From Phyllobacterium bourgognense (GTDB lineage Bacteria; Pseudomonadota; Alphaproteobacteria; Rhizobiales; Rhizobiaceae): DNA of 64,000 nt. Below the pieces are notes generated by a model. That model saw only the letters and a list, made by a program, of their open reading frames with translations, searched no databases and was not told the origin of the DNA. Location: positions 62,001 to 126,000 of the forward strand of contig NZ_QPJM01000006.1 in NCBI RefSeq assembly GCF_003337575.1, given 5' to 3'. The translations under genes and the position numbers were made by a program. Below are positions 1 through 64,000 of the stretch, piece after piece; the stretch's first letter is position 1; every line of letters starts with the position of its first letter.

Positions 1-658
1 GCGACAGCCATTGATCGGTTATCAGGACAATCTCGACACCGCGCGCCTGTGCCTTTTCGGCGAAGCGAATCAGGCTCTGCTGATAGCGGCGGATATCAAA
101 GATGACGAGGACATCCTTCTTTCCCATGTCGATCAGGTGGTCGCGCCAGTGGCTTTCCTGGCCAGTGAGGTGAGTCACACCCGGTCGGGTGATCTTGAGA
201 TGCGCGGCCATATATCTGGCAATCGGATCGGTAAAGCGGCCCCCCAGAAGATAGATGCGTGCGCGGTTGCGGCTGATGGCGTCGGTGACATCATCCAGTT
301 GTTGTGCCGAGAGATGTTGAAAGGTCTCGCGAATGTTCTCGATTGCGGCCTCCATGAGAGGGAATGCGGCGCCGCTTTTTGAAGGCTGGATCGCTGCTGC
401 CCGATTCCATGGCGACTGTACCTGCGCCGCGAGTTCCTCCTGCAAAGCTCCCTGGAAATCCGGGTAGCTCTGGAAGCCAAGGCGGGAAACAAAACGCAGA
501 ATCGTCGGCGAACTTACGCCGGCCTGAGTCGAAAACTCGGCCACAGTACGCAATCCGATCAACGGATAATTGGCGATCAGCGTCTGCGCAGCCTTGCGTT
601 CCGATGTGGGCATCGCGTCGATTTTCTCGGCTATCAGCTCGGAAATGCTGGTTGTCAT
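1..658 (-). CDS. MurR/RpiR-family transcriptional regulator (C-terminus cut by window edge)
   Basis: The reverse strand is open from an ATG at 656-658 to the window edge, about 219 codons, so the 3' end is missing. Residues about 1-75 form an RpiR-type helix-turn-helix (TQAGVSSPTILRFVSRLGF). From about residue 110 a SIS sugar-binding fold begins, with RIYLLGGRFTD followed by a KDVLVIFDIRRY segment. Proteins of this family bind phosphosugars or related metabolites and usually control the adjacent catabolic operon. The gene is divergent from the amidohydrolase/permease operon starting at 804, so that operon is its likely target. The family is secure; the effector is unknown. Confidence 0.9.
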   Translation of the reverse strand, partial: MTTSISELIAEKIDAMPTSERKAAQTLIANYPLIGLRTVAEFSTQAGVSSPTILRFVSRLGFQSYPDFQGALQEELAAQVQSPWNRAAAIQPSKSGAAFPLMEAAIENIRETFQHLSAQQLDDVTDAISRNRARIYLLGGRFTDPIARYMAAHLKITRPGVTHLTGQESHWRDHLIDMGKKDVLVIFDIRRYQQSLIRFAEKAQARGVEIVLITDQWLS

Positions 659-712
659 CGCTTTTTCCTGTCTTTGCCATGACCCGAACCCCGGCTAAAA
701 GTTATTTCGGAT

Positions 713-746
713 TTGACAATCTTGTCTGTTATGTATCAAATCATAC
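713..746 (+). promoter_or_regulatory. Candidate promoter and operator between the RpiR-type gene and its divergent operon
   Basis: A TTGACA hexamer at 713-718 is followed by TATCAA at 734-739, a 15 bp spacer that is slightly short. A near-palindrome GTATCAAATCATAC at 733-746 overlaps the -10. The arrangement suits control of the 804 operon by the divergent regulator. This was read by eye only. Confidence 0.35.
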
Positions 747-803
747 GAGAGTGGAAATAAAAACAGAAAATGTAACGTAAGATACAGTTGCCGAAGAGGG
801 CAG

Positions 804-1637
804 ATGGGTCAACGCCTTTCTCAAGGGACGCCGCGGGCAGTGGCAAACGACTGGCATCCAGTCCGGGTATCGAACCCTGACGGGCACTCGCAGTTTGTCA
901 TCCTTTGCGACCATGCCTCCAATCACATACCGGCAAGTTTTGGGACGCTGGGCCTTGATCCGGATGATTTGCAGAAGCATATCGCCTGGGACCCCGGCGC
1001 GCTCGGCGTCAGTCAGGTGATGAGCCGGGAGCTCGACGCGGCATTGGTTGAATCCTGTGTGTCGCGCCTCATCGTCGATTGCAACCGTCCACTCAACGCA
1101 CCGGACCTTGTGCCCTCGTTAAGTGAAGTGACGACAATCCCTGGTAATGTGGATCTGAACGAAGTCGCTAAATCGCAGCGAATAGCGCTTTCGCACAAGC
1201 CATATCACGAGGCCATCGAGAAACTGGCACATGAACGGGCAGGCAAAGGCTTGCCTGATCCGACCTATGTAGCGGTGCATTCCTATACGCCCGTTTATCG
1301 CGGTGTGACCCGTCCCTGGCACATCGGCGTCATTCACGATGACGATGACAGGGTTGCCGCGCCATTGATTGCCGGGCTGCAGGCGTTGAGTGAGTTCAAT
1401 GTCGGCATCAACCAACCTTATTCACCGGCAGACCGTGTCTATTACACTCTGGAGCGACACGCTTCTGCCTTTGGATTGCCCGCTGTGATGATCGAGATTC
1501 GAAACGATCTGATCACGACAGCTCAAGAACAACAGGCCTGGGGCAAAATGCTATCCAGGCTGCTGACGGAGAACATACAAAACCCGCCGCCGGGAATGAC
1601 GGGGATATCAAAGAAGGAAACGGTAAACGGGAAGTAG
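804..1637 (+). CDS. N-formylglutamate amidohydrolase family protein
   Basis: The 277-residue protein has the N-formylglutamate amidohydrolase fold of the HutG2/FGase type: an N-terminal VILCDHASNHIP motif, then IAWDPGALG, then a VDCNRPL segment and HSYTPVYRG around residue 155. Known members hydrolyse N-formyl-L-glutamate at the end of histidine degradation, but no other hut gene is present. It sits in front of an amino-acid permease, a glutamine-synthetase-like ligase and two dehydrogenases. An amidohydrolase acting on a glutamyl or N-acyl intermediate of that pathway is therefore as plausible as histidine use. The cytoplasmic location is inferred from the lack of a signal peptide. Confidence 0.85.
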   Translation: MGQRLSQGTPRAVANDWHPVRVSNPDGHSQFVILCDHASNHIPASFGTLGLDPDDLQKHIAWDPGALGVSQVMSRELDAALVESCVSRLIVDCNRPLNAPDLVPSLSEVTTIPGNVDLNEVAKSQRIALSHKPYHEAIEKLAHERAGKGLPDPTYVAVHSYTPVYRGVTRPWHIGVIHDDDDRVAAPLIAGLQALSEFNVGINQPYSPADRVYYTLERHASAFGLPAVMIEIRNDLITTAQEQQAWGKMLSRLLTENIQNPPPGMTGISKKETVNGK

Positions 1638-1700
1638 GGGGCACAGCTCCCAACAGGGCGGTATCTGACGTTGGAACTCTTCAAAGAATAACAGGGGAAC

Positions 1701-3257
1701 GTGATGACACACCATGATTATACGGACACTGACAAGCTGGAGGATGTAAAGGTCCTGCACGGCATGGGCTATGCCCAGGAACTCGAACGGCGCATGAGCC
1801 GTTTTTCGAACTTCGCAATTTCATTCTCGATCATCTGCATCCTGTCCGGCGGTATCAATTCGCTGGCGCAGGCTACTTCCGGTGCCGGTGGCGCAGCGAT
1901 CGGTATCGGCTGGCCGCTCGGCTGTCTTGTGTCTGCCGTCTTCGCCATCGCGATGGCGCAGATCAGTTCTGCATATCCAACCGCTGGCGGGCTTTATCAC
2001 TGGGGTTCCATCCTCGGCAATCGCGGTACCGGCTGGCTGACCGCCTGGTTCAACCTGCTTGGTCTCATCACCGTTCTGGGCGCCATCAATGTCGGTACCT
2101 ATTACTTCTTCATAGGCGCCTTCGGTGCTTATCTAGGAATAGAGGATTCTACGACGGTGCGGATCATATTCCTTGCCATCCTGACGGGATTGCAGGCGCT
2201 CATCAATCATATGGGCATTGGCCTTACCGCCAAGCTGACCGACTTTTCGGGCTATCTCATCTTCGTGACTGCAATCGCTCTTTCGGTTGTGTGCCTCGCC
2301 GTCGCGGACAGCTATGACATTGGCCGCCTCTTCACCTTCTCCAACTATTCCGGTGAAGCCGGTGGCAATGTCTGGCCGGCGACGTCCGGCGTATGGGTTT
2401 TCCTGCTCGGCCTGTTGCTGCCGATCTACACGATCACTGGCTATGATGCATCTGCGCATACATCGGAAGAAACGGTGAAGGCGGCTCATTCCGTACCGCG
2501 CGGCATGGTTTCGTCGGTGCTGTGGTCTGCGGTATTCGGCTACATCATGCTCTGCTCGTTCGTGCTGATGATCCCGGACATGAACGCGGCTGCTGCCCAA
2601 GGCTGGAACGTCTTCTTCTGGGCGATGGGCGAACAGGTCAATCCGCTGGTCAAGGATATTCTCTACTTCCTGATCTTCATCTGCCAGTTCCTGTGCGGAC
2701 TTGCGACTGTCACTTCTGTCTCGCGCATGATCTTCGCCTTTGCCCGTGACAAGGGACTTCCCGCCTCGAGCGCCTTGTCGAGGGTCAGCCGGCAGCACCG
2801 CACTCCGGTTGCTGCGATCTGGACAGGCTCGATCCTCTCGGTCCTGTTCGTCTGGGGCTCGTCACTTGTGTCGATCGGCGAAACACCGGTCTATACGATC
2901 GTCGTTTCCTGTACGGTCATCTTCCTGTTCTTCTCGTTCGCCATTCCGATTGCACTGGGTTTCTTTGCCTGGGGCACGCCGAAATGGAACAAGATGGGGC
3001 CGTGGAATCTGGGCGAGGGCACGTTCAAGCTCTTTGCGGTGCTTTCAGCTCTCGCGATGGCCTTGATCTTCATCATCGGCATTCAGCCGCCGAATGAATG
3101 GGCGCTCTACATCACTGTTGGCTTCCTGATCGTCACCGCGATCGTCTGGTACGGGTTCGAGAAGCGCCGCTTCCGCGGACCACCCATCGGCGACGAAGTT
3201 GCCAGGCGCGCCGCGGAAATCGCGGCAGCGGAAAAGGCGGTCGGCGAACGAGCCTGA
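1701..3257 (+). CDS. APC-superfamily amino acid/amine permease
   Basis: The 518-residue protein has about 12 hydrophobic segments starting near residue 35 (NFAISFSIICILSGG). It carries the APC-family signature of GABA/choline-type permeases, with AYPTAGGLYHWGSILG near residue 93. It is an inner-membrane importer of an amino acid, amine or GABA-like compound. The start has a GGGGAACGTG stretch upstream. It follows the amidohydrolase by about 60 bp and ends at a strong terminator, so the two probably form one transcript. Its substrate is likely the one used by the downstream ligase and dehydrogenases. The exact substrate cannot be read from the sequence. Confidence 0.9.
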   Translation: MMTHHDYTDTDKLEDVKVLHGMGYAQELERRMSRFSNFAISFSIICILSGGINSLAQATSGAGGAAIGIGWPLGCLVSAVFAIAMAQISSAYPTAGGLYHWGSILGNRGTGWLTAWFNLLGLITVLGAINVGTYYFFIGAFGAYLGIEDSTTVRIIFLAILTGLQALINHMGIGLTAKLTDFSGYLIFVTAIALSVVCLAVADSYDIGRLFTFSNYSGEAGGNVWPATSGVWVFLLGLLLPIYTITGYDASAHTSEETVKAAHSVPRGMVSSVLWSAVFGYIMLCSFVLMIPDMNAAAAQGWNVFFWAMGEQVNPLVKDILYFLIFICQFLCGLATVTSVSRMIFAFARDKGLPASSALSRVSRQHRTPVAAIWTGSILSVLFVWGSSLVSIGETPVYTIVVSCTVIFLFFSFAIPIALGFFAWGTPKWNKMGPWNLGEGTFKLFAVLSALAMALIFIIGIQPPNEWALYITVGFLIVTAIVWYGFEKRRFRGPPIGDEVARRAAEIAAAEKAVGERA

Positions 3258-3268
3258 TTTCGAGAATA

Positions 3269-3307
3269 GGGGCGACCGGTTTGGCGCCGGTCGCCCCTTT
3301 TATTTTG
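3269..3307 (+). terminator. Rho-independent terminator after the permease gene
   Basis: A perfect 11 bp stem (GGGGCGACCGG at 3269-3279 pairing with 3287-3297) with a 7 nt loop is followed by TTTTATTTT. It lies 11 bp after the permease stop codon and only 30 bp before the ATG of the next gene, so it could also act as an attenuator within one operon. Confidence 0.9.
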
Positions 3308-3337
3308 ACCCGCAGTGACCTTTCAAAGGAAAAAAAT

Positions 3338-4708
3338 ATGCCCGGACACTGGAGTTTCGACGAATTAAAGCGCCACGTAACCAATGGCGAGATTGATACG
3401 GTTCTCGCCTGCTTCGTCGATATGCAGGGTAGGCTGATCGGCAAGCGGTTCCACGCTTCCTATTTCGTCGAGTCTGCCCACGACGAGACCCATGGCTGCA
3501 ATTATCTGCTCGCCAACGATATCGATATGGAACCGGTGCCGGGCTACAAGGCTGCCAGCTGGAAACAGGGCTATGGCGATTTCGTCATCAAGCCGGACCT
3601 TTCGACGATCCGCCATATTCCATGGCTGGAAAAGTGCGCGCTGGTGCTGTGCGATATTCTCGATCACCATCACCATGAGGACTTGGCGCATTCGCCCCGC
3701 AGTATCCTGAAGCGTCAGCTTACCCGGCTGAAGGAGCGTGGCTACCTCGCTTATTTTGCCTCTGAGCTCGAATTCTATCTCTTTGACGAGACCTACGAGA
3801 CCGCTCGGGCCAAGCACTGGAAGGGCATGAATACTGCTTCGCCCTATATCCAGGATTATGTGATCCAGATGACCACCAAGGAAGACGCGGTGATGCGCGC
3901 CATCCGCAACGGGCTGTTCGACGCCGGTATTCCCGTCGAGAATTCCAAGGGTGAATGGGGTCCTGGGCAGGAAGAGATCAATGTGCGCTATGCGGAAGCG
4001 CTGGAAATGGCCGACCGCCATGTCGTCATGAAAAACGGCTGCAAGGAAATCGCCACCCAGATGGGCAAGGCGATCACCTTCATGGCAAAGTACGATTATT
4101 CACTGGCAGGAAGCTCCAGCCATGTCCACAACTCCCTGTGGAGCGCCGATGGCAAGACGCCGCTGTTTTATGACAAGAAGGCCGAACACACGATGTCGCC
4201 GCTGATGCGGCAGTGGGTGGCGGGCCAGCTGAAATATGCCGACGACTTCACCTATTTCCTCGCGCCCTATATCAACTCCTACAAGCGGTTCCAGGCGGGC
4301 ACCTTCGCTCCGACCAAGAGTGTCTGGAGTCTGGACAATCGCACCGCCGGTTTCCGTCTCTGCGGCGAAGGCACGAAGGGTATCCGTATCGAATGCCGCA
4401 TCGGCGGCGCCGATCTCAACCCCTATCTGGCCTTTGCCGGGCTGATCGCTTCCGGTCTTGCCGGCATTGATGAGAAGCTGGAGCTTGGCAAGCCATTCCA
4501 GGGCGATGCCTACGGCGGTACGAAACTGCGGGAGATACCGAAGACCTTGCGCGACGCTACAGAAACACTTTCCCGCTCGAAAATGCTGAAGGCGGCGTTG
4601 GGTGAGGATGTCGTTGAGCACTATGTGCATACGGCCAAATGGGAACAGTTCGAATATGACCGCCGGGTGACCGACTGGGAGTTGCATCGCGGCTTCGAAC
4701 GGTATTGA
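3338..4708 (+). CDS. Glutamine-synthetase family ligase (gamma-glutamyl-amine synthetase type)
   Basis: The 456-residue protein starts at the ATG at 3338, which has an AAAGGA ribosome site; the frame is open further upstream but only through the terminator and the end of the permease. It has the glutamine synthetase N-terminal beta-grasp (CFVDMQGRLIGKRF) and catalytic domain (ELEFYLF, a GPGQEEINVRYAEAL metal-site segment and the SSSHVHNSLW histidine motif). It resembles the PuuA/GlnA-like ligases that couple glutamate to amines more than housekeeping GlnA, because it lacks the typical adenylylation region. With an aldehyde dehydrogenase and an alcohol dehydrogenase directly downstream, gamma-glutamylation of an imported amine or amino alcohol is the best guess. 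Confidence 0.88.
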   Translation: MPGHWSFDELKRHVTNGEIDTVLACFVDMQGRLIGKRFHASYFVESAHDETHGCNYLLANDIDMEPVPGYKAASWKQGYGDFVIKPDLSTIRHIPWLEKCALVLCDILDHHHHEDLAHSPRSILKRQLTRLKERGYLAYFASELEFYLFDETYETARAKHWKGMNTASPYIQDYVIQMTTKEDAVMRAIRNGLFDAGIPVENSKGEWGPGQEEINVRYAEALEMADRHVVMKNGCKEIATQMGKAITFMAKYDYSLAGSSSHVHNSLWSADGKTPLFYDKKAEHTMSPLMRQWVAGQLKYADDFTYFLAPYINSYKRFQAGTFAPTKSVWSLDNRTAGFRLCGEGTKGIRIECRIGGADLNPYLAFAGLIASGLAGIDEKLELGKPFQGDAYGGTKLREIPKTLRDATETLSRSKMLKAALGEDVVEHYVHTAKWEQFEYDRRVTDWELHRGFERY

Positions 4709-4747
4709 ACAACTGATAATCACCAATACAGACTAGAGGTTTTTGCC

Positions 4748-6133
4748 ATGGCCGAGACGGTCAAACTGATCACTCCCATCGACGGCACTGTCTATGCGGA
4801 ACGTCCTGTCGCTACCGACAAGGCCATCGACGCGGCTGTTGAATCCGCAAAACAGGCACAGGCGGACTGGGCCCAGACCAGCATCGCAGAACGAGGCCGT
4901 TTATGCCTGGCGGCGCTCGATGCGCTGCTCGCCATGAATGACGAGATTGTGCCGGAGATCGCCTGGCAGATGGGCCGTCCGGTACGCTATGGCGGCGAAA
5001 AGGGCGGTGTAGAAGAACGCACGCGCTACATGGTCAAGATTGCTGAAACGGCGCTGGCTCCAGTCGTCGAAAACGACAGGCCGGGGTTCCGCCGCTATAT
5101 CAGGCACGTGCCTCTTGGCGTCGTCATGGTCATCGCTCCGTGGAACTATCCCTATCTCACTGCGGTCAACACAATCATTCCTGCATTGATGGCGGGCAAC
5201 AGCGTGATCCTCAAGCACGCGGCGCAGACGCTGCTCGTCGGCGAGCGCTTTGCCCAGGCGTTCGAGAAGGCCGGCTTGCCGAAAGGCGTGTTCCAGAACA
5301 TCGTTCTGAGCCACGGCCAAACCGAAAAACTGCTGGGTTCCGGCCGTATCGACCATGTCAACTTCACGGGCTCTGTCGGCGGCGGGCGCGCTATCGAAAA
5401 AGCGGCGGCCGGGACATTCATGACGCTGGGCCTCGAGCTCGGAGGCAAGGACCCGGCTTACGTGTTGCCGGACGTCAACCTCGACCATGCTGTTGCCAAT
5501 CTCGTCGATGGCGCCTTCTTCAATTCCGGCCAGTGCTGCTGCGGCATCGAGCGCATCTATGTGCACGAGAACGTCTATGACCGGTTTGTCGATGGGTTCA
5601 TCGATCTCACCAAGCAATATGTCGTCGGCAATCCGCTTGATGCAGCAACGACCATGGGGCCGATGGCGCAGACGCGTTTTGCCGATCTCGTCCGCGAGCA
5701 GAGGGCGGAAGCCTTGCGCAAAGGAGCAAAGGCGCATGTGAATATGAGCGTCGGCAATGATAAGGCCGGTTCGCCCTACCTTGCGCCGGAAGTGCTTACC
5801 GGTGTCGATCACCAGATGAGCGTGATGCGCGAGGAAAGCTTTGGTCCGATCGTTGGCATCATGAAGGTACGCAACGACGAGGAGGCCGTGGCGCTGATGA
5901 ACGACAGCCAGTACGGGCTGACGGCCTCGCTGTGGACGACCGACACGGATCATGCGGCGGATATCGGCGACCGGATCGAAACGGGCACAGTGTTCATGAA
6001 CCGTTGCGACTACATCGACCCGGCGCTGGTCTGGACTGGCGTCAAGGAAACGGGCAAGGGCGCAGCGATGTCGGCTATCGGCTATGGCAATTTGACTAGG
6101 CCGAAGTCTTATCATTTGCATGAAGAGATTTAA
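4748..6133 (+). CDS. NAD(P)-dependent aldehyde dehydrogenase
   Basis: The 461-residue protein has the ALDH motifs in order: PWNYPYLTAVNTIIPALMAGNSV near residue 130, a NFTGSVGGGRAI Rossmann turn, LELGGKDPAYV with the general-base Glu, and FFNSGQCCCGIERIYV with the catalytic Cys within the CCC run. It would oxidise an aldehyde to an acid in the cytoplasm. It follows the glutamine-synthetase-like gene by 39 bp and precedes an alcohol dehydrogenase by about 48 bp, which suggests sequential oxidation of an alcohol or amine carbon skeleton. The C-terminus is slightly shorter than the roughly 490 residues usual for the family. Confidence 0.92.
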   Translation: MAETVKLITPIDGTVYAERPVATDKAIDAAVESAKQAQADWAQTSIAERGRLCLAALDALLAMNDEIVPEIAWQMGRPVRYGGEKGGVEERTRYMVKIAETALAPVVENDRPGFRRYIRHVPLGVVMVIAPWNYPYLTAVNTIIPALMAGNSVILKHAAQTLLVGERFAQAFEKAGLPKGVFQNIVLSHGQTEKLLGSGRIDHVNFTGSVGGGRAIEKAAAGTFMTLGLELGGKDPAYVLPDVNLDHAVANLVDGAFFNSGQCCCGIERIYVHENVYDRFVDGFIDLTKQYVVGNPLDAATTMGPMAQTRFADLVREQRAEALRKGAKAHVNMSVGNDKAGSPYLAPEVLTGVDHQMSVMREESFGPIVGIMKVRNDEEAVALMNDSQYGLTASLWTTDTDHAADIGDRIETGTVFMNRCDYIDPALVWTGVKETGKGAAMSAIGYGNLTRPKSYHLHEEI

Positions 6134-6181
6134 CGCACAACAGAAGTTTCAACTTTCTACAGCTTTAAAAGAGACCCTGAC

Positions 6182-7348
6182 ATGAGCAAACTCATTTCCA
6201 AATGGAACTATCCGACCACCGTCCGCTTTGGGGCGGGCCGCATCGAGGAATTGCCGGAAGTTCTGGAAGCGACGGGGATCAAAAACCCGCTGTTCGTCAC
6301 CGATCCCGGCCTCGCCAAGCTGCCGGTGGTGGCAAGTACGTTGAAAATCCTTGACGATGCCAAAGTGCCTTACGGCGTGTTCTCTGAGGTCAAGCCCAAT
6401 CCCGTCGAGTCCAACCTGACGGCTGGCATTGCGGTCTTCAAAAAGGGCAAGCATGACGGCGTCATCGCCTTCGGCGGTGGGTCGGCACTCGATCTCGGCA
6501 AGCTGATCGCGTTTCAAGCGGGTCAGACGCGCCCGGTATGGGATTTCGAGGATGTCGGTGACTGGTGGACCCGCGCCAACAGTGCCGCCATCGCGCCGAT
6601 CATCGCCGTGCCGACAACGGCTGGAACGGGCTCGGAAGTTGGCCGTGCTGGGGTCATCACCAATGAGGAAACCCACACGAAGAAGGTAATCTTTCATCCG
6701 AAACTCTTGCCGGCGATTGTCATCGCTGACCCGGAGCTTTCAGTCGGCATGCCGGCTTTCATAACGGCGGGTACGGGAATGGACGCCCTGGCGCATTGCC
6801 TGGAAGCCTATTGCGCGCCTGGCTATCATCCGATGGCGGACGGCATTGCTGTTGAAGGGGTCCGGCTGGTGTTCGAGAACCTGCCTAAAGCCTATGCCAA
6901 TGGCAAGGATCTGACGGCGCGAGCCCATATGATGAGCGCAGCCGCAATGGGTGCGACCGCGTTTCAAAAAGGTCTCGGCGCGATCCATTCCCTGTCGCAT
7001 CCTATCGGCGCCATCTATGACACACATCACGGCATGACCAATGCAGTGTTTATGCCCTATGTGCTGGCTTTCAACCGTGATGCGGTGGAGGAGCGTATCG
7101 CGAGACTTGCCAACTATATCGGCATCAAGGGCGGTTTCGACGGTTTTGCCAAAGCTGTGCTCAAGCTGCGCAAGGAGCTGAAGGTACCGCATACGCTGCC
7201 AGGGCTGATCACCGACCTCGACATGACCAAAAAGCAGAAGGAGCTGATTGCCGACATGGCTATCGTTGACCCGACTGCAGGCGGCAATCCGGTGAAGCTG
7301 ACCAAGAAGGCAGCACTCAAGCTGCTGGATGAGGCGATCCAGGGGTAG
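6182..7348 (+). CDS. Iron-containing (group III) alcohol dehydrogenase
   Basis: The 388-residue protein has the group III ADH layout. The N-terminal Rossmann-like half carries GGGSALDLGKLIA. The all-helical half has the metal-binding histidines in HSLSHPIGAIYDTHHG around residue 270. Also present are the PTTAGTGSE and GMDALAHCLEAY signatures. It would interconvert an alcohol and an aldehyde with NAD(P). It is the last gene of the likely amine operon. The substrate is unknown; 1,3-propanediol, 4-hydroxybutyrate and lactaldehyde-type alcohols are all possible for this family. Confidence 0.92.
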   Translation: MSKLISKWNYPTTVRFGAGRIEELPEVLEATGIKNPLFVTDPGLAKLPVVASTLKILDDAKVPYGVFSEVKPNPVESNLTAGIAVFKKGKHDGVIAFGGGSALDLGKLIAFQAGQTRPVWDFEDVGDWWTRANSAAIAPIIAVPTTAGTGSEVGRAGVITNEETHTKKVIFHPKLLPAIVIADPELSVGMPAFITAGTGMDALAHCLEAYCAPGYHPMADGIAVEGVRLVFENLPKAYANGKDLTARAHMMSAAAMGATAFQKGLGAIHSLSHPIGAIYDTHHGMTNAVFMPYVLAFNRDAVEERIARLANYIGIKGGFDGFAKAVLKLRKELKVPHTLPGLITDLDMTKKQKELIADMAIVDPTAGGNPVKLTKKAALKLLDEAIQG

Positions 7349-7436
7349 GTGACTTCGCGCACGACAGGGTTCCGACAAGCGCAAATGCGTGGTACACTCT
7401 TACTAATTATGCATCGATCGGCGAGAGGTAAGAATA

Positions 7437-7649
7437 ATGCCCAACACGGCCCGGCTTTCGGAAAAATTCCAGATATCCATCCCCAAGGCCGTGCGCGCGG
7501 CTCACCAGTGGAAGGCCGGCCAGGAGTTTGTCTTCATTCCCAAGGGGACGGGGGTCCTGCTTGTCCCTGTGCCAAAGCCTGACGAACTCGCCGGAATCGC
7601 CAAAGGGGCCAACGCGACGGATTATCGTGATCGCAAAGATCGCTTCTGA
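7437..7649 (+). CDS. vapB: AbrB/VapB-type antitoxin
   Basis: This 70-residue protein has a short SpoVT/AbrB swapped-hairpin DNA-binding domain (LSEKFQISIPKAVR) and a charged C-terminal tail ending ATDYRDRKDRF that would wrap the toxin. A GAGAGG ribosome site lies upstream. Its stop codon overlaps the start of the downstream PIN-domain gene in TGATG, the usual antitoxin-toxin coupling. It presumably autoregulates the pair. Confidence 0.85.
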   Translation: MPNTARLSEKFQISIPKAVRAAHQWKAGQEFVFIPKGTGVLLVPVPKPDELAGIAKGANATDYRDRKDRF

Positions 7650-8029
7650 TGCTTGTCGTCGACACATCCGCCTGGATCGAATGGCTCATCTTGTCTCCTA
7701 CCGGCGAGGCTGTGGGACGTCTCATACCGCCACGTGAAGGCTGGCTCGTGCCGACAATCGTGCAGCTTGAGCTGGCAAAATGGCTTGCTCGCGAGGTCGG
7801 AGGCGATCAGTCGGATCAGGTTATTGCTTTCACACAGACATGTGTCGTCGCGCCGCTTGAAACCTCGATCGCCCTTCTGGCTGCGGAGCTCTGCGTAAAG
7901 CACAAACTCGCGACCGCTGACGCAATCGTCTATGCAACCGCACTGGAATACGGAGCGAAGCTATTGACCTGCGATGCTCATTTCGAGGGTCTGCCGGAAG
8001 TCAGCTTTGTTGCCAAGAATAAAGCGTAA
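7649..8029 (+). CDS. vapC: VapC-type PIN-domain ribonuclease toxin
   Basis: The 126-residue protein begins LVVDTSAWIEWL, which holds the first acidic PIN residue. It has a central conserved Glu (LELAKWLA), then ATADAIVYATALEYGAKLLTCDAHFE with two further acidic positions. All four PIN-domain carboxylates can therefore be placed. It is a Mg-dependent endoribonuclease inhibited by the preceding antitoxin, to which it is translationally coupled. The pair sits between two catabolic operons with no sign of a mobile element. Confidence 0.88.
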   Translation: MLVVDTSAWIEWLILSPTGEAVGRLIPPREGWLVPTIVQLELAKWLAREVGGDQSDQVIAFTQTCVVAPLETSIALLAAELCVKHKLATADAIVYATALEYGAKLLTCDAHFEGLPEVSFVAKNKA

Positions 8030-8044
8030 AGCCAATTATCCTGA

Positions 8045-9112
8045 CTAGTGTCCCAGAACCAGCAGGTCCTTGGCTGCCAGGCTAACCTTGACGTTCTCGC
8101 CAGGGGATGGTGGTGGCGCACTGGGGTTGTTGAACGTGTCGAACGACACGGTGTTTTCACCCAACGATGCGCGGATGCGGATGACCGAACCGAGGAAATG
8201 CACGCTGTTGATCTTGCCGTCGAGCGTCGTTTCGCGCTTGTCGGTGGCTTCGCCAAGGCTGACAGCCTCCGGGCGAACCGCGAGCGAAATCTTGTCGCCG
8301 GTCTTGTGGCCGTTAAGGCGTGTCCGGTCGATTGCAATGTCTTTGCCATCAACGGTGATCATGCCTGATCCTGCATCGCGAACCACTGCGTCGAGCGTAT
8401 TGAGTGTTCCAACGAACGAGGCCACGAAACGCGAAGCGGGTTGATTGTAAATTTCGAAAGGAGCACCAACCTGCTCGGCATTGCCCTCATACATCACGAC
8501 GATGCGGTCGGATATCGACAGAGCCTCTTCCTGATCGTGGGTGACGAAGATCGTCGTGATGCCAAGCTTGCGCTGGATCGCCCGGATTTCTTCGCGCAAC
8601 GATACGCGGATCTTCGCATCAAGCGCCGAGAGCGGTTCATCGAGCAGGAGGACCTGAGGCTTGGTGGCAAGGGCGCGAGCAAGGGCCACGCGCTGTTGCT
8701 GACCGCCCGAGAGCTGGTACGGATAGCGCTCAGCAAGGTGGTCCAGTTTGATCAGTGACAGCATCTCATGCACCGTCGCGTCGATTTCCGCCTGCGGCTT
8801 CTTCGCAACCTTGAGGCCAAACGCGACGTTCTGCGCGACGGTCATATTGGGAAACAGCGCGTAAGCCTGGAAAACCATGCCGATGTTGCGCTGGTTTGGC
8901 TTGAGATTGACAACATTCTTGCCGCCGATGGTGATCACGCCGGAAGTCGGCGTTTCAAAGCCGGCAACCATGCGCAGGACCGTCGTTTTCCCGCAGCCGC
9001 TGGGTCCGAGAAAGGAGATGAACTCGCCCTTCTCGATGTCCAGATTGAAATCATGAACGACGGTCGTCGCGCCGAAGCTCTTTTTCAAATGGCTGATGGT
9101 TAAGAATGACAT
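8045..9112 (-). CDS. ABC transporter ATP-binding protein (spermidine/putrescine/iron type)
   Basis: The 355-residue protein has one ATPase domain: Walker A GPSGCGKT near residue 37, signature LSGGQQQR, Walker B VLLLDEPLSALD and the HDQEEAL switch. A C-terminal TOBE region follows from about residue 245. This is the PotA/FbpC/CysA family. It is the last gene of an operon read leftward as binding protein, permease, permease, ATPase, and it powers the importer in the inner membrane. Confidence 0.93.
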   Translation of the reverse strand: MSFLTISHLKKSFGATTVVHDFNLDIEKGEFISFLGPSGCGKTTVLRMVAGFETPTSGVITIGGKNVVNLKPNQRNIGMVFQAYALFPNMTVAQNVAFGLKVAKKPQAEIDATVHEMLSLIKLDHLAERYPYQLSGGQQQRVALARALATKPQVLLLDEPLSALDAKIRVSLREEIRAIQRKLGITTIFVTHDQEEALSISDRIVVMYEGNAEQVGAPFEIYNQPASRFVASFVGTLNTLDAVVRDAGSGMITVDGKDIAIDRTRLNGHKTGDKISLAVRPEAVSLGEATDKRETTLDGKINSVHFLGSVIRIRASLGENTVSFDTFNNPSAPPPSPGENVKVSLAAKDLLVLGH

Positions 9113-9126
9113 TGTATGATTTCCGT

Positions 9127-9918
9127 TCAGCGCTTGGTCGCAGCGAGGGATTTGTTGAAGCGGGTAACGACCTGGATCAGGCCCATGCAGATCCAGGTAA
9201 TGGCGAAGGCGATAACGGCAAGAGCCGCGGGTTCGTAGGCGCGATTCGCCCCGATAAGCTGCAGGAACGGACCGAATGCCGGCCTGTTGAGCAGAGCAGC
9301 CATGGTAAACTCGCCAATGACGATTGCGAAGGTCAGGAATGCGCCGGAGAGCACTGCGACGAGCACATTGGGAAGGATGATGTTTGCCATAATGGTTATG
9401 CGGCTTGCACCAAGGCTTTCCGCTGCTTCCGTCAAGGTCCTGATATCGATCGATCCGAGTCCGGTGTCGACCGCCCGGTACATGTAAGGCAGCGCCAGCA
9501 TCGTATAACCGAAGGCGAGCAGGATATTCGTTCCCATGGCTGAACCGGTCAACGGCAGGATCGAAGCGGTGTTGTAGAGGCGGATATAGCCGAACACGAC
9601 GACGATGGCTGGAATGACCAGCGGAAGCAGAGTGATGAATTCAAGAACGGGACGCCATGCGGGCAACCGCAAACGCACCCAGTAAGCGGTCGGTACGACC
9701 AGAACGATGCCGATGATGATGGTCGCTATCGCCATGATGATTGAATAGCCGAACGTCTGCTGGAAACGCGGATCGCTGAGGATCACCCAATAGGCATCGA
9801 GCGAGTAGGTGCCGCGCCGCATGCGCAAGGAGAATTCAAGCGTGCCGAGCAGAGGTACGACAAAATAGATGATGCCGAAGGCGAGTGCGAGCCAGGACCA
9901 GATGCGGTTCGTTTTCAT
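9127..9918 (-). CDS. ABC transporter permease (PotC-like)
   Basis: The protein has about 263 residues from the ATG at 9918, which overlaps the stop of the upstream permease in ATGA; a GTG three codons earlier is also possible. Six hydrophobic segments are visible. The EAA-type cytoplasmic loop TEAAESLGASRITIMANIILPNV identifies a binding-protein-dependent permease. It pairs with the preceding permease and the ATPase. Confidence 0.9.
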   Translation of the reverse strand: MKTNRIWSWLALAFGIIYFVVPLLGTLEFSLRMRRGTYSLDAYWVILSDPRFQQTFGYSIIMAIATIIIGIVLVVPTAYWVRLRLPAWRPVLEFITLLPLVIPAIVVVFGYIRLYNTASILPLTGSAMGTNILLAFGYTMLALPYMYRAVDTGLGSIDIRTLTEAAESLGASRITIMANIILPNVLVAVLSGAFLTFAIVIGEFTMAALLNRPAFGPFLQLIGANRAYEPAALAVIAFAITWICMGLIQVVTRFNKSLAATKR

Positions 9919-10820
9919 TTTAGCCACTTCTCGCTGCGGGCGCGCATCCAGATGTAGATTGCGTTGGAAACGCCGGTAATGACGATCATGCCAAAGGCCA
10001 GTGCATAACCGAGATGTGGATCCTGCAGCACATCACCGCGGATTTGCGCGAAGAGGACGATGGGCACGATGCTGAGGGACGATCCCGTCAGCGCGTAAGC
10101 TGTCGCGATGGCACCGAAGGAATTTGCAAAAAGCAGAAGGATTGTTCCGAGCAAAGCCGGCCACAGGATCGGGAAGGCGACCATGCGCCAATATTGAGGG
10201 CCGGTTGCGCCGAGAATAAGAGCTGCCTCTTTCCATTCCCGCTTGAGCCCATCGAGCGCTGGCGTGATGATCAGGATCATCAAGGGAATCTGGAAGTAGA
10301 GATACGTGATGGTCAGGCCCCAGAAGCTCAGAAGGTTGAAGCCGTGGGCGTAAAGGTTGAAGCCGAATACATTGAACAGGAACGAGGTGACGAGGCCGGT
10401 TCGTCCAAGGGTGGCGAGGAAGGCAAAAGCCAAAGGAACGCCGGCAAAGTTTGACGCCACGCCGGAAAACGTCATCAACGGCGAACGGATCCAACCCGGA
10501 AGTCCACCCAGCGTGATTGCGGCGGCGATACAAAAGCCGATCAATGCACCGAGCAGCGCCGAGGCGAACGAAATCTTGATCGATATCCAGTAGGCGTCCA
10601 TGATGGACGGCTGGAAGAGATTGGCGATGTTGGCGAGGGTCAGGTTACCCTCATTGTCTTGAAACGCGCCTGCGACGAGATAGATCGTCGGCCAGATCAA
10701 AAACAACACGGCGAAGATGATGAAAGGCATAACGCCAAGCCAGTCGAGCGACATTCGTCTGCGCTCGGTTGCCGGAACGGGGACCGGAGGCAATGCGCCG
10801 GGTTCTGAAATCGCACTCAT
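9915..10820 (-). CDS. ABC transporter permease (PotB-like)
   Basis: The protein has about 301 residues from the ATG at 10820 (MSAISEPGALP); the frame extends 21 codons further upstream, but that stretch looks non-coding. It has multiple membrane segments starting near residue 35 (MPFIIFAVLFLIWPTIYLVAG) and an EAA-like loop (WKEAALILGATGPQYWRMVAFP). It forms the membrane channel with the next gene. The gene begins about 170 bp after the binding-protein gene, with a stem-loop in the gap. Confidence 0.88.
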   Translation of the reverse strand: MSAISEPGALPPVPVPATERRRMSLDWLGVMPFIIFAVLFLIWPTIYLVAGAFQDNEGNLTLANIANLFQPSIMDAYWISIKISFASALLGALIGFCIAAAITLGGLPGWIRSPLMTFSGVASNFAGVPLAFAFLATLGRTGLVTSFLFNVFGFNLYAHGFNLLSFWGLTITYLYFQIPLMILIITPALDGLKREWKEAALILGATGPQYWRMVAFPILWPALLGTILLLFANSFGAIATAYALTGSSLSIVPIVLFAQIRGDVLQDPHLGYALAFGMIVITGVSNAIYIWMRARSEKWLK

Positions 10821-10950
10821 CGTTTTCGTTACCGCATTCTTGGGTAAGATATAGCTGCCGCCGGCAAACTGCCAGGCAATCAATCCGGAAGCGGCTTGTC
10901 ACGTCACGTCGTAAATTTTGTTGCGCGCAATGCGCCTTTGACAGAACCAA

Positions 10951-10976
10951 ATCCCCGCGGCGCGCGCCACGGGGAT
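10951..10976 (-). promoter_or_regulatory. Intercistronic stem-loop after the binding-protein gene
   Basis: The arms ATCCCCGCGGC (10951-10961) and 10966-10976 pair with one mismatch around a 4 nt loop. No U-run follows on the transcribed strand, so it is not a standard terminator. Such hairpins between a binding-protein gene and permease genes often stabilise the upstream mRNA and lower downstream expression. Confidence 0.55.
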
Positions 10977-10991
10977 CCGATCGATCAGGAT

Positions 10992-12095
10992 TTATTTGAC
11001 GTTGGCGCCAACAACCTTGTCCCAATCCTTGGTGATGACTTCCTTGGCGGCTGCCTGTTCATCGAGGGTCGGGAAAATCGCCTTTTCATAGGCAGCTGCG
11101 GGAGGCAGCTTGTCGAGCAGTTCCTTCGGGATCTTGTTGTTCTTGGCAAGATCGTTAAAGCGGATCGGGTGGCAATAACCCTTGAGCCAGGTTAGCTGAC
11201 CTTCATCCGAGTAAAGATATTCCATCCAGAGCTTTGCTGCATTTGGATGTGGTGCAAAGGCACTGATTGCCTGAACGTAAACACCGGCGACAACGCCGGA
11301 CGCAGGCACGACAACCTCAACCGGAGGATTGCCCTTCAGCGTATCGCGGCCTGAAAGTGCGTTGTAATCCCAATTGATGATGATCGGGGTTGCACCTTGG
11401 GCAAGCGTACCGGACTTGCCAATGACCGGCACGAAATTACCCGCCTTGTTCATGTCGGCAAAATACTTCAGGCCGGCAGTTCCGGCATCGGCGCCAGCCT
11501 TGGCACCGGTCGACGCGCCGGCAGCCGCAACGGCCAGAATGGCCTGGTTGGACGCGCGAGGATCACCTGCAAGAGCAACGCTGTTGGCATATTCCGGCTT
11601 GAGCAGGTCAGCCCAATCCTTCGGTACTGTCTTGACGATATCAGTGTTTACCTGGAACGACAGAACACCATAATAGTCGCCATACCAATGACCGTCGGCA
11701 TCCTTGACGTTTTCCGGGATCGAATCCCAGGTCGATACCTTGTAAGGCATCGTCAGGCCGTCCTTCTTGGCGGATGGACCGAAAGCAAAGCCGACATCGA
11801 TAACGTCAGGCGCCTGTGGGCCCTTGTTGTCCTTGTTCGCCTTGATTGCCTCGATCTCATCGCCCGAACCGGCATCAGGATTGAGTTCGTTTACCTCAAG
11901 GCCGTATTTGGCCTTGAAACCGGCTACGACATCGCCGTAAGCGCACCAGTCATGTGGCAGCGCGATCGTTGTCAGTGAGCCCTCTTTCTTTGCCGCGGCA
12001 ACCAGCTCGGCCGGTGCGTCGGCGAATGAAATTGTCGTGCTCGCGAACAGCACAGCTGTCGACAATGCGAGCAAGCGTTTTGAATAACCAACCAT
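10992..12095 (-). CDS. Periplasmic substrate-binding protein of an ABC importer
   Basis: The 367-residue protein is taken from the ATG at 12095; the frame runs 18 codons further, but this start gives a clean Sec signal peptide (SKRLLALSTAVLFASTTISFA) with cleavage after Ala. The mature protein resembles family 1/6 extracellular solute-binding proteins (AAKKEGSLTTIALP, then a DVIDVGFAFGP segment). It is the first gene of the leftward importer operon. The substrate could be a polyamine, ferric iron or a phosphonate-type compound and is not resolved by sequence reading. Confidence 0.87.
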   Translation of the reverse strand: MVGYSKRLLALSTAVLFASTTISFADAPAELVAAAKKEGSLTTIALPHDWCAYGDVVAGFKAKYGLEVNELNPDAGSGDEIEAIKANKDNKGPQAPDVIDVGFAFGPSAKKDGLTMPYKVSTWDSIPENVKDADGHWYGDYYGVLSFQVNTDIVKTVPKDWADLLKPEYANSVALAGDPRASNQAILAVAAAGASTGAKAGADAGTAGLKYFADMNKAGNFVPVIGKSGTLAQGATPIIINWDYNALSGRDTLKGNPPVEVVVPASGVVAGVYVQAISAFAPHPNAAKLWMEYLYSDEGQLTWLKGYCHPIRFNDLAKNNKIPKELLDKLPPAAAYEKAIFPTLDEQAAAKEVITKDWDKVVGANVK

Positions 12096-12473
12096 TTTGA
12101 AAACCCCTATTGAGCGATACGTCATTGGCTCTGTTTCGACGTTCAGCAACCCCGATATAGGTGTCCCGTGTCAGTTGAATGACAGACGCGGGACGCGCTG
12201 GTGAACAGACTTTTTCTGAGCAGTAAGGGCAAGTGAACCACTTTTTTGGCGGCTTAGCAATTCAGCCAAAGGGTAAATCTGCAGCGAGTGAAATGGGTGC
12301 AGTCATTAGCCCAATAACGACAAGAACAGAGTTGGCCGCGGCAGCCTGGCGCATAATATCTGTCGCATTTTACTAACTGCGACATTGGCGCCCGGGATGG
12401 CAGGGCATCGAGCAATATGGTAAGAGATTAGGGGGCTAAGCGTTTCAGCGCAGAATCATGCGGCCGTCAATCC
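12096..12473. other. Intergenic region, no gene seen
   Basis: The 378 bp lie between the importer operon and the 3' end of the emrB-like gene. They hold the upstream region of the binding-protein gene. No convincing ORF, RNA, strong hairpin or repeat was seen. Confidence 0.5.
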
Positions 12474-14063
12474 TTAGTGACCGCCGCCACCGCCTTCAGC
12501 TGGCGCGCCCGGCTTGCGCATCATCACGGCGAAGACCGCAAGGGAAGCGAACAATATTGTCAGGATGTAGAAAACATCCATAAACGAAAGCAGCGATGCC
12601 TGCAGGTGGACCATGCCGGAAATTTTGCTGAGCGCGGTTGTCGGTCCATCGAGGCCATGCGCTGTGAAGTTGTTGCTCATCGTTCTCATCAGGTCTTCCG
12701 CTTCCGGATTGCCCCAATTCACGCTTTCAGAAAGACGGGCATAGTGCATGGCGCCGCGGTCGGTCAAAACCTGGTTGATGACTGCGAGACCTACGGCACC
12801 GCCGAGATTGCGCATCAAATTGAACAGGCCAGAGGCGTTCTTCAGACGGGCAGGGGGAAGGGTGCCGAGCGCAAGATTGTTGATGGGCACCATGCAGAGC
12901 ATCAGTGACACGCCGCGGAAGATTTGCGGAATCAGCAGTTCATGGAAATCCCAGTCCGCAGTCAGATGCGTCATGGTCCAGGTGCCGGCGCCAAAGCCAA
13001 GGAAGCCGATCATGATCATGATGCGCGGATCCATACGGCCGGAGAGGAAGCCGGCTACCGGTGCTGTCAGGAACATGCACAGACCACTGACGAAGAGCGC
13101 TTCTCCGATCATCAGGGCGTCATAACCCCTGACTTGGCCAAGGTAGACCGGGTAGACGTAGGTCAGGCCATAGAGGCCGATGCCGAGCACGAAAGAAAAT
13201 GCCGAGCCGAAGGCAAAGTTGATGTTCTTGAATGCAAAGAGATCGACGATCGGCTGTTCCGCGGTGAAGGCACGGTAGAAGAAGGTGATGCCGCCGAAAA
13301 CCATGACGATGGCGCAATAGTACACGGCGTTATCCTGCAACCAGTCGTTACGCGGGCCTTCTTCCAGCACGTATTCGAGCGAGCCAAGGAAGGCTGCCAT
13401 GGCGGCAAGACCCCACCAGTCGAACTTGTTGAGCAGCGAACGGTCGCCCTTGTCGAAATCGATCAGGTTCCATGCGGCAATCGCCACGGCAATGCCGGGA
13501 ATGACGTTGACAAGAAAAAGCCAGTGCCAGGAAAAGGCGTTGCTCAGATAGCCGCCAACAGTCGGTCCAATGGTCGGGGCGAGCGTTGCCACGAGGCCGA
13601 TCATCGGCGAGACGATCGAGCGTTTCGATGGCGGGAAGATCGTGAACGCTGCAGCGAAAACGCTTGGAATCATGCCGCCACCGATGAAGCCTTGAATGGC
13701 GCGGTAGACGATCATCTGGTCGATGTTCGTTGCGGTGGCACAAAGCACACTTGCGGCAGTGAAGCCGGCTGCCGAAACGGAAAAGAGAATGCGTGTCGAG
13801 ACAAGCCGCCCTAGAAAACCGGACAGCGGGATCATGATGACTTCGGCGATCAGATACGACGTCTGAACCCACGAAATCTCGTCGGAACTTGCGCTCAACC
13901 CTGCCTGGATCTCGGCGAGTGACGCCGAGACAATCTGGATGTCGAGAATCGCCATGAACATGCCGAACACCATCGCCAAAAAGGCGATGGCTTTCTTCGG
14001 ATCGATATGTTCGTCCGGAACAGCGGGTGCTCCCGGACCTCCGATGGTGGTGGCTTTCGACAT
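12474..14063 (-). CDS. EmrB/QacA-type (DHA2) MFS multidrug exporter
   Basis: The 529-residue protein has about 14 hydrophobic segments. It has the DHA2 motifs LDIQIVSASLAEIQ in TM1, SWVQTSYLIAEVIMIPLSGFLG, and a motif C-like GLVATLAPTIGPTVGGYLS stretch. It would export drugs or amphipathic compounds with proton antiport, together with the periplasmic adaptor encoded just upstream in the same operon (about 26 bp gap). The C-terminus is a Gly-rich tail ending GGGGGH. Confidence 0.92.
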   Translation of the reverse strand: MSKATTIGGPGAPAVPDEHIDPKKAIAFLAMVFGMFMAILDIQIVSASLAEIQAGLSASSDEISWVQTSYLIAEVIMIPLSGFLGRLVSTRILFSVSAAGFTAASVLCATATNIDQMIVYRAIQGFIGGGMIPSVFAAAFTIFPPSKRSIVSPMIGLVATLAPTIGPTVGGYLSNAFSWHWLFLVNVIPGIAVAIAAWNLIDFDKGDRSLLNKFDWWGLAAMAAFLGSLEYVLEEGPRNDWLQDNAVYYCAIVMVFGGITFFYRAFTAEQPIVDLFAFKNINFAFGSAFSFVLGIGLYGLTYVYPVYLGQVRGYDALMIGEALFVSGLCMFLTAPVAGFLSGRMDPRIMIMIGFLGFGAGTWTMTHLTADWDFHELLIPQIFRGVSLMLCMVPINNLALGTLPPARLKNASGLFNLMRNLGGAVGLAVINQVLTDRGAMHYARLSESVNWGNPEAEDLMRTMSNNFTAHGLDGPTTALSKISGMVHLQASLLSFMDVFYILTILFASLAVFAVMMRKPGAPAEGGGGGH

Positions 14064-14089
14064 GACTTTCGACCTGTCAGGAGTTCGGA

Positions 14090-15283
14090 TTACTGCTTGG
14101 GTGTTGTCCGTGTATCCACGTCGACGACTACACTCAGGCCAGCCTGAAGCTTGCCGCTCGCCAGGGCGTCGGCGGGCAGGGCGATACGAACGGGCACGCG
14201 CTGAACGACTTTGGTGAAGTTGCCCGTCGCGTTTTCCGGCGGCAGCAGCGAGAAGACAGCGCCTGAGGCCGGGGCGATGGAGGCGACAGTGCCTTCGAAC
14301 GTATCGCCGGACAGGGCATCGACCGTTACCTCAACTTTCTGGCCGACAACGATGTCACGCAGCTGCGTTTCCTTGTAATTCGCGTCGATATAGAGCGCGT
14401 TTACAGGAACAAGAGCGGCAAGACGCTGGCCGGGGCTGACGAGGTCACCTGTCTTGGCGGCAAGATTGCCGATAACCCCATCAACAGGGGCGCGGATAAT
14501 TGTGAAGCCGAGATCGCGCGCTGCCTTATCCTTGGCAAGTTCAAGCGACCGGATCGAGCCTTCGGCTTCCTTGTACTGGGCCTCGAGCACACCGACATTG
14601 GCATCGGCGGCTGCAATCTGTGCATCGGCGGAGGCGATATTGGCCTTTGCCTGATCAAGAGCCGCTGTTGCATCATCGAGTTGCGACTGCGAGGCGAAGC
14701 TTGTTGCGTGGAGTTGCTTGGCGCGCACAGATCCAGCCTGCGCATTGGTCAAGACGGCTTGCGCGTTGAGCTTGCCGGCCTGAGCCTGCTGCAGCGAAGC
14801 TTTGGCGGCAACGATCTGCGCATTGATGCGATCGAGTGAGAGCTTTTCCGTCGCGATCTGGGCCTCAGCCTGCTCTTCGGCAATCGTATAGTCGCCATTA
14901 TCCAGCGTTACCAGCGGATCGCCAGCTTTTACGCGCTGATTGGCAACGACATCGATCCTGTCAATATAGCCGGTGACTTTCGGTGCAATCGCCGTAATGT
15001 CACCCTGGATATATGCGTCGTCGGTCGAAACCATGAAGCGGCCAGTAGTCCAGTATTCATAACCATACCAGCCGCCGGCGCCAATCGCCGCGACAACCAG
15101 TGTGGGCAATACGAAGCGCTTGGCCGAGCGCTTGGGCTTTTCAGGCGCTTGCGCGGCAACATCGGGCTGCGGTGCTTCCGTTACAGGAGCATCGGGCTTT
15201 ACTGGTGCTTCCGCTTTTGAAGCAGGAGCCGGGGCCGGGAACTGACGGATTTCAGCTTCATTCTTGGCGTTTGACGCAGACAT
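14090..15283 (-). CDS. EmrA/HlyD-family membrane fusion protein
   Basis: The 397-residue protein has a Pro/Ala-rich cytoplasmic N-terminus to about residue 50 and one membrane segment (VLPTLVVAAIGAGGWYGYEYW). A biotinyl-lipoyl-like half follows (VSTDDAYIQGDITAIAPKVTGYI), then a long Ala/Gln-rich coiled coil at about residues 130-250 and the second hairpin half (FTIIRAPVDGVIGNLA). It connects the MFS pump to the outer membrane. It is the first gene of the leftward pump operon and is divergent from the TetR-type regulator. Confidence 0.92.
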   Translation of the reverse strand: MSASNAKNEAEIRQFPAPAPASKAEAPVKPDAPVTEAPQPDVAAQAPEKPKRSAKRFVLPTLVVAAIGAGGWYGYEYWTTGRFMVSTDDAYIQGDITAIAPKVTGYIDRIDVVANQRVKAGDPLVTLDNGDYTIAEEQAEAQIATEKLSLDRINAQIVAAKASLQQAQAGKLNAQAVLTNAQAGSVRAKQLHATSFASQSQLDDATAALDQAKANIASADAQIAAADANVGVLEAQYKEAEGSIRSLELAKDKAARDLGFTIIRAPVDGVIGNLAAKTGDLVSPGQRLAALVPVNALYIDANYKETQLRDIVVGQKVEVTVDALSGDTFEGTVASIAPASGAVFSLLPPENATGNFTKVVQRVPVRIALPADALASGKLQAGLSVVVDVDTRTTPKQ

Positions 15284-15323
15284 GGGAGGCTCTTTCTAAA
15301 GATATGCGCTCACAATTGTGATA

Positions 15324-15394
15324 GAACCAATCGGTTCGATGATTGACATAGCGCAAATGAGAGCGCATATCAAGTGCATCGAACCGATTGGTTC
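15324..15394. promoter_or_regulatory. Paired TetR-type operators in the divergent pump/regulator promoter
   Basis: GAACCAATCGGTTC at 15324-15337 and its exact reverse complement GAACCGATTGGTTC at 15381-15394 lie 57 bp apart centre to centre. Both carry GAACC/GGTTC arms. They sit between the pump operon and the regulator gene, so binding would repress one or both directions. Confidence 0.8.
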
Positions 15395-15428
15395 GAAAAA
15401 GAATCAAAAAAGAGGAAACGAGATTAAA

Positions 15429-16127
15429 ATGTCATCTACGAAGACGTCCCGCGTGTCATCGATAAAGGCGTCTGCCTTGGAAGCGGTGGTAGCTGCGGAC
15501 GAGCGGCAGGGGCGATTGGCAGCTGGTCAGGATCCGGCCAAGCGCCAGCAGATCCTTGAAGGCGCCGACCGCGTTTTCTCGCAGATGGGCTTCGATGCCG
15601 CGAGCATGAACGATATAACACGTGAAGCCGGCGTGTCGAAGGGGACGATTTATGTCTATTTCGATAGCAAGGAAGAGCTCTTCATGGAGCTATGCTTTGC
15701 CTATCGCGACAAGCTGTTCAGCGGCATTTATTCTGCCTTGGAAGGCGACCATGACTTGCGTGAAGCGCTTATTGCTTTTGGTACGGCATTATCACTCAAG
15801 GTCACTTCCGATGTTGTCATTCGGGCGCAACGGGTGGTCATCAGCGTTGCCGAGCGCATGCCCTCGATGAGCCAGAGCTTTTATGAGAACGGTCCAAAGC
15901 GGGGACAGGCTTTGTTGAAGGCATTTCTGGACAAACATGTTGCCGCGGGCGATCTCGATATTGAAGATACCGAACTTGCTACCTATCAGCTGTCCGACCT
16001 GATGGTCACGGGTATGCTGAGGCGCCGGCTGTTTGGATGCATGGATAATCCGCCATCGGAGGAGCAGATCCGCAAGACGGTAACGTCCGGCGTCGATATG
16101 TTCCTCAAGGCGTATAAGAAACAATAG
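15429..16127 (+). CDS. TetR/AcrR-family repressor of the adjacent efflux pump
   Basis: The 232-residue protein is taken from the ATG at 15429; the frame remains open back to 15318, but that stretch is the operator region. Residues about 35-85 form the TetR DNA-binding domain (RQQILEGADRVFSQMGFDAASMNDI, then AGVSKGTIYVYFDSKEELF). The C-terminal ligand domain resembles the AcrR/TetR C-terminal family. It is divergent from the EmrAB-type operon and flanked by two matching palindromes, so it is the likely local repressor. Confidence 0.9.
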   Translation: MSSTKTSRVSSIKASALEAVVAADERQGRLAAGQDPAKRQQILEGADRVFSQMGFDAASMNDITREAGVSKGTIYVYFDSKEELFMELCFAYRDKLFSGIYSALEGDHDLREALIAFGTALSLKVTSDVVIRAQRVVISVAERMPSMSQSFYENGPKRGQALLKAFLDKHVAAGDLDIEDTELATYQLSDLMVTGMLRRRLFGCMDNPPSEEQIRKTVTSGVDMFLKAYKKQ

Positions 16128-16132
16128 TCCCG

Positions 16133-16537
16133 TTATGCCGTGCTGCAATTGGCACAGACGCCGCGGATTTCAATCGTCGTCTTTGACTGCTTGAAACCAT
16201 TGCCATTGGTCCATTCGCGGACCCGGCCGGTGATGACATCATCCGAGAATTCCGAGACCTGACCGCATTTCTCGCAAATGGCAAAGGCAATCATCCCGTG
16301 GCCGTGGCTATGGGTGTGAGGATGCGCACAGGCGACGAAGGCATTGATGCTCTCGAGCCGGTGAATCATGCCGTAGTCGAGCAGCTTGTCGAGGGCGCGA
16401 TAGACCTGTAGCGGGGCGCGGAAGCCGTCATTTCGCAGTTGGTCGAGGATCGTATAGGCACTGAGCGGCCCATCGGCGCGAGCCAACGCGTTGAAAACCA
16501 GCGATTGGTTTTTTGTCAGCTCTTGCGTAGCGGTCAT
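16133..16537 (-). CDS. zur: Fur-family zinc uptake regulator Zur
   Basis: The 134-residue protein begins at the ATG at 16537 (MTATQELTKNQ); the longer frame upstream is not convincing. It has a winged-helix domain (APLQVYRALDKLLDYGMIHRLESINAFVAC) and a metal-binding half with HPHTHSHGHG, then ICEKCGQ and GVCANC pairs for structural zinc. With zinc bound it would repress the divergent zinc importer. The next gene encodes an importer ATPase with a His-rich tail, which supports Zur over Fur or Mur. Confidence 0.88.
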   Translation of the reverse strand: MTATQELTKNQSLVFNALARADGPLSAYTILDQLRNDGFRAPLQVYRALDKLLDYGMIHRLESINAFVACAHPHTHSHGHGMIAFAICEKCGQVSEFSDDVITGRVREWTNGNGFKQSKTTIEIRGVCANCSTA

Positions 16538-16642
16538 TGCCCGATTAGCTCCTTGTTGATCCTCAAGACATAGGAAATATTTGTCTTTTCCGCCAGTAGA
16601 TACATTAATTTTCCCGGTCCTCAAATTTGCCATCGTTGACAA

Positions 16643-16654
16643 ATGTAATAACAT
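16643..16654. promoter_or_regulatory. Candidate Zur box
   Basis: ATGTAATAACAT, with ATGT/ACAT arms, lies between zur and the importer ATPase gene. It resembles the AT-rich palindromes reported for alphaproteobacterial Zur sites. Assignment is by eye and context. Confidence 0.5.
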
Positions 16655-16693
16655 CACATATCGAAATGCTCAACTTCAAGATGCGGCTATCCG

Positions 16694-17533
16694 ATGACTG
16701 AACACTGCCTGACCTTTCACGATCTGACGCTTGGCTATCATAGGCATCCGGCCGTCCATCACTTGAGCGGCGGTGTTCGCCGTGGCTCGCTGACAGCCGT
16801 CGTCGGCTCCAACGGATCGGGCAAGTCGACGCTGATGAAGGGGATTGTCGGGGTTCTCAAACCGATGTCCGGTTCGTGCGTTGTCGAAAAAAATGTACGG
16901 ATCGCCTACCTGCCGCAACAATCCGAACTCGACCGGTCTTTTCCGGCGCGCGTGATCGATCTTGTTTCGCTCGGCCTGTGGCCGAAGCGTGGCCTGCTTG
17001 GCAGATTTACATCGGAAGACCGCGAGCATGTCTCGAAGGCACTGATGAGTGTTGGACTGGCAGGCTTCGAAAAGCGTCCGGTTGACACGCTGTCCGGCGG
17101 ACAATTGCAGCGCGCCCTGTTTGCGCGGGTGCTGGTCCAGGATGCGGATCTCATTCTGCTTGATGAGCCATTCAATGCGATCGATGCCAAGACCGTCAGC
17201 GACCTGATCGATCTGATCAAACGCTGGCACGGTGAGAACCGTACGATTATGGTCGTTGTGCACGATCTCGATCTTGTTCGCGAACATTTCCCGGAAACGC
17301 TGCTTCTGGCGCGCAAGCCGATCGCCTGGGGTGCGTCACGCGAGACGCTCCGTGCCGATAATTTGTTGCGGGCGAGACAATTTCACGAGGCTTGGGAAGA
17401 GGGTGCGCCTTGGTGCGAGGATGATGCCGCCCATGGCCTTGTGCACGATCACGCTCATCCGCATGTCCATCATCATGACGCCGACGATCATCACAATGGG
17501 CCCCAAACTTCACTGAAGAGGGGAGCGGCTTGA
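16694..17533 (+). CDS. aztA: Zinc ABC transporter ATP-binding protein (AztA/ZnuC type)
   Basis: The 279-residue ATPase has Walker A GSNGSGKST near residue 37, signature LSGGQLQR, Walker B LILLDEPFNAID and the switch His in VVVHDLD. The last 38 residues contain ten histidines (for example HPHVHHHDADDHH), a likely zinc-binding or sensing tail. The LTLGYHRHPAVHHLSG start resembles AztA more than classical ZnuC. It is the first gene of the Zur-adjacent operon and overlaps or abuts the permease gene. Confidence 0.82.
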   Translation: MTEHCLTFHDLTLGYHRHPAVHHLSGGVRRGSLTAVVGSNGSGKSTLMKGIVGVLKPMSGSCVVEKNVRIAYLPQQSELDRSFPARVIDLVSLGLWPKRGLLGRFTSEDREHVSKALMSVGLAGFEKRPVDTLSGGQLQRALFARVLVQDADLILLDEPFNAIDAKTVSDLIDLIKRWHGENRTIMVVVHDLDLVREHFPETLLLARKPIAWGASRETLRADNLLRARQFHEAWEEGAPWCEDDAAHGLVHDHAHPHVHHHDADDHHNGPQTSLKRGAA

Positions 17534-18402
17534 TCATGTATGAGTATTTCATCGCGCCCTTTGTCGACTACAGCTTTATGCAACGGGCGCTTGTCGGCTC
17601 GCTGGCGCTGTCGCTCGGTTCCTGCCCGGTTGGGGTTTTCCTGATGCTGCGGCGCATGAGTCTGACCGGCGATGCGATGGCGCATGCCATCCTGCCGGGC
17701 GCGGCGGTGGGGTTTTTGCTCTACGGGCTGCAGATCGTACCGATGACCATTGGCGGACTGATCGCCGGTGTCATCGTCGCGCTTGGCGCGGGTGCGGTAT
17801 CGCGCTTCACGATCCAGAAAGAAGATGCCTCCATGGCGGCTTTCTATCTCATTTCCCTGGCGCTCGGCGTTCTGATCGTGTCGCTGCGCGGATCGAATGT
17901 CGATCTGATGCATGTACTGTTCGGGACAGTTCTCGCGCTCAACAATGAAGCGTTGAGCCTGATCGGCATGATCTCGGCGATCAGTGTCGTTACCCTTGCA
18001 ATTTTCTGGCGGGGGCTTGTTGCCGAATGTCTCGACCCGCTGTTCCTGCGATCGGTCAGCCGCATTGGCACGCCTGTGCACTTCATCTTTCTGGCGCTGG
18101 TGGTGATCAACCTCGTTGGCGGGTTCCAGGCGCTTGGTACATTACTTGCCGTCGGGCTGATGATGCTTCCTGCGGCAGCAGCGCGCTTCTGGACGTCGCG
18201 GGTGGGGCCGATGTGCGCGCTGGCCATCGTGATCGGCTGCGTATCCTGCGTAGGCGGCCTGCTGATCTCCTACCACTATTCCGTGCCTTCCGGGCCGGCA
18301 ATCATCCTGTCGGCCGGGGCAATCTATCTCGGATCGATCCTCCTCGGGACACGCGGCATCGTCAACAGCCGGCTGCGACCCTATCGCCACAGAACAGCTT
18401 AG
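17530..18402 (+). CDS. aztB: Zinc ABC transporter permease (AztB/ZnuB type)
   Basis: The protein has about 290 residues. A TTG at 17530 overlaps the ATPase stop, and the ATG at 17536 (MYEYFIAPF) is an equally good start. The protein has about eight membrane segments and the ABC-3 metal permease core (LMLRRMSLTGDAMAHAILPG, then a LRGSNVDLMHVLFGT segment). It forms the inner-membrane channel for zinc (or possibly manganese) with the preceding ATPase. Confidence 0.85.
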   Translation: MIMYEYFIAPFVDYSFMQRALVGSLALSLGSCPVGVFLMLRRMSLTGDAMAHAILPGAAVGFLLYGLQIVPMTIGGLIAGVIVALGAGAVSRFTIQKEDASMAAFYLISLALGVLIVSLRGSNVDLMHVLFGTVLALNNEALSLIGMISAISVVTLAIFWRGLVAECLDPLFLRSVSRIGTPVHFIFLALVVINLVGGFQALGTLLAVGLMMLPAAAARFWTSRVGPMCALAIVIGCVSCVGGLLISYHYSVPSGPAIILSAGAIYLGSILLGTRGIVNSRLRPYRHRTA

Positions 18403-18418
18403 ACATAAGGAAAACGCT

Positions 18419-19357
18419 ATGATGAAGGCTCTTAAACTTGCCACCGGATTGAATGTTATACTATTACTTGGCGCCGGTTACTCCCCGGCTTCCGCGGAAG
18501 CCTTGAAGGTTGTCTCCAGTTTCACGGTCATATCCGACTTTGCCAAAAATGTTGGCGGCGACAAGATTTCACTGACGACGCTGGTAGGACCGGACGGCGA
18601 CGCCCACGTCTATGAACCGAAGCCGTCCGACGCCGCAGCGGTGGCCGGCGCAGATGTGGTTCTGGTCAACGGCCTGCATTTCGAGGGGTTCCTGCCGCGC
18701 CTCGTTGAGGCTAGCGCCACCAAGGCGCCCATCGTAGAATTGACCAAGGGTGTCGAGCCGATAAAGAGCGCGGAGGAGGATCATGATCACGGTACCGGCG
18801 AGGCTTCGGCAACCGAGGAGCACGGCGCTTATGACCCGCACGCCTTCCAGTCGATCCGCAATGCCAAGATCTATGTCAAGAATATCGTTGACGCCTTCTG
18901 CACGGCGGACGCAACCAACTGCGACAGCTACAAGACCAATGCAACGGCTTATACCAAGAAGCTCGACGCCACGGAGGCGGAAGTAAAGGCGGCTATTGCC
19001 TCGATCCCGGAATCAAAGCGCCTGATCATCACGTCGCATGACGCATTCGGCTATTTCCAGCATGAATATGGCCTGAAATTCCTTGCTCCCGAGGGAATCT
19101 CGACTGACTCGGAGGCGTCGGCTGCCGATATCGTTGCACTGATCAAACAGGTCAAGGAAGACAAGGCATCGGCAATCTTCGTCGAGAACATCACCAATCC
19201 GCGCCTGATCGAGCAGATTGCCAGCGAAACCAAGCTGAAGGTGGGAGGCACGCTTTATTCGGATGCACTTTCCAAGCCGGATGAAGGAGCAGCAACCTAT
19301 ATCGACATGATGCACCACAACATCGATACGTTCAAAAAGGCCATTCTCGGGAGTTGA
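18419..19357 (+). CDS. aztC: Periplasmic zinc-binding protein (AztC/ZnuA type)
   Basis: The 312-residue cluster 9 metal-binding protein has an N-terminal signal peptide ending near PASAEA. Metal-site histidines are visible at DAHVYEPKPSD, NGLHFEGF, YDPHAFQS and TSHDAFGYF, and the conserved acidic ligand is in LYSDALS. A His/Asp/Glu-rich loop (EEDHDHGTGEASATEEHGAY) around residue 120-135 is typical of zinc rather than manganese binders. It is the third gene of the operon. Confidence 0.88.
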   Translation: MMKALKLATGLNVILLLGAGYSPASAEALKVVSSFTVISDFAKNVGGDKISLTTLVGPDGDAHVYEPKPSDAAAVAGADVVLVNGLHFEGFLPRLVEASATKAPIVELTKGVEPIKSAEEDHDHGTGEASATEEHGAYDPHAFQSIRNAKIYVKNIVDAFCTADATNCDSYKTNATAYTKKLDATEAEVKAAIASIPESKRLIITSHDAFGYFQHEYGLKFLAPEGISTDSEASAADIVALIKQVKEDKASAIFVENITNPRLIEQIASETKLKVGGTLYSDALSKPDEGAATYIDMMHHNIDTFKKAILGS

Positions 19358-19399
19358 ATATAGTCGGCTGAATCCATTTCCGAGATATGGGCGGCGGGT

Positions 19400-19542
19400 C
19401 ACCCTCCCCCTTGTGGGAGGGACGCTGCGAAGCAGCAGGGAGGGTTATTCTCTAATTATCTACTTCGACGCCCGTCGCTTCGCAATCACAACAAGACCCC
19501 TCCCCGTCGCTTCGCTCCGTCCCTACCCACAAGGGGGAGGGT
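19400..19542. repeat. GC-rich inverted repeat with CCCTTGTGGG ends
   Basis: A 17 bp perfect inverted repeat (ACCCTCCCCCTTGTGGG at 19401-19417 with 19526-19542) bounds about 143 bp that contain further nested palindromes such as GCTGCGAAGCAGC. A related element lies at 29352-29474. Elements with this end sequence are familiar in Rhizobiales intergenic regions. This one may also end the zinc operon transcript. Confidence 0.75.
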
Positions 19543-19566
19543 AAGGCGGAGCCATATTTTCAAATC

Positions 19567-21141
19567 TCAAATAAACGCCGCCGTTTGCGTCGGGGAGATC
19601 CGCACCTTGCCGATATTGCGGCCATCCATCTCGACGATCTCATATTCGAGATCGTCGACGGTGAGCCTCTCACCTTCGGCCGGGATATGGCCAAGGTTCC
19701 ATAAAATATAGCCTGCAAGCGTCGTATAGCGATCACCCTCATCGACCAGATCGCGATCGATCAGTCCGCCAAGACGGCGGATGTCGATATAGGCGTCAAC
19801 CACCATGCTACCGTCGTCCGAACGTTCAAGGATCGGGCTCTCCTCGCCTTCTTCAGGGAAGTCACCGGCGATGGCTTCAAGAATATCTGTTGGTGTAACC
19901 ACGCCTTCGAACGAGCCGTGCTCATCGAGGATAACGCCCATCTGCACCGATGAACCCCGCAACTGTTCCATGACGCGAAGCACATTGGCGTTTTCATGGA
20001 AGATAAGCGGCTGGCGCGTGACCTTGGTCCAATCGATCTTGCCGCCGTCAAGAATGGCGAAAAGCAGATCCTTGGTGAGCGCAACGCCGACGAATTCATC
20101 GACGCGGCCGCGGGCAAGCACAACACGGCTGTGGGCGAGGGTGCGGATTTCGGCGAGCAGCTCGTCGTTGGTCTCGTCGAGATCGAGCCATTCCACTTCA
20201 TTGCGTGGCGACATGATCGAACGGACCGGGCGCTCGACGAGATCGAGTACGCCGCGGATCATTTCCTTTTCCTCTGGATGGAAAACATCACCTGCTGCGC
20301 TTTGTTCGGCAATTACGTCGAGCGTATCCGAGTGCGGAGCATCTCCGTTACGCCCGCCGCCGAGAAGTCTCAGGACCGCACCAGCCGTGCGATCGCGCAA
20401 ATCCATCGTCGTGATGCGCTTTTCACGGTTGTGTCGTCCGATCTGATTAGCGGCTTCGACAAGCACGGAGAAGCCGATGGCAGCGTAGAGGTAGCCCTTC
20501 GGTATATGGAAACCGAAGCCTTCGACGATCAGGCTGAAACCGATCATCATGAGGAAGCCAAGACAGAGAATGACGACGGTCGGATGCTTGTTGACGAACG
20601 TCATGAGCGGTTTCGATGCGAGCATCATCACGCCAACCGCGATCACCACCGCGATCATCATGACCTCGAGATATTTCACCATGCCGACGGCGGTGATGAC
20701 ACTATCGAGCGAGAAGACGGCATCAAGGACGACGATCTGGGCAATGACCTGCCAGAAAACCGCATGTGCGACGTTGCTCTCCTTGGCCGACATGTGGCCT
20801 TCCAGCCGTTCGTGCAGCTCCATCGTGCCCTTGAAAAGCAGGAAGACGCCGCCAAGAATAAGGATGATATCGCGTCCGGCAAAATCCAGCCCGGCGACGC
20901 TGAACAGCGGCGTGGTCAGCCGGACAACCCACGAAATGGAGGCGAGCAGCAGAAGCCGCATGATCAGCGCCAGCGACAGGCCGACAAGCCGTGCACGGTT
21001 GCGCTGATGCGGCGGCAGTTTGTCGGCGAGGATCGCTATGAAAACGAGATTGTCGATGCCAAGCACGATCTCCAGCACGACAAGCGTGGCAAGACCAATC
21101 CAGGCATTGGGGTCGGCAATCCAGTCCAGTGTCCAGTCCAT
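19567..21141 (-). CDS. TerC-family membrane protein with CBS pair and CorC domain
   Basis: The 524-residue protein has an N-terminal TerC domain at about residues 10-230 with seven or so membrane segments ([21 protein letters not shown] and [17 protein letters not shown], both carrying conserved Asp). A linker and a CBS pair follow at about 300-420 ([12 protein letters not shown], then [15 protein letters not shown]). The end is a CorC_HlyC-type domain at about 440-524. TerC proteins are linked to metal export, especially manganese, and to tellurium resistance. The gene stands alone. Confidence 0.9.
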
Positions 21142-21702
21142 GGGGAAGTCAGGTCCTTTTAATCAATAGATCGGCGCGGCCCTGCGGGAGGACTGGCTTG
21201 AAAAAGAGAGCGCAAATCCGCCTGCGGCGCAGGTTGAAGAAGAGAAACGAAGAAATGAAGGGATTGGTTGCTGACGCCGCATATGCAGGGTCAGCATGCT
21301 TCGCAAGTCCGGACTTGGAGGCTCGTCAGATTGATCGTCCGGCATCGATGCGCGGTCAGTCCCTGTTTGACTGGCTGTCATTGTGGAAATTGAAAGGTGC
21401 CAGATGCGGGCATAATGGCAGCCCGGTGGCTGGCGTACAAGAGGCGGATGAGAATTTGCCGTTAGCGATCATTCTCAGCCTTGCGTGTAGCATTTCTAAA
21501 ATGACAACGTTTTCAACAGTTAACGTTAAGTCTTTCTCTTCACAAATATAGTTCTTTTGAATTAGATATTTCAACTAAAATCAATTTTCATCAATATCTT
21601 TATTTAATCCATAGTAAGGCGTATGATGTAGTCCGCAGTTGTGAGGGGTGAGGGGCCCCGAAACGATGGTCTTCCCCGCACAGCGCGAACGGGAGGACTA
21701 TC
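21142..21702. other. Intergenic region upstream of the RTX gene
   Basis: The 560 bp hold the upstream regions of two divergent genes. The right half (about 21490-21640) is markedly AT-rich and contains a 10 bp palindrome TTAACGTTAA at 21520-21529, so it probably holds the RTX promoter. No yybP-ykoY-like riboswitch signature could be recognised upstream of the TerC gene. The small open frames here look non-coding. Confidence 0.45.
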
Positions 21703-23655
21703 ATGGCTATCAATCTACCCAATGGCTTGCTGAAACTTCTCGGCATAGACCCAAGCACAATTGTAATTCCGCTCGGTCCGGGCGGCGACACCTTCAACGG
21801 CACGAATGCCAACGAGCATATTCTCGGTAATGGCGGCGGTGACACGATCAATGCCGGCGGCGGCTCGGATATTGTCGAAGGCGGCATGGGAGGTGACACG
21901 CTCAATGGTCAAGACGGCAATGACTATATAGAGGGTGGTATCGGCGGCGATACGATGAATGGAGGCGCCGGTAGTGATACGCTCGGCTATTCGCAATCGG
22001 GTTCAAGCGTGAAGGTGACACTCAACGATAGCGGCGGCGGCACAACCTCCGGCTCTGGCTCCGGTCCGGGCAACCATGCGCAGGGTGATACCATCGCCGG
22101 TTTCGAGAATGTCGTCGGCTCGGGGTTTGCCGATACGATCACCGGCAACAATCTGGTGAATGTGCTGGCGGGTCTTGCCGGCAACGACAAGCTATACGGC
22201 ATGGGCGGTAATGACGTTCTGATTGGCGGTGCGGGCGCAGATGTGCTCGATGGCGGCAGCGGTACAGATACCGCCGATTATTCCACCAGTGCTGCGCCGG
22301 TGCATCTCTTGCTTGGCGGCGGGGTCAGCAGCGGCGGCGATGCGGCGGGTGATACTTTCAAATCTATCGAGAAATTCGTTGGCACGGCGGGCGCTGATGT
22401 CTTCGACGGCTCGGCCAGTCTAACCGGCTTTTCCGTCGATGGCGGCGGCGGCGCGGACACGATGATCGGCGGCCATGGCAATGATCACTTGAGCATTGGC
22501 GGCGCAGCTGCTGCGGTTGCCGGTTTCTCTGCGCTTGCGACAGCAGGCGGAACGATCGAGGGCGGCCGGGGCGACGATTCGGAACATGGTAGCGGCGGCG
22601 ATGATGACATGTCCGGCGGCGATGGCAACGATGGGATGCACGGCGGCGAAGGCAACGATGGGATGCGGGGCGATGCCGGCAACGATGGGATGCGCGGCGA
22701 TGGTGGCCACGATACGATGGACGGCGGTGATGGCGATGATGTTATCGAAGGCGGCGCCGGCAATGACGATATCCGTTGCGGGCCTGGCGACGACAAGTCG
22801 TTTGGCGGCGACGATGACGATAATTTACGCGGGAGTGCCGGACTTAACGAATATGATGGCGGCAGTGGCAACGACAATTTCGTTGCGAGTGACACCGAAG
22901 GTTTCGGCGCTAGTGGCTCTTTAATTAACGGCGGCGAAGGCGCATTATTTAACGTCGCCGAGGTCGAAGAGTTCGACCACATGGACATGTATGAGCGCTC
23001 TGACAAAGTAGACATTGAACTGACAGACCAAACCGCGTCGCTCGCAGGCACTACTGCGAGCACAAGCCAAATGCGGTACGCGTACGACGGTGAGGAGCGG
23101 CTCTACAACGTCTCCGGTATAGAGAGATACAGCCTGACGGCGTTCGACGATAGTATGATCGACAATTCAGAAGATCACATACTATTCGGCGGCGACGGTA
23201 ATGACTTCCTCGACGGTCGCGGCGGAGACGACCAACTCTTCGGTGGCTTCGGCAACGACACGCTCGTAGGCGGCGACGGCAATGATAATCTGGTTGCCGG
23301 GTTTGGTGCCGGTGGCAATGAAACTCTTTATGGGGGATTCGGGGCGGATCGATTTGCGTTCGCTTCCGTTGAAGAATTGTCGTCCGCGTTTACGTTCATA
23401 CAAGACTTTTTACTCGGCGAAGGCGATAGAATCGATCTCTTCTTGATTGACGCCAACACCACCAACACAGAGGTGAACGACGCATTTGAATGGGTAAACT
23501 TCCTCAATGGCGCCGGCCAGTTGTCTTACACCCCTGGAGGAGACGACTTTGATTACAATATCATTGAGGGGGATGTTGATGGCGGTGGAGCCGATTTTGC
23601 CTTCTACGTAAACAAATTCGCTGGAGAGCCGACCGAGCAGTTCTTCTTCCTTTGA
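21703..23655 (+). CDS. RTX calcium-binding repeat protein, probably type I secreted
   Basis: The 650-residue protein has a clear ribosome site (GGGAGGA). It is built almost entirely of GGxGxD nonapeptides in about four blocks (around residues 25-100, 150-190, 245-395 and 495-545), each expected to form a calcium beta-roll. No signal peptide and no catalytic motif were seen. The C-terminus (FADRFAF-like module, FIQDFLLGEGDRIDL, ending QFFFL) resembles serralysin-type secretion domains. Three 27 bp DNA repeats at 22624-22693 show recent expansion. No type I exporter genes are nearby. The role is unknown; adhesin or surface layer is possible. Confidence 0.88.
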   Translation: MAINLPNGLLKLLGIDPSTIVIPLGPGGDTFNGTNANEHILGNGGGDTINAGGGSDIVEGGMGGDTLNGQDGNDYIEGGIGGDTMNGGAGSDTLGYSQSGSSVKVTLNDSGGGTTSGSGSGPGNHAQGDTIAGFENVVGSGFADTITGNNLVNVLAGLAGNDKLYGMGGNDVLIGGAGADVLDGGSGTDTADYSTSAAPVHLLLGGGVSSGGDAAGDTFKSIEKFVGTAGADVFDGSASLTGFSVDGGGGADTMIGGHGNDHLSIGGAAAAVAGFSALATAGGTIEGGRGDDSEHGSGGDDDMSGGDGNDGMHGGEGNDGMRGDAGNDGMRGDGGHDTMDGGDGDDVIEGGAGNDDIRCGPGDDKSFGGDDDDNLRGSAGLNEYDGGSGNDNFVASDTEGFGASGSLINGGEGALFNVAEVEEFDHMDMYERSDKVDIELTDQTASLAGTTASTSQMRYAYDGEERLYNVSGIERYSLTAFDDSMIDNSEDHILFGGDGNDFLDGRGGDDQLFGGFGNDTLVGGDGNDNLVAGFGAGGNETLYGGFGADRFAFASVEELSSAFTFIQDFLLGEGDRIDLFLIDANTTNTEVNDAFEWVNFLNGAGQLSYTPGGDDFDYNIIEGDVDGGGADFAFYVNKFAGEPTEQFFFL

Positions 23656-23689
23656 GCCAGAACACGCAAGGGGCGGCGTCCTAGCGCCT

Positions 23690-24241
23690 CTACCCCGAAA
23701 ACCCGCCGCCATCGAGGAAGGCCTGCTCTTCCTCGGTGGTGGTGCGGCCAAGAATGGCGTTGCGGTGCGGGAAGCGGCCGAAGCGGCGGATGATGTCATA
23801 GTGATGGTCGGCATATTCAAGATTGTCAGGGGCGCCTTCACGGCACAGCTCGACCGAACGGCGCTGGTCATCGACATTCTCCGAATGCATGTACGGCAGA
23901 TAGAAGAAGGCGCGCAGTTTCGGCTCGAATGACAGGTCGTGCCCCTTTTCCAGCGCACGGCCGGCATAAAGGCGCGCGAGCGTGTCGGTCGCGTACATGT
24001 GCCCGGTGTTGCGAAAGAAATTGCGCGGAAACTGGTCAAGCAGGATCATGAGTGCCAGCGCACCTTCGGGTGTTTCGACCCAGCTTTCATATTCGCGGCG
24101 GGCGGCAGCGTAGTGATCATCGAGAAAGCGCTGGCGGCAAATTTCGTCGAATTCCTCGTCTTTGACGTACCATTTGTCTTCACCCGCCTCACGCCAGAAA
24201 TTGACGATGCCGGTGATGGTCGTTTGCTCGATCTCAGGCAT
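23690..24241 (-). CDS. DUF924-family protein
   Basis: The 183-residue protein is taken from the ATG at 24241 (MPEIEQTTITG). It has the family pattern: FWREAGEDKWYVKDEEFDE at the start, LMILLDQFPRNFFRNTGHMYATD in the middle, and FFYLPYMHSENVDDQRRSVEL. It is predicted all-helical and cytosolic. The biochemical role of this family is unknown. It lies 16 bp downstream of the antiporter gene on the same strand and may share its transcript. Confidence 0.88.
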   Translation of the reverse strand: MPEIEQTTITGIVNFWREAGEDKWYVKDEEFDEICRQRFLDDHYAAARREYESWVETPEGALALMILLDQFPRNFFRNTGHMYATDTLARLYAGRALEKGHDLSFEPKLRAFFYLPYMHSENVDDQRRSVELCREGAPDNLEYADHHYDIIRRFGRFPHRNAILGRTTTEEEQAFLDGGGFSG

Positions 24242-24257
24242 GACTGTTTCCCCCGTC

Positions 24258-26093
24258 CTAGTTGGCGTCGGCATTTTGTGCGGCGGGCAGCACGCTCGCA
24301 GTCTCTTCGTTGAGAGCCCGGCCCGTCTGCCGCGGCTTTATCAATGGACCCGGAACCGGCGCGTTGCCCTTCATCAAATCGGCGCCGGCGCGAATGCCGC
24401 CGGCAAGCTGCAGGTCAAGACGTTCGGCGTCGCGGCGGCGCACGTCTGCCGTAATGTCGGCCGCCTCCTGCGGGTCCACACCCAGGCCGACCAGGGTATT
24501 TTCGCCGAAGATCAATGCGGATTCGAATGTCTCGCGCATCTGGAAATCGACGCCGAGTTTGATGAGTTCGATCGTGTTGCCGCGATCATAGGCCCGTGCA
24601 AAGATCTGGACCATCGGAAACTCGGCCTTGACCAGGTTGGCGATTGTCAGGATTGTTTCGGCCTTGTCGACGCAGATGAGCACCGCCTGCGCCCGGCCGG
24701 CACCTGCTGCGTGGAGAATGTCCAGCCGTGTGCCGTCACCATAATAGACCTTGAACCCGAACTGTGACGCAGCCTGGATCATCTCTACGTCATTGTCGAT
24801 GATGGAGATGTCGACGCCCCGTATCAGCAGAGGTTGGCAGGAAATCTGACCGAACCGGCCAAAGCCGATGATGAGGGCATTGCCGGTCAGGCCCTCCGCA
24901 ATGTCGACCTCCTGGAGATCCTGTTTTTCCTCGGGCATGAGATATCGCAAGGCGATGAGGAAAAGCGGTGTCAGCACCATCGAGAAAATGACGATCGCCG
25001 TCAGGATGGCGTTGGCTTCCCCGTCGAGTATGCCGACTGCCGTGGCCGCCGCGTAGAGCACAAAGGCGAATTCGCCGCCTTGCGCCATGATGGCCGCGCG
25101 CTCCAGCGCTTCCCGATTGGACGATCTGAGCAGTCGGGCCGCGATATATATCCCGATGCCCTTGATGAGCTTGAACGCGACGACGTAAAACAGCACCATC
25201 TGCCAGTTGGCAGCGACGACGCTCAGATCAAGCGACATGCCGACGGCAAGGAAGAACAATCCCAGCAGGATGCCGCGGAAAGGTTCGATATCGGCTTCGA
25301 GCTGGTGGCGGAAGGTCGATTCGGACAGAAGCACGCCAGCGAGAAATGCGCCCATGGCCATGGAGAGACCACTAAACTGCATGATCAGTGCCGCGCCCAG
25401 AACAACCAGCAGGGCTGCTGCAGTCATGACTTCACGGGCACGCGACTGCGCGAGGAACCTGAATAGCGGATTGAGCAGGTATTTGCCGGCGAGAATGAGG
25501 CCAGCAATCGCGCCGATGCCTATGGCAATGTTTGTCCAGCGCAATCCTCCAGCCGATTCGGCGTTCATTGGCGCGAGAAAAGCTACCAATGCCAAAAGCG
25601 GAACGATGGTGAGATCTTCAAACAACAGGATCGAAACCATGCGCTGGCCCTGCGGGGTGGCGGTTTCGCCGCGCTCTTCCAGCAACTGCATGACGATTGC
25701 CGTGGAGGTCAGGACGAACCCAGCCCCGGCCACGAATGATTGGGCAACAGGAAAGCCCGTAGCAATGCCGAGGCCGGTCAGAAGCAGGGCGCAAATGCCG
25801 ACCTGCAGTGCGCCGAGGCCGAAAATGCTTTTGCGCAATCCCCACAACCGGGATGGCTGCATTTCGAGGCCGATGAGAAAGAGGAACATGACAACGCCGA
25901 GTTCCGCGACATGCAGGATCGTCTGCGGGTCGGAGAAGAACTTGAGGCCAAACGGGCCTATAACCAGACCGGCGGCGAGGTAGCCGAGAACAGAGCCGAG
26001 CCCGAGCCGCTTGAACAGCGGCACGGCGACGACGCCAGCCCCAAGCAGCACGACTACACTTAGAAGGTCAGGTCCGCTTATTTCCGCTGCCAT
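24258..26093 (-). CDS. Kef-type monovalent cation/proton antiporter (CPA2) with TrkA-N domain
   Basis: The 611-residue protein is taken from the ATG at 26093 (MAAEISGPDLL). The first 380 residues form about 12 membrane segments of a Na/H exchanger domain (GLEMQPSRLWGLRKSIFGLG, then a GAFLAGVLLSES stretch). A cytoplasmic TrkA-N domain follows (NALIIGFGRFGQISCQPLL), with an NAD-binding GxGxxG-like turn. It resembles glutathione-gated KefB/KefC, though no KefF/G ancillary gene is adjacent. It probably exports potassium under electrophile or pH stress. Confidence 0.9.
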   Translation of the reverse strand: MAAEISGPDLLSVVVLLGAGVVAVPLFKRLGLGSVLGYLAAGLVIGPFGLKFFSDPQTILHVAELGVVMFLFLIGLEMQPSRLWGLRKSIFGLGALQVGICALLLTGLGIATGFPVAQSFVAGAGFVLTSTAIVMQLLEERGETATPQGQRMVSILLFEDLTIVPLLALVAFLAPMNAESAGGLRWTNIAIGIGAIAGLILAGKYLLNPLFRFLAQSRAREVMTAAALLVVLGAALIMQFSGLSMAMGAFLAGVLLSESTFRHQLEADIEPFRGILLGLFFLAVGMSLDLSVVAANWQMVLFYVVAFKLIKGIGIYIAARLLRSSNREALERAAIMAQGGEFAFVLYAAATAVGILDGEANAILTAIVIFSMVLTPLFLIALRYLMPEEKQDLQEVDIAEGLTGNALIIGFGRFGQISCQPLLIRGVDISIIDNDVEMIQAASQFGFKVYYGDGTRLDILHAAGAGRAQAVLICVDKAETILTIANLVKAEFPMVQIFARAYDRGNTIELIKLGVDFQMRETFESALIFGENTLVGLGVDPQEAADITADVRRRDAERLDLQLAGGIRAGADLMKGNAPVPGPLIKPRQTGRALNEETASVLPAAQNADAN

Positions 26094-26177
26094 TGGTTCT
26101 CCGCATCTTTGAGCTTGATCGTGAATTTCAGAGGTAAAGCGCGAGGATACGACAGGCAAGCTTATTCAGACGGGATG

Positions 26178-27029
26178 CTAGTTCAAATTCCAGATCCGTC
26201 GGGCATTTCCCGAAAACAGCTTGGTCTTTTCATCCTCACTGCAGCCGGAAAGCAGGGCATGGGTAGCTGCGATCCAGGTGGCGAGGCCCCCGCCAAGGGT
26301 ACAGACAGGCCAGTCGCTGCCCCAGACGAGACGGTCCCAGCCGAAACTCTCAATGACATGATGCACATAAGGCTCCAGCGTTTCGACGCGCCAGGTCTCT
26401 GCATCCGCATAGGCGACCACACCGGAAATCTTTGCGGTCACATTCGGACGCTTCGCAATATGGCTGATCTTGCCGCGCCATTCATCGAGAGCTCCAGCCT
26501 TGATATCCGGAACGCCGCAATGATCGAGGATGAACTGTACATCCGGCGCGAGATCGACGAGCGCAATCGCCTTGTCAATTTGTCTAGGCAAGACACACAG
26601 ATCGAAAGTAAGTCCCGTGCCGCCAAGCTTTCGGATGTTTTCGCGGAAGAGCGGCTGCTCCGAGAGTTCATCGGGCATGACGTGCAACACACGGCGGAAG
26701 CCCTTTACCAGAGGGTTGATCTGTTGGCGCTCAAGGAACGCTGCAAAGCCATGTTGCTCCGGGCGGCAGGCCGAGATCGCACCTGCAATCAGGTTGCCGC
26801 TCCGCTTCGCGAGAGATGCAATATAATCCGTCTCCGCCTGTATGTCCGTCGGAGCGACATCGACCTCCATGTGCAACGCATGGGTGATGCCGACGCGATG
26901 AGCCTGCAGCGCGTATTTCTCATAAAGAAAATTGCGGTTCAGCGCCTCGGTCCCCGACAACCAGGGATAGGACAGCGCCGATTGGTCAATGAGATGCAGA
27001 TGGGTGTCGATCAAAGGCATGGCCGTCAT
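26178..27029 (-). CDS. Amidohydrolase-family sugar lactonase (L-fuconolactonase-like)
   Basis: The 283-residue protein is taken from the ATG at 27029 with GAGGAGAA upstream. The metal-binding start PLIDTHLHLID gives His10 and His12. The middle has FILDHCGVPDIK, and WGSDWPVCTLGG supplies the conserved Asp. The COG3618 family includes L-fuconolactonase, 4-sulfomuconolactonase and L-rhamnono-lactonase. Its position beside an IclR regulator and across from a sugar importer, fuconate-dehydratase-like enzyme and mutarotase supports sugar lactone hydrolysis. The specific sugar is an inference. Confidence 0.8.
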   Translation of the reverse strand: MTAMPLIDTHLHLIDQSALSYPWLSGTEALNRNFLYEKYALQAHRVGITHALHMEVDVAPTDIQAETDYIASLAKRSGNLIAGAISACRPEQHGFAAFLERQQINPLVKGFRRVLHVMPDELSEQPLFRENIRKLGGTGLTFDLCVLPRQIDKAIALVDLAPDVQFILDHCGVPDIKAGALDEWRGKISHIAKRPNVTAKISGVVAYADAETWRVETLEPYVHHVIESFGWDRLVWGSDWPVCTLGGGLATWIAATHALLSGCSEDEKTKLFSGNARRIWNLN

Positions 27030-27042
27030 GGGTTCTCCTCCA

Positions 27043-27846
27043 CTACGCCTGTCGCAATACGCTCGAATGGAGGACATCCGCCCCGGCAAGCTCCGAGAGT
27101 TTCTGCGCGGTGGCTACCAGCATTTTGCGGGCATCTTCGACGCCCGGCGCATCCGGGATATTCAGCAATTGAATATAGGGACAGGTCAACGCGGCAATCG
27201 CCCTTCCATCAGGGCCGAGCACTGGCGCCGAAACGTTGAAGACCCCTGCCGTCTGCGCGCTCGGCATGATCTCGTAGCCGCGCTCGCGGATCTGGTTGAG
27301 CCGTTCGCGGAAATCTGGGGGTTGGGCGATATCGTCCGCATGCTGCTCATACTCGGCGATCATCAAGGCGCGCTCTTCATTGGAGCGGAATGCCAGCAGC
27401 ACATGACCGGAACCGGTGTTGAACAAGCTGATATGGGAACCAACCCGGATCGAAATGCCCCAATAATCCGGCGCCTCCTGCTGGGCGACGACAACGGCGG
27501 CACCGCGGTCGAAAACACTGAGCTGATTGGCCTGTTTCGACATTACCGCAAGTTCGCGCATCAGGGGCGTCGCATAGGAAGCAAGGCGGCGGACAGGCGC
27601 ATGCAACTGGGCAAGTCCGAACAGTTTCAACGTCAGGGAATAGCGATCGCCCTCAAGCCGCGTCACGTATCCGCGGCGTACGAGGCGATCGAGCATGCGG
27701 TAGAATTCATTGGGGCTGCGGCCGAGGAATTTGGCGATTTCCGCTTGCGTGAGGCCGCCATCGATACCGGAAAGAAGCTCAAGAATGTCCAGACCCTTAT
27801 CAAGCGCAGGCGCGCGATAACGATCGCTGTCGTCTTCCTCAATCAT
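27043..27846 (-). CDS. IclR-family transcriptional regulator
   Basis: The 267-residue protein is taken from the ATG at 27846, with an in-frame TTG two codons earlier. The N-terminal winged helix has LDKGLDILELLSGIDGGLTQAEI and a RSPNEFYRMLDRLVRRGY recognition region. The C-terminal ligand domain has the IclR pattern with NTGSGHVLLAF and VSAPVLGPDGRAIAALT. It overlies the lactonase gene upstream on the same strand and diverges from the importer operon, so it probably controls both. Confidence 0.9.
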   Translation of the reverse strand: MIEEDDSDRYRAPALDKGLDILELLSGIDGGLTQAEIAKFLGRSPNEFYRMLDRLVRRGYVTRLEGDRYSLTLKLFGLAQLHAPVRRLASYATPLMRELAVMSKQANQLSVFDRGAAVVVAQQEAPDYWGISIRVGSHISLFNTGSGHVLLAFRSNEERALMIAEYEQHADDIAQPPDFRERLNQIRERGYEIMPSAQTAGVFNVSAPVLGPDGRAIAALTCPYIQLLNIPDAPGVEDARKMLVATAQKLSELAGADVLHSSVLRQA

Positions 27847-27870
27847 GGCCAAATCTCCCCTCGCTCCCTA

Positions 27871-27962
27871 CTCATATACGAAGACGATATCGTTAAGAAA
27901 GCAGTTTCCATGCTTGACGGTCAAGCACATAAATGTTTGTATATGAATGAAACGCTCATATG
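27871..27962. promoter_or_regulatory. Divergent promoter/operator region of the sugar locus
   Basis: A perfect palindrome TGCTTGACGGTCAAGCA (27911-27927) contains a TTGACG -35, and TTGTAT follows 17 bp later at 27937-27942. Three related TCATATRYG-like half sites lie at 27872, 27939-27946 (reverse) and 27956-27962; the last two form an ATATGA/TCATAT inverted repeat at 27941-27961. These are candidate IclR sites. Confidence 0.5.
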
Positions 27963-28020
27963 TGGGTGTTACGAAATTGCGAGAGCCGGGGAGCGGCCGC
28001 TCGATTTACGGGAGGGAACC

Positions 28021-29337
28021 ATGAAAAATCTGTTGGCCAGCGTTTCGGCTGGCGTCATCGCAATTTTCAGCGCGCAAGCAGCACTTGGTGCAGATCTGCC
28101 GGGAAAGTTCGACGGCGTAACGATCGACGCCAAGCTTATCGGCGGACAGCAATATGAGCCGCTTTACGAGCGTATCGGCGAATGGGAAAAGCTGACCGGC
28201 GCCAAGGTCAACATCCTGTCGAAGAAGAACCATTTCGAACTCGACAAGGAGATAAAGTCGGATATTGCTTCAGGCAGCCTTAATTGGTGCGTTGGCTCAA
28301 ACCACTCGTCGTTCGCTCCGCAGTATCCCGATATCTATACCGACCTGAACAAGCTGCTTCCTGCGGAAGAAATCGCCGCCTTCGTTCCGACGAACATCAA
28401 GTCGTCGACGCTGGACGGCAAACTGGTCATGCTGCCGCGCGCGCAGTTCGACGTTTCCGCACTCTATTACCAGAAGAGTATTTATGCCGACGAGGCCAAC
28501 AAGAAGGCTTTCAAGGAAAAGTACGGTTATGATCTGACGCCGCCCGATACATGGCAGCAGGTCAGCGATCAGGCCATCTTCTTCACCAAGGCGCCGGATT
28601 TTTACGGCACGCAGTTTGCCGGCAAGGAAGAGGCGATCAACGGCCGTTTCTATGAAATGCTGATTGCTGACGGCGGCGAGTATATCGACAAGGACGGCAA
28701 GCCGGCCTTCAACTCCGAAGCCGGTGTCAAGGCGCTCGACTGGTTCGTCAATCTCTATAAAGCGAAAGCTGTTCCGGCAGGCACGACCAATTACCTCTGG
28801 GACGATCTCGGCCAGGGTTTTGCATCGGGCTCGATTGCCATCAATCTTGATTGGCCAGGCTGGGCGAGCTTCTTCAACGATCCGAAATCGTCGAAAGTGG
28901 CAGGCAACGTCGGCGTGAAGGTAGCGCCTGCGGGTTCCTCCGGCAAGCGCACTGGCTGGTCCGGTCATCATGGCTTCTCGGTGACGGAAGTCTGCGCCCA
29001 CAAGGACGCTGCGGCCTCGCTCGTCTGGTGGCTGACCAACGAGGACAGCCAGAAGCTCGAAGCCAAGGCCGGTCCCTTGCCGACACGCACGGCGGTCTGG
29101 GAATGGGACATTGAGCAGGCGAAGGGCGATCCCTACAAGACCGAAGTACTGAACGCCTTCCAGGAAGAAGCAAAGAGCGCGTTTCCGGTTCCGCCATTAG
29201 CCGAATGGATCGAGATTTCCAACGCCGTCTATCCGGAACTGCAATCGGCCATTCTTGGCGACAAGACGTCCAAGGAAGCACTCGACACCGCGGCCAAGAA
29301 GGCGACCGAAATCCTCCAGGATGCCGGCAAGCTTTGA
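28021..29337 (+). CDS. Sugar ABC transporter periplasmic binding protein
   Basis: The 438-residue protein starts at the ATG at 28021 behind GGAGGG; a longer open frame upstream covers the promoter and is not real. A signal peptide ends near AALGADLPG. The body is a family 1 carbohydrate-binding protein of the CUT1 class (YERIGEWEKLTGAKVNIL, then a NLDWPGWASFFNDP segment). It delivers sugar to the two permeases downstream. The locus suggests L-fucose or a related deoxysugar, not proven. Confidence 0.88.
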   Translation: MKNLLASVSAGVIAIFSAQAALGADLPGKFDGVTIDAKLIGGQQYEPLYERIGEWEKLTGAKVNILSKKNHFELDKEIKSDIASGSLNWCVGSNHSSFAPQYPDIYTDLNKLLPAEEIAAFVPTNIKSSTLDGKLVMLPRAQFDVSALYYQKSIYADEANKKAFKEKYGYDLTPPDTWQQVSDQAIFFTKAPDFYGTQFAGKEEAINGRFYEMLIADGGEYIDKDGKPAFNSEAGVKALDWFVNLYKAKAVPAGTTNYLWDDLGQGFASGSIAINLDWPGWASFFNDPKSSKVAGNVGVKVAPAGSSGKRTGWSGHHGFSVTEVCAHKDAAASLVWWLTNEDSQKLEAKAGPLPTRTAVWEWDIEQAKGDPYKTEVLNAFQEEAKSAFPVPPLAEWIEISNAVYPELQSAILGDKTSKEALDTAAKKATEILQDAGKL

Positions 29338-29351
29338 TGGCAGGCACTGCG

Positions 29352-29474
29352 GTCCCTCTCTCTTGTGGGGAGGGAGGGACTTCAGGTGCGGGGCGAAGCT
29401 TTCGATCAGCACAGCACGAGAAACGGGTAACACCCTCCCGGCTGCTTCGCAGCCACCTCCCCACAAGGGGAAGG
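29352..29474. repeat. GC-rich inverted repeat between binding-protein and permease genes
   Basis: CCCTCTCTCTTGTGGGGAGG at its left end matches the reverse of CCTCCCCACAAGGGG at its right end, with a small GGCTGCTTCGCAGCC hairpin inside. It belongs to the same family as 19400-19542. Its intercistronic position would allow uneven expression of binding protein and permeases. Confidence 0.7.
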
Positions 29475-29514
29475 TTGAAGCGGAAATGCAGAGTCCAGAA
29501 GGCCCATATTTCAG

Positions 29515-30411
29515 ATGAAATTTCCCAAACTATCAGCGCCGACGCTTCTGCTGCTGCCTGCCATCATTGTACTCGCCGCCGTTATCGTGCTGCCGTTGCT
29601 GTTCTCGCTCTATTCGAGCTTCACGCCATTCCGGCTGACAAAGCCTGAATCGATCTGGGTATTCATCGGCGTTCGCAACTACGTGAGCGTTCTGACCAAC
29701 TACGAGTTCTGGGCGGCGTTTGGCCGTACGGTCCTGCTCCTGACCATCGCACTGAATGCCGAGATGTTCCTCGGCCTTGGCCTTGCGATGCTGGTCAACA
29801 AGGCGACGCGCGGTCAACGCATCTTGCGGACATTGATGATGTTCCCGATGATGTTCTCGCCGGTACTGGTCGGCTTCCAGTTCAAGTTCCTGTTCAACGA
29901 CAATATCGGCTTCATCAATAATGCGCTGCAGTCGCTCGGACTGACCACCAATGCGATACCCTGGCTGATCGACGGCAATCTGGCGCTGTTTTCAATCATC
30001 ATTGCCGAGGTGTGGTCTTCAACGTCCGTCTTTGCCATCCTGATCCTGGCTGGACTGCTGGCAATGCCCCAGGAACCGGTTGAAGCGGCGCGGGTCGATG
30101 GCTGCACGCCATGGCAGACATTCCGCTACGTCACCTGGCCATATCTGATGCCCTTTGCCTTTATCGCCATGACGATACGATCGCTGGATGTGGCGCGGGC
30201 CTATGACATCGTGAAGATCATGACCGATGGCGGGCCGGCCAAACGCACCGAACTCCTGTGGACACTGGTCGGACGCACGGCCTATAGCGATGCGCGCATG
30301 GGCCTTGCCAATGCCATGGCATATATCTCGATCCTGCTTTCGATCCTGTTCACCGTATATTTCTTCAGAAAACTCGCTGCCGCGCGCCAGCAAATCGGAG
30401 CGGAGTGGTAA
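29515..30411 (+). CDS. Sugar ABC transporter permease 1 (CUT1)
   Basis: The 298-residue protein has six membrane segments, the first at about residues 13-32 (LPAIIVLAAVIVLPLLFSLY). The cytoplasmic EAA loop is EAARVDGCTPWQTFRYVTWPYL near residue 195. It is the MalF/UgpA-like partner of the next gene, with which it nearly abuts (stop at 30411, next ATG at 30413). Confidence 0.92.
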   Translation: MKFPKLSAPTLLLLPAIIVLAAVIVLPLLFSLYSSFTPFRLTKPESIWVFIGVRNYVSVLTNYEFWAAFGRTVLLLTIALNAEMFLGLGLAMLVNKATRGQRILRTLMMFPMMFSPVLVGFQFKFLFNDNIGFINNALQSLGLTTNAIPWLIDGNLALFSIIIAEVWSSTSVFAILILAGLLAMPQEPVEAARVDGCTPWQTFRYVTWPYLMPFAFIAMTIRSLDVARAYDIVKIMTDGGPAKRTELLWTLVGRTAYSDARMGLANAMAYISILLSILFTVYFFRKLAAARQQIGAEW

Positions 30412-30412
30412 G

Positions 30413-31279
30413 ATGGACAAGAACAGTTCTCATCGCCTGAAACGCCGCTGGCTCAAAGTCGCGCATTTTATAGGCCTGTTCCTGGCGATGCTGGTCATCT
30501 GCATGCCGGGCCTGTGGATTGTCTTGAGTTCGCTACGACCGACAGTCGAGATCATGGCGAAGCCACCGGTGTGGATACCGCGCGACATCTCGCTCGACGC
30601 CTATCGTGCCATGTTTGGCGGCGCCGGGCAGGGCGGCATTCCGGTGTGGGAATATTTCCGCAATTCCCTGATCATTTCGATCACCTCGACAATCATTGCG
30701 CTGATCATCGGCATGGCTGGCGGATATGCTTTTGCGCGCTACAAGTTCAAGGGAAAATCGGGTGTGTTCCTCGGGTTCATGCTGACACGCGCTGTCCCGG
30801 GTATCGCATTGTCGCTGCCGCTGTTCATGATCTTTGCCCGTGTCGGCATCATCGACACGCATTTCGCAATGATCCTCATCTACGTGGCGCTGAACGTGCC
30901 GTTCACGATCTGGCTGATCGACGGCTTCTTCCGGCAGGTGCCGAAGGATCTGGCGGAAGCCGCACAGATCGACGGCTGCACGCGCTGGCAGGCGTTCTGG
31001 CAGGTCGAGTTTCCACTGGCGGGACCAGGTATCGCGTCGGCAGGCATCTTCGCTTTCCTCACCTCGTGGAACGAATATGCGCTTGCATCGCAGATCACGC
31101 GGTCGGTGAATTCGAAGACGCTGCCGGTCGGCCTTCTCGACTATACATCGGAGTTCACCATCGACTGGCGCGGCATGTGCGCGCTTGCGGTAGTGATGAT
31201 CATTCCGGCGCTGACTTTAACGTTTATCATTCAGAAGCATCTCGTATCCGGACTGACGTTCGGCGCGGTGAAAGGTTAA
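30413..31279 (+). CDS. Sugar ABC transporter permease 2 (CUT1)
   Basis: The 288-residue protein starts at MDKNSSHRLK; the longer open frame lies inside the upstream permease. It has six membrane segments and the EAA loop (AEAAQIDGCTRWQAFWQVEFPL) near residue 190. It is the MalG/UgpE-like half of the importer channel. The ATPase gene follows 6 bp after its stop. Confidence 0.92.
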   Translation: MDKNSSHRLKRRWLKVAHFIGLFLAMLVICMPGLWIVLSSLRPTVEIMAKPPVWIPRDISLDAYRAMFGGAGQGGIPVWEYFRNSLIISITSTIIALIIGMAGGYAFARYKFKGKSGVFLGFMLTRAVPGIALSLPLFMIFARVGIIDTHFAMILIYVALNVPFTIWLIDGFFRQVPKDLAEAAQIDGCTRWQAFWQVEFPLAGPGIASAGIFAFLTSWNEYALASQITRSVNSKTLPVGLLDYTSEFTIDWRGMCALAVVMIIPALTLTFIIQKHLVSGLTFGAVKG

Positions 31280-31285
31280 CTTGTC

Positions 31286-32383
31286 ATGGCTCCCGTAACA
31301 CTCAAAAAGCTCGTCAAGAGTTATGGCAATGTCGATGTGGTCCATGGCATCGACCTTGAGGTCAAGGACCGCGAATTCATCGCCCTGGTTGGCCCCTCCG
31401 GCTGCGGAAAATCCACGACACTGCGCATGATCGCCGGGCTCGAGGACATCAGTGGCGGCATCGTTGAAATTGGCGGCAAGCCGGTGAACGACCTGCCGCC
31501 GCGTGCGCGCAACATCTCGATGGTATTCCAGTCCTATGCGCTCTATCCGCATATGACAGTACGCGAGAACATGGGCTTCTCGCTGAAGATCGGCAAAGTC
31601 GCGCAAGCCGAGATCGATACGCGGGTCAACGAGGCTGCGGCGATCCTCGATCTCGACAAATATATGGACCGCCGTCCGTCGCAACTTTCCGGCGGTCAGC
31701 GTCAGCGCGTGGCCATGGGCCGGGCGATCGTCCGCAAGCCGGACATATTCCTGTTCGACGAACCTCTCTCTAACCTCGATGCAAAATTGCGCACGCAGGT
31801 GCGTACCGAGATCAAGCGATTGCACGCGAGGGTGCAGGCGACGATGATTTATGTAACGCATGATCAGGTTGAGGCGATGACGCTATCCGACCGCATCGTT
31901 ATCATGCGCGATGGACATATCGAGCAGGTCGGCACACCCGAGGAAGTGTTCAAGCGGCCGGCCACGCGGTTCGTCGCCGGGTTTATCGGTTCTCCGCCGA
32001 TGAATCTCAACGAGGCGACTGTGGATAATGGAAAGTTGGTTTTTGCCGGCGGGCAGAACCTGCCACTGCCGGCGGAGTTCCGCAGCAAGGTTACGGCCGG
32101 CGACAAAGTGATTTTCGGCCTGCGCCCCGATGATATTTACCCGACAGGGCACGGCATCAATTCCGGCGAAGCGACAGACGTGCACGAAATGGAACTGCCT
32201 GTTTCGATCACGGAGCCGCTCGGCAATGAGACGTTGCTTTTCATAACCATGGCAGAGCGCGAATGGGTATCACGCATGCTCAATCCTCGCACCATAGACA
32301 CCGGTGAAATGGTAAAATTCAGTTTCGACCTGTCGCAGGCGCATCTGTTCTCGCCTGAAACCGGCAAAACTTTGCGGGGATAG
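31286..32383 (+). CDS. Sugar ABC transporter ATP-binding protein (UgpC/MsmK type)
   Basis: The 365-residue protein has Walker A GPSGCGKST near residue 38, signature LSGGQRQR, Walker B IFLFDEPLSNLD and the HDQVEAM switch. A C-terminal MalK-type TOBE/OB domain follows from about residue 240. It powers the sugar importer. The gap to the next gene is only 4 bp, so the importer and catabolic genes form one operon. Confidence 0.93.
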   Translation: MAPVTLKKLVKSYGNVDVVHGIDLEVKDREFIALVGPSGCGKSTTLRMIAGLEDISGGIVEIGGKPVNDLPPRARNISMVFQSYALYPHMTVRENMGFSLKIGKVAQAEIDTRVNEAAAILDLDKYMDRRPSQLSGGQRQRVAMGRAIVRKPDIFLFDEPLSNLDAKLRTQVRTEIKRLHARVQATMIYVTHDQVEAMTLSDRIVIMRDGHIEQVGTPEEVFKRPATRFVAGFIGSPPMNLNEATVDNGKLVFAGGQNLPLPAEFRSKVTAGDKVIFGLRPDDIYPTGHGINSGEATDVHEMELPVSITEPLGNETLLFITMAEREWVSRMLNPRTIDTGEMVKFSFDLSQAHLFSPETGKTLRG

Positions 32384-32387
32384 TGCT

Positions 32388-33500
32388 ATGGCCAAGATCG
32401 AAAAAGTTGAATTGCGCATGGTGGATTTGCCGCCAAAGGTGCTGCGTACCGATGCGATCCAGAGCTTTGTCAGCCAGGAGACGCCGATCGTTACTATCAC
32501 CGACAGCGATGGTGCGGTGGGGACAGGCTACAGCTATACGATTGGCACCGGCGGCTCCTCCGTGATGCGGCTGTTGTCCGATCATCTGGCACCGCGTCTC
32601 CTCGGCAAGGATGCGGACCAGATCGAAGCAATCTGGCGCGAGCTTGAGTTTGCTACCCATGCGACGACCATCGGTGCCATCACGGCGATCGCCCTTGCCG
32701 CCGTCGACATAGCGCTCTGGGATTTGCGCGCGAAGAAGCAGGGCCTGCCGCTATGGAAGCTGGCAGGCGGCGCCAAGGATCGCTGCCCACTTTATACTAC
32801 CGAGGGTGGCTGGCTTCATATCGAGAAGCAGGCGCTGGTTGACGACGCGCTGCAGGCGAAGGCCAAGGGTTTCAAGGGGGCGAAGGTCAAGATCGGCCGC
32901 CCGCATGGCTCCGAGGATCTGGACCGGCTGTCGGCAGTTCGCGACGCGGTTGGTTCCGGTTTCGAGATCATGACCGACGCCAATCAGGGCTTTACTTTGG
33001 ACGAGGCCATTCGCCGTTCACAGGTGCTGCGCGACATCGATCTTGCCTGGTTTGAAGAACCGCTACCTGCGGATGACATTGACGGTCACGTGCGGCTTTC
33101 GTCGGCAACCCAGACGCCGATTGCCGTCGGCGAGTCGCTTTATTCAATCCGGCATTTCCGCGAGTACATGCAAAAGCGCGCCTGCTCCATCGTTCAGGTC
33201 GACGTCGGTCGCATTGGCGGGATCACGCCCTGGCTGAAGGTGGCACACACGGCAGAGGCGTTCGACATGCCGGTCTGTCCGCATTTTCTGATGGAGCTGC
33301 ATGTAAGCCTGACCTGCGCTGTGCAGAACGGCAAATATGTCGAGTATATTCCGCAGCTGGATGACCTTACCCACACACAGATTCGTATCGAGAATGGCTA
33401 TGCGATTGCGCCGTCCGAGCCCGGCATAGGTATAGACTGGGACTGGGATGCGGTGAAAGGTCGAAGCGTCGACGAATTCACGACCGAGATAAGGGTCTGA
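32388..33500 (+). CDS. Enolase-superfamily (mandelate racemase/muconate lactonizing type) sugar-acid dehydratase
   Basis: The 370-residue protein shows the family residues in order: KVKIG near residue 166 (acid/base Lys), TDANQ near 197 (metal Asp), WFEEPL near 222 (metal Glu), AVGESL near 248 (metal Glu), and VQVDVGRIGG with CPHF near 298 (Asp-His dyad). This set points to dehydration or epimerisation of an acid sugar. It is the second enolase-superfamily gene in this locus besides the fuconate-dehydratase-like one, so the operon may process two sugar acids. The exact substrate is not readable from sequence. Confidence 0.85.
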   Translation: MAKIEKVELRMVDLPPKVLRTDAIQSFVSQETPIVTITDSDGAVGTGYSYTIGTGGSSVMRLLSDHLAPRLLGKDADQIEAIWRELEFATHATTIGAITAIALAAVDIALWDLRAKKQGLPLWKLAGGAKDRCPLYTTEGGWLHIEKQALVDDALQAKAKGFKGAKVKIGRPHGSEDLDRLSAVRDAVGSGFEIMTDANQGFTLDEAIRRSQVLRDIDLAWFEEPLPADDIDGHVRLSSATQTPIAVGESLYSIRHFREYMQKRACSIVQVDVGRIGGITPWLKVAHTAEAFDMPVCPHFLMELHVSLTCAVQNGKYVEYIPQLDDLTHTQIRIENGYAIAPSEPGIGIDWDWDAVKGRSVDEFTTEIRV

Positions 33501-33502
33501 CG

Positions 33503-33832
33503 ATGCAACGAATGGGTATGACGATCGGGCTGAATGCGGACAACGTCGCCGAGTACAAGCGGCTGCATGCAGCGGTGTGGCCGGAAATCCTTGAGCTGAT
33601 ATCAAGCTGCAACATCCGCAATTACACGATCTTCCTGCGCGAACCGGAGAACATCCTGTTCGGCACATGGGAATATCACGGCACAGATTTCGCGGCAGAT
33701 ATGGAAAAAATGGCTGCCAATCCGAAGAACAAGGAATGGTGGGCTGTGTGCATGCCCTGTCAGGTACCGCTCGCAACGCGGGCCGAAGGCGAGTGGTGGG
33801 CGATGATGGACGAAGTGTTCCATCTCGATTGA
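33503..33832 (+). CDS. L-rhamnose/L-fucose mutarotase-type protein (RhaM family)
   Basis: The 109-residue single-domain protein has the RhaM-family pattern: MGMTIGLNADNVAEYKRLHA with the catalytic His, WPEILELISSCNIRNYTIFL, and a WWAVCMPCQ stretch. Family members interconvert alpha and beta anomers of deoxyhexoses, which suits a pathway that starts with a sugar 1-dehydrogenase. It begins 2 bp after the preceding stop codon. Confidence 0.85.
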   Translation: MQRMGMTIGLNADNVAEYKRLHAAVWPEILELISSCNIRNYTIFLREPENILFGTWEYHGTDFAADMEKMAANPKNKEWWAVCMPCQVPLATRAEGEWWAMMDEVFHLD

Positions 33833-33843
33833 AGGACCGCATA

Positions 33844-34917
33844 ATGAGTTTTGACCCTATAACCTTGCAGCAAAGCTGGCCGCTTCCGGCGAAGCCACGC
33901 CCGATCGTGACCTTCGGCGCGGGCAGCATCGTCGGCGATGCGCACTATCCAGCTTACAGGAAAGGCGGATTTCCTATCGCCGGGCTGTTCGATCCCGATC
34001 AGGCCAAGGCAAAAAAGCTGGCCGATGAATGGGGCGTTACAGCGTACGGCTCCGTCGATGAGGCTGCCGCAGTGGAAAACGCGATCTTCGATCTTGCGAC
34101 ACCACCTTCACGTCATGCCGATATATTGAAGGCCCTGCCGGAGGGTTCCTTTGCGTTGATCCAGAAGCCGATGGGCAGCGATCTTGCGGAAGCTTCCGAA
34201 ATCCTTCGCATCTGCCGCGAGCGCAATATCACCGCTGCGGTCAATTTCCAGCTGCGCTTTGCACCGATGATGCTCGCGCTGAAAGATGCGATCGCGCAAG
34301 GGCGGTTAGGTGAAGTCGTCGATTTCGATGCGTGGCTCGCCTTGGACACGCCGTGGTCCCTGTGGCCATTTTTGGACGGCTTGCCGCGCGTCGAGATCGC
34401 CATGCACTCGATCCACTATATCGACCTGATCCGGCAGATCCTCGGCAACCCGCTCGGTGTCCACGCCAAGACACTCGGCCATCCCAACCACAAGGTGGCG
34501 CAGACGCGAACGAGTGCGATCCTCGACTATGGCGACAAGGTGCGTTGCTCGCTGTCGGTCAATCATGATCACAAGTTCGGGCGCAAATTCCAGGCCTGCG
34601 AATTCCGCGTCAGCGGCACCGACGGCGCGGCCTATGTGAAGCTCGGCGTCAATCTCGACTACCCGCGCGGCGAGCCGGACGAATTGATGATTTATCCGAA
34701 GGGCGGGTCTGACTGGATGAACGTACCCTTGCTGGGTGCATGGTTTCCTGATGCTTTCGTTGGGCGCATGGCCAACCTGCAGCGCTTCGCCAGCGGCGAG
34801 GACAAGGAACTCGTCAGTTCCGTCGAGGATTCGTGGCACACAATGGCGCTGGTCGAAGCAGCCTACCAATCCAGCGCGGCCCCGGCAACGCCGCTTGCTC
34901 TGAAGCCGGGGGCCTGA
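33844..34917 (+). CDS. Gfo/Idh/MocA-family oxidoreductase
   Basis: The 357-residue protein starts at the ATG at 33844; the longer frame lies inside the mutarotase gene. The N-terminal Rossmann part has TFGAGSIVGDAHYPAY and the C-terminal half is a GFO_IDH_MocA alpha/beta sheet. The usual EKP catalytic motif reads IQKPMGSDL, with Gln in place of Glu while the catalytic Lys is kept. It could be the sugar 1-dehydrogenase of the locus, but this is inference from context. Confidence 0.83.
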   Translation: MSFDPITLQQSWPLPAKPRPIVTFGAGSIVGDAHYPAYRKGGFPIAGLFDPDQAKAKKLADEWGVTAYGSVDEAAAVENAIFDLATPPSRHADILKALPEGSFALIQKPMGSDLAEASEILRICRERNITAAVNFQLRFAPMMLALKDAIAQGRLGEVVDFDAWLALDTPWSLWPFLDGLPRVEIAMHSIHYIDLIRQILGNPLGVHAKTLGHPNHKVAQTRTSAILDYGDKVRCSLSVNHDHKFGRKFQACEFRVSGTDGAAYVKLGVNLDYPRGEPDELMIYPKGGSDWMNVPLLGAWFPDAFVGRMANLQRFASGEDKELVSSVEDSWHTMALVEAAYQSSAAPATPLALKPGA

Positions 34918-35373
34918 ATGTCCGAACAAGCCATCTATTTCGAGGACTATGAACTCGGGCATGTGCGTGTCACGACGGGACGCACCATTACCGAGACTGA
35001 TTTCGTGGTGCACGCCGGCCATACGGGCGATTTCTTTCCGCATCACATGGACGCGGAATTTGCGAAGACCACCCCCTTTGGTCAGCGCGTTGCCCATGGC
35101 ACGATGATCTTTTCAATCGGCGTTGGGCTGACCGCAAGCCTGATCAATCCGGTGGCGTTTTCCTATGGCTATGATCGCCTGCGCTTCGTTCGGCCGGTTT
35201 TCATTGGCGATACGATCCGCACACGCGTAACAATCAGCGCCAAGGATGATGACCCGAAGCGGTCCGGCAGCGGACGCGTCGTCGAGCGTTGCGAGGTCAT
35301 CAACCAACGTGACGAGGTCGTGCTTGCGGCCGACCACATCCTCATAGCCGAGCGCAAGAGCAAGGCGACATAA
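34918..35373 (+). CDS. MaoC-like hot-dog dehydratase
   Basis: The 151-residue hot-dog fold protein has the hydratase 2 pattern: [21 protein letters not shown] with Asp and His near residue 22-40, then [15 protein letters not shown]. The ATG follows directly after the previous stop codon, so the two are translationally coupled. MaoC proteins add or remove water from acyl-CoA or related alkenes. Its role in a sugar-acid operon is unclear, possibly handling a diketo or enoyl intermediate. Confidence 0.83.
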
Positions 35374-35391
35374 AGCGATTGGAGATTTGCA

Positions 35392-36126
35392 ATGACTGGT
35401 AAGCTTGAAGGCAAGCGGGTTTTGATCACAGCCGCAGGGCAGGGCATTGGACGCGCCTCGGTGCTTGCGTTCGCCCGCGAAGGCGCAATCGTGCACGCGA
35501 CGGATATCAACCAGCAACTGCTGGATGCACTGCCGAGAGAGGCGGGGATCAAGCCGCGCAAGCTCGACGTGCTGAAGACGGACGAAGTCAATCAGGTGAT
35601 CGGCGAACTTGGTGCAATCGACGTGCTGTTCAATTGCGCCGGGTTCGTCCACGGCGGCTCGATTCTCGAAATGCCGGATGCTGACCTGGACTTCGCGTTG
35701 GACCTCAATGTCCGCGCCATGATCCGAACGATCAGGGCCGTCCTGCCGGGTATGATCGAGCGCAAGGATGGCGCGATCGTCAATATGTCGTCTGTCGCCA
35801 GCAGCGTTAAGGGCGTGCCGAACCGCTTTGCCTATGGTGTGACCAAAGCTGCTGTCTTGGGCCTGACCAAGGCGGTGGCGGCCGACTACATCACGCAGGG
35901 CATCCGCTGCAACGCCATCTGTCCGGGTACGGTTGAAAGCCCGTCGCTAGAACAGCGCATGCGTGCTGGCGGCGACTATGACGCGACGCGGGCAGCTTTC
36001 ATCTCGCGCCAGCCGATGGGGCGTCTCGGCTTGCCGGAAGAGATCGCTGACCTCGCTGTCTATCTCGCCGGTGCGACCTATACGACTGGCCAAGCATATA
36101 ACATTGATGGCGGCTGGACCGTCTAG
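35392..36126 (+). CDS. SDR dehydrogenase (2-keto-3-deoxy-L-fuconate dehydrogenase-like)
   Basis: The 244-residue short-chain dehydrogenase has the cofactor turn TAAGQGIGRAS, ATDIN after beta-2 (NAD preference), NMSSVASSVKG with the catalytic Ser, and YGVTKAAVLGLTK with the YxxxK pair. SSVASSVKGVPNR and the IRCNAICPGTVESPS segment closely resemble the animal DHRS6/BDH2 group and the bacterial 2-keto-3-deoxy-L-fuconate dehydrogenases. That activity is the next step after the fuconate dehydratase encoded downstream. Confidence in SDR is high and in the substrate moderate. Confidence 0.85.
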   Translation: MTGKLEGKRVLITAAGQGIGRASVLAFAREGAIVHATDINQQLLDALPREAGIKPRKLDVLKTDEVNQVIGELGAIDVLFNCAGFVHGGSILEMPDADLDFALDLNVRAMIRTIRAVLPGMIERKDGAIVNMSSVASSVKGVPNRFAYGVTKAAVLGLTKAVAADYITQGIRCNAICPGTVESPSLEQRMRAGGDYDATRAAFISRQPMGRLGLPEEIADLAVYLAGATYTTGQAYNIDGGWTV

Positions 36127-36266
36127 AGACCTTTGCCAATCCATCCTGATGGCCATCTGATGCGATTTTCTCCGCTTCCGGTGCTCATGGACGAAAATGT
36201 CCACTGCGCTCCGGTTCTCGAAAATCACACCAGCTGCCTCATCAAGCTGAATTCTCAAATGTCTCT
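36125..36266. repeat. Stop-codon-abutting palindromic element, copy A
   Basis: This element of about 142 bp begins inside the TAG stop of the SDR gene and ends 14 bp before the next ATG. The outer arms AGAGACCTTTG and CAAATGTCTCT pair imperfectly. The conserved middle has GATTTTC/GAAAATC arms around CCGGTGCTCATGGAC and GTCCACTGCGCTCCGG. See copies at 49930, 51695, 52901, 63549 and the diverged one at 37864. Confidence 0.85.
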
Positions 36267-36280
36267 ATTGGAGTAACATT

Positions 36281-37558
36281 ATGACCCGCATTACCGACCT
36301 TCGCGTTTTCGATATCCGGTTTCCCACGTCGCAAAGCCTCGATGGCTCGGATGCGATGAACCCGGATCCGGACTATTCGGCCGCCTACGTCGTGCTCGAT
36401 ACGGATGCCGATGGACTTGCCGGCCATGGCCTGACCTTCACCATCGGGCGCGGCAATGAAATCGTCTGTCTCGCGATAGAGACGCTGAAGCATCTTGTCA
36501 TTGGTCTGGAACTGGATTGGGTGAAGGAAAATCCGGGTCGCTTCTGGCATTTCGTCACAGGCGACAGCCAGCTTCGCTGGATCGGACCGGACAAAGGCGC
36601 GATGCATCTTGCTACCGGTGCTGTCGTCAATGCCGTGTGGGATCTTCTGGCAAAGGAAGCTGGGAAACCGGTCTGGCAACTGGTGGGCGAAATGACGCCA
36701 GAAGAAATCGTCAACATCGTTGATTTTCGCTATCTGACCGACGTGCTGACGCGTGACGAGGCGCTTGAAATTCTGCGCAAGGCGGAGCAAGGCAAGCAGG
36801 AGCGGATCGCGACGTTGAAAGCCGAGGGCTATCCCTGTTACACCACATCTGCCGGCTGGCTTGGCTATTCCGATGACAAGCTGCGACGCCTTTGCCAGGA
36901 GGCTGTCGACGCAGGTTTCAATCACATCAAGATGAAAGTCGGTCGCGATCTCGATGACGATATCCGCCGTCTGACCATTGCCCGCGAGGTGATCGGCGAC
37001 GACCGCATCCTCATGATCGATGCCAATCAGGTCTGGGAGGTCAACGAGGCTATCGACTGGGTAAACAAGCTTGCCTTCGTCAAACCGTTCTTCATCGAGG
37101 AGCCGACGAGCCCGGACGATGTGGCGGGCCATCGCAAGATCCGGCAGGCCATTCACCCGGTCAAGGTTGCGACAGGCGAGATGTGCCAGAACCGCATCAT
37201 GTTCAAGCAGTTCATAGCCGAGGGTGCGATCGACGTCGTACAGATCGATTCATGCCGCATGGGCGGTCTCAACGAGGTGCTGGCGGTGCTGCTGATCGCG
37301 GCGAAGTATGATCTGCCGGTCTGGCCGCACGCGGGCGGGGTTGGCCTTTGCGAATATGTGCAGCACCTGTCGATGATCGACTATGTCGCGGTGTCGGGTA
37401 CGAAGGCGGGCAGAGTCATCGAATATGTCGACCATCTGCACGAGCATTTTGTCGACCCGTGCAATATCCAGAATGCCGCCTATATGCCGCCGGTCCTGCC
37501 GGGCTTCTCGATCGAGATGAAGCCGGAATCGATCAAACAGTATTTGTACAAAGCTTAA
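36281..37558 (+). CDS. L-fuconate dehydratase-like enolase-superfamily enzyme
   Basis: The 425-residue protein has the distinctive fuconate dehydratase start: LRVFDIRFPTSQSLDGSD followed by MNPDPDYSAAYVVL. Catalytic residues follow the family order: MKVGRDLDDD near 217 (Lys), IDANQVW near 246 (metal Asp), FIEEPTSPDD near 272 (Glu), VATGEM near 300 (Glu) and PHAGGVG near 350 (His). It would dehydrate L-fuconate to 2-keto-3-deoxy-L-fuconate, the substrate of the SDR encoded just upstream. The ribosome site GGAG follows directly after repeat copy A. Confidence 0.87.
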   Translation: MTRITDLRVFDIRFPTSQSLDGSDAMNPDPDYSAAYVVLDTDADGLAGHGLTFTIGRGNEIVCLAIETLKHLVIGLELDWVKENPGRFWHFVTGDSQLRWIGPDKGAMHLATGAVVNAVWDLLAKEAGKPVWQLVGEMTPEEIVNIVDFRYLTDVLTRDEALEILRKAEQGKQERIATLKAEGYPCYTTSAGWLGYSDDKLRRLCQEAVDAGFNHIKMKVGRDLDDDIRRLTIAREVIGDDRILMIDANQVWEVNEAIDWVNKLAFVKPFFIEEPTSPDDVAGHRKIRQAIHPVKVATGEMCQNRIMFKQFIAEGAIDVVQIDSCRMGGLNEVLAVLLIAAKYDLPVWPHAGGVGLCEYVQHLSMIDYVAVSGTKAGRVIEYVDHLHEHFVDPCNIQNAAYMPPVLPGFSIEMKPESIKQYLYKA

Positions 37559-37584
37559 GAGCGGATTTCTGTTGGCAAGACTGC

Positions 37585-37717
37585 TGCGCGTGGTTCGACG
37601 GAGCTCACCATGAGGGAGTTGGGTTGATTGCATGAGCAGGTCCGCAGAGGTTGGCACTCGTCGGCAGCTGCAGTGTCCTAAACCTCCCTCATGGTGAGCC
37701 CCGTCGAACCACGCACA
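37585..37717. repeat. Inverted repeat of the GTGGTTCGAC...CACCATGAGGG family
   Basis: A 34 bp arm at 37585-37618 (starting TGCGCGTGGTTCGAC) pairs with 37684-37717 with two mismatches, around a 65 bp spacer. A near-identical pair with perfect 33 bp arms lies at 63729-63855. It follows the fuconate dehydratase gene and may also terminate that transcript. Confidence 0.85.
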
Positions 37718-37820
37718 ATGGCTTTGTGACACGGAATTGCACCGTGTCGTCTTGCGTAAATGCGATGTCGTTTCCGCGCCTATTCTTTTGTTCTGCCGAG
37801 TGCTCTTATCAAGACACTTG

Positions 37821-38170
37821 AGGTGCCGCTTTCCAGGGAGAGAGCGGAGAATTGGGAAGCCGGTCAGGAATGCAAATCCGGACCATGGCGGCCTGCAAAT
37901 GATGCTTTTCTGCGCTTCCTGTGCTTATGGACTTTATGTCCAGTTCGCTCCGGTTCTCGAAAAGCACCATTTTCGGCTCGCCCTGGTTCCAAATTTGTCC
38001 ACATCCTCAACCCGGCGCTGCCCCCGCAACGGTAGTGGAGTGGAAAACGCGGCAAAAACGGCCACTGGGGAGTGCACCCCGGGAAGGCGTCGCGAAGCCC
38101 GAAAAGGCAACTCCAGAGCCCGGAAACCAGCCTCGAGTGACAAAACCGACTGATCGCGGTGGGCGATCAA
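37821..38170 (+). promoter_or_regulatory. Cobalamin riboswitch (with an insertion in its P5/L5 hairpin)
   Basis: Landmarks of the cobalamin aptamer appear in order: GGTGCC (37822), GGGAA (37854-37858), P5 arm GCCGG (37859-37863), P5 partner CCGGC (38012-38016), GCTGCCCCCGCAACGGTA (38017-38034), GCCACTGGG (38061-38069), CCGGGAAGGCG (38079-38089) and the B12 box AGCCCGGAAACCAGCC (38117-38132). The P5 arms are separated by 148 nt instead of the usual few, because a palindromic element lies between them. The riboswitch is on the strand of, and about 100 bp before, the Rieske oxygenase gene, which it would control. Confidence 0.87.
37864..38011. repeat. Palindromic element copy F, inside the riboswitch P5 hairpin
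   Basis: The core GCTTTTCTGCGCTTCC...CTCCGGTTCTCGAAAAGCACC matches the core of copies A-E. Flanking arms around CAAATCCGGACCATGG (from 37873) pair imperfectly with CCTGGTTCCAAATTTG (ending 37997). The exact ends are uncertain. CCGG occurs at 37878-37881 and again at 38012-38015, so a target duplication is possible. Confidence 0.75.
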
Positions 38171-38266
38171 GGAGCATGATTTTGTGCAGGCGACGTTTGA
38201 CTTGCGCGGAGGTCCTCCTTCACCACCAGTCAGTTCTTTCGCGGGCTATAAGAGCGAGGACACGAC

Positions 38267-39508
38267 ATGGACTTAACGAACGAACTGCTCCGGAATCTCA
38301 GGAACCGGAAACCAGGATACGGCCTCGAACAGGCCTTCTATTCCGATCCGGATTATTACCGTCTCGACATGGAGAATATTTTCTATCGCGATTGGCTGTT
38401 CATCGGCCATGATTGCGAGGTGGCCAAGCCGGGCAACTATTTCACGGTTCAGATTGGCGACTATCCGGTCGTCATCGTGCGCGACCGCCAAAAACAGATC
38501 AGAGCTTTCCACAATTCGTGCCGCCATCGCGGCTCGCGCGTTTGTGCCGCCGAAAGGGGCACCGCGGCGAAACTCGTCTGTCCCTATCATCAATGGACCT
38601 ACGAGCTGGATGGCCGCTTGCTGTTCGCGCGCCAGATGGGCGACGATTTTGACGCCAGCCAGCATAGCCTCAAAACGGTGCATTGCGAGAGTGTCGGCGG
38701 CTATATCTTCATTTGTCTCGCGCCCGTTGCTCCCGATTTCGGCCCGACACGCGCTCTGCTTGAACCCTATCTCGCGCCGCATCGCCTGACCGAGACCAAG
38801 GTGGCATTCCAGAGTTCGATTGTCGAAAAAGGCAACTGGAAGCTCGTCTGGGAAAACAATCGCGAATGCTACCACTGCGTCGCCAACCACCCGGAACTGT
38901 GCAAGACCTTCCCCGAAGCGCCCAGCGCTACCGGGATCCAGGACTCCAAAGAAGATCCTGAGATGGTCGCGCATTGGGAGAAGTGCGAGGCAGTCGGCCT
39001 CCCAAGTGTGTTCCGTATCGCAGAAGACGGCCAGTATCGTGCCACACGTGTGCCGCTGCTTAGTAGTGCCGAGAGCTACACGATCAGCGGCAAGCGTGCG
39101 GTCGGGAGGCAACTCAGTGATGACGTCAACGCGCAGCAGATCGGTTCGCTGCTGCTCTATCATTACCCGACCACGTGGAACCATGTTCTCGGCGACCAGG
39201 CGATTTCTTTCCGCGTGCTTCCGCTCGGACCGAATGAGACCGAGGTCACGACGAAGTGGCTCGTCCACAAGGACGCGGTCGAAGGTGTCGATTACAATCT
39301 CGAAGAACTGACCCATGTCTGGCTCGAGACCAACAATCAGGACCGCCGTATCGTTGAAGAAAATGCATTCGGTATCCGCTCGCCTGCCTATGAACCGGGT
39401 CCATACTCGGTCGAACACGAAGGTGGCGTGCTGCAGTTCCTCGAATGGTACAGCAATTCCATGGAAACAAGGCTTTCCGGCAATAACAAGCTCAGCAAGG
39501 TAGCATGA
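38267..39508 (+). CDS. Rieske non-heme iron oxygenase, alpha subunit (betaine demethylase-like)
   Basis: The 413-residue protein has a Rieske cluster CRHRGS...CPYHQW (Cys85, His87, Cys105, His108). The mononuclear iron site is in ENNRECYHCVANHPEL (His203, His208), with an Asp downstream. The ECYHC context resembles glycine betaine monooxygenase and stachydrine (proline betaine) demethylase rather than aromatic dioxygenases. It would oxidatively remove an N-methyl group as formaldehyde. Its reductase is encoded next, overlapping by ATGA. Control by the upstream cobalamin riboswitch is predicted. The substrate is uncertain. Confidence 0.88.
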   Translation: MDLTNELLRNLRNRKPGYGLEQAFYSDPDYYRLDMENIFYRDWLFIGHDCEVAKPGNYFTVQIGDYPVVIVRDRQKQIRAFHNSCRHRGSRVCAAERGTAAKLVCPYHQWTYELDGRLLFARQMGDDFDASQHSLKTVHCESVGGYIFICLAPVAPDFGPTRALLEPYLAPHRLTETKVAFQSSIVEKGNWKLVWENNRECYHCVANHPELCKTFPEAPSATGIQDSKEDPEMVAHWEKCEAVGLPSVFRIAEDGQYRATRVPLLSSAESYTISGKRAVGRQLSDDVNAQQIGSLLLYHYPTTWNHVLGDQAISFRVLPLGPNETEVTTKWLVHKDAVEGVDYNLEELTHVWLETNNQDRRIVEENAFGIRSPAYEPGPYSVEHEGGVLQFLEWYSNSMETRLSGNNKLSKVA

Positions 39509-40599
39509 TGAATATGACGCTTCCTCAGACCTATCCGCACCTCGATCAGATGCAGCCATGGAATGATCGGCTGCATCTGCTGGAGTGCCTATCGGTCATC
39601 GAGGAAGCGCCCAATGTGAAGACTTTCACGTTCAAATCGGACAATCAGAACTGGTTTCGCTACGAGCCAGGCCAGTTCATGACGTTCGAATTGCCGGTGC
39701 AGCCGGAAGCCGTCTTGCGCACATTTACATTGTCATCCAGCCCATCGCGGCCATTCACCATTGCCGTGACGGCGAAAGCCCAGGATGGCAGTATCGGTGC
39801 GCGGTGGATGCTCGACCATCTGACGCCGGGTGCGCGGTTGAAGGCATTCGGGCCGCTTGGCGATTTCTCCATGCGCAAGCATCCGGGCGAGAAATACCTG
39901 TTCATCTCGGCGGGTTCGGGCATCACGCCGATGATGTCGATGACGCGCTGGATGCACGATTGCGCCCCGCAAAGCGACATCAATTTCGTGACCTGCGCAC
40001 GCCGACCGAGCGACATTATCTTCCGTAGAGAGCTCGAATATCTAACAAGCTGCATGCCGAACCTGAAGCTTGCCTTCCTTATAAAGGAACACGAGATGGG
40101 GCAGGTGTGGACCGGTATTCGCGGCCGTTTTGAAGAGGCACGGTTGCCGTTGCTTTCGCCGGACTTCAAGGACAGGACGATCTTCTGTTGCGGGCCTGAA
40201 ACGTTCATGCGCGATGTGCGCACCATGCTCGAAGCTGCCGGCTTCGACATGACGCATTACCACCAGGAGAGTTTCGGACCGGCCGCCGAACCGGTGCTGC
40301 CGATGATGGACGCGATATCGACAGAGGCCGTTGAGAGATCCGCGATGGTCAGCTTTTCCATGTCGGGTATGGAGGTGCCATGTGCGCCAGGCGAAACGAT
40401 TCTGAAGGCCGCTCGCGGTGCGGGGATACGTATTGCGGCAGCGTGTGAATCGGGGCTCTGCGGCACCTGCAAGGTCATGAAGATTTCCGGCGAGGTCGAC
40501 ATGGACCACAATGGCGGGATTCTGGACGACGAAATCGACGAGGGATACGTCCTCGCTTGTTGTTCCAAGCCGCTTGGTAACGTTGAGGTCGAGGCCTAG
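39505..40599 (+). CDS. Ferredoxin reductase of the Rieske oxygenase (FAD/NAD plus 2Fe-2S)
   Basis: The 364-residue protein has an FAD domain (YEPGQFMTFELPV, LRTFTLSSSP), an NAD domain (YLFISAGSGITPMMSM) and a C-terminal plant-type ferredoxin domain with CESGLCGTCK plus the later Cys in LACCSKPLG. This domain order is that of GbcB/Stc4-like electron-transfer partners of N-demethylating Rieske oxygenases. The start overlaps the oxygenase stop codon. The stop overlaps the convergent mocF-like gene by four bases (CTAG). Confidence 0.9.
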   Translation: MMNMTLPQTYPHLDQMQPWNDRLHLLECLSVIEEAPNVKTFTFKSDNQNWFRYEPGQFMTFELPVQPEAVLRTFTLSSSPSRPFTIAVTAKAQDGSIGARWMLDHLTPGARLKAFGPLGDFSMRKHPGEKYLFISAGSGITPMMSMTRWMHDCAPQSDINFVTCARRPSDIIFRRELEYLTSCMPNLKLAFLIKEHEMGQVWTGIRGRFEEARLPLLSPDFKDRTIFCCGPETFMRDVRTMLEAAGFDMTHYHQESFGPAAEPVLPMMDAISTEAVERSAMVSFSMSGMEVPCAPGETILKAARGAGIRIAAACESGLCGTCKVMKISGEVDMDHNGGILDDEIDEGYVLACCSKPLGNVEVEA

Positions 40600-41834
40600 G
40601 CTGCAAGTAATGACTTGAGTTTGACGTCTGCGGTAGCGAGCTGGCCCGAATCCGGTCTCGCGCCACGGGCGATAAGCATCTCAGCGAGCCTTATGTCCTT
40701 CGCCACTGAATTGCCGGGGCCGATGCCGCTTGCGGCAACAAGGCGGCCATCGGCAGTCAGGTGGAACAGAATGAAAGCGCCATCGCCGAGGTCACGGCGG
40801 ATCGTCTGTGCACACTCGTCCGAGAGGCCCGCGACCTGCAGACCGAGCTCGTATTGATCCGACCAGAACCAGGGTACCGCTTGATGCGGCTCCTGTGCAC
40901 CAAGCATGTTGCGCGCAGCCAGCGCCCCTTGTTCCTGCGCATTGCGCCATGCTTCGAGCCGCACCCGGCGTCCGCCATAGACGGCAAGCGGGAAGATACA
41001 GCAGTCGCCGGCCGCATAAATATCCGGATCGCTGGTCTGCAGCCACTCATTGACGACGATACCATTGGCTGTTTCCAGCCCCGAGGATTCGGCAAGCGCG
41101 GTCACCGGCGTCGCGCCTATGCCGATGATGGCAAGATCCGCCGCGATCACATCGCCTGAAGAAAGCGTGATCGCAACATTGTCTGCAGCGTCGGCAAAGG
41201 AGACGATTCCGGTATTGCACAGAATGGTCACGCCTTCGGCGCGATGGCGTGCGTCGAGGACCCTTGCGATTTCCTCGGGGACGCCGCGCATCATGATGCG
41301 GCTTTGAGCCTCGATTACAGTGACCGATGCACCGCGTTTGCGAGCGCTGGCAGCAAGTTCAAGCCCGATGAACCCGCCGCCGACAATGACGATGCGTGCT
41401 CCGGGCTGAAACCTTGCCCGGATGGCAAGCGCATCGTCAAAACTGCGCAGGGTGGTGCAATGTTGGCTGCCTGCTGCGAGAGGCAGAGGGCGCGGAATGG
41501 CACCTGTCGCAAACAGAAGACGCTCATAGGGGATTTGCCGGCCATCATCGAGGGTGACGCGCTTTTCCTCCCGCTCGATTGACGTCGCGGTCGCGCTGCC
41601 GATGAAGTCGACGCTTTTTTCATTGAACAGGGATTCAGCGGCTATTGTGCGAGGTGCCGGATGATGATCCGAGACCATCGCTTCCTTGGAAAGCGGCGGC
41701 CGCTCATAGGGGAGGTGCTTTTCCGTACCGATCAGGGTGACAGAACCGTTGTAGCCGTTTTCCCGCAAGGCAAAAGCCGCGCGCACGCCGCATTCGCCGG
41801 CGCCAATGATGACCATTCCTCGTTCCATCGCCAT
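40596..41834 (-). CDS. mocF: FAD-dependent ferredoxin reductase (MocF-like)
   Basis: The 412-residue rubredoxin/ferredoxin reductase family protein has an FAD-binding GAGECGVRAAFALR near residue 12, an NAD-binding VIVGGGFIGLELAASARKRG near 150, and YAAGDCCIFP near 270. It would pass electrons from NADH to the Rieske ferredoxin encoded immediately upstream; its ATG overlaps that gene's TAA. The three-gene set matches the mocDEF order known from rhizopine catabolism in Sinorhizobium. The name is by context and family, moderate confidence. Confidence 0.8.
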   Translation of the reverse strand: MAMERGMVIIGAGECGVRAAFALRENGYNGSVTLIGTEKHLPYERPPLSKEAMVSDHHPAPRTIAAESLFNEKSVDFIGSATATSIEREEKRVTLDDGRQIPYERLLFATGAIPRPLPLAAGSQHCTTLRSFDDALAIRARFQPGARIVIVGGGFIGLELAASARKRGASVTVIEAQSRIMMRGVPEEIARVLDARHRAEGVTILCNTGIVSFADAADNVAITLSSGDVIAADLAIIGIGATPVTALAESSGLETANGIVVNEWLQTSDPDIYAAGDCCIFPLAVYGGRRVRLEAWRNAQEQGALAARNMLGAQEPHQAVPWFWSDQYELGLQVAGLSDECAQTIRRDLGDGAFILFHLTADGRLVAASGIGPGNSVAKDIRLAEMLIARGARPDSGQLATADVKLKSLLAA

Positions 41835-42148
41835 TACCCCAGCTGTATCAATACTTTACCGGACTCGACCTTGACCGGGTAGGTTTTAAGGTTGATGCAC
41901 ACCGGCGCTCCCTTGGCTTCTCCGGTCTTGTAGTTGAAGCGGCCATTATGCTTGGGGCACTCGATGATCTCATCCATTACAAGACCGTCTGCCAGATGGA
42001 TGTGTTCGTGAGTGCACAGCCCGTCTGTCGCAAAAAACTCATCGTCGGGGCTGCGGTAGATTGCAAAGGTCTTTCCAGCATGGTCGAAACGCATGACGTC
42101 TTCTTCATCGACGTCGTTTGAAGTGCAGGCTTCTACCCAGTTGCTCAT
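41834..42148 (-). CDS. mocE: Rieske-type ferredoxin (MocE-like)
   Basis: The 104-residue protein has a Rieske cluster CTHEHIHL and CPKHNGRF (Cys45, His47, Cys64, His67) and no membrane segment, the form used as a soluble electron carrier to oxygenases. It lies between the desaturase-type oxygenase and the ferredoxin reductase, overlapping the latter by one base. The function is electron transfer to the MocD-like oxygenase. Confidence 0.85.
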   Translation of the reverse strand: MSNWVEACTSNDVDEEDVMRFDHAGKTFAIYRSPDDEFFATDGLCTHEHIHLADGLVMDEIIECPKHNGRFNYKTGEAKGAPVCINLKTYPVKVESGKVLIQLG

Positions 42149-42178
42149 CGTTCGATCCTTCCGGTCGTTTATGGACTA

Positions 42179-43282
42179 TTATTCCGCTGCCGCCGCGACA
42201 GGTTCGCTATGGAATTCCTCGCGATAGGGCTTGGCAGTCGGCGGCAATTCCCGCTTGAGGAAATAGTCTTCGTTGCGCAACTGCCGCAGGAATGCAGGCA
42301 CCATCTCGCGGTACGCGTGCAGGATGGACGGGTTTGCCGCCGGCAGATCATGCTTGATCATCGCATGCAACTGTGGCAGCGCGTGATACGGCACCATCGG
42401 GAACATGTGGTGTTCGACGTGATAGTTCATGTTCCAGTAGATGAACCGGCTGACGGGGTTCATAAGCACGGTGCGACTGTTCAGGCGGTGATCGGTGACA
42501 TTGTCGGCAAGCCCGCCATGCTGTAGAAGCCCGGTGAGCACATGATGCCAGGCTCCGTACAGTCGCGGCAGGCCGATCAGCACCAGCGGCAGGATCGATC
42601 CGAGGTACAACGAAAGCCCGATCGTGGCGACATAGATCGCGGCCCAGATGCGAGCGATACGGACTACCCTTGGCTGTTCCTGCTCGGGAATGAAGGTCTT
42701 TTCCTCGGCGCTGACAATTCCCAGAGCGTTGCGGGTGAGGTCGCCCATGGCGTGCCAGACATCCAGAATACCGAAGAAATTCAAGGTGACACGCAACAAA
42801 TCGGGTGGACGCATGACCGCGATCTCCGGATCGCGACCGACAATGACCGTGTCCGTGTGGTGTCGCGTATGGCTCCAGCGCCAGGTGACTGGATTACGCA
42901 TGATCATGAAGCAGGCGATCTGATAGACGACATCATTCATCCAGCGCGTCTTGAAGGCTGTACCGTGGCCGCATTCATGCCAGCGGCTGTCCGAGGCGGA
43001 ACCATATAGGACGCCATAGGCGAGGAAAAACGGCACGCAAAGCCAGGCGCCCCAGAAATAGACGCCAAGGCCGGCGAAAATCAGCATGCTGCCGAGCCAG
43101 ATCGCCGTGTCGCGGATCGCCGGGCCGTCGGAGCGCTTCATCAGCTCTTTCATTTGCTTGCGGGGGATGTCGGTGTGATACCATTCGGCCGCAGCAAGAC
43201 CTGACTCCACGGCCAGTTGCGAGTCACGGCCGATAAGGCTGTAATCCCGCTTTGTCGGCATGGCGAGCGCTGCTGCTTGCAT
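42179..43282 (-). CDS. mocD: Membrane di-iron oxygenase of the fatty-acid-desaturase superfamily (MocD-like)
   Basis: The 367-residue protein has three histidine boxes: HECGH (His102, His106), HTRHH (138, 141, 142) and HVEHH (288, 291, 292). At least four membrane segments are visible, for example residues 60-92. GGGAGG precedes the ATG. MocD of rhizobia is a hydroxylase-like protein needed with MocE and MocF to use 3-O-methyl-scyllo-inosamine, probably by oxidative demethylation. The neighbouring inositol genes support that role; lipid desaturation remains an alternative. Confidence 0.82.
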   Translation of the reverse strand: MQAAALAMPTKRDYSLIGRDSQLAVESGLAAAEWYHTDIPRKQMKELMKRSDGPAIRDTAIWLGSMLIFAGLGVYFWGAWLCVPFFLAYGVLYGSASDSRWHECGHGTAFKTRWMNDVVYQIACFMIMRNPVTWRWSHTRHHTDTVIVGRDPEIAVMRPPDLLRVTLNFFGILDVWHAMGDLTRNALGIVSAEEKTFIPEQEQPRVVRIARIWAAIYVATIGLSLYLGSILPLVLIGLPRLYGAWHHVLTGLLQHGGLADNVTDHRLNSRTVLMNPVSRFIYWNMNYHVEHHMFPMVPYHALPQLHAMIKHDLPAANPSILHAYREMVPAFLRQLRNEDYFLKRELPPTAKPYREEFHSEPVAAAAE

Positions 43283-43345
43283 ATGAGACCTCCCTCAATT
43301 GGTCGAGAGAAGATACGCGTTGCTGCAACCTGCCTCAATCTGAAA

Positions 43346-43404
43346 TGATGAAATTCTATCATTTTCAATCAGAGATTGGTATAAATGACTGATAGATTCT
43401 ATCA
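43346..43404. promoter_or_regulatory. Candidate LacI-type operators between the mocD-like gene and the regulator
   Basis: TGATAGATTCTATCA at 43390-43404 is a perfect palindrome with 7 bp arms just before the regulator's ribosome site. TGATGAAATTCTATCA at 43346-43361 is a related site nearer the mocD promoter. A third similar site occurs at 44624. The shared AATCTATCA/TGATAGATT word suggests one regulator. Confidence 0.6.
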
Positions 43405-43417
43405 GGGAGGGCACGAG

Positions 43418-44449
43418 GTGGCAAATAGGCCGACAATCTCCGATCTGGCGCGTGCGGCGGGAGTGGGAGTCGCGACAGTCGACAGGGTGCTGAACGGACG
43501 GCTGCCGGTTCGCGAGGAAACGGCGCGGCGGGTGTATGAGGCGGCGAACAGCATCGGATATCATGCGGCCGGATTGATCCGCCAGCGTATGCGGCAGGAA
43601 TTGCCTGAATACCGGCTGGGCTTTCTGCTGCAGAAACCCGGACATTTTTTCTATCAGGAGTTTGCGCGGGAGATCGAAAATGCTGTCGGCCAAGCGTCGC
43701 ATTTCCGCGGCGTTCCTGCGATAGAGTTTTGCGCGTCACAGGCGCCGGACGAGATTATCGCGAAGTTGAAATCGCTAGCGGGACGCTGCCGTTCCATCGG
43801 TCTGGTCGCGCCGGACCACCCGTCGATCACGGCCGCCGTCGATGAATTGAAGGCAAAAAATATCCCGGTGTTTGCATTGCTTTCAGACCATGCCGCAGGA
43901 ATCCGCGAAGGTTACGTTGGCGTCAACAACCGCAAGGTAGGGCGCACGGCGGCCTGGATGATCACCAAAGCCGCCAAAACGCCTGGAAAAGTCGCGATTT
44001 TTGTCGGAAGCCATCGCTTCCACGGGCACGAACTACGCGAAATCGGTTTTCGTGCTTTTTTCCGGGAAGAGGCGCCAGAGTTCACCGTGCTAGACACGAT
44101 GGTCAATCTGGAGACGCGCCAGATCACCAATGAGGCGATGTCGGAGCTGCTGCGCCGTCATCCGGACCTTGCGGGCTGCTATGTGGCCGGCGGTGGAATG
44201 GAAGGCGCAATCACCGCGATGCGCGAGGCGCAATTGGAACAGCCGCCGGTGATGGTCGTCAATGAAATTACCCCGGAATCGCGGGCGGCACTGGCCGACA
44301 AGATCGTCACAATGGTCATCGCGACGCCTTTGCCAAAGCTCTGCCGGGAGCTCACGGAACTGATGGGGCACGCCATCGAAAGCGGCGCGGCCAACGCTCC
44401 GGGTCAGACCTTTTTGCCGTTCGATATCTACCTTCCAGAGAACATATGA
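43418..44449 (+). CDS. LacI-family transcriptional regulator
   Basis: The 343-residue protein is best started at the GTG at 43418 with GGGAGG 8 bp upstream; an ATG at 43385 lies before the operator palindrome. The N-terminal LacI helix-turn-helix is PTISDLARAAGVGVATVDRVLNG. The C-terminal periplasmic-binding fold (from RLGFLLQKPGHFF) resembles the RbsR/inositol-binding type. It is divergent from mocDEF and upstream of an isomerase gene, so it probably senses inositol or a derivative. Confidence 0.9.
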   Translation: MANRPTISDLARAAGVGVATVDRVLNGRLPVREETARRVYEAANSIGYHAAGLIRQRMRQELPEYRLGFLLQKPGHFFYQEFAREIENAVGQASHFRGVPAIEFCASQAPDEIIAKLKSLAGRCRSIGLVAPDHPSITAAVDELKAKNIPVFALLSDHAAGIREGYVGVNNRKVGRTAAWMITKAAKTPGKVAIFVGSHRFHGHELREIGFRAFFREEAPEFTVLDTMVNLETRQITNEAMSELLRRHPDLAGCYVAGGGMEGAITAMREAQLEQPPVMVVNEITPESRAALADKIVTMVIATPLPKLCRELTELMGHAIESGAANAPGQTFLPFDIYLPENI

Positions 44450-44623
44450 GCGGCTCTTTGCACGCGGCTACAATCAAATTGCCCGTGCCGGTTGAAGTTC
44501 TTGCGCCGGAATCGAGGATTCATGTTCCATTTTCGCATGTTCTTGCACCAGATCTGGACATTCTTGCGCAAAAGTTCCGCCGGATCCCGCAAACCCTGTT
44601 CTCTTCTTCTCACGTATCGGAAT

Positions 44624-44639
44624 CTATCAGAAATGATAG
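44624..44639. promoter_or_regulatory. Third LacI-like operator, in the gap before the isomerase gene
   Basis: CTATCAGAAATGATAG has 6 bp inverted arms and sits in the 311 bp gap at 44450-44760. It shares GAATCTATCA and AAATGATAG words with the two upstream sites. The rest of the gap holds no gene I can support; a 91-codon frame there has no family features. Confidence 0.5.
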
Positions 44640-44760
44640 TTTTTTAATCACAACTGCGATTGACGGAATAGCGGCCTCGACAGATGGTTGCCACCATAAA
44701 CGGGCTCTTAGCAACCTATAGACGCAGAGCGTTTTAAGTACCACCGGGAGTATCATTCAG

Positions 44761-45588
44761 ATGAGCGACACGATTTCTCACCCCGTCTTTGCGATCAATC
44801 ATATCGCCGCACCGAACATGACACCGGCCGAATTTTTCCAGCTGGCGAAGTCGCTCGGCCTCAGCGATGTCGAGATCCGTAACGACCTCGGCGGCAATGC
44901 GATCGTCGACGGGACGCCGGCGGCAGAGGTCCGGGCATTGGCTGAAGCGGCAGGCGTTCGCATCGCCACGATCAACGCGCTGCAGCGTTTCAATGAGTGG
45001 ACGCCGGCGCGCGAACGGGAGGCGATCGAGCTTGCCGACTATGCGCGCCATGTGGGTGCGAGAGCGCTGGTTCTTGTCCCGGTCAATGATGGTTCCGGCC
45101 AGACAGATGGCGAGCGTCAGGCAAAACTGCGCACCGCATTGACGGCACTGAAGCCGATCCTTGAACAGCGTGGTCTCATGGGCTTCGTCGAACCGCTCGG
45201 CTTCGAGATCTGTTCGCTGCGTTCAAAGCGGGAAGCGGTGGAAGCGATCGAGGCTGTAGGAGGGCAGGGGCGGTTCAAACTCGTGCATGACACGTTCCAT
45301 CACCACCTTGCCGGCGAGCCCGAGTTGTTTCCGGCGATGACCGGCATGGTTCATATTTCAGGGGTTGCCGACCCTGATCTTGCGGTTGGCGAAATGCGCG
45401 ATCCGCACCGGGTGCTGGTCGATGCGGATGACCGGCTTGGCAATGTCCGCCAGATGCGCGAACTGATCGATCTGGGCTATACCGGCCTGTTTTCATTCGA
45501 ACCGTTCGCGCGGGAAGTACAGGAACTGGAAAACCCTTCCGAAGCCTTGGCCTCCAGCATGGACACGATCAAGGCCGGCTTGGTTTGA
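44761..45588 (+). CDS. TIM-barrel sugar phosphate isomerase/epimerase-like protein (IolI/MocC type)
   Basis: The 275-residue xylose-isomerase-like TIM barrel has FAINHIAAPNMTPAEFFQLA at the start, a conserved Glu in GFVEPLGFE, HDTFHHHLAG with metal-binding His, and FSFEPFARE with the last Glu ligand. The family includes inosose isomerase IolI and rhizopine MocC. Its position next to the LacI regulator and mocDEF-like genes suggests isomerisation or dehydration of an inosose-type product. The substrate is an inference. Confidence 0.82.
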   Translation: MSDTISHPVFAINHIAAPNMTPAEFFQLAKSLGLSDVEIRNDLGGNAIVDGTPAAEVRALAEAAGVRIATINALQRFNEWTPAREREAIELADYARHVGARALVLVPVNDGSGQTDGERQAKLRTALTALKPILEQRGLMGFVEPLGFEICSLRSKREAVEAIEAVGGQGRFKLVHDTFHHHLAGEPELFPAMTGMVHISGVADPDLAVGEMRDPHRVLVDADDRLGNVRQMRELIDLGYTGLFSFEPFAREVQELENPSEALASSMDTIKAGLV

Positions 45589-45648
45589 CATGCATCTCTC
45601 GAAGTGCACGGCCACAATAATCAGTGGCCGCGCACTCAAGCGTTTTTG

Positions 45649-46794
45649 CTATACGCGATCGACCAACACCGACAGCTTGCCCTCCAGACGCTGCCTGGGT
45701 CCTTTGAAGAAATCGCCATGCTTTATGGTAAGTGCGCCCGGACCGGTTTTGACCAATGTGCCTGTCCCGGACAGCTTTTCGAACGCGCCATCTTTTTCCT
45801 GATGGAAGATGACGGTTCCCTTGACCTCAAGGGACTGGTTCAAACTACCGGCATTGCCGATAAGAATATCCGCCGGCGGTACTTTATCGGGGTAGTTGAC
45901 GAGATCAGCCATATATTTCGCCAAGACGTTGAGGCCTCCGGTCGAAGGATGAAGCAGGTTCGCCAGCACATGTTTGACCCGCCAATCCTGGTCGGCGCCA
46001 AACTTGTATTCGATTTTGTTCCAGGATGCACCACCTTCTGCCAACGTACACGGGGGGGTCTTTGGAGCACAGGGCTGATCATAGTAATCGAATCCATAGA
46101 GTTCAGGATTGAGTCTCACGCGATCATAGAATTGTGCGATATCGACGAGATGGATGACCGCACCAGAAGAAGTCAGCGGGGCAAGGCTTTTTTTCAGTTC
46201 GTCGAAATAGGCAGCAGCAAAAGCGTCTCCCTGCGGCGCGTTTTCTCCGAACCAATGGTGCACGTGGTGAGTCGAACTGAATGCTGCAAAGATTATCGTC
46301 TTGGCGCCGTTGTCGATCAATTTCTTGACCTGGACCGCGGCCGCATCTGCGGCCTCAATTCCGGATTTCTCGCACTTCTGTTTATCGATGGCTCGGTTGC
46401 ATAGCACATCGGCGTCGTTGATCCCGATGTTGACGAGGACGAGGTCGTTTTTTGCGAACTTGATCAATATCGCAGAATTCACCTGACTTGCAAATTGCAC
46501 CCTGCCACCAAATTTATTGATCGAAGCGGCGCTGGTACCGTACCCGAGCATGTTGTCCGTACCAGCGGGCCCCAGGGCTTCAAGCAATGCGTATGGCAGC
46601 GGATAATAGGCAGCAGCCTTGAAGCTGTCGATTGTCTGATACTTCGATGGGTAGTCCAAACTACCCGGGCCGCCATTCGAAACATCGGTATAGCTGTCGC
46701 CGAACGAAATGACCCGTTTGATTTCATGGGCTTCGGCATCAAATGACAGAAGTGATAGGCACACCATCAATGTACTTAAAATAGACTTTTGCAT
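45649..46794 (-). CDS. Secreted SGNH/GDSL hydrolase with a lone autotransporter-type motif
   Basis: The 381-residue protein has a signal peptide of about 22 residues (LSTLMVCLSLLSFDAEA). The GDSL block is VISFGDSYTD with Ser34, block III is GIND with Asn, and the C-terminal His is in LHPSTGG. It would be an extracytoplasmic esterase or lipase. Residues about 347-357 (LVKTGPGALTI) match the passenger-associated repeat of autotransporters, but no beta-barrel follows and the protein ends about 24 residues later. It may be a remnant of a larger autotransporter esterase. Confidence 0.82.
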   Translation of the reverse strand: MQKSILSTLMVCLSLLSFDAEAHEIKRVISFGDSYTDVSNGGPGSLDYPSKYQTIDSFKAAAYYPLPYALLEALGPAGTDNMLGYGTSAASINKFGGRVQFASQVNSAILIKFAKNDLVLVNIGINDADVLCNRAIDKQKCEKSGIEAADAAAVQVKKLIDNGAKTIIFAAFSSTHHVHHWFGENAPQGDAFAAAYFDELKKSLAPLTSSGAVIHLVDIAQFYDRVRLNPELYGFDYYDQPCAPKTPPCTLAEGGASWNKIEYKFGADQDWRVKHVLANLLHPSTGGLNVLAKYMADLVNYPDKVPPADILIGNAGSLNQSLEVKGTVIFHQEKDGAFEKLSGTGTLVKTGPGALTIKHGDFFKGPRQRLEGKLSVLVDRV

Positions 46795-46886
46795 TGCGAT
46801 TTCCTCCCTGAAAATTGCTGAAAATTAAAAGTGAATGCTATTCAATGCTGAAGTAAGTGCCAGTTGTGCGCTGTGGCCCTATCCTT

Positions 46887-48008
46887 TCATTTGTCCAGAC
46901 CCTTGCGTAGCAAGGTCAGCGTGGCCTTCGCCATTTCATCGACAACGGCAGCGGACCGGTCCTTGTCGAAGCCGTGATCCATATCGCGAACCCACAGCTC
47001 CTCGATTCCTTCATGATATTTCAGGAAAAGATTGCCCATCTGCGGTTGCGGCGCGACGACAGAATCATTCGTGCCGGCGGCGACGAAGAGCGGCCCGTCA
47101 TATCTAGCGATCTCCGCCACGGGATCTATGGTATAGATGCCCTGAAAAAACGATCCTTTTAGTCCCGTTCTTCCGACCAGCTTGTTGGCGGCGGCGGGGC
47201 CGTCCTTCAAGGCTTGGGGGCCTAGAATAAGGCTGTATGTGAGGGGCGGTACTGTCACCGCGTTCCACAGGCCGACAGCGCGGAGCGCCGGGGTTTTGGC
47301 GGCAAGGGCGCTGGCGACCAGCCCGCCCTGGCTCCAGCCAACGGCGGCAATGCGCTTGCCGTCGACGCGCTTGTCGATCTGGAGAAAAGCAACCGCTGCG
47401 ATCGCATCGTCTATCTGACCGTCGAATGTCGTGTCCGCCCATATTCCATCGCTCTCGCCGGAATTGCGAAAATCGATGCGCAGGCTTGCATAGCCTTCCG
47501 TTGCCCACAGACGCGCGGCGCGGCTGAAAAGACTTTCGCCGCCCGTTCCGGCGACGAGGTTGGCGTCGCGAGAACCCGTATAGCCGTGGAAGACAAGAAT
47601 CACGGGCGCGGGGCCAGTTCCTTCCGGAACGGCGAGCGTGCCCACGACTTTCTGGCCATTGACGAGAAACGTAGTGATCTCCTCCTTGACCGTGAATGGA
47701 GGCAGCGGTTTCGACGGGGGCGGCGTTTCGTCGTTGACAATCAGTTGTGGCGGGCTGTTCGGTGGCGCTTGCGTGGGGTCGTCGTCCTTTGCTGTGCGGT
47801 CTTTCCCGAGTGTGTCGTCGATCGAGGTGGTTTCGCCAGTCGTCACCTCGGGTGTCCCGGCGGGAGTGGCTACAGATGTTGCAAAAGTGGATGCAGTTGT
47901 GGCGGATTGATCCGGCGTTGTGGAGCTGGAGTGCGGATTGCTGTTATTGCAACCGGAAAGTGCAGTGAGTGCAAGGAGCAGCCCTGACACGAAAATGTAC
48001 TTGTTCAA
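46887..48008 (-). CDS. Alpha/beta hydrolase lipoprotein
   Basis: The 373-residue protein appears to start at TTG (48006-48008) with GGGAGG upstream. A lipobox LTALSGC puts the lipidated Cys at position 20. A Ser/Thr/Pro-rich linker follows to about residue 105, then an alpha/beta hydrolase domain with the nucleophile elbow VGWSQGG, an Asp in GTNDSV and a His in MDHGF. It is an envelope-anchored esterase or peptidase of unknown substrate. The low-complexity linker suggests surface or periplasmic display. Confidence 0.88.
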   Translation of the reverse strand: MNKYIFVSGLLLALTALSGCNNSNPHSSSTTPDQSATTASTFATSVATPAGTPEVTTGETTSIDDTLGKDRTAKDDDPTQAPPNSPPQLIVNDETPPPSKPLPPFTVKEEITTFLVNGQKVVGTLAVPEGTGPAPVILVFHGYTGSRDANLVAGTGGESLFSRAARLWATEGYASLRIDFRNSGESDGIWADTTFDGQIDDAIAAVAFLQIDKRVDGKRIAAVGWSQGGLVASALAAKTPALRAVGLWNAVTVPPLTYSLILGPQALKDGPAAANKLVGRTGLKGSFFQGIYTIDPVAEIARYDGPLFVAAGTNDSVVAPQPQMGNLFLKYHEGIEELWVRDMDHGFDKDRSAAVVDEMAKATLTLLRKGLDK

Positions 48009-48350
48009 AATAATCCTCCCAGAAAATTTTTGAATTATGAAATAGTAAGGCCGATGATCCCTTGTTGCGTGGCGAAATCGCTCGCCATTGGCCGGTTACA
48101 GCTGATACTGTGCGATAGCTAAAGTTTATTTTAAATACAGCCATGGACTAGCCGGCACAATGATACTTTGGTCTGGTGTCCGCTGCTCCGAGCAGTTTTG
48201 ATATAGACTTTCGGTTTTCCTGCCCGAATGTGAAAGTCTTTCGCCGCTACGGGGCCGATACTCGAAAGGCCCGTCCCGGTCAGTTTCTGGCAGTCGGTGC
48301 GGGTGTAGGCGGGATTTCCCCAATTACAATGCGCGGTGCCCATTCACGAC
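48009..48350. other. Intergenic region, no gene seen
   Basis: The 342 bp lie upstream of the lipoprotein gene and downstream of the small membrane protein genes. Short open frames here have no recognisable features. No repeat or strong hairpin was recognised. Confidence 0.5.
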
Positions 48351-48497
48351 CTAGTTCTCCTCGATGGACACTCCGCCCTCTCCGATTTTCAGTTCGACGC
48401 CTGCGGGCTTGGTTTCCTCCCGGTAGGCGTAGACACCAAGACCGATGACAGCGACGAGAAGCGCTCCAATAATCAGATACAGGCCATTGCGATTCAC
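48351..48497 (-). CDS. Small single-pass membrane protein (48 residues)
   Basis: A GTG start at 48497 with AAGGATC upstream encodes NRNGLYLIIGALLVAVIGLG plus a charged tail with YREETKPAGVELKIGEGG. One membrane helix at about residues 6-24 is followed by a soluble tail. Similar small proteins are common in Rhizobiales as conserved hypotheticals; the function is unknown. It lies 31 bp downstream of another tiny gene on the same strand. Confidence 0.7.
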   Translation of the reverse strand: MNRNGLYLIIGALLVAVIGLGVYAYREETKPAGVELKIGEGGVSIEEN

Positions 48498-48528
48498 TAT
48501 TTGATCCTTTTTGTGTTGGATGGAAGGG

Positions 48529-48660
48529 TTAATTGGACTGATCCAGTGCATGCGGCGCAGGTTCGCCGGGCGTTTGATCGCCGGCGGGGTAAAGCCAAAG
48601 GAACGCCGCGACCGCCAAGAGAATGATAACAGCCGTCGATATCCATGTTTGAATGCGCAT
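48529..48660 (-). CDS. Tiny single-pass membrane protein (43 residues)
   Basis: An ATG at 48660 with GGAGGCGACC upstream encodes MRIQTWISTAVIILLAVAAF then LWLYPAGDQTPGEPAPHALD and QSN. It has one membrane helix at about residues 7-24 and a Pro-rich tail. The good ribosome site, hydrophobic helix and tandem position with the next small gene support it as real. No family was recognised. Confidence 0.6.
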   Translation of the reverse strand: MRIQTWISTAVIILLAVAAFLWLYPAGDQTPGEPAPHALDQSN

Positions 48661-48797
48661 GTGGTCGCCTCCGGTTGTGGAATTAACCGAGTTTCGCCCA
48701 GAAGGTTCCCTAAATCAGGCTGCACAGCAGTGCAATCTGCGGCGTCTCATTAATTGGCCTCGTTCTCGAATCCTGCTTGACGCTTCCTGCATAAAAT

Positions 48798-48811
48798 GGA
48801 ATAAATATTTC
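48798..48811. promoter_or_regulatory. Candidate IolR site upstream of the inositol importer
   Basis: GGAATAAATATTTC fits the GGAA-N6-TTCC motif described for S. meliloti IolR with one mismatch. It lies about 190 bp before the binding-protein gene in the 339 bp gap 48661-48999, which otherwise holds no gene. Similar words occur at 55941 and 57595. Confidence 0.45.
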
Positions 48812-48999
48812 AGACGCTGGGCATAACGGTTCGTATATTCCGTAATGGGTGTTCAGATCAAGATTTGCGCGCAAACGTCGCGCACGCTTCATATCCGGGT
48901 ATTTGCCAGCCAGGGACAAAGGTGGGTTGGCAGGATCGGGGTATGAAGGGTTCCGGATTAAACAGGTGCAGCCGGGGCACCATTTGTGGAGGAGAAGAC

Positions 49000-49929
49000 A
49001 TGAAAAAGTTTTTGCTTGGAGTGGCTGTTTCAGCATTGATGGCTGGTTCGGCTTCGGCCGCGAATATTGGCGTCTCGATGGCGAAGTTCGACGATAACTT
49101 CCTGACCGTCCTGCGCAATGGCATGCAGGACTATGCCAAGACACTGGATGGCGTGACCTTGCAGATCGAGGATGCGCAGAACGACGTTGCCAAGCAGCAA
49201 AGCCAGATCCAGAATTTCATTGCGTCCAAGGTCGACGCGATCATCGTCAACGCGGTGGACACGGATGCGACCGCAGCCATGTCGAAGATAGCCGCCGATG
49301 CGGGCATCCCCCTGGTCTATGTCAACCGCGAGCCGGCAAATGTCGACAGCTTGCCGGAAAAGCAGGCTTTCGTTGCTTCCAACGAAGTGGAATCCGGCAC
49401 GCTGGAAACCAAGGAAGTCTGCAAGCTCTTGAAGGGCAAGGGCAAGATCGTCGTGATGATGGGCGAGCTCTCCAACCAGGCTGCCCGCCAGCGCACCAAG
49501 GACGTGCATGACGTGATCGCAACCGACGAATGCAAGGGCCTCGAGATCGTCGAGGAGCAGACCGCCAACTGGTCGCGCACCGAAGGCTCCGACCTGATGA
49601 CGAACTGGCTCTCGGCCGGTCTCGAATTCGATGCGGTCGTCTCCAACAATGACGAAATGGCCATCGGCGCGATCCAGGCCTTGAAGGCTGCCGGTCGTTC
49701 GATGGACAGCGTTGTGGTTGGCGGTGTCGATGCAACGCAGGACGCACTTGCCGCCATGGCTGCCGGCGACCTCGACGTGACGGTGTTCCAGAATGCTGCC
49801 GGTCAGGGCCAAGGCGCTGTCGATGCCGCGCTGAAGCTCTCCAAGGGCGAGAAGGTCGAGACCAAGGTCTATGTGCCGTTCGAACTGGTGACGCCGGAGA
49901 ACCTGTCGAAGTATCAGAAGTCCAATTGA
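49000..49929 (+). CDS. ibpA: Inositol/rhizopine-type periplasmic binding protein
   Basis: The 309-residue protein starts at the ATG at 49000 behind GGAGGAG, with a signal peptide ending near ASAAN. It belongs to the RbsB/periplasmic-binding family 4 (IGVSMAKFDDNFLTVLRNGM, then DAIIVNAVDTDA, and VSNNDEMAIGAIQAL). This group includes IbpA (myo-inositol) and MocB (rhizopine). It is followed by the ATPase, permease and inositol dehydrogenase. Inositol or a methylated or aminated inositol is the likely ligand. Confidence 0.86.
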   Translation: MKKFLLGVAVSALMAGSASAANIGVSMAKFDDNFLTVLRNGMQDYAKTLDGVTLQIEDAQNDVAKQQSQIQNFIASKVDAIIVNAVDTDATAAMSKIAADAGIPLVYVNREPANVDSLPEKQAFVASNEVESGTLETKEVCKLLKGKGKIVVMMGELSNQAARQRTKDVHDVIATDECKGLEIVEEQTANWSRTEGSDLMTNWLSAGLEFDAVVSNNDEMAIGAIQALKAAGRSMDSVVVGGVDATQDALAAMAAGDLDVTVFQNAAGQGQGAVDAALKLSKGEKVETKVYVPFELVTPENLSKYQKSN

Positions 49930-50073
49930 GGAGACCTTTGCCAATCCACCCTGACAGGCATCTGATGCGATTTTGCTGCGCTTCCGGTGCTCATGGACGA
50001 AAATGTCCACTGCGCTCCGGTTCTCGAAAACCGCACCACCTGCCTCGTCAGGCTGAATTCTCAAAAGGCCTCC
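49930..50073. repeat. Stop-codon-abutting palindromic element, copy B
   Basis: The element begins at the base after the TGA of the binding-protein gene. Outer arms GGAGACCTTTG and CAAAAGGCCTCC pair. The core with GATTTTGC...GCTCCGGTTCTCGAAAACC matches copy A. It fills most of the gap before the ATPase gene. Confidence 0.87.
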
Positions 50074-50153
50074 ATCGCGCCTAACCTTCAACCGGAACGC
50101 GTCAATCTGCTGCGTTCCGGTGTATGATAGAGCCTCTCTGGGAGGAGATGATC

Positions 50154-51695
50154 ATGGCAGTCAGTCCCTCGACCATGGCGGCGGTGCGCGCCAGTGGCGC
50201 CATACCGCAATCGGAATATCTCTTGAATGTCGAAAATATCCGCAAGGAATTTCCCGGCGTTCTGGCGCTGGACAATGTGCAGTTCCGGCTCAAACGCGGC
50301 ACTGTACATGCGCTGATGGGCGAGAACGGCGCCGGTAAATCCACGCTGATGAAGATCCTTGCTGGAATATACATTCCAGATCAGGGCGAGGTTCATCTGA
50401 AAGGCCTGCCAATCCGCCTGAAATCGCCACTCGATGCGCTGGAAAATGGTATCGCCATGATCCATCAGGAGCTCAACCTGATGCCGTTCATGACGGTGGC
50501 GGAGAATATCTGGATCCGGCGCGAACCGAAGAACGGCTTCGGCTTCGTCGATCACGGCAAGATGTACGACATGACCGCAGACCTGTTCGAGCGGCTGAAC
50601 ATCAAGCTCGATCCGGAAAGCCAGGTGCGGGATTTGAGCGTCGCCAACCGGCAGATGGTGGAGATCGCCAAGGCGGTTTCATATGAATCCGATGTCCTGA
50701 TCATGGATGAGCCGACATCGGCGCTGACCGAGCGCGAGGTGGCGCATCTGTTCGAGATCATCCGTAGCCTGCGCGAGCAGGGTATCGGCATCGTCTATAT
50801 CACCCACAAGATGAACGAGCTTTTCGAGATCGCGGACGAGTTCTCGGTGTTCCGCGACGGGCGCTATATCGGCACGCATCTTTCCACCGATGTGACGCGC
50901 GACGATATCATCAAGATGATGGTCGGCCGCGAGATCACGCAGATGTTTCCGAAAGAAGAGGTGCCGATCGGCGATGTGGTGCTTTCGGTAAAAGACCTTT
51001 CGCTGAAAAACGTGTTCCACAACGTGTCGTTCGACGTGCGCGCGGGCGAAATCCTCGGCGTTGCCGGACTGGTCGGTTCTGGCCGCTCGAACGTTGCCGA
51101 GACGATTTTCGGCGTGACACCGGCGACGAGCGGAACCATCGAGATCAAAGGCGAGGTGGTCAAGATGACTTCGCCGACGCAGGCCATCAGCCACGGCATG
51201 GCTTTCATCACCGAAGACCGCAAGGAAACGGGCTGTCTGCTTATTCTCGACGTCCTCGAAAACATGCAGATCGCGGTGCTGCAGGACCGTTTCGTCAAGT
51301 ACGGGTTTGTCCAGGAGAACGGCATTACCGCGGCGTGCACCAAGATGAGCGATACGTTGCGGGTCAAGACTCCGAACATGGAGGAAAGGGTCGAGAACCT
51401 TTCCGGCGGTAACCAGCAGAAAGTGTTGATCGGCCGGTGGCTTCTGACCAATCCGAAGATCCTCATTCTCGACGAACCGACACGCGGCATCGATGTCGGC
51501 GCCAAGGCGGAGATTCACCGCCTCGTATCGCAACTCGCCAAACAGGGCGTCGCGGTGATCATGATCTCGTCGGAAATGCCGGAAGTGCTTGGCATGAGCG
51601 ACCGGGTCATGGTGATGCATGAGGGCCGGGTTACCGGTTTTCTCGATCGCGCCGAAGCCACGCAGGTGAAGGTGATGGAGCTGGCATCAAAATGA
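50154..51695 (+). CDS. iatA: Inositol ABC transporter ATPase (duplicated ABC domains)
   Basis: The 513-residue protein starts at the ATG at 50154 behind GGGAGGAG; an ATG two codons upstream is also in frame. Two ABC domains are fused. The first has GENGAGKST near residue 60 and signature-type [13 protein letters not shown]; the second has a degenerate Walker A (GLVGSGRSN) and a standard LSGGNQQK signature. This is the RbsA/MglA architecture for sugar importers. It works with the permease encoded next. Confidence 0.9.
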
Positions 51696-51838
51696 ACAAC
51701 CGTTTGATAGTCCACCCTGACGGTTCTCTGATGCGATTTTTTGCGCTTCCGGTGCTCACGGACTTTAACGTCCGCTGCGCTCCGATCCTCAAAAATCGCA
51801 CCAGCCAACTCGTCAGGCTGACTTCTTAAACGGTTGTT
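51695..51838. repeat. Stop-codon-abutting palindromic element, copy C
   Basis: The element begins at the last base of the TGA of the ATPase gene. Its outer arms AACAACCGTTT and AAACGGTTGTT are perfectly complementary but unrelated to the GAGACCTTTG arms of A, B and E. The core (GATTTTTTGCGCTTCC...TCAAAAATCGCACC) is the same family. Confidence 0.87.
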
Positions 51839-51871
51839 TAGCGCTGCCTGGAATATTTGGAGGAATTTATA

Positions 51872-52900
51872 ATGACAAGCGAGCAGGTGACGGCCAAGGC
51901 AACAACACCCGCACTCGGGCGCAGGCACCGCCGGCGTATGCCCCCCGAGGTCAACATCCTTTTGGTGCTGATCGGTATCGCGCTGGTTTTCGAAATACTC
52001 GGCTGGATTTTTGCCGGACAGAGCTTCCTGATGAATGTGCAGCGCCTGCGGATCATTATCCTGCAGGTCTCCGTCATCGGCATCATTGCAGTCGGCGTGA
52101 CGCAGGTGATCATCACTGGCGGCATCGACCTGTCCTCCGGCTCGGTCGTCGGTGCAACCGCGATGATTGCAGCAAGTTTCGCGCAGGCCTCCACCTGGGC
52201 GCGGCCGGTCTATCCCGCCTTGACGGACCTGCCGTTTTTCGTGCCGATAGGCATCGGCCTTGGCATCGGTCTGCTCGCCGGCATCATCAATGGCTGGCTG
52301 ATCGCCTATACAAAGATACCGCCGTTCATCGCCACGCTCGGCATGATGGTGTCGGCCCGCGGCATAGCAAAATGGTACACCAAGGGCTCGCCGGTTTCAG
52401 GCCTGACCGACCAGTTCACCTTCATCGGCTCAAGCATCTGGCCCGTGGTTGTGTTTCTCGTCGTGGCGCTCGTTTTCCACATCGCCTTGCGCTACACGCG
52501 CTATGGCAAGTTCACCTACGCCATCGGCGCCAATGTGCAGGCGGCACGGGTTTCCGGCATCAATGTCGAGAAACATCTCATCAAGGTGTATGCCATTGCC
52601 GGATTGCTGGCTGGACTTGCCGGCATCGTTACCGCTGCCCGGGCACAGACCGCGCAGGCGGGCATGGGCGTCAACTATGAACTCGACGCAATCGCGGCGG
52701 CCGTCATCGGCGGCACCTCGCTCGCCGGCGGTGTCGGGCGTATTACCGGCACGGTCATCGGCGCGATCATCCTTGGCATCATGATCTCCGGCTTTACGTT
52801 CCTGCGGGTCGATGCCTACTACCAGGAAATCATCAAAGGCGTGATCATCGTTGCCGCAGTTATCGTGGATGTGTACCGCCAGAAGAAGAGAAAAGTTTAA
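51872..52900 (+). CDS. iatP: Inositol ABC transporter permease
   Basis: The 342-residue protein starts at the ATG at 51872 with GGAGGA 8 bp upstream. About nine membrane segments of the RbsC/BPD-transp-2 family are visible ([19 protein letters not shown], then [20 protein letters not shown]). The conserved loop [18 protein letters not shown] is near residue 285. It forms the inner-membrane channel. Confidence 0.9.
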
Positions 52901-53040
52901 GAGGCTTTCAAAATCCACCCTGATGGGCACCTGAAGCGATTTTCTCCGCTTCCGGTGCTCACGGACCTAAATGTCCGCTGTGCTCCGGTTCTCGAAAACC
53001 GCACCATCTGCCGCATCAGGATGAATTTTCACAAAGCCTC
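52901..53040. repeat. Stop-codon-abutting palindromic element, copy D
   Basis: The element begins at the base after the TAA of the permease gene. Outer arms GAGGCTTT and AAAGCCTC pair perfectly, again different from other copies. The core GATTTTCTCCGCTTCC...CTCCGGTTCTCGAAAACCGCACC is conserved. Confidence 0.87.
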
Positions 53041-53063
53041 CGGGAGCTTTAAAAATCTGTAAC

Positions 53064-53088
53064 GCCCGGGATACTTCCGGGCTTCTTT
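53064..53088 (+). terminator. Terminator-like hairpin before the inositol dehydrogenase gene
   Basis: GCCCGG (53064-53069) pairs with CCGGGC (53077-53082) around a 7 nt loop, followed by TTCTTT. It lies only 14 bp before the idhA start, so partial termination or attenuation is possible. Confidence 0.5.
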
Positions 53089-53101
53089 CAAGAGGTAAAA
53101 A

Positions 53102-54091
53102 ATGAGTGTACGTTTTGGTCTGCTCGGTGCAGGCCGTATCGGCAAGGTTCACGCCAAAGCGGTAACGTCGAACCCAGAAGCGAAGCTCGTCGCCGTCGCC
53201 GATGCTTTCGAACAGGCTGCCAAGGATCTTTCCGCTGCGCATGGCTGTGAGATTCGCATCATCGACGAGATCGAGAAGGCCTCGGACATCGATGCGGTCA
53301 TCATCTGCACGCCGACCGACACGCACGCGGACCTGATCGAACGCTTTTCTCGCGCCGGCAAGGCCATCTTCTGCGAGAAGCCGATCGATCTCGATGTGAA
53401 ACGGGTCGAAGAATGCCTTGCGGTGGTGCGCGAAACGGGTGCGACGCTGATGGTCGGGTTCAATCGCCGTTTCGATCCGCATTTCGCTGCGGTACGCAAG
53501 GCGATCGACGACGGTCAGATCGGCGATGTCGAGATGGTGACAATCACGTCGCGCGACCCTGGCGCGCCACCGGCCGAATATATCAGCCGCTCCGGTGGCA
53601 TTTTCCGCGACATGACCATCCATGATTTCGACATGGCGCGGTTTCTCCTTGGCGAAGATCCGGTTGCCGTCACCGCGCATGCGTCGGTGCTGGTCGACAA
53701 AAAGATCGGCGAGCTTGGCGATTACGACAGCGTCAGCGTCATTCTTTCGACGGGGTCTGGCAAGCAGTGCGTGATCTCGAATTCACGCCGCGCGACCTAT
53801 GGCTATGACCAGCGCATTGAAGTGCATGGCTCAAAGGGCATGGTCGCGGCGGAAAACCAGCGGCCGGTATCGATCGAGATCGCCAACGGCAGTGGTTATA
53901 CGCGCCCGCCGCTGCACGACTTCTTCATGACACGCTACACGGAGGCCTACGCCAACGAGATCGCCGCGTTCATCAGCGCGATTGCGAAGGGCACGAAGGC
54001 GGCGCCGAGCGGCGAAGATGGCTTGATTGCACTGGCGCTGGCCGATGCAGCAGTGAGGTCGGTCAAGGAAGGCAAGACGATCAGGGTCTAA
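53102..54091 (+). CDS. idhA: Inositol 2-dehydrogenase
   Basis: The 329-residue Gfo/Idh/MocA-family protein has the Rossmann turn LLGAGRIGKVHAKAV, IFCEKPIDLDV with the EKP Lys near residue 97, and a conserved GGIFRDMTIHDFDMAR segment with the catalytic Asp and His. It oxidises myo-inositol to 2-keto-myo-inositol (scyllo-inosose) with NAD. It directly follows the inositol importer genes, separated from the permease by repeat copy D and a hairpin. Confidence 0.9.
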   Translation: MSVRFGLLGAGRIGKVHAKAVTSNPEAKLVAVADAFEQAAKDLSAAHGCEIRIIDEIEKASDIDAVIICTPTDTHADLIERFSRAGKAIFCEKPIDLDVKRVEECLAVVRETGATLMVGFNRRFDPHFAAVRKAIDDGQIGDVEMVTITSRDPGAPPAEYISRSGGIFRDMTIHDFDMARFLLGEDPVAVTAHASVLVDKKIGELGDYDSVSVILSTGSGKQCVISNSRRATYGYDQRIEVHGSKGMVAAENQRPVSIEIANGSGYTRPPLHDFFMTRYTEAYANEIAAFISAIAKGTKAAPSGEDGLIALALADAAVRSVKEGKTIRV

Positions 54092-54126
54092 TCAGACGTG
54101 AGGGGTGCGTGTCAACCGCGCACCCT

Positions 54127-54426
54127 TCACGCCGCCCTTGGCTCGATGGTCGCCAAATCCCTATCTATTTCCCGACGTTTTTGCAAAAGGTCAAAGTCGG
54201 ATTGCAGTCCCAAAAAATAACCCTCCGAGATGCCGAAATAGCGCGCGAGTCGAAGATCGGTGTCGGCAGTGACGTCTCGTTTGCCTAATACGATCTCATT
54301 GATGCGTCGTGGCGGAACGTGAACCGCTCGGGCAAGGCCATTCTGGCTAAGGCCCAAGGGTTTCAAGAATTCTTCCAACAGTATTTCGCCGGGATGCGGA
54401 TTCGGCAGCCAATTTTTGTTAGTCAT
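54127..54426 (-). CDS. higA: HigA-type antitoxin (XRE/VapI family)
   Basis: The protein has about 99 residues from the ATG at 54426, which overlaps the end of the toxin gene; a longer frame to 54447 is less likely. It begins with the HigA-family NPHPGEILLEEFLKPLGLSQNGLA helix-turn-helix and has RRINEIVLGKRDVTADTDLRL. It neutralises the upstream toxin and autoregulates through the palindrome at 54725. Confidence 0.87.
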   Translation of the reverse strand: MTNKNWLPNPHPGEILLEEFLKPLGLSQNGLARAVHVPPRRINEIVLGKRDVTADTDLRLARYFGISEGYFLGLQSDFDLLQKRREIDRDLATIEPRAA

Positions 54427-54703
54427 GGTAATCGATGATTTTGACATCTCTTGCGCCTCCTTCCTGCCAAACGAAACAAATGCGCCACTGATCGTTTATC
54501 CTGATCGAATGCCGTCCTGCCAAATTGCCCTTAAGCGTTTCAAGACGGTTACCGGGTGGAATCCGGAGATCCTCCACTACCCGTGCCTGATTTAAAAGAC
54601 GCAATTTTCGCAAGGCCACCGCCTGAATATCAGATGGCAATTTTCGACTTCTAACACCGGACCAGATCAACTGCGTTTCACGATCGGCAAAGTTTTGAAT
54701 CAT
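54419..54703 (-). CDS. higB: HigB/RelE-type mRNA interferase toxin
   Basis: The 94-residue protein has the HigB pattern: IQNFADRETQLIWSG at the start, ALRKLRLLNQARVVEDLRIP, and the end SIRINDQWRICFVW followed by IIDYHD. Toxins of this family cleave mRNA on the ribosome. The toxin gene precedes the antitoxin gene and overlaps it, the order typical of higBA. It sits convergent with idhA. Confidence 0.87.
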   Translation of the reverse strand: MIQNFADRETQLIWSGVRSRKLPSDIQAVALRKLRLLNQARVVEDLRIPPGNRLETLKGNLAGRHSIRINDQWRICFVWQEGGARDVKIIDYHD

Positions 54704-54724
54704 GACTTGAGAATAAATTATATA

Positions 54725-54751
54725 CCCCTATAACGCAACGCGTCATAGGGG
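54725..54751. promoter_or_regulatory. Operator palindrome upstream of higBA
   Basis: CCCCTAT at 54725-54731 and ATAGGGG at 54745-54751 form a 7 bp inverted repeat, 13 bp apart, just upstream of the toxin start. It is the likely binding site of HigA. Confidence 0.6.
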
Positions 54752-54774
54752 TTGTCGTTGGTTGCATGAAGAAA

Positions 54775-55884
54775 TTACCGCACATCCACCCAGCGTTGTT
54801 CCTGATAGGAACGCGCCATGGCATGCACGGTGCGCTCGATTTCGAGGCCGTCAGCGAATTCGATCAGATGTGCGGGCTGGCCGTTGATGCGCTTGATCAA
54901 CTCGTGGCACTCGATGATCTTCAGGTCGTTGAAGCCGAGGCCGTGGCCGGGCGCCGGGATAAATTGCCCATAGGGCTCATGATGCGGCGCCGTCAGAATG
55001 GTGCGGTAGCCCTGTTCGGTGGCGCGGTCGGCGGTGACGTAAAGCTGGAATTCATTGGCGCGTTCCTGATCGAACAGGATCGAACCCTTCGAGCCGAATA
55101 CCTGCAACGCAATGCGCCCCTTGCGGCCCCAGGCGGAGCGATTGGCCTGCAAGGTGCCGGCAACGCCGTTTTCCATGTGCATAAGAACGCTGGCGCTATC
55201 ATAGGTTTCGACCGCGCGGTCCGTGCCATTGGCCGTCTTGCGGGTGGCGTAGGGCTTCGACATATCGCACATGACGCGGGAAACCCGGCCAAACAGCGTG
55301 AACAGCAAGGACAGGGGATGGACAGCAAAATCGTCGAGCGCGCCGTACCCCGATGTTGCTTCGTGTTTCCAATTGAAGAGGGCATCGGGATCGGCCATGA
55401 AGTCCTCATCCATCTCGATGCGCAGATGGTTGATGTCGCCGATGATCTTCTCGGCTAGCAGCTTGCGAATGTGGCGAATGGCGGGCCCCTGGATATAATT
55501 GTAGCCGAGGGCTGCAACCTTGCCCGACTTCTTCGCCGCGGCGAGCATGGCTTCCGCGTCGCTGAATGTTGGCGCCATGGGCTTTTCGCACCAGATATGC
55601 TTGCCGGCTTTCAATGCTGCAATCGCCATTTCCGGATGAAACTGGTTGGGGGTGGTGATGGAGACGACATCGACTTGCGGGTCGTCGATGACAGCGCGCC
55701 AATCGCCCGAGGCTTTCTGGAAACCGAACTCGTTGGCGCGGCGCACGGCGAGCTCCGTGTTGGCTTCGCCGAGATGCACGAGCCGCACTGCCGGCACATC
55801 GCCGAAGACGGCGCGAACCGAATTCCACGCAAGTGCATGGCATTTGCCCATGAAGCCCGTTCCGATCAGTCCTACGCCCAGCAT
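54775..55884 (-). CDS. Gfo/Idh/MocA-family dehydrogenase of the inositol locus
   Basis: The 369-residue protein has the Rossmann turn LIGTGFMGKCHALAW, VSITTPNQFHPEMAI and the catalytic WCEKPMAPT motif near residue 96. A YNYIQGPAIRHIRKL segment and a FDQERANEF stretch follow. It is divergent from iolR. Likely roles are oxidation of another inositol isomer (scyllo- or D-chiro-inositol) or of an amino-inositol, as proposed for MocA in rhizopine breakdown. Confidence 0.85.
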   Translation of the reverse strand: MLGVGLIGTGFMGKCHALAWNSVRAVFGDVPAVRLVHLGEANTELAVRRANEFGFQKASGDWRAVIDDPQVDVVSITTPNQFHPEMAIAALKAGKHIWCEKPMAPTFSDAEAMLAAAKKSGKVAALGYNYIQGPAIRHIRKLLAEKIIGDINHLRIEMDEDFMADPDALFNWKHEATSGYGALDDFAVHPLSLLFTLFGRVSRVMCDMSKPYATRKTANGTDRAVETYDSASVLMHMENGVAGTLQANRSAWGRKGRIALQVFGSKGSILFDQERANEFQLYVTADRATEQGYRTILTAPHHEPYGQFIPAPGHGLGFNDLKIIECHELIKRINGQPAHLIEFADGLEIERTVHAMARSYQEQRWVDVR

Positions 55885-55940
55885 CGCTTGCTCCCATCGC
55901 TTGCAGTTCTCGATTGAAATAATCTATAACAAGAAAAAAT

Positions 55941-55954
55941 GGAATAACTGATCC
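55941..55954. promoter_or_regulatory. Candidate IolR site in the divergent iolR promoter
   Basis: GGAATAACTGATCC fits GGAA-N6-TTCC with one mismatch and lies about 55 bp before iolR and about 55 bp before the divergent dehydrogenase gene. It is a weak match on its own and is supported by position. Confidence 0.4.
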
Positions 55955-56009
55955 GTCCTGATATAAATATTTTGCTCGGACCAGAAGCAGCAACGAGGAA
56001 ACTCTGCGG

Positions 56010-56852
56010 GTGGAAAGCATGGACAATGAAGTGTCGTTGCCACGGGATTTCGATGCGCTGCGCACGATGATCCTCGACCGTCGCGAGATGCTGCCGAAGC
56101 GTCTGGCGCAGATCGCGGCCTATGCCTTGAGCAATCCCGATGAGATCGCGTTTGGCACGGCGGCAAGCATTGCACAGACGGCAGGCGTTCAACCTTCGAC
56201 GTTGATCCGCTTTGCCCAGCATCTCGGTTTCGACGGTTTCACCAGCCTGCAATCGGTATTCCGGGAACGGCTGCGCGAGCGGCAGGTTTCCTATGAAGAG
56301 CGACTGTCAGCGCTGCGTGGCGACACGCACGGCCTTTCCAAGAACCGCGTCATCCTCAACGGATTTTTGACTGCGGCCAGCCATTCAATCGAGACGATTT
56401 CGCACAATGTCGAGGAGGATGTACTGGCCAGTGCAGTGGATATCCTGGCGGGAGCCGAGACGATCTATCTGCTGGCGCGGCGCCGTTCCTATCCGATCAC
56501 CGCCTATATGGCCTACGCTTTCGGCAAGCTGAAAATCCGTAACCAGTTGATCGAATCGACAGCTGGTATCGATCCGGAAATCCTTTCCTTTGCCAAGCCG
56601 ACCGACGCCGCCATCGCCATCAGCTTTTCGCCCTATGCCTCGGCGACAATCGAGCATGCGGCGGCGCTGGCGGCGCGCAATGTACCCGTCGTCGCCATTA
56701 CCGACAGTGCGTTTTCGCCACTCGCCCAGTCTGCCAAGGTGTGGTTCGAAGCGGCGGAGGGTGACTTCTCCGGGTTCCGGTCGCTGTCCGGGACGATGGC
56801 GCTCGCCATGGCGCTGACAGTCAGCGTGGCGGAGAAGCGGCGGAGTTTTTAG
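56010..56852 (+). CDS. iolR: RpiR-family regulator of inositol catabolism (IolR)
   Basis: The protein has about 280 residues from the GTG at 56010 with GAGGAA upstream; the ATG at 56019 is the alternative. An RpiR helix-turn-helix at about residues 40-85 (SIAQTAGVQPSTLIRFAQHLG) precedes a SIS domain with AGAETIYLLARRRSYP and AIAISFSPYASATIEHA. In S. meliloti the iol repressor is of this type and is encoded just before iolCDEB. Here a toxin-antitoxin pair separates them. Its stop overlaps the convergent mazF-like stop. Confidence 0.87.
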   Translation: MESMDNEVSLPRDFDALRTMILDRREMLPKRLAQIAAYALSNPDEIAFGTAASIAQTAGVQPSTLIRFAQHLGFDGFTSLQSVFRERLRERQVSYEERLSALRGDTHGLSKNRVILNGFLTAASHSIETISHNVEEDVLASAVDILAGAETIYLLARRRSYPITAYMAYAFGKLKIRNQLIESTAGIDPEILSFAKPTDAAIAISFSPYASATIEHAAALAARNVPVVAITDSAFSPLAQSAKVWFEAAEGDFSGFRSLSGTMALAMALTVSVAEKRRSF

Positions 56853-57181
56853 GCGCTTTCATCCAATCCCAGAAAGCGCGTCATCGCCTTGTTGATATTG
56901 GCTATCGTCTCGCTGTCCAAATGTCCGAACACTCGTCCAACTTTTGTTCGCGGTACTGTCATGGCGCGATCGATCATTATCTGTGAACGCTCTCGCAGGC
57001 CATTTTCGATCGTTGGGTTAACTGTAATGCGTGCCAGATGTTCATCGTGAACGTCACTCGTCAATTGGAGCACCGTTATTGACGGAAGCAGGTCAAATGC
57101 ATCCGACTGCACAATGAGTGCCGGACGGGGTTTGCCATAGTCACCATTGACAACGATCGTTACCAGATCGCCTCGCTTCAT
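56849..57181 (-). CDS. MazF/PemK-type endoribonuclease toxin
   Basis: The 110-residue protein starts MKRGDLVTIVVNGDYGKPRPALIVQ, the PemK/MazF fold with the conserved GKPRPALIVQSD stretch. A PRTKVGRVFGHLD segment lies near the end. The start overlaps the stop of the antitoxin gene (ATGA). It sits as a wedge between iolR and iolC, on the opposite strand. Confidence 0.88.
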   Translation of the reverse strand: MKRGDLVTIVVNGDYGKPRPALIVQSDAFDLLPSITVLQLTSDVHDEHLARITVNPTIENGLRERSQIMIDRAMTVPRTKVGRVFGHLDSETIANINKAMTRFLGLDESA

Positions 57182-57480
57182 TTGGCGCTATCATCATCGA
57201 TAGCGGTGTCGTCAAACAGAGCTTCCAGTTCCTGCAGTGACGCGTACTCATCCGTCTCTGGATTGCGAGACCTTCTTGCAATTGCAAGAGATTGCCGCCG
57301 CGCTTCAAGTTCAAATGCCTTGCGCTGTTGGCGTTCCACATAGCTTCGCATGAAGTCCCGCAGAACTTGAGCGGCAGGCTTGTCCTCAGCTTCGGTTGCA
57401 TGGGTAAAAGCCGCCTTCAGGTCAGGGTCTATCCGGAAGTTGAATGTATCTGCCTTGGGATGCTGAGTGGTGCGTGGCAT
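57178..57480 (-). CDS. Ribbon-helix-helix antitoxin of the MazF-like toxin
   Basis: The 100-residue protein is taken from the ATG at 57480 behind GGAGGG; the frame extends further but through AT-rich promoter sequence. The N-terminal half (ADTFNFRIDPDLKAAFTHA, then AAQVLRDFMRSYVERQ) fits a ribbon-helix-helix. The acidic C-terminus (LEALFDDTAIDDDSAK) would bind the toxin. It is translationally coupled to the toxin. Confidence 0.82.
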   Translation of the reverse strand: MPRTTQHPKADTFNFRIDPDLKAAFTHATEAEDKPAAQVLRDFMRSYVERQQRKAFELEARRQSLAIARRSRNPETDEYASLQELEALFDDTAIDDDSAK

Positions 57481-57594
57481 GGAACCCTCCTGTATATACT
57501 TTATGTAATTATAATGCACGTACATTTCATATTCAATGGTGAAAGCATGATCCAAAAGATAAAAAGAACAGACATTCCATATTGACGATTCGAT

Positions 57595-57608
57595 AGAATT
57601 ATTATTTC
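57595..57608. promoter_or_regulatory. Candidate IolR site upstream of iolC
   Basis: AGAATTATTATTTC resembles the sites at 48798 (GGAATAAATATTTC) and 55941. It lies 60 bp before the iolC start, in the AT-rich gap between the antitoxin gene and iolC. Confidence 0.4.
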
Positions 57609-57667
57609 ATATAAGAAAATTTCCGGCCTGTGTGCGCCGCAGTTTATCAGTCTATCGGGAGGATATC

Positions 57668-59596
57668 ATGGACAGAGCTGATACGGGCCACGCGCTCGAT
57701 GTCATTACCATCGGCCGCTCGTCCGTCGATCTCTACGGCCAGCAGATCGGCTCCCGGCTCGAGGATATTACCTCGTTTGCCAAGTCCGTTGGCGGATGCC
57801 CTGCCAATATAGCGATCGGTACGGCGCGGCTCGGCCTGCGCTCGGCGCTATTGTCCCGCGTGGGCGACGAGCAGATCGGCCGGTATATACGCGAGCAGAT
57901 GGTGCGCGAAGGCGTCGCGACGGACGGAATCATCACAGATGCGGAGCGGCTGTCGGCCCTGGTTATCCTCTCGGTCGAGAACGACAAGAGTTTTCCGCTG
58001 ATATTCTACCGTGAGAACTGCGCCGACATGGCGCTTGATGAGGGCGATGTCGATCCTGGATTCATCCGTTCGGCGCGCGCCGTCGTGGTCACTGGTACGC
58101 ATTTTTCCAAGCCAAAGCCCGATGCGGCTCAACGCAAGGCCATTCGTCTGATGAAAGAAGCGGGCGGCAAGGTTGTGTTCGATATCGACTATCGGCCCAA
58201 TTTGTGGGGACTGGCAGGACACGGCGAGGGCGATAGCCGCTACATCGCCTCCGACGCCGTCTCCAACCACCTGAAGACCGTCCTTGCCGATTGCGACCTG
58301 ATCGTCGGCACGGAAGAGGAAGTGCTGATTGCGTCGGGTGAGGACGATCTTCTCAGCGCGCTGAAGACCATTAGGGCGCTTTCGAGCGGGACAATCGTAT
58401 TGAAGCGCGGGCCGATGGGTTGCATCGTTTACGAAGGCGCAATTTCCGACGATCTCGAGGATGGTATTGTCGGCAAGGGCTTTCCGATCGAAGTGTTCAA
58501 CGTCCTCGGTGCCGGCGATGCCTTCATGTCGGGCTTCCTGCGCGGCTGGCTCGGCGGCGAGTCATTGGCGACAGCGGCAACCTGGGCCAATGCGTGCGGT
58601 GCCTTTGCGGTGTCGCGCCTGCTGTGTGCACCCGAGATTCCGACCTTCGAGGAACTGCAATATTTCCTGAAGCATGGCAGCAAATTTCACGCCCTGCGCA
58701 AGGACGAGGCAATCAACCATGTGCATTGGGCAACCACGCGGCGGTGGGCAATACCGTCTATGATGACCTTCGCCATCGATCACCGTGTGCAGTTGGAAGA
58801 TCTTGCGCAAAAGGTTGGTGCCGATGATGCCAAAATCCGCGCATTCAAGGAGCTGGCGGTGAAGGCGGCGGCAAAGGTCGCCGATGGCCGTGACGGTTAT
58901 GGCATGCTGCTTGACGAGAAATTTGGACGCGAGGCGATGTTCGAGTTCGCGCGTCATAACTTCGACTGGCTCGGACGGCCGGTGGAACTGCCTGGGTCGC
59001 GTCCACTGCGCTTCGAATTTTCGCAGGATATCGGCTCGCAACTGGCGGAATGGCCGGTGGATCATTGCATCAAATGCCTGTGCTTCTACCACCCGGACGA
59101 TCCTGCCGATCTGAAGCTGGAACAGCAGCAGAAGTTGCGCACGCTGTTCGAAGCAGCACGCAAGGTCGGACGCGAATTGCTGATCGAAATTATTGCCGGC
59201 AAGCACGGCAAGCTCGACGACAACACCATTCCGCGAGCACTGGAAGAACTTTACACGCTGGGTATCAAACCGGACTGGTGGAAGCTCGAGCCGCAAGCCT
59301 CGGCGACGGCCTGGAAAAACATCGAGGCAGTGATCGAAAGGCACGATCCCTGGTGCCGCGGTGTCGTGCTGCTTGGGCTGGAAGCGCCGCACGACGAGCT
59401 TGAGGCAGCGTTTGCCGCAACTGCCGGGGCACCCATTGTCAAGGGCTTTGCCGTCGGCCGGACATTGTTCATGGACGCGGCGGAAGACTGGCTCTCGGGG
59501 CGAATTTCCGATGAGGCCGCGATCGACGACATGGCCGATCGTTTCGAAAAATTGACCAAGGCCTGGCTTGCCAGCCGCAGCAGACAAGCGGCATAG
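57668..59596 (+). CDS. iolC: 5-dehydro-2-deoxygluconokinase fused to a DUF2090 domain (IolC)
   Basis: The 642-residue protein starts at the ATG at 57668 behind GGGAGGA. Residues about 1-325 are a PfkB-family kinase (TIGRSSVDLYGQQIG, VGGCPANIAIG, and NVLGAGDAFMSGFL with the catalytic Asp). Residues about 330-640 are a DUF2090 TIM-barrel-like domain (MMTFAIDHRVQLED, GPL-type KPDWWKLEPQ). The kinase makes 2-deoxy-5-keto-gluconate-6-phosphate. The second domain resembles class I aldolases and may replace IolJ, which is absent here. Confidence 0.92.
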   Translation: MDRADTGHALDVITIGRSSVDLYGQQIGSRLEDITSFAKSVGGCPANIAIGTARLGLRSALLSRVGDEQIGRYIREQMVREGVATDGIITDAERLSALVILSVENDKSFPLIFYRENCADMALDEGDVDPGFIRSARAVVVTGTHFSKPKPDAAQRKAIRLMKEAGGKVVFDIDYRPNLWGLAGHGEGDSRYIASDAVSNHLKTVLADCDLIVGTEEEVLIASGEDDLLSALKTIRALSSGTIVLKRGPMGCIVYEGAISDDLEDGIVGKGFPIEVFNVLGAGDAFMSGFLRGWLGGESLATAATWANACGAFAVSRLLCAPEIPTFEELQYFLKHGSKFHALRKDEAINHVHWATTRRWAIPSMMTFAIDHRVQLEDLAQKVGADDAKIRAFKELAVKAAAKVADGRDGYGMLLDEKFGREAMFEFARHNFDWLGRPVELPGSRPLRFEFSQDIGSQLAEWPVDHCIKCLCFYHPDDPADLKLEQQQKLRTLFEAARKVGRELLIEIIAGKHGKLDDNTIPRALEELYTLGIKPDWWKLEPQASATAWKNIEAVIERHDPWCRGVVLLGLEAPHDELEAAFAATAGAPIVKGFAVGRTLFMDAAEDWLSGRISDEAAIDDMADRFEKLTKAWLASRSRQAA

Positions 59597-59619
59597 CATA
59601 TAGCCTGGAGGAGACTGAC

Positions 59620-61470
59620 ATGACCAAGACAATACGCCTGACCATGGCACAGGCCCTGACGCGGTTTCTGAGCCAGCAGATGACAGTGATCGACGGGAAG
59701 AAAGTACCGGTCTTCGCGGGCGTCTGGGCTATCTTCGGCCATGGCAATGTCGCCGGTCTCGGCGAGGCGCTTTATCAGGTCCGCGAAGAACTACCGACCT
59801 ATCGCGCCCATAACGAGCAAGCGATGGCCCATGCCGCTATTGCCTTTGCCAAGGCGACTTTCCGCCGCCGCATGATGGCGGTGACGAGTTCCGTCGGGCC
59901 CGGTGCAACGAACATGGTGACGGCTGCGGCGCTGGCGCATGTCAACCGCCTGCCGCTGCTTCTCCTGCCGGGCGATGTCTTCGCCAACCGTGTTCCGGAT
60001 CCTGTGCTGCAGCAGGTAGAATCCTTTGGCGATGGCACAGTTTCCGCCAATGATTGCTTTCGGCCGGTGTCGCGCTATTTCGACCGTATCACGCGGCCCG
60101 AACAGATCATTCCTGCGCTGCAACGAACGATGACCGTGCTCACCGACCCTGCCGAATGCGGGCCGGTCACGCTCGCCCTGTGTCAGGATGTGCAGGCCGA
60201 AGCCTATGACTATCCGGAAAGCTTCTTCGAGGAACGGCTTTGGGCACCGAGACGCCCGCGGCCCGATGTCGGCGAGCTCGCCGCCGCAATCGGCGCGCTG
60301 CGTTCGGCGGAAAAGCCGCTGGTGATCGCCGGCGGCGGTGTCATCTATTCCGAAGCCTCCCGCGAACTCGCCGATTTCGTCGAGGCAGCCGGCATTCCGG
60401 TATGCGAGACCCAGGGCGGCAAATCTTCGCTGCCCGACAGGCACCCACTCAACATGGCGGCTGTCGGCGTCACCGGGACGTCAGCAGCCAACCGGCTGGC
60501 GCAGGAGGCCGATGTCATCCTCGCGGTCGGAACGCGGCTCCAGGACTTCACCACCGGCTCGTGGGCGCTGTTCCAGAATACCGAGAAGACCTTTATCGGC
60601 CTCAACATCCAGCCGTTCGATGCGGCCAAGCACCGGGCGTTGCCGCTGGTGGGTGACGCGCGGGAGGGCCTGATCGAACTTGCCGCCGGGCTCAAGAACT
60701 ATCGCGCTCCGAAAGGCTGGACCGAGAAAGCCGAAAGTGGCAAGGCGGAATGGCAGAGAGCTGCGGCAAAGGTCACAGGCCCGACAAATGCAGCGCTGCC
60801 TTCTGACGCACAGGTGATCGGTGCCGTTCAACGAACCATGGGCAGCGAAGCCACTGTCCTGCACGCGGCAGGCGGTCTGCCGGGCGAAATGCACAAGTTG
60901 TGGCAGGCAGGCGCACCCGGGTCCTACCACGCCGAATACGGCTTCTCCTGCATGGGTTATGAGATTGCGGGCGGGCTCGGCGCCAAAATGGCCAAGCCCG
61001 ACGATGAGGTCGTGGTCATGATCGGAGACGGCTCTTACCTGATGCTGAATTCGGAGATCGCCACATCGGTGATGCTCGGCCACAAGATCAACATCGTGCT
61101 GCTCGACAATCGCGGCTATGGCTGCATCAACCGGCTGCAGATGGGTACAGGCGGGGCGAACTTCAACAATCTCCTGAAGGACGCCAGGCACGAGGTCCTG
61201 CTGGAGATAGACTTCGCTGCCCACGCCCGCAGCCTTGGCGCGATATCCGAGAAGGTGAGCTCCATTGCCGACATGGAGAGCGCTTTGGAGCGAGCCAAAC
61301 GGAATGACCGGACGACGGTCATCGTCATCGATACCGACCCCCTGATATCCACCGAGGAGGGTGGATTCTGGTGGGATGTCGCTGTGCCTGAGGTCAGCCA
61401 GCGTAGCGAGGTCAATGCCAAGCGCAAGGCCTATGAGGAAGCGATTAAGCTGAGGTCGGTCGGGAACTAG
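59620..61470 (+). CDS. iolD: 3D-(3,5/4)-trihydroxycyclohexane-1,2-dione hydrolase (IolD)
   Basis: The 616-residue ThDP-dependent enzyme starts 24 bp after iolC with GGAGGAG upstream. The N-terminal Pyr domain has the catalytic Glu in AHNEQAMAHAA. The central domain has VIAGGGVIYSEAS. The C-terminal PP domain has the GDGSYLMLNSEI...VLLDN cofactor motif near residue 468-497. It opens the ring of the trihydroxycyclohexanedione produced by IolE. Confidence 0.94.
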   Translation: MTKTIRLTMAQALTRFLSQQMTVIDGKKVPVFAGVWAIFGHGNVAGLGEALYQVREELPTYRAHNEQAMAHAAIAFAKATFRRRMMAVTSSVGPGATNMVTAAALAHVNRLPLLLLPGDVFANRVPDPVLQQVESFGDGTVSANDCFRPVSRYFDRITRPEQIIPALQRTMTVLTDPAECGPVTLALCQDVQAEAYDYPESFFEERLWAPRRPRPDVGELAAAIGALRSAEKPLVIAGGGVIYSEASRELADFVEAAGIPVCETQGGKSSLPDRHPLNMAAVGVTGTSAANRLAQEADVILAVGTRLQDFTTGSWALFQNTEKTFIGLNIQPFDAAKHRALPLVGDAREGLIELAAGLKNYRAPKGWTEKAESGKAEWQRAAAKVTGPTNAALPSDAQVIGAVQRTMGSEATVLHAAGGLPGEMHKLWQAGAPGSYHAEYGFSCMGYEIAGGLGAKMAKPDDEVVVMIGDGSYLMLNSEIATSVMLGHKINIVLLDNRGYGCINRLQMGTGGANFNNLLKDARHEVLLEIDFAAHARSLGAISEKVSSIADMESALERAKRNDRTTVIVIDTDPLISTEEGGFWWDVAVPEVSQRSEVNAKRKAYEEAIKLRSVGN

Positions 61471-61497
61471 CTGATAAAGATTGCAAATCACAATTGG

Positions 61498-61534
61498 CCC
61501 CCTCATCCGGCCGCGCGGCGGCCGGATGAGGGGG
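61498..61534. promoter_or_regulatory. Perfect stem-loop between iolD and iolE
   Basis: CCCCCTCATCCGGCC (61498-61512) pairs perfectly with 61520-61534 around a 7 nt loop. No U-run follows, so it is more like an mRNA processing or stability hairpin than a simple terminator. Confidence 0.7.
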
Positions 61535-61581
61535 TGATGAATGGGCGGGCGCAAAAGTAACCTTATTATTGGAGTAATGAC

Positions 61582-62499
61582 GTGAAGGCAAAACTGGGCA
61601 TGTCCCCGATCGCATGGTGGAACGATGATCTCGCGGAGCTCAGTGACGACGTCTCGCTGGAGGAGTGCCTTCACCAATCGCGTTCTGCGGGCTTTACCGG
61701 CATGGAAATGGGCCGCCGATTTCCCAACGATCCGGATGTGATGCTGCCGATCCTGCGGGAGGCGGATGTTACGCTGTGCGGCGGCTGGTTCTCGGGCACG
61801 CTGGTTGACGAGGATCTGGCGAAGAACAAGGACCGCATCCAGCCGATGATCGACCTTTTCAAGGCCGTGAATGCGCCCTGCATCGTCTACGGCGAGGTCG
61901 GCCGCTCGATCCAGGGCGATCGGTCCAAGCCCCTGGCTACCAAACCGAAACTCGGCGACGAGGAGATGAAGGTCTATGCTCGCAAGGTCACCGAGTTCGG
62001 TGAATGGTGCGCACAGCAGGGCATGCCGCTCTCCTACCATCACCACATGGCGGCAGTCGTCGAAACCGAACCGGAGCTCGACGCCTTCATAAAATATTCC
62101 GGCGAGGGTATTCCGCTCCTGCTGGATGCCGGCCATCTGGCCTTCGCCGGCGGCGATGTACTGCGCGCAATCGACAATCATCACCGGCGGATCAACCATG
62201 TGCATGTCAAGGATGTCCGCATGCCGGTGATCGACGGTCTGGACCGCTCGAGGCAGTCCTTCCTCGACGCGGTTGCCCTCGGCGCCTTCACCGTACCGGG
62301 TGACGGCTCGCTGGATTTCGGTGCAATCGTCCAAAAGTTTGCCGATTACGGCTATGAAGGCTGGTTCGTGGTCGAGGCCGAACAGGATCCGAAGAAAAAT
62401 CCACCGCTCAAGATGGCGCAAGTCGGGTATAAGGAACTGATGCGGGTCATGACTGCCGCCGGCTATACGGTCGAGACTCAGGGTTTCCCCAAGGGTTGA
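61582..62499 (+). CDS. iolE: Inosose dehydratase (IolE)
   Basis: The 305-residue TIM-barrel protein starts at GTG (61582) with GGAG upstream. It begins LGMSPIAWWNDDLAEL, with a GMEMGRRFPND stretch, metal-site SYHHHMAAVVE near residue 152, LLDAGHLAFAG and INHVHVKDVR. It dehydrates 2-keto-myo-inositol to the trihydroxycyclohexanedione used by IolD. Confidence 0.93.
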   Translation: MKAKLGMSPIAWWNDDLAELSDDVSLEECLHQSRSAGFTGMEMGRRFPNDPDVMLPILREADVTLCGGWFSGTLVDEDLAKNKDRIQPMIDLFKAVNAPCIVYGEVGRSIQGDRSKPLATKPKLGDEEMKVYARKVTEFGEWCAQQGMPLSYHHHMAAVVETEPELDAFIKYSGEGIPLLLDAGHLAFAGGDVLRAIDNHHRRINHVHVKDVRMPVIDGLDRSRQSFLDAVALGAFTVPGDGSLDFGAIVQKFADYGYEGWFVVEAEQDPKKNPPLKMAQVGYKELMRVMTAAGYTVETQGFPKG

Positions 62500-62512
62500 A
62501 AGTGGGTTCAAC

Positions 62513-62752
62513 ATGAACAAAGACAGTAATCACCCCTGGTTTCGCCCGCTCTGGCGGCGCGTTGCAGTCGTGGCGTTCTGTATTGCGTGGTCGATCTTCG
62601 AGTTCGCGACGGGAACACCATTCTGGGGCATGATCGTTTTGGCTTTCGCCGCATACGGGATCTGGCAGTTCTTCATCGTCTTCGATGCATCCGAACCCGT
62701 TAAGCCGCCGGAAACTGTCAAGCCGGAAGACGCTGGCACCGATAAGGAGTAA
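62513..62752 (+). CDS. Small membrane protein between iolE and iolB (79 residues)
   Basis: The protein begins NKDSNHPWFRPLWRRVAVVA, has two closely spaced hydrophobic helices at about residues 17-55 (WSIFEFATGTPFWGMIVLAF) and a Pro/Glu-rich soluble tail. It starts 13 bp after iolE and ends 3 bp before iolB, so it is part of the operon. It resembles conserved Rhizobiales small membrane proteins. The function is unknown. Confidence 0.78.
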   Translation: MNKDSNHPWFRPLWRRVAVVAFCIAWSIFEFATGTPFWGMIVLAFAAYGIWQFFIVFDASEPVKPPETVKPEDAGTDKE

Positions 62753-62755
62753 ACC

Positions 62756-63550
62756 ATGTCGAAACTGCTTTTGAGGGCCATGCAAGGCCCGGGCCATGTG
62801 GTGCATGTCACACCTGAGACAGCGGGCTGGACCTATGTCGGTTTCGATTTGCACAAGCTGGATGCGGGGCAGTCGGTTTGCGGAAAAACGGAAGACAAGG
62901 AAGTCTGCCTGGTCTTCGTGACGGGCAAGGGCAAAGTCACGGCCAATGGCGAGGACCTCGGTCTGCTCGGGGACCGCATGTCGCCCTTCGAGGGCAAGCC
63001 CTGGTCGGTGTATCTGCCGCAAGGGTCCGATTGGTGGATCTCTGCGGAGACCGACGTTGAGCTCGCCGTCTGTTCGGCGCCGGGACTTGGCGGCGGATTG
63101 CCGGTGCGGGTGATTTCTCCCGAGGGTCTCAGTCAGGAAACACGCGGAAAGGGGACCAACACCCGCTACGTCACCAATATTCTGCCGGAGAACGAGCCTG
63201 CGGATTCACTTTTGGTCGTGGAGGTGATCACACCGGGCGGACATACGTCGAGTTACCCGCCGCACAAGCACGACCAGGACAACCTTCCCGCAGAGTCCTA
63301 TCTGGAAGAGACCTATTATCACCGCTTCAATCCTCGCCAGGGTTTTGGCTTTCAGCGGGTCTATACGGATGATCGCTCGCTGGACGAGGCCATGGCGATC
63401 GAGGACGGCGATGTGGTGATGGTGCCCAAGGGTTATCACCCCTGCGCTGCCTGCCACGGCTACGACCTCTATTATCTCAACGTCATGGCTGGACCAAAGC
63501 GTACGTGGAAATTCCACAATGCTGTCGAGCATGAATGGCTGATGAAATGA
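62756..63550 (+). CDS. iolB: 5-deoxy-glucuronate isomerase (IolB)
   Basis: The 264-residue bicupin has GWTYVGFDLHKLDAG and GKGKVTANGEDLG in the first cupin, and TSSYPPHKHDQD with the EETYYHRFNPRQGFGFQRV metal-binding segment in the second. It converts 5-deoxy-D-glucuronate to 2-deoxy-5-keto-gluconate, the substrate of IolC. It is the last gene of the iol operon. Confidence 0.94.
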   Translation: MSKLLLRAMQGPGHVVHVTPETAGWTYVGFDLHKLDAGQSVCGKTEDKEVCLVFVTGKGKVTANGEDLGLLGDRMSPFEGKPWSVYLPQGSDWWISAETDVELAVCSAPGLGGGLPVRVISPEGLSQETRGKGTNTRYVTNILPENEPADSLLVVEVITPGGHTSSYPPHKHDQDNLPAESYLEETYYHRFNPRQGFGFQRVYTDDRSLDEAMAIEDGDVVMVPKGYHPCAACHGYDLYYLNVMAGPKRTWKFHNAVEHEWLMK

Positions 63551-63699
63551 GGCCTTTGCCAATCCACCCTGATGGCCATCCGATGCGATTTTCTGCGCTT
63601 CCGGTGCTCATGGACCCAAATGTCCACTGCGCTCGTCGCCTTTGGCAACCCCAAATATCACTCCAGATGACTCATCAGGCTGAATTCACAAAAGGTCTC
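63549..63699. repeat. Stop-codon-abutting palindromic element, copy E (partly rearranged)
   Basis: The element overlaps the TGA of iolB. Outer arms GAGGCCTTTG and CAAAAGGTCTC pair. The left core (GATTTTCTGCGCTTCCGGTGCTCATGGAC) is intact, but the right core after CCACTGCGCTC is replaced by about 50 bp of unrelated sequence, so this copy cannot form the full stem. Confidence 0.82.
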
Positions 63700-63728
63700 C
63701 AATCGTCGGCCAATGAAATTGCAGATTG

Positions 63729-63855
63729 ATTGTGCGTGGTTCGACAAGCTCACCATGAGGGGAGTAGGCCGTTTGCAGGGAGCGAACTCACGTTGCGCAT
63801 AAATCCTGCAATCAAACCACTTCCCTCATGGTGAGCTTGTCGAACCACGCACAAT
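63729..63855. repeat. Perfect 33 bp inverted repeat of the GTGGTTCGAC family
   Basis: The arm at 63729-63761 (ATTGTGCGTGGTTCG, continuing to CATGAGGG) is the exact reverse complement of 63823-63855, around a 61 bp spacer. It is related to 37585-37717. It follows the iol operon and could stop transcription from both sides. The 63700-63877 gap holds nothing else. Confidence 0.88.
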
Positions 63856-63877
63856 GATTTTGCAGTGATAACCAGCG

Positions 63878-64000
63878 CTACCACCGCAGCACGAATCGCC
63901 CGGCTATGGCCCCGATCAGGCCGGGGATCAGAATGCCGAGCGTGTACCAGACCGCAATGAACGGCATGGCGCTTTCATCGCAATGGAACGAATAAACCAG
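63878..64000 (-). CDS. NrsF/DUF1109-like anti-sigma membrane protein (C-terminal fragment)
   Basis: The last 40 residues of a gene that continues beyond the window read CDESAMPFIAVWYTLGILIP then GLIGAIAGRFVLRW. A Cys followed by a membrane helix and a short basic LRW end resembles the C-terminus of NrsF-type negative regulators of ECF sigma factors. An extracytoplasmic-function sigma gene would be expected just outside the window. Confidence 0.6.
   Translation of the reverse strand: MVYSFHCDESAMPFIAVWYTLGILIPGLIGAIAGRFVLRW

Follow-up and report, generated by a model that had tools for sequence, protein, structure and literature searches.

The cobalamin riboswitch that lies 5′ of gbcAB-like genes in Phyllobacterium bourgognense holds, in the loop read here as L4, a copy of a palindromic repeat family with a modal length of 142 bp; cobalamin binding and the L5–L13 kissing contact most likely both still work. 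The DNA analysed, hereafter the window, comprises 64,000 nt of assembly GCF_003337575.1 (NZ_QPJM01000006.1, positions 62,001–126,000, forward strand). Coordinates below are those of the window, and the riboswitch and gene features all lie on its plus strand.

A palindrome within a cobalamin riboswitch

The window was scanned with cmscan at the Rfam gathering thresholds. RF00174 was the sole Rfam match in the 64 kb and covers model positions 1–189; its score of 93.0 bits is well above the gathering score, 31.5. This covariance search had been proposed with the original prediction and gave its match despite the large insertion; the extra bases were aligned as an insertion at the GCCGG/CCGGC site. 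The aptamer, including the insert, spans 37804–38149. As predicted, 148 nt (37864–38011) lie exactly between the 5′ strand GCCGG (37859–37863) and the 3′ strand CCGGC (38012–38016), which pair with a probability of 0.82–0.97 in the window aptamer.

Two genes follow the aptamer. The best NCBIfam models for both are the glycine betaine monooxygenase subunits, GbcA (513.3 bits, cut-off 670) for a Rieske oxygenase gene at 38267–39508 and GbcB (385.5 bits, cut-off 500) for a reductase gene at 39505–40599; both scores fall below the curated cut-offs, and the genes are accordingly called GbcA-like and GbcB-like. A candidate ribosome binding site, GAGGA (38256–38260), is read from the sequence 6 nt 5′ of the ATG. 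The segment CCACCAGTCAGT (38223–38234) is invariant in the 20 same-genus leaders and, by eye, complementary to parts of 38149–38162, which makes it a possible competitor of P13. Folded as a single unit, the whole leader is weakly more stable than shuffled sequences (z −1.9; 4 of 100 shuffles as low), and a promoter scan of the leader returned no sigma-70-type site. Among 80 loci kept from named genomes, of which Phyllobacterium myrsinacearum is closest (85% protein identity, the rest at most 75%), the P5 motif was found upstream of the genes in 54 and was missing under a strict pattern in 26, and gbcAB-like genes with a cobalamin riboswitch 5′ of them occur in many Hyphomicrobiales. A second palindromic repeat lies at 37580–37722, between the upstream gene and the riboswitch; its 34-nt arms are 94% complementary, and it has 108 matches in its own genome, many of them partial and many counted on both strands.

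The insert folds back on itself, as had been proposed: its predicted fold reaches −52.9 kcal/mol, shuffled versions average −34.9 (z −4.9), and none of 200 shuffles was as low. Its DNA has at least 40 matches in the same genome (40 of 125 candidates were scored), 30 of which align as one family. Matches are present in 15 of 19 genus genomes, five of which hold at least 40 each. The family ends are GGGTSTGTYGATATTCA; this end pattern occurs at 26 + 18 sites in the genome, and a reversed control at 0 + 0. Thirty-two distinct elements bounded by terminal inverted repeats (TIRs) were taken from the own genome and a few relatives, and their modal length is 142 bp (17 of 32 at 142 nt). The element proper in the window matches the family in length and ends, measures 140 nt (37867–38006) and has TCA on each flank. 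Copies residing in this riboswitch in the three genomes that bear one (the window, G013 and G006) are 140, 141 and 139 nt long and are thus full length; their flanks are TCA on both sides in the window and G013, and TCA and TAA in G006.

An autonomous relative was sought through the 44 end sites. Thirty of these were examined as loci, and 22 had a partner end at 119–137 nt. Ten open frames beside six of the seven end loci of the own genome that lack a near partner gave no match to transposase models; one of the ten matched Phage_integrase. The insert appears to be a full-length, mobile-type palindrome, a non-autonomous MITE-like element, and transposition is the presumed mechanism by which it entered the loop. 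The original description of the locus, an intergenic palindromic repeat grafted into a cobalamin riboswitch, is borne out by the covariance score, by the copies elsewhere in the genome and by the lack of the insert in most orthologs.

The interrupted hairpin

Passages of PMC10907184 describe a four-way junction formed by P3–P6, in which L4 touches L6 through a T-loop contact that organises the junction. They also describe a kiss of L5 with L13, whose key feature is a bulge of one or two nucleotides. Those of PMC10653944 give UCCCG as the L5 consensus, and those of PMC9600662 describe the P6 accessory region as highly variable. When these descriptions are compared with the structure line of RF00174, the hairpin after GGGAA, closed by GCCGG/CCGGC, reads as P4/L4, and the next hairpin, the C-rich GC-UGCCCCC-GC (38017–38027), as P5/L5. 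On the RF00174 alignment and the L5 consensus in PMC10653944, the true P5–L5 (GC-TGCCCCC-GC in the DNA, L5 TGCCCCC at 38019–38025) is intact in the window.

The loop partner of L5 is also retained. P13–L13 (TGATCG-CGGTGGG-CGATCA, 38151–38169; L13 at 38157–38163) was delineated from ortholog conservation and paired changes in the stem. L13 CGGTGGG can pair with the CCCCC of L5, leaving one base bulged. The wider ortholog set contained 105 loci, and the 77 with a P5 motif were parsed for L13; all 77 have CGGNGGG (CGGTGGG in 55, CGGCGGG or CGGAGGG in 22), and the sole variable base is the bulged one. In 19 distinct segments of the P13 stem, 93.9% of the cells are paired, a value reached by none of 500 shuffles; neither were the eight cells changed on both sides nor the covariation score of 0.472 (each 0 of 500). 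Two other measures, double-change pairs and pair types, were no higher than in shuffles. In 7 of the 19 segments the outermost pair does not form.

The original prediction had placed the graft in P5/L5, where it might change or abolish the L5–L13 kiss. Its one point of support is that it takes the interrupted hairpin for P5. By the passages of PMC10653944 and PMC10907184, together with the RF00174 structure line, L4 is the T-loop and L5 the C-rich loop of UCCCG type. Neither this C-rich loop nor the CGGNGGG loop that pairs with it is disrupted, and this placement, with the change or loss of the L13 contact attached to it, was rejected as very improbable. The kiss is expected to be intact in the window, with no sign of its loss, because the interrupted hairpin is P4/L4, L5 is intact and L13 is conserved. 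A further suggestion, that P5 is closed by CCGG at 37878–37881 with the insert left outside, was rejected as well; in the three bearer aptamers this closure is less stable than GCCGG/CCGGC by 9.9, 11.8 and 17.9 kcal/mol.

In the predicted folds of the three bearers, P4 pairs form with a probability of 0.82–0.997, and the mean probability that an insert base pairs outside the insert is 0.001–0.003. The element stem leaves UC on its 5′ side and CAAC (window, G013) or AAAC (G006) on its 3′ side, and UC and CAAC resemble short L4 loops. Minimum-energy predictions ignore ligand and pseudoknots. The minimum-energy folds of the bearers are without P5, so they do not amount to a model of the whole aptamer.

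Orthologs with and without the element

The same-genus set comprised 20 orthologous Rieske-gene loci, the window's own genome included. All 20 have an RF00174 match, spanning 195–234 nt in 17 and 336–346 nt in the three bearers. The comparison of orthologs that the original prediction had called for thus found 17 of 20 empty sites, and the insert is not universal in the genus. L4 is 7–9 nt long in 15 of the 17 non-bearers. It is 20 nt long in L038, where UC and CAAC flank a small hairpin as they flank the element in the window, and 41 nt long in L046 (genome G012). The L046 loop contains GGTGAAATCCGG, which itself resembles a small P4–L4; the loop was considered as a relic of the element, and a 25-nt piece of it occurs once in the G012 genome.

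The aptamer core offers no indication of the broken switch that had been raised as one outcome. The 121 core columns (L4 excluded) that are invariant in the 17 non-bearers deviate at four places in the bearers (1, 0 and 3). All 1140 triples of the 20 sequences give a mean of 3.0 deviations and 37.7% reach four, in a test that is weak, with three sequences and 121 columns. The core of the three bearers thus appears to carry no excess change. Between the window and G006, identity is 88% in the insert, 84.9% in the coding sequence and 87.4% in the upstream stretch, and 95.3 and 92.6% in the aptamer flanks and 95.5% in the leader. On these figures the core is conserved, and the insert diverges about as fast as the DNA around it.

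In a tree of coding and downstream DNA, the three bearers fall within a well-supported six-member clade, interspersed with the three members that do not have the element. Two changes of the insert are required on this tree, and 0% of 200 bootstrap trees need only one; a single origin is compatible with the well-supported branches taken alone. Either the insert was lost, or recombination replaced it, or it arose here repeatedly; given this mixture, loss or replacement may be frequent.

The patchy distribution would also be expected if the stem in L4 weakened the L4–L6 contact, so that cobalamin binding suffered, gbcAB were mostly unregulated and the element were a slightly harmful passenger that is lost or replaced. 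Half of the clade (3 of 6 members) is without the element, and by RF00174 score the bearers take the bottom three places among the 20 (96.2, 93.0 and 85.7 bits). A long insertion by itself lowers a covariance-model bit score. Against an impaired switch stand the aptamer core without excess change, the retention of P13, L13 and the leader, the persistence of the element while the coding sequence diverged to the identity given above, and the fact that L4 hairpins are common. We regard such impairment as unlikely.

The arms of the element raise another prospect, that it has been taken into service: its arms would have been remodelled at this site so that they fit L4 and adjust the switch, or it would add a new signal such as a nuclease or protein site. 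The outer arms of the resident copies are the least like the family (0.52–0.58 and 0.54 identity), yet match each other at 0.61–0.67, the low end of the 0.62–0.92 of 29 other copies. Each of the three bearers has a single occurrence of the 3′ arm variant, which was not found in the other 16 of 19 genomes, and a different repeat fills the same loop elsewhere (L055, below). The 29 comparison copies were picked by their consensus-like ends, so the contrast between arms is biased, and adaptation in place, conversion of one arm by the other and a subfamily that went unseen would each explain the divergence. Co-option of the element seems decidedly improbable.

The reading preferred here is a working switch with an extended P4. 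A non-autonomous element of about 142 bp would have entered L4 of the riboswitch in a Phyllobacterium-type lineage. L4, the T-loop, often has an extra hairpin in this class, and the element is flanked by the U-C that opens the loop and by the A-rich stretch that ends it. Since it folds on itself, it would act in the RNA as a long extension of P4, and the T-loop and the L4–L6 contact would tolerate its stem. P3, P4, P5–L5, the P6 side and the downstream P13–L13 all remain, so that cobalamin binding and the kiss most likely still work, and the kiss should control gbcA expression, presumably by repression. The switch with its graft is probably still functional, because the insert apparently lies at a spot where the class can take an extra hairpin.

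L4 as a host loop and relation to known systems

In the 54 named loci with a P5 motif, L4 is 7 nt long in 49 and 8 nt in one, and four contain short hairpins (L123, L139, L144 and L152). A second riboswitch of the own genome (L061) and many in the family have an L4 of 20–28 nt that holds a hairpin; in the wider list of L4 lengths, L068 and L221 were left out as mis-parsed, and L063 and L083 duplicate L031 and L041. Ten more distant or paralogous loci (L051–L060) gave an RF00174 match in three. In one ortholog from another genus, L055 in G033 (positions 1160–1237), a different repeat makes up the L4 of 75 nt; a 78-nt query for this repeat gave 22 matches in G033, the query itself included and the other 21 partial. 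Two different repeat families thus occupy the same loop of orthologous switches. A 47-nt, A+T-rich L4 was observed in L224 (G069), in a riboswitch spanning 275 nt.

The possibility that large L4 grafts are common was also considered. Among 106 RF00174 matches in the 20 genus genomes, spans above 300 nt occur in three, each of them at this locus. Forty-six family genomes (42 with a match, under stricter filters) yielded ten matches above 300 nt besides the window; when aligned, all ten have their extra length on the P6 side and an L4 of about 23–28 nt, so large L4 grafts look rare. Loci L216 and L218–L223, cobalamin riboswitches of the family, span about 364–398 nt and owe their added length to the P6 side, where the fits are often poor.

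A broader proposal is that mobile palindromes land repeatedly in L4 of cobalamin riboswitches: the loop would tolerate them, and they would then be improved on the spot into P4 extensions by which the L4–L6 contact is tuned. We hold this to be rather unlikely; if it were true, the orthologous switches of two genera described here, with their two unrelated repeat families, would be its first cases. A literature search found no account of a palindromic element, MITE, REP or insertion sequence in a riboswitch, which is weak evidence that such a case is unpublished, as subscription papers were thinly covered.

The locus is a natural test of the size of addition that the core of a riboswitch can accommodate. 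Close relatives that have or lack the insert, together with the unrelated repeat that fills this loop in another genus, provide the comparison for the effect of a 140-nt graft in the L4 T-loop on cobalamin binding and switching, and a working switch would show a route by which mobile palindromes enter regulatory RNA without destroying it.

Like MITEs, the element is short and palindromic, occurs in many copies with well-defined inverted ends, often has TA at its flanks and has no apparent gene of its own. It differs from them in that TA, present 5′ of 18 and 3′ of 12 of the 32 TIR-bounded elements, stands on both sides of only five, and in that no autonomous partner was found among the end loci examined in its own genome. 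RIME is an intergenic palindromic repeat type of rhizobia. The window element is likewise a repeated intergenic palindrome in the same bacterial order, and the L055 insert may resemble the RIME-type palindromes of rhizobia too. With the cobalamin riboswitches of RF00174, the window RNA shares a full-length match and the expected order of P4, P5–L5 and downstream P13–L13. It differs from them in an L4 of 148 nt, where other parsed L4 loops hold at most 47 nt, except for the 75 nt of L055. The graft is a variant of a known riboswitch class, for which natural controls exist.
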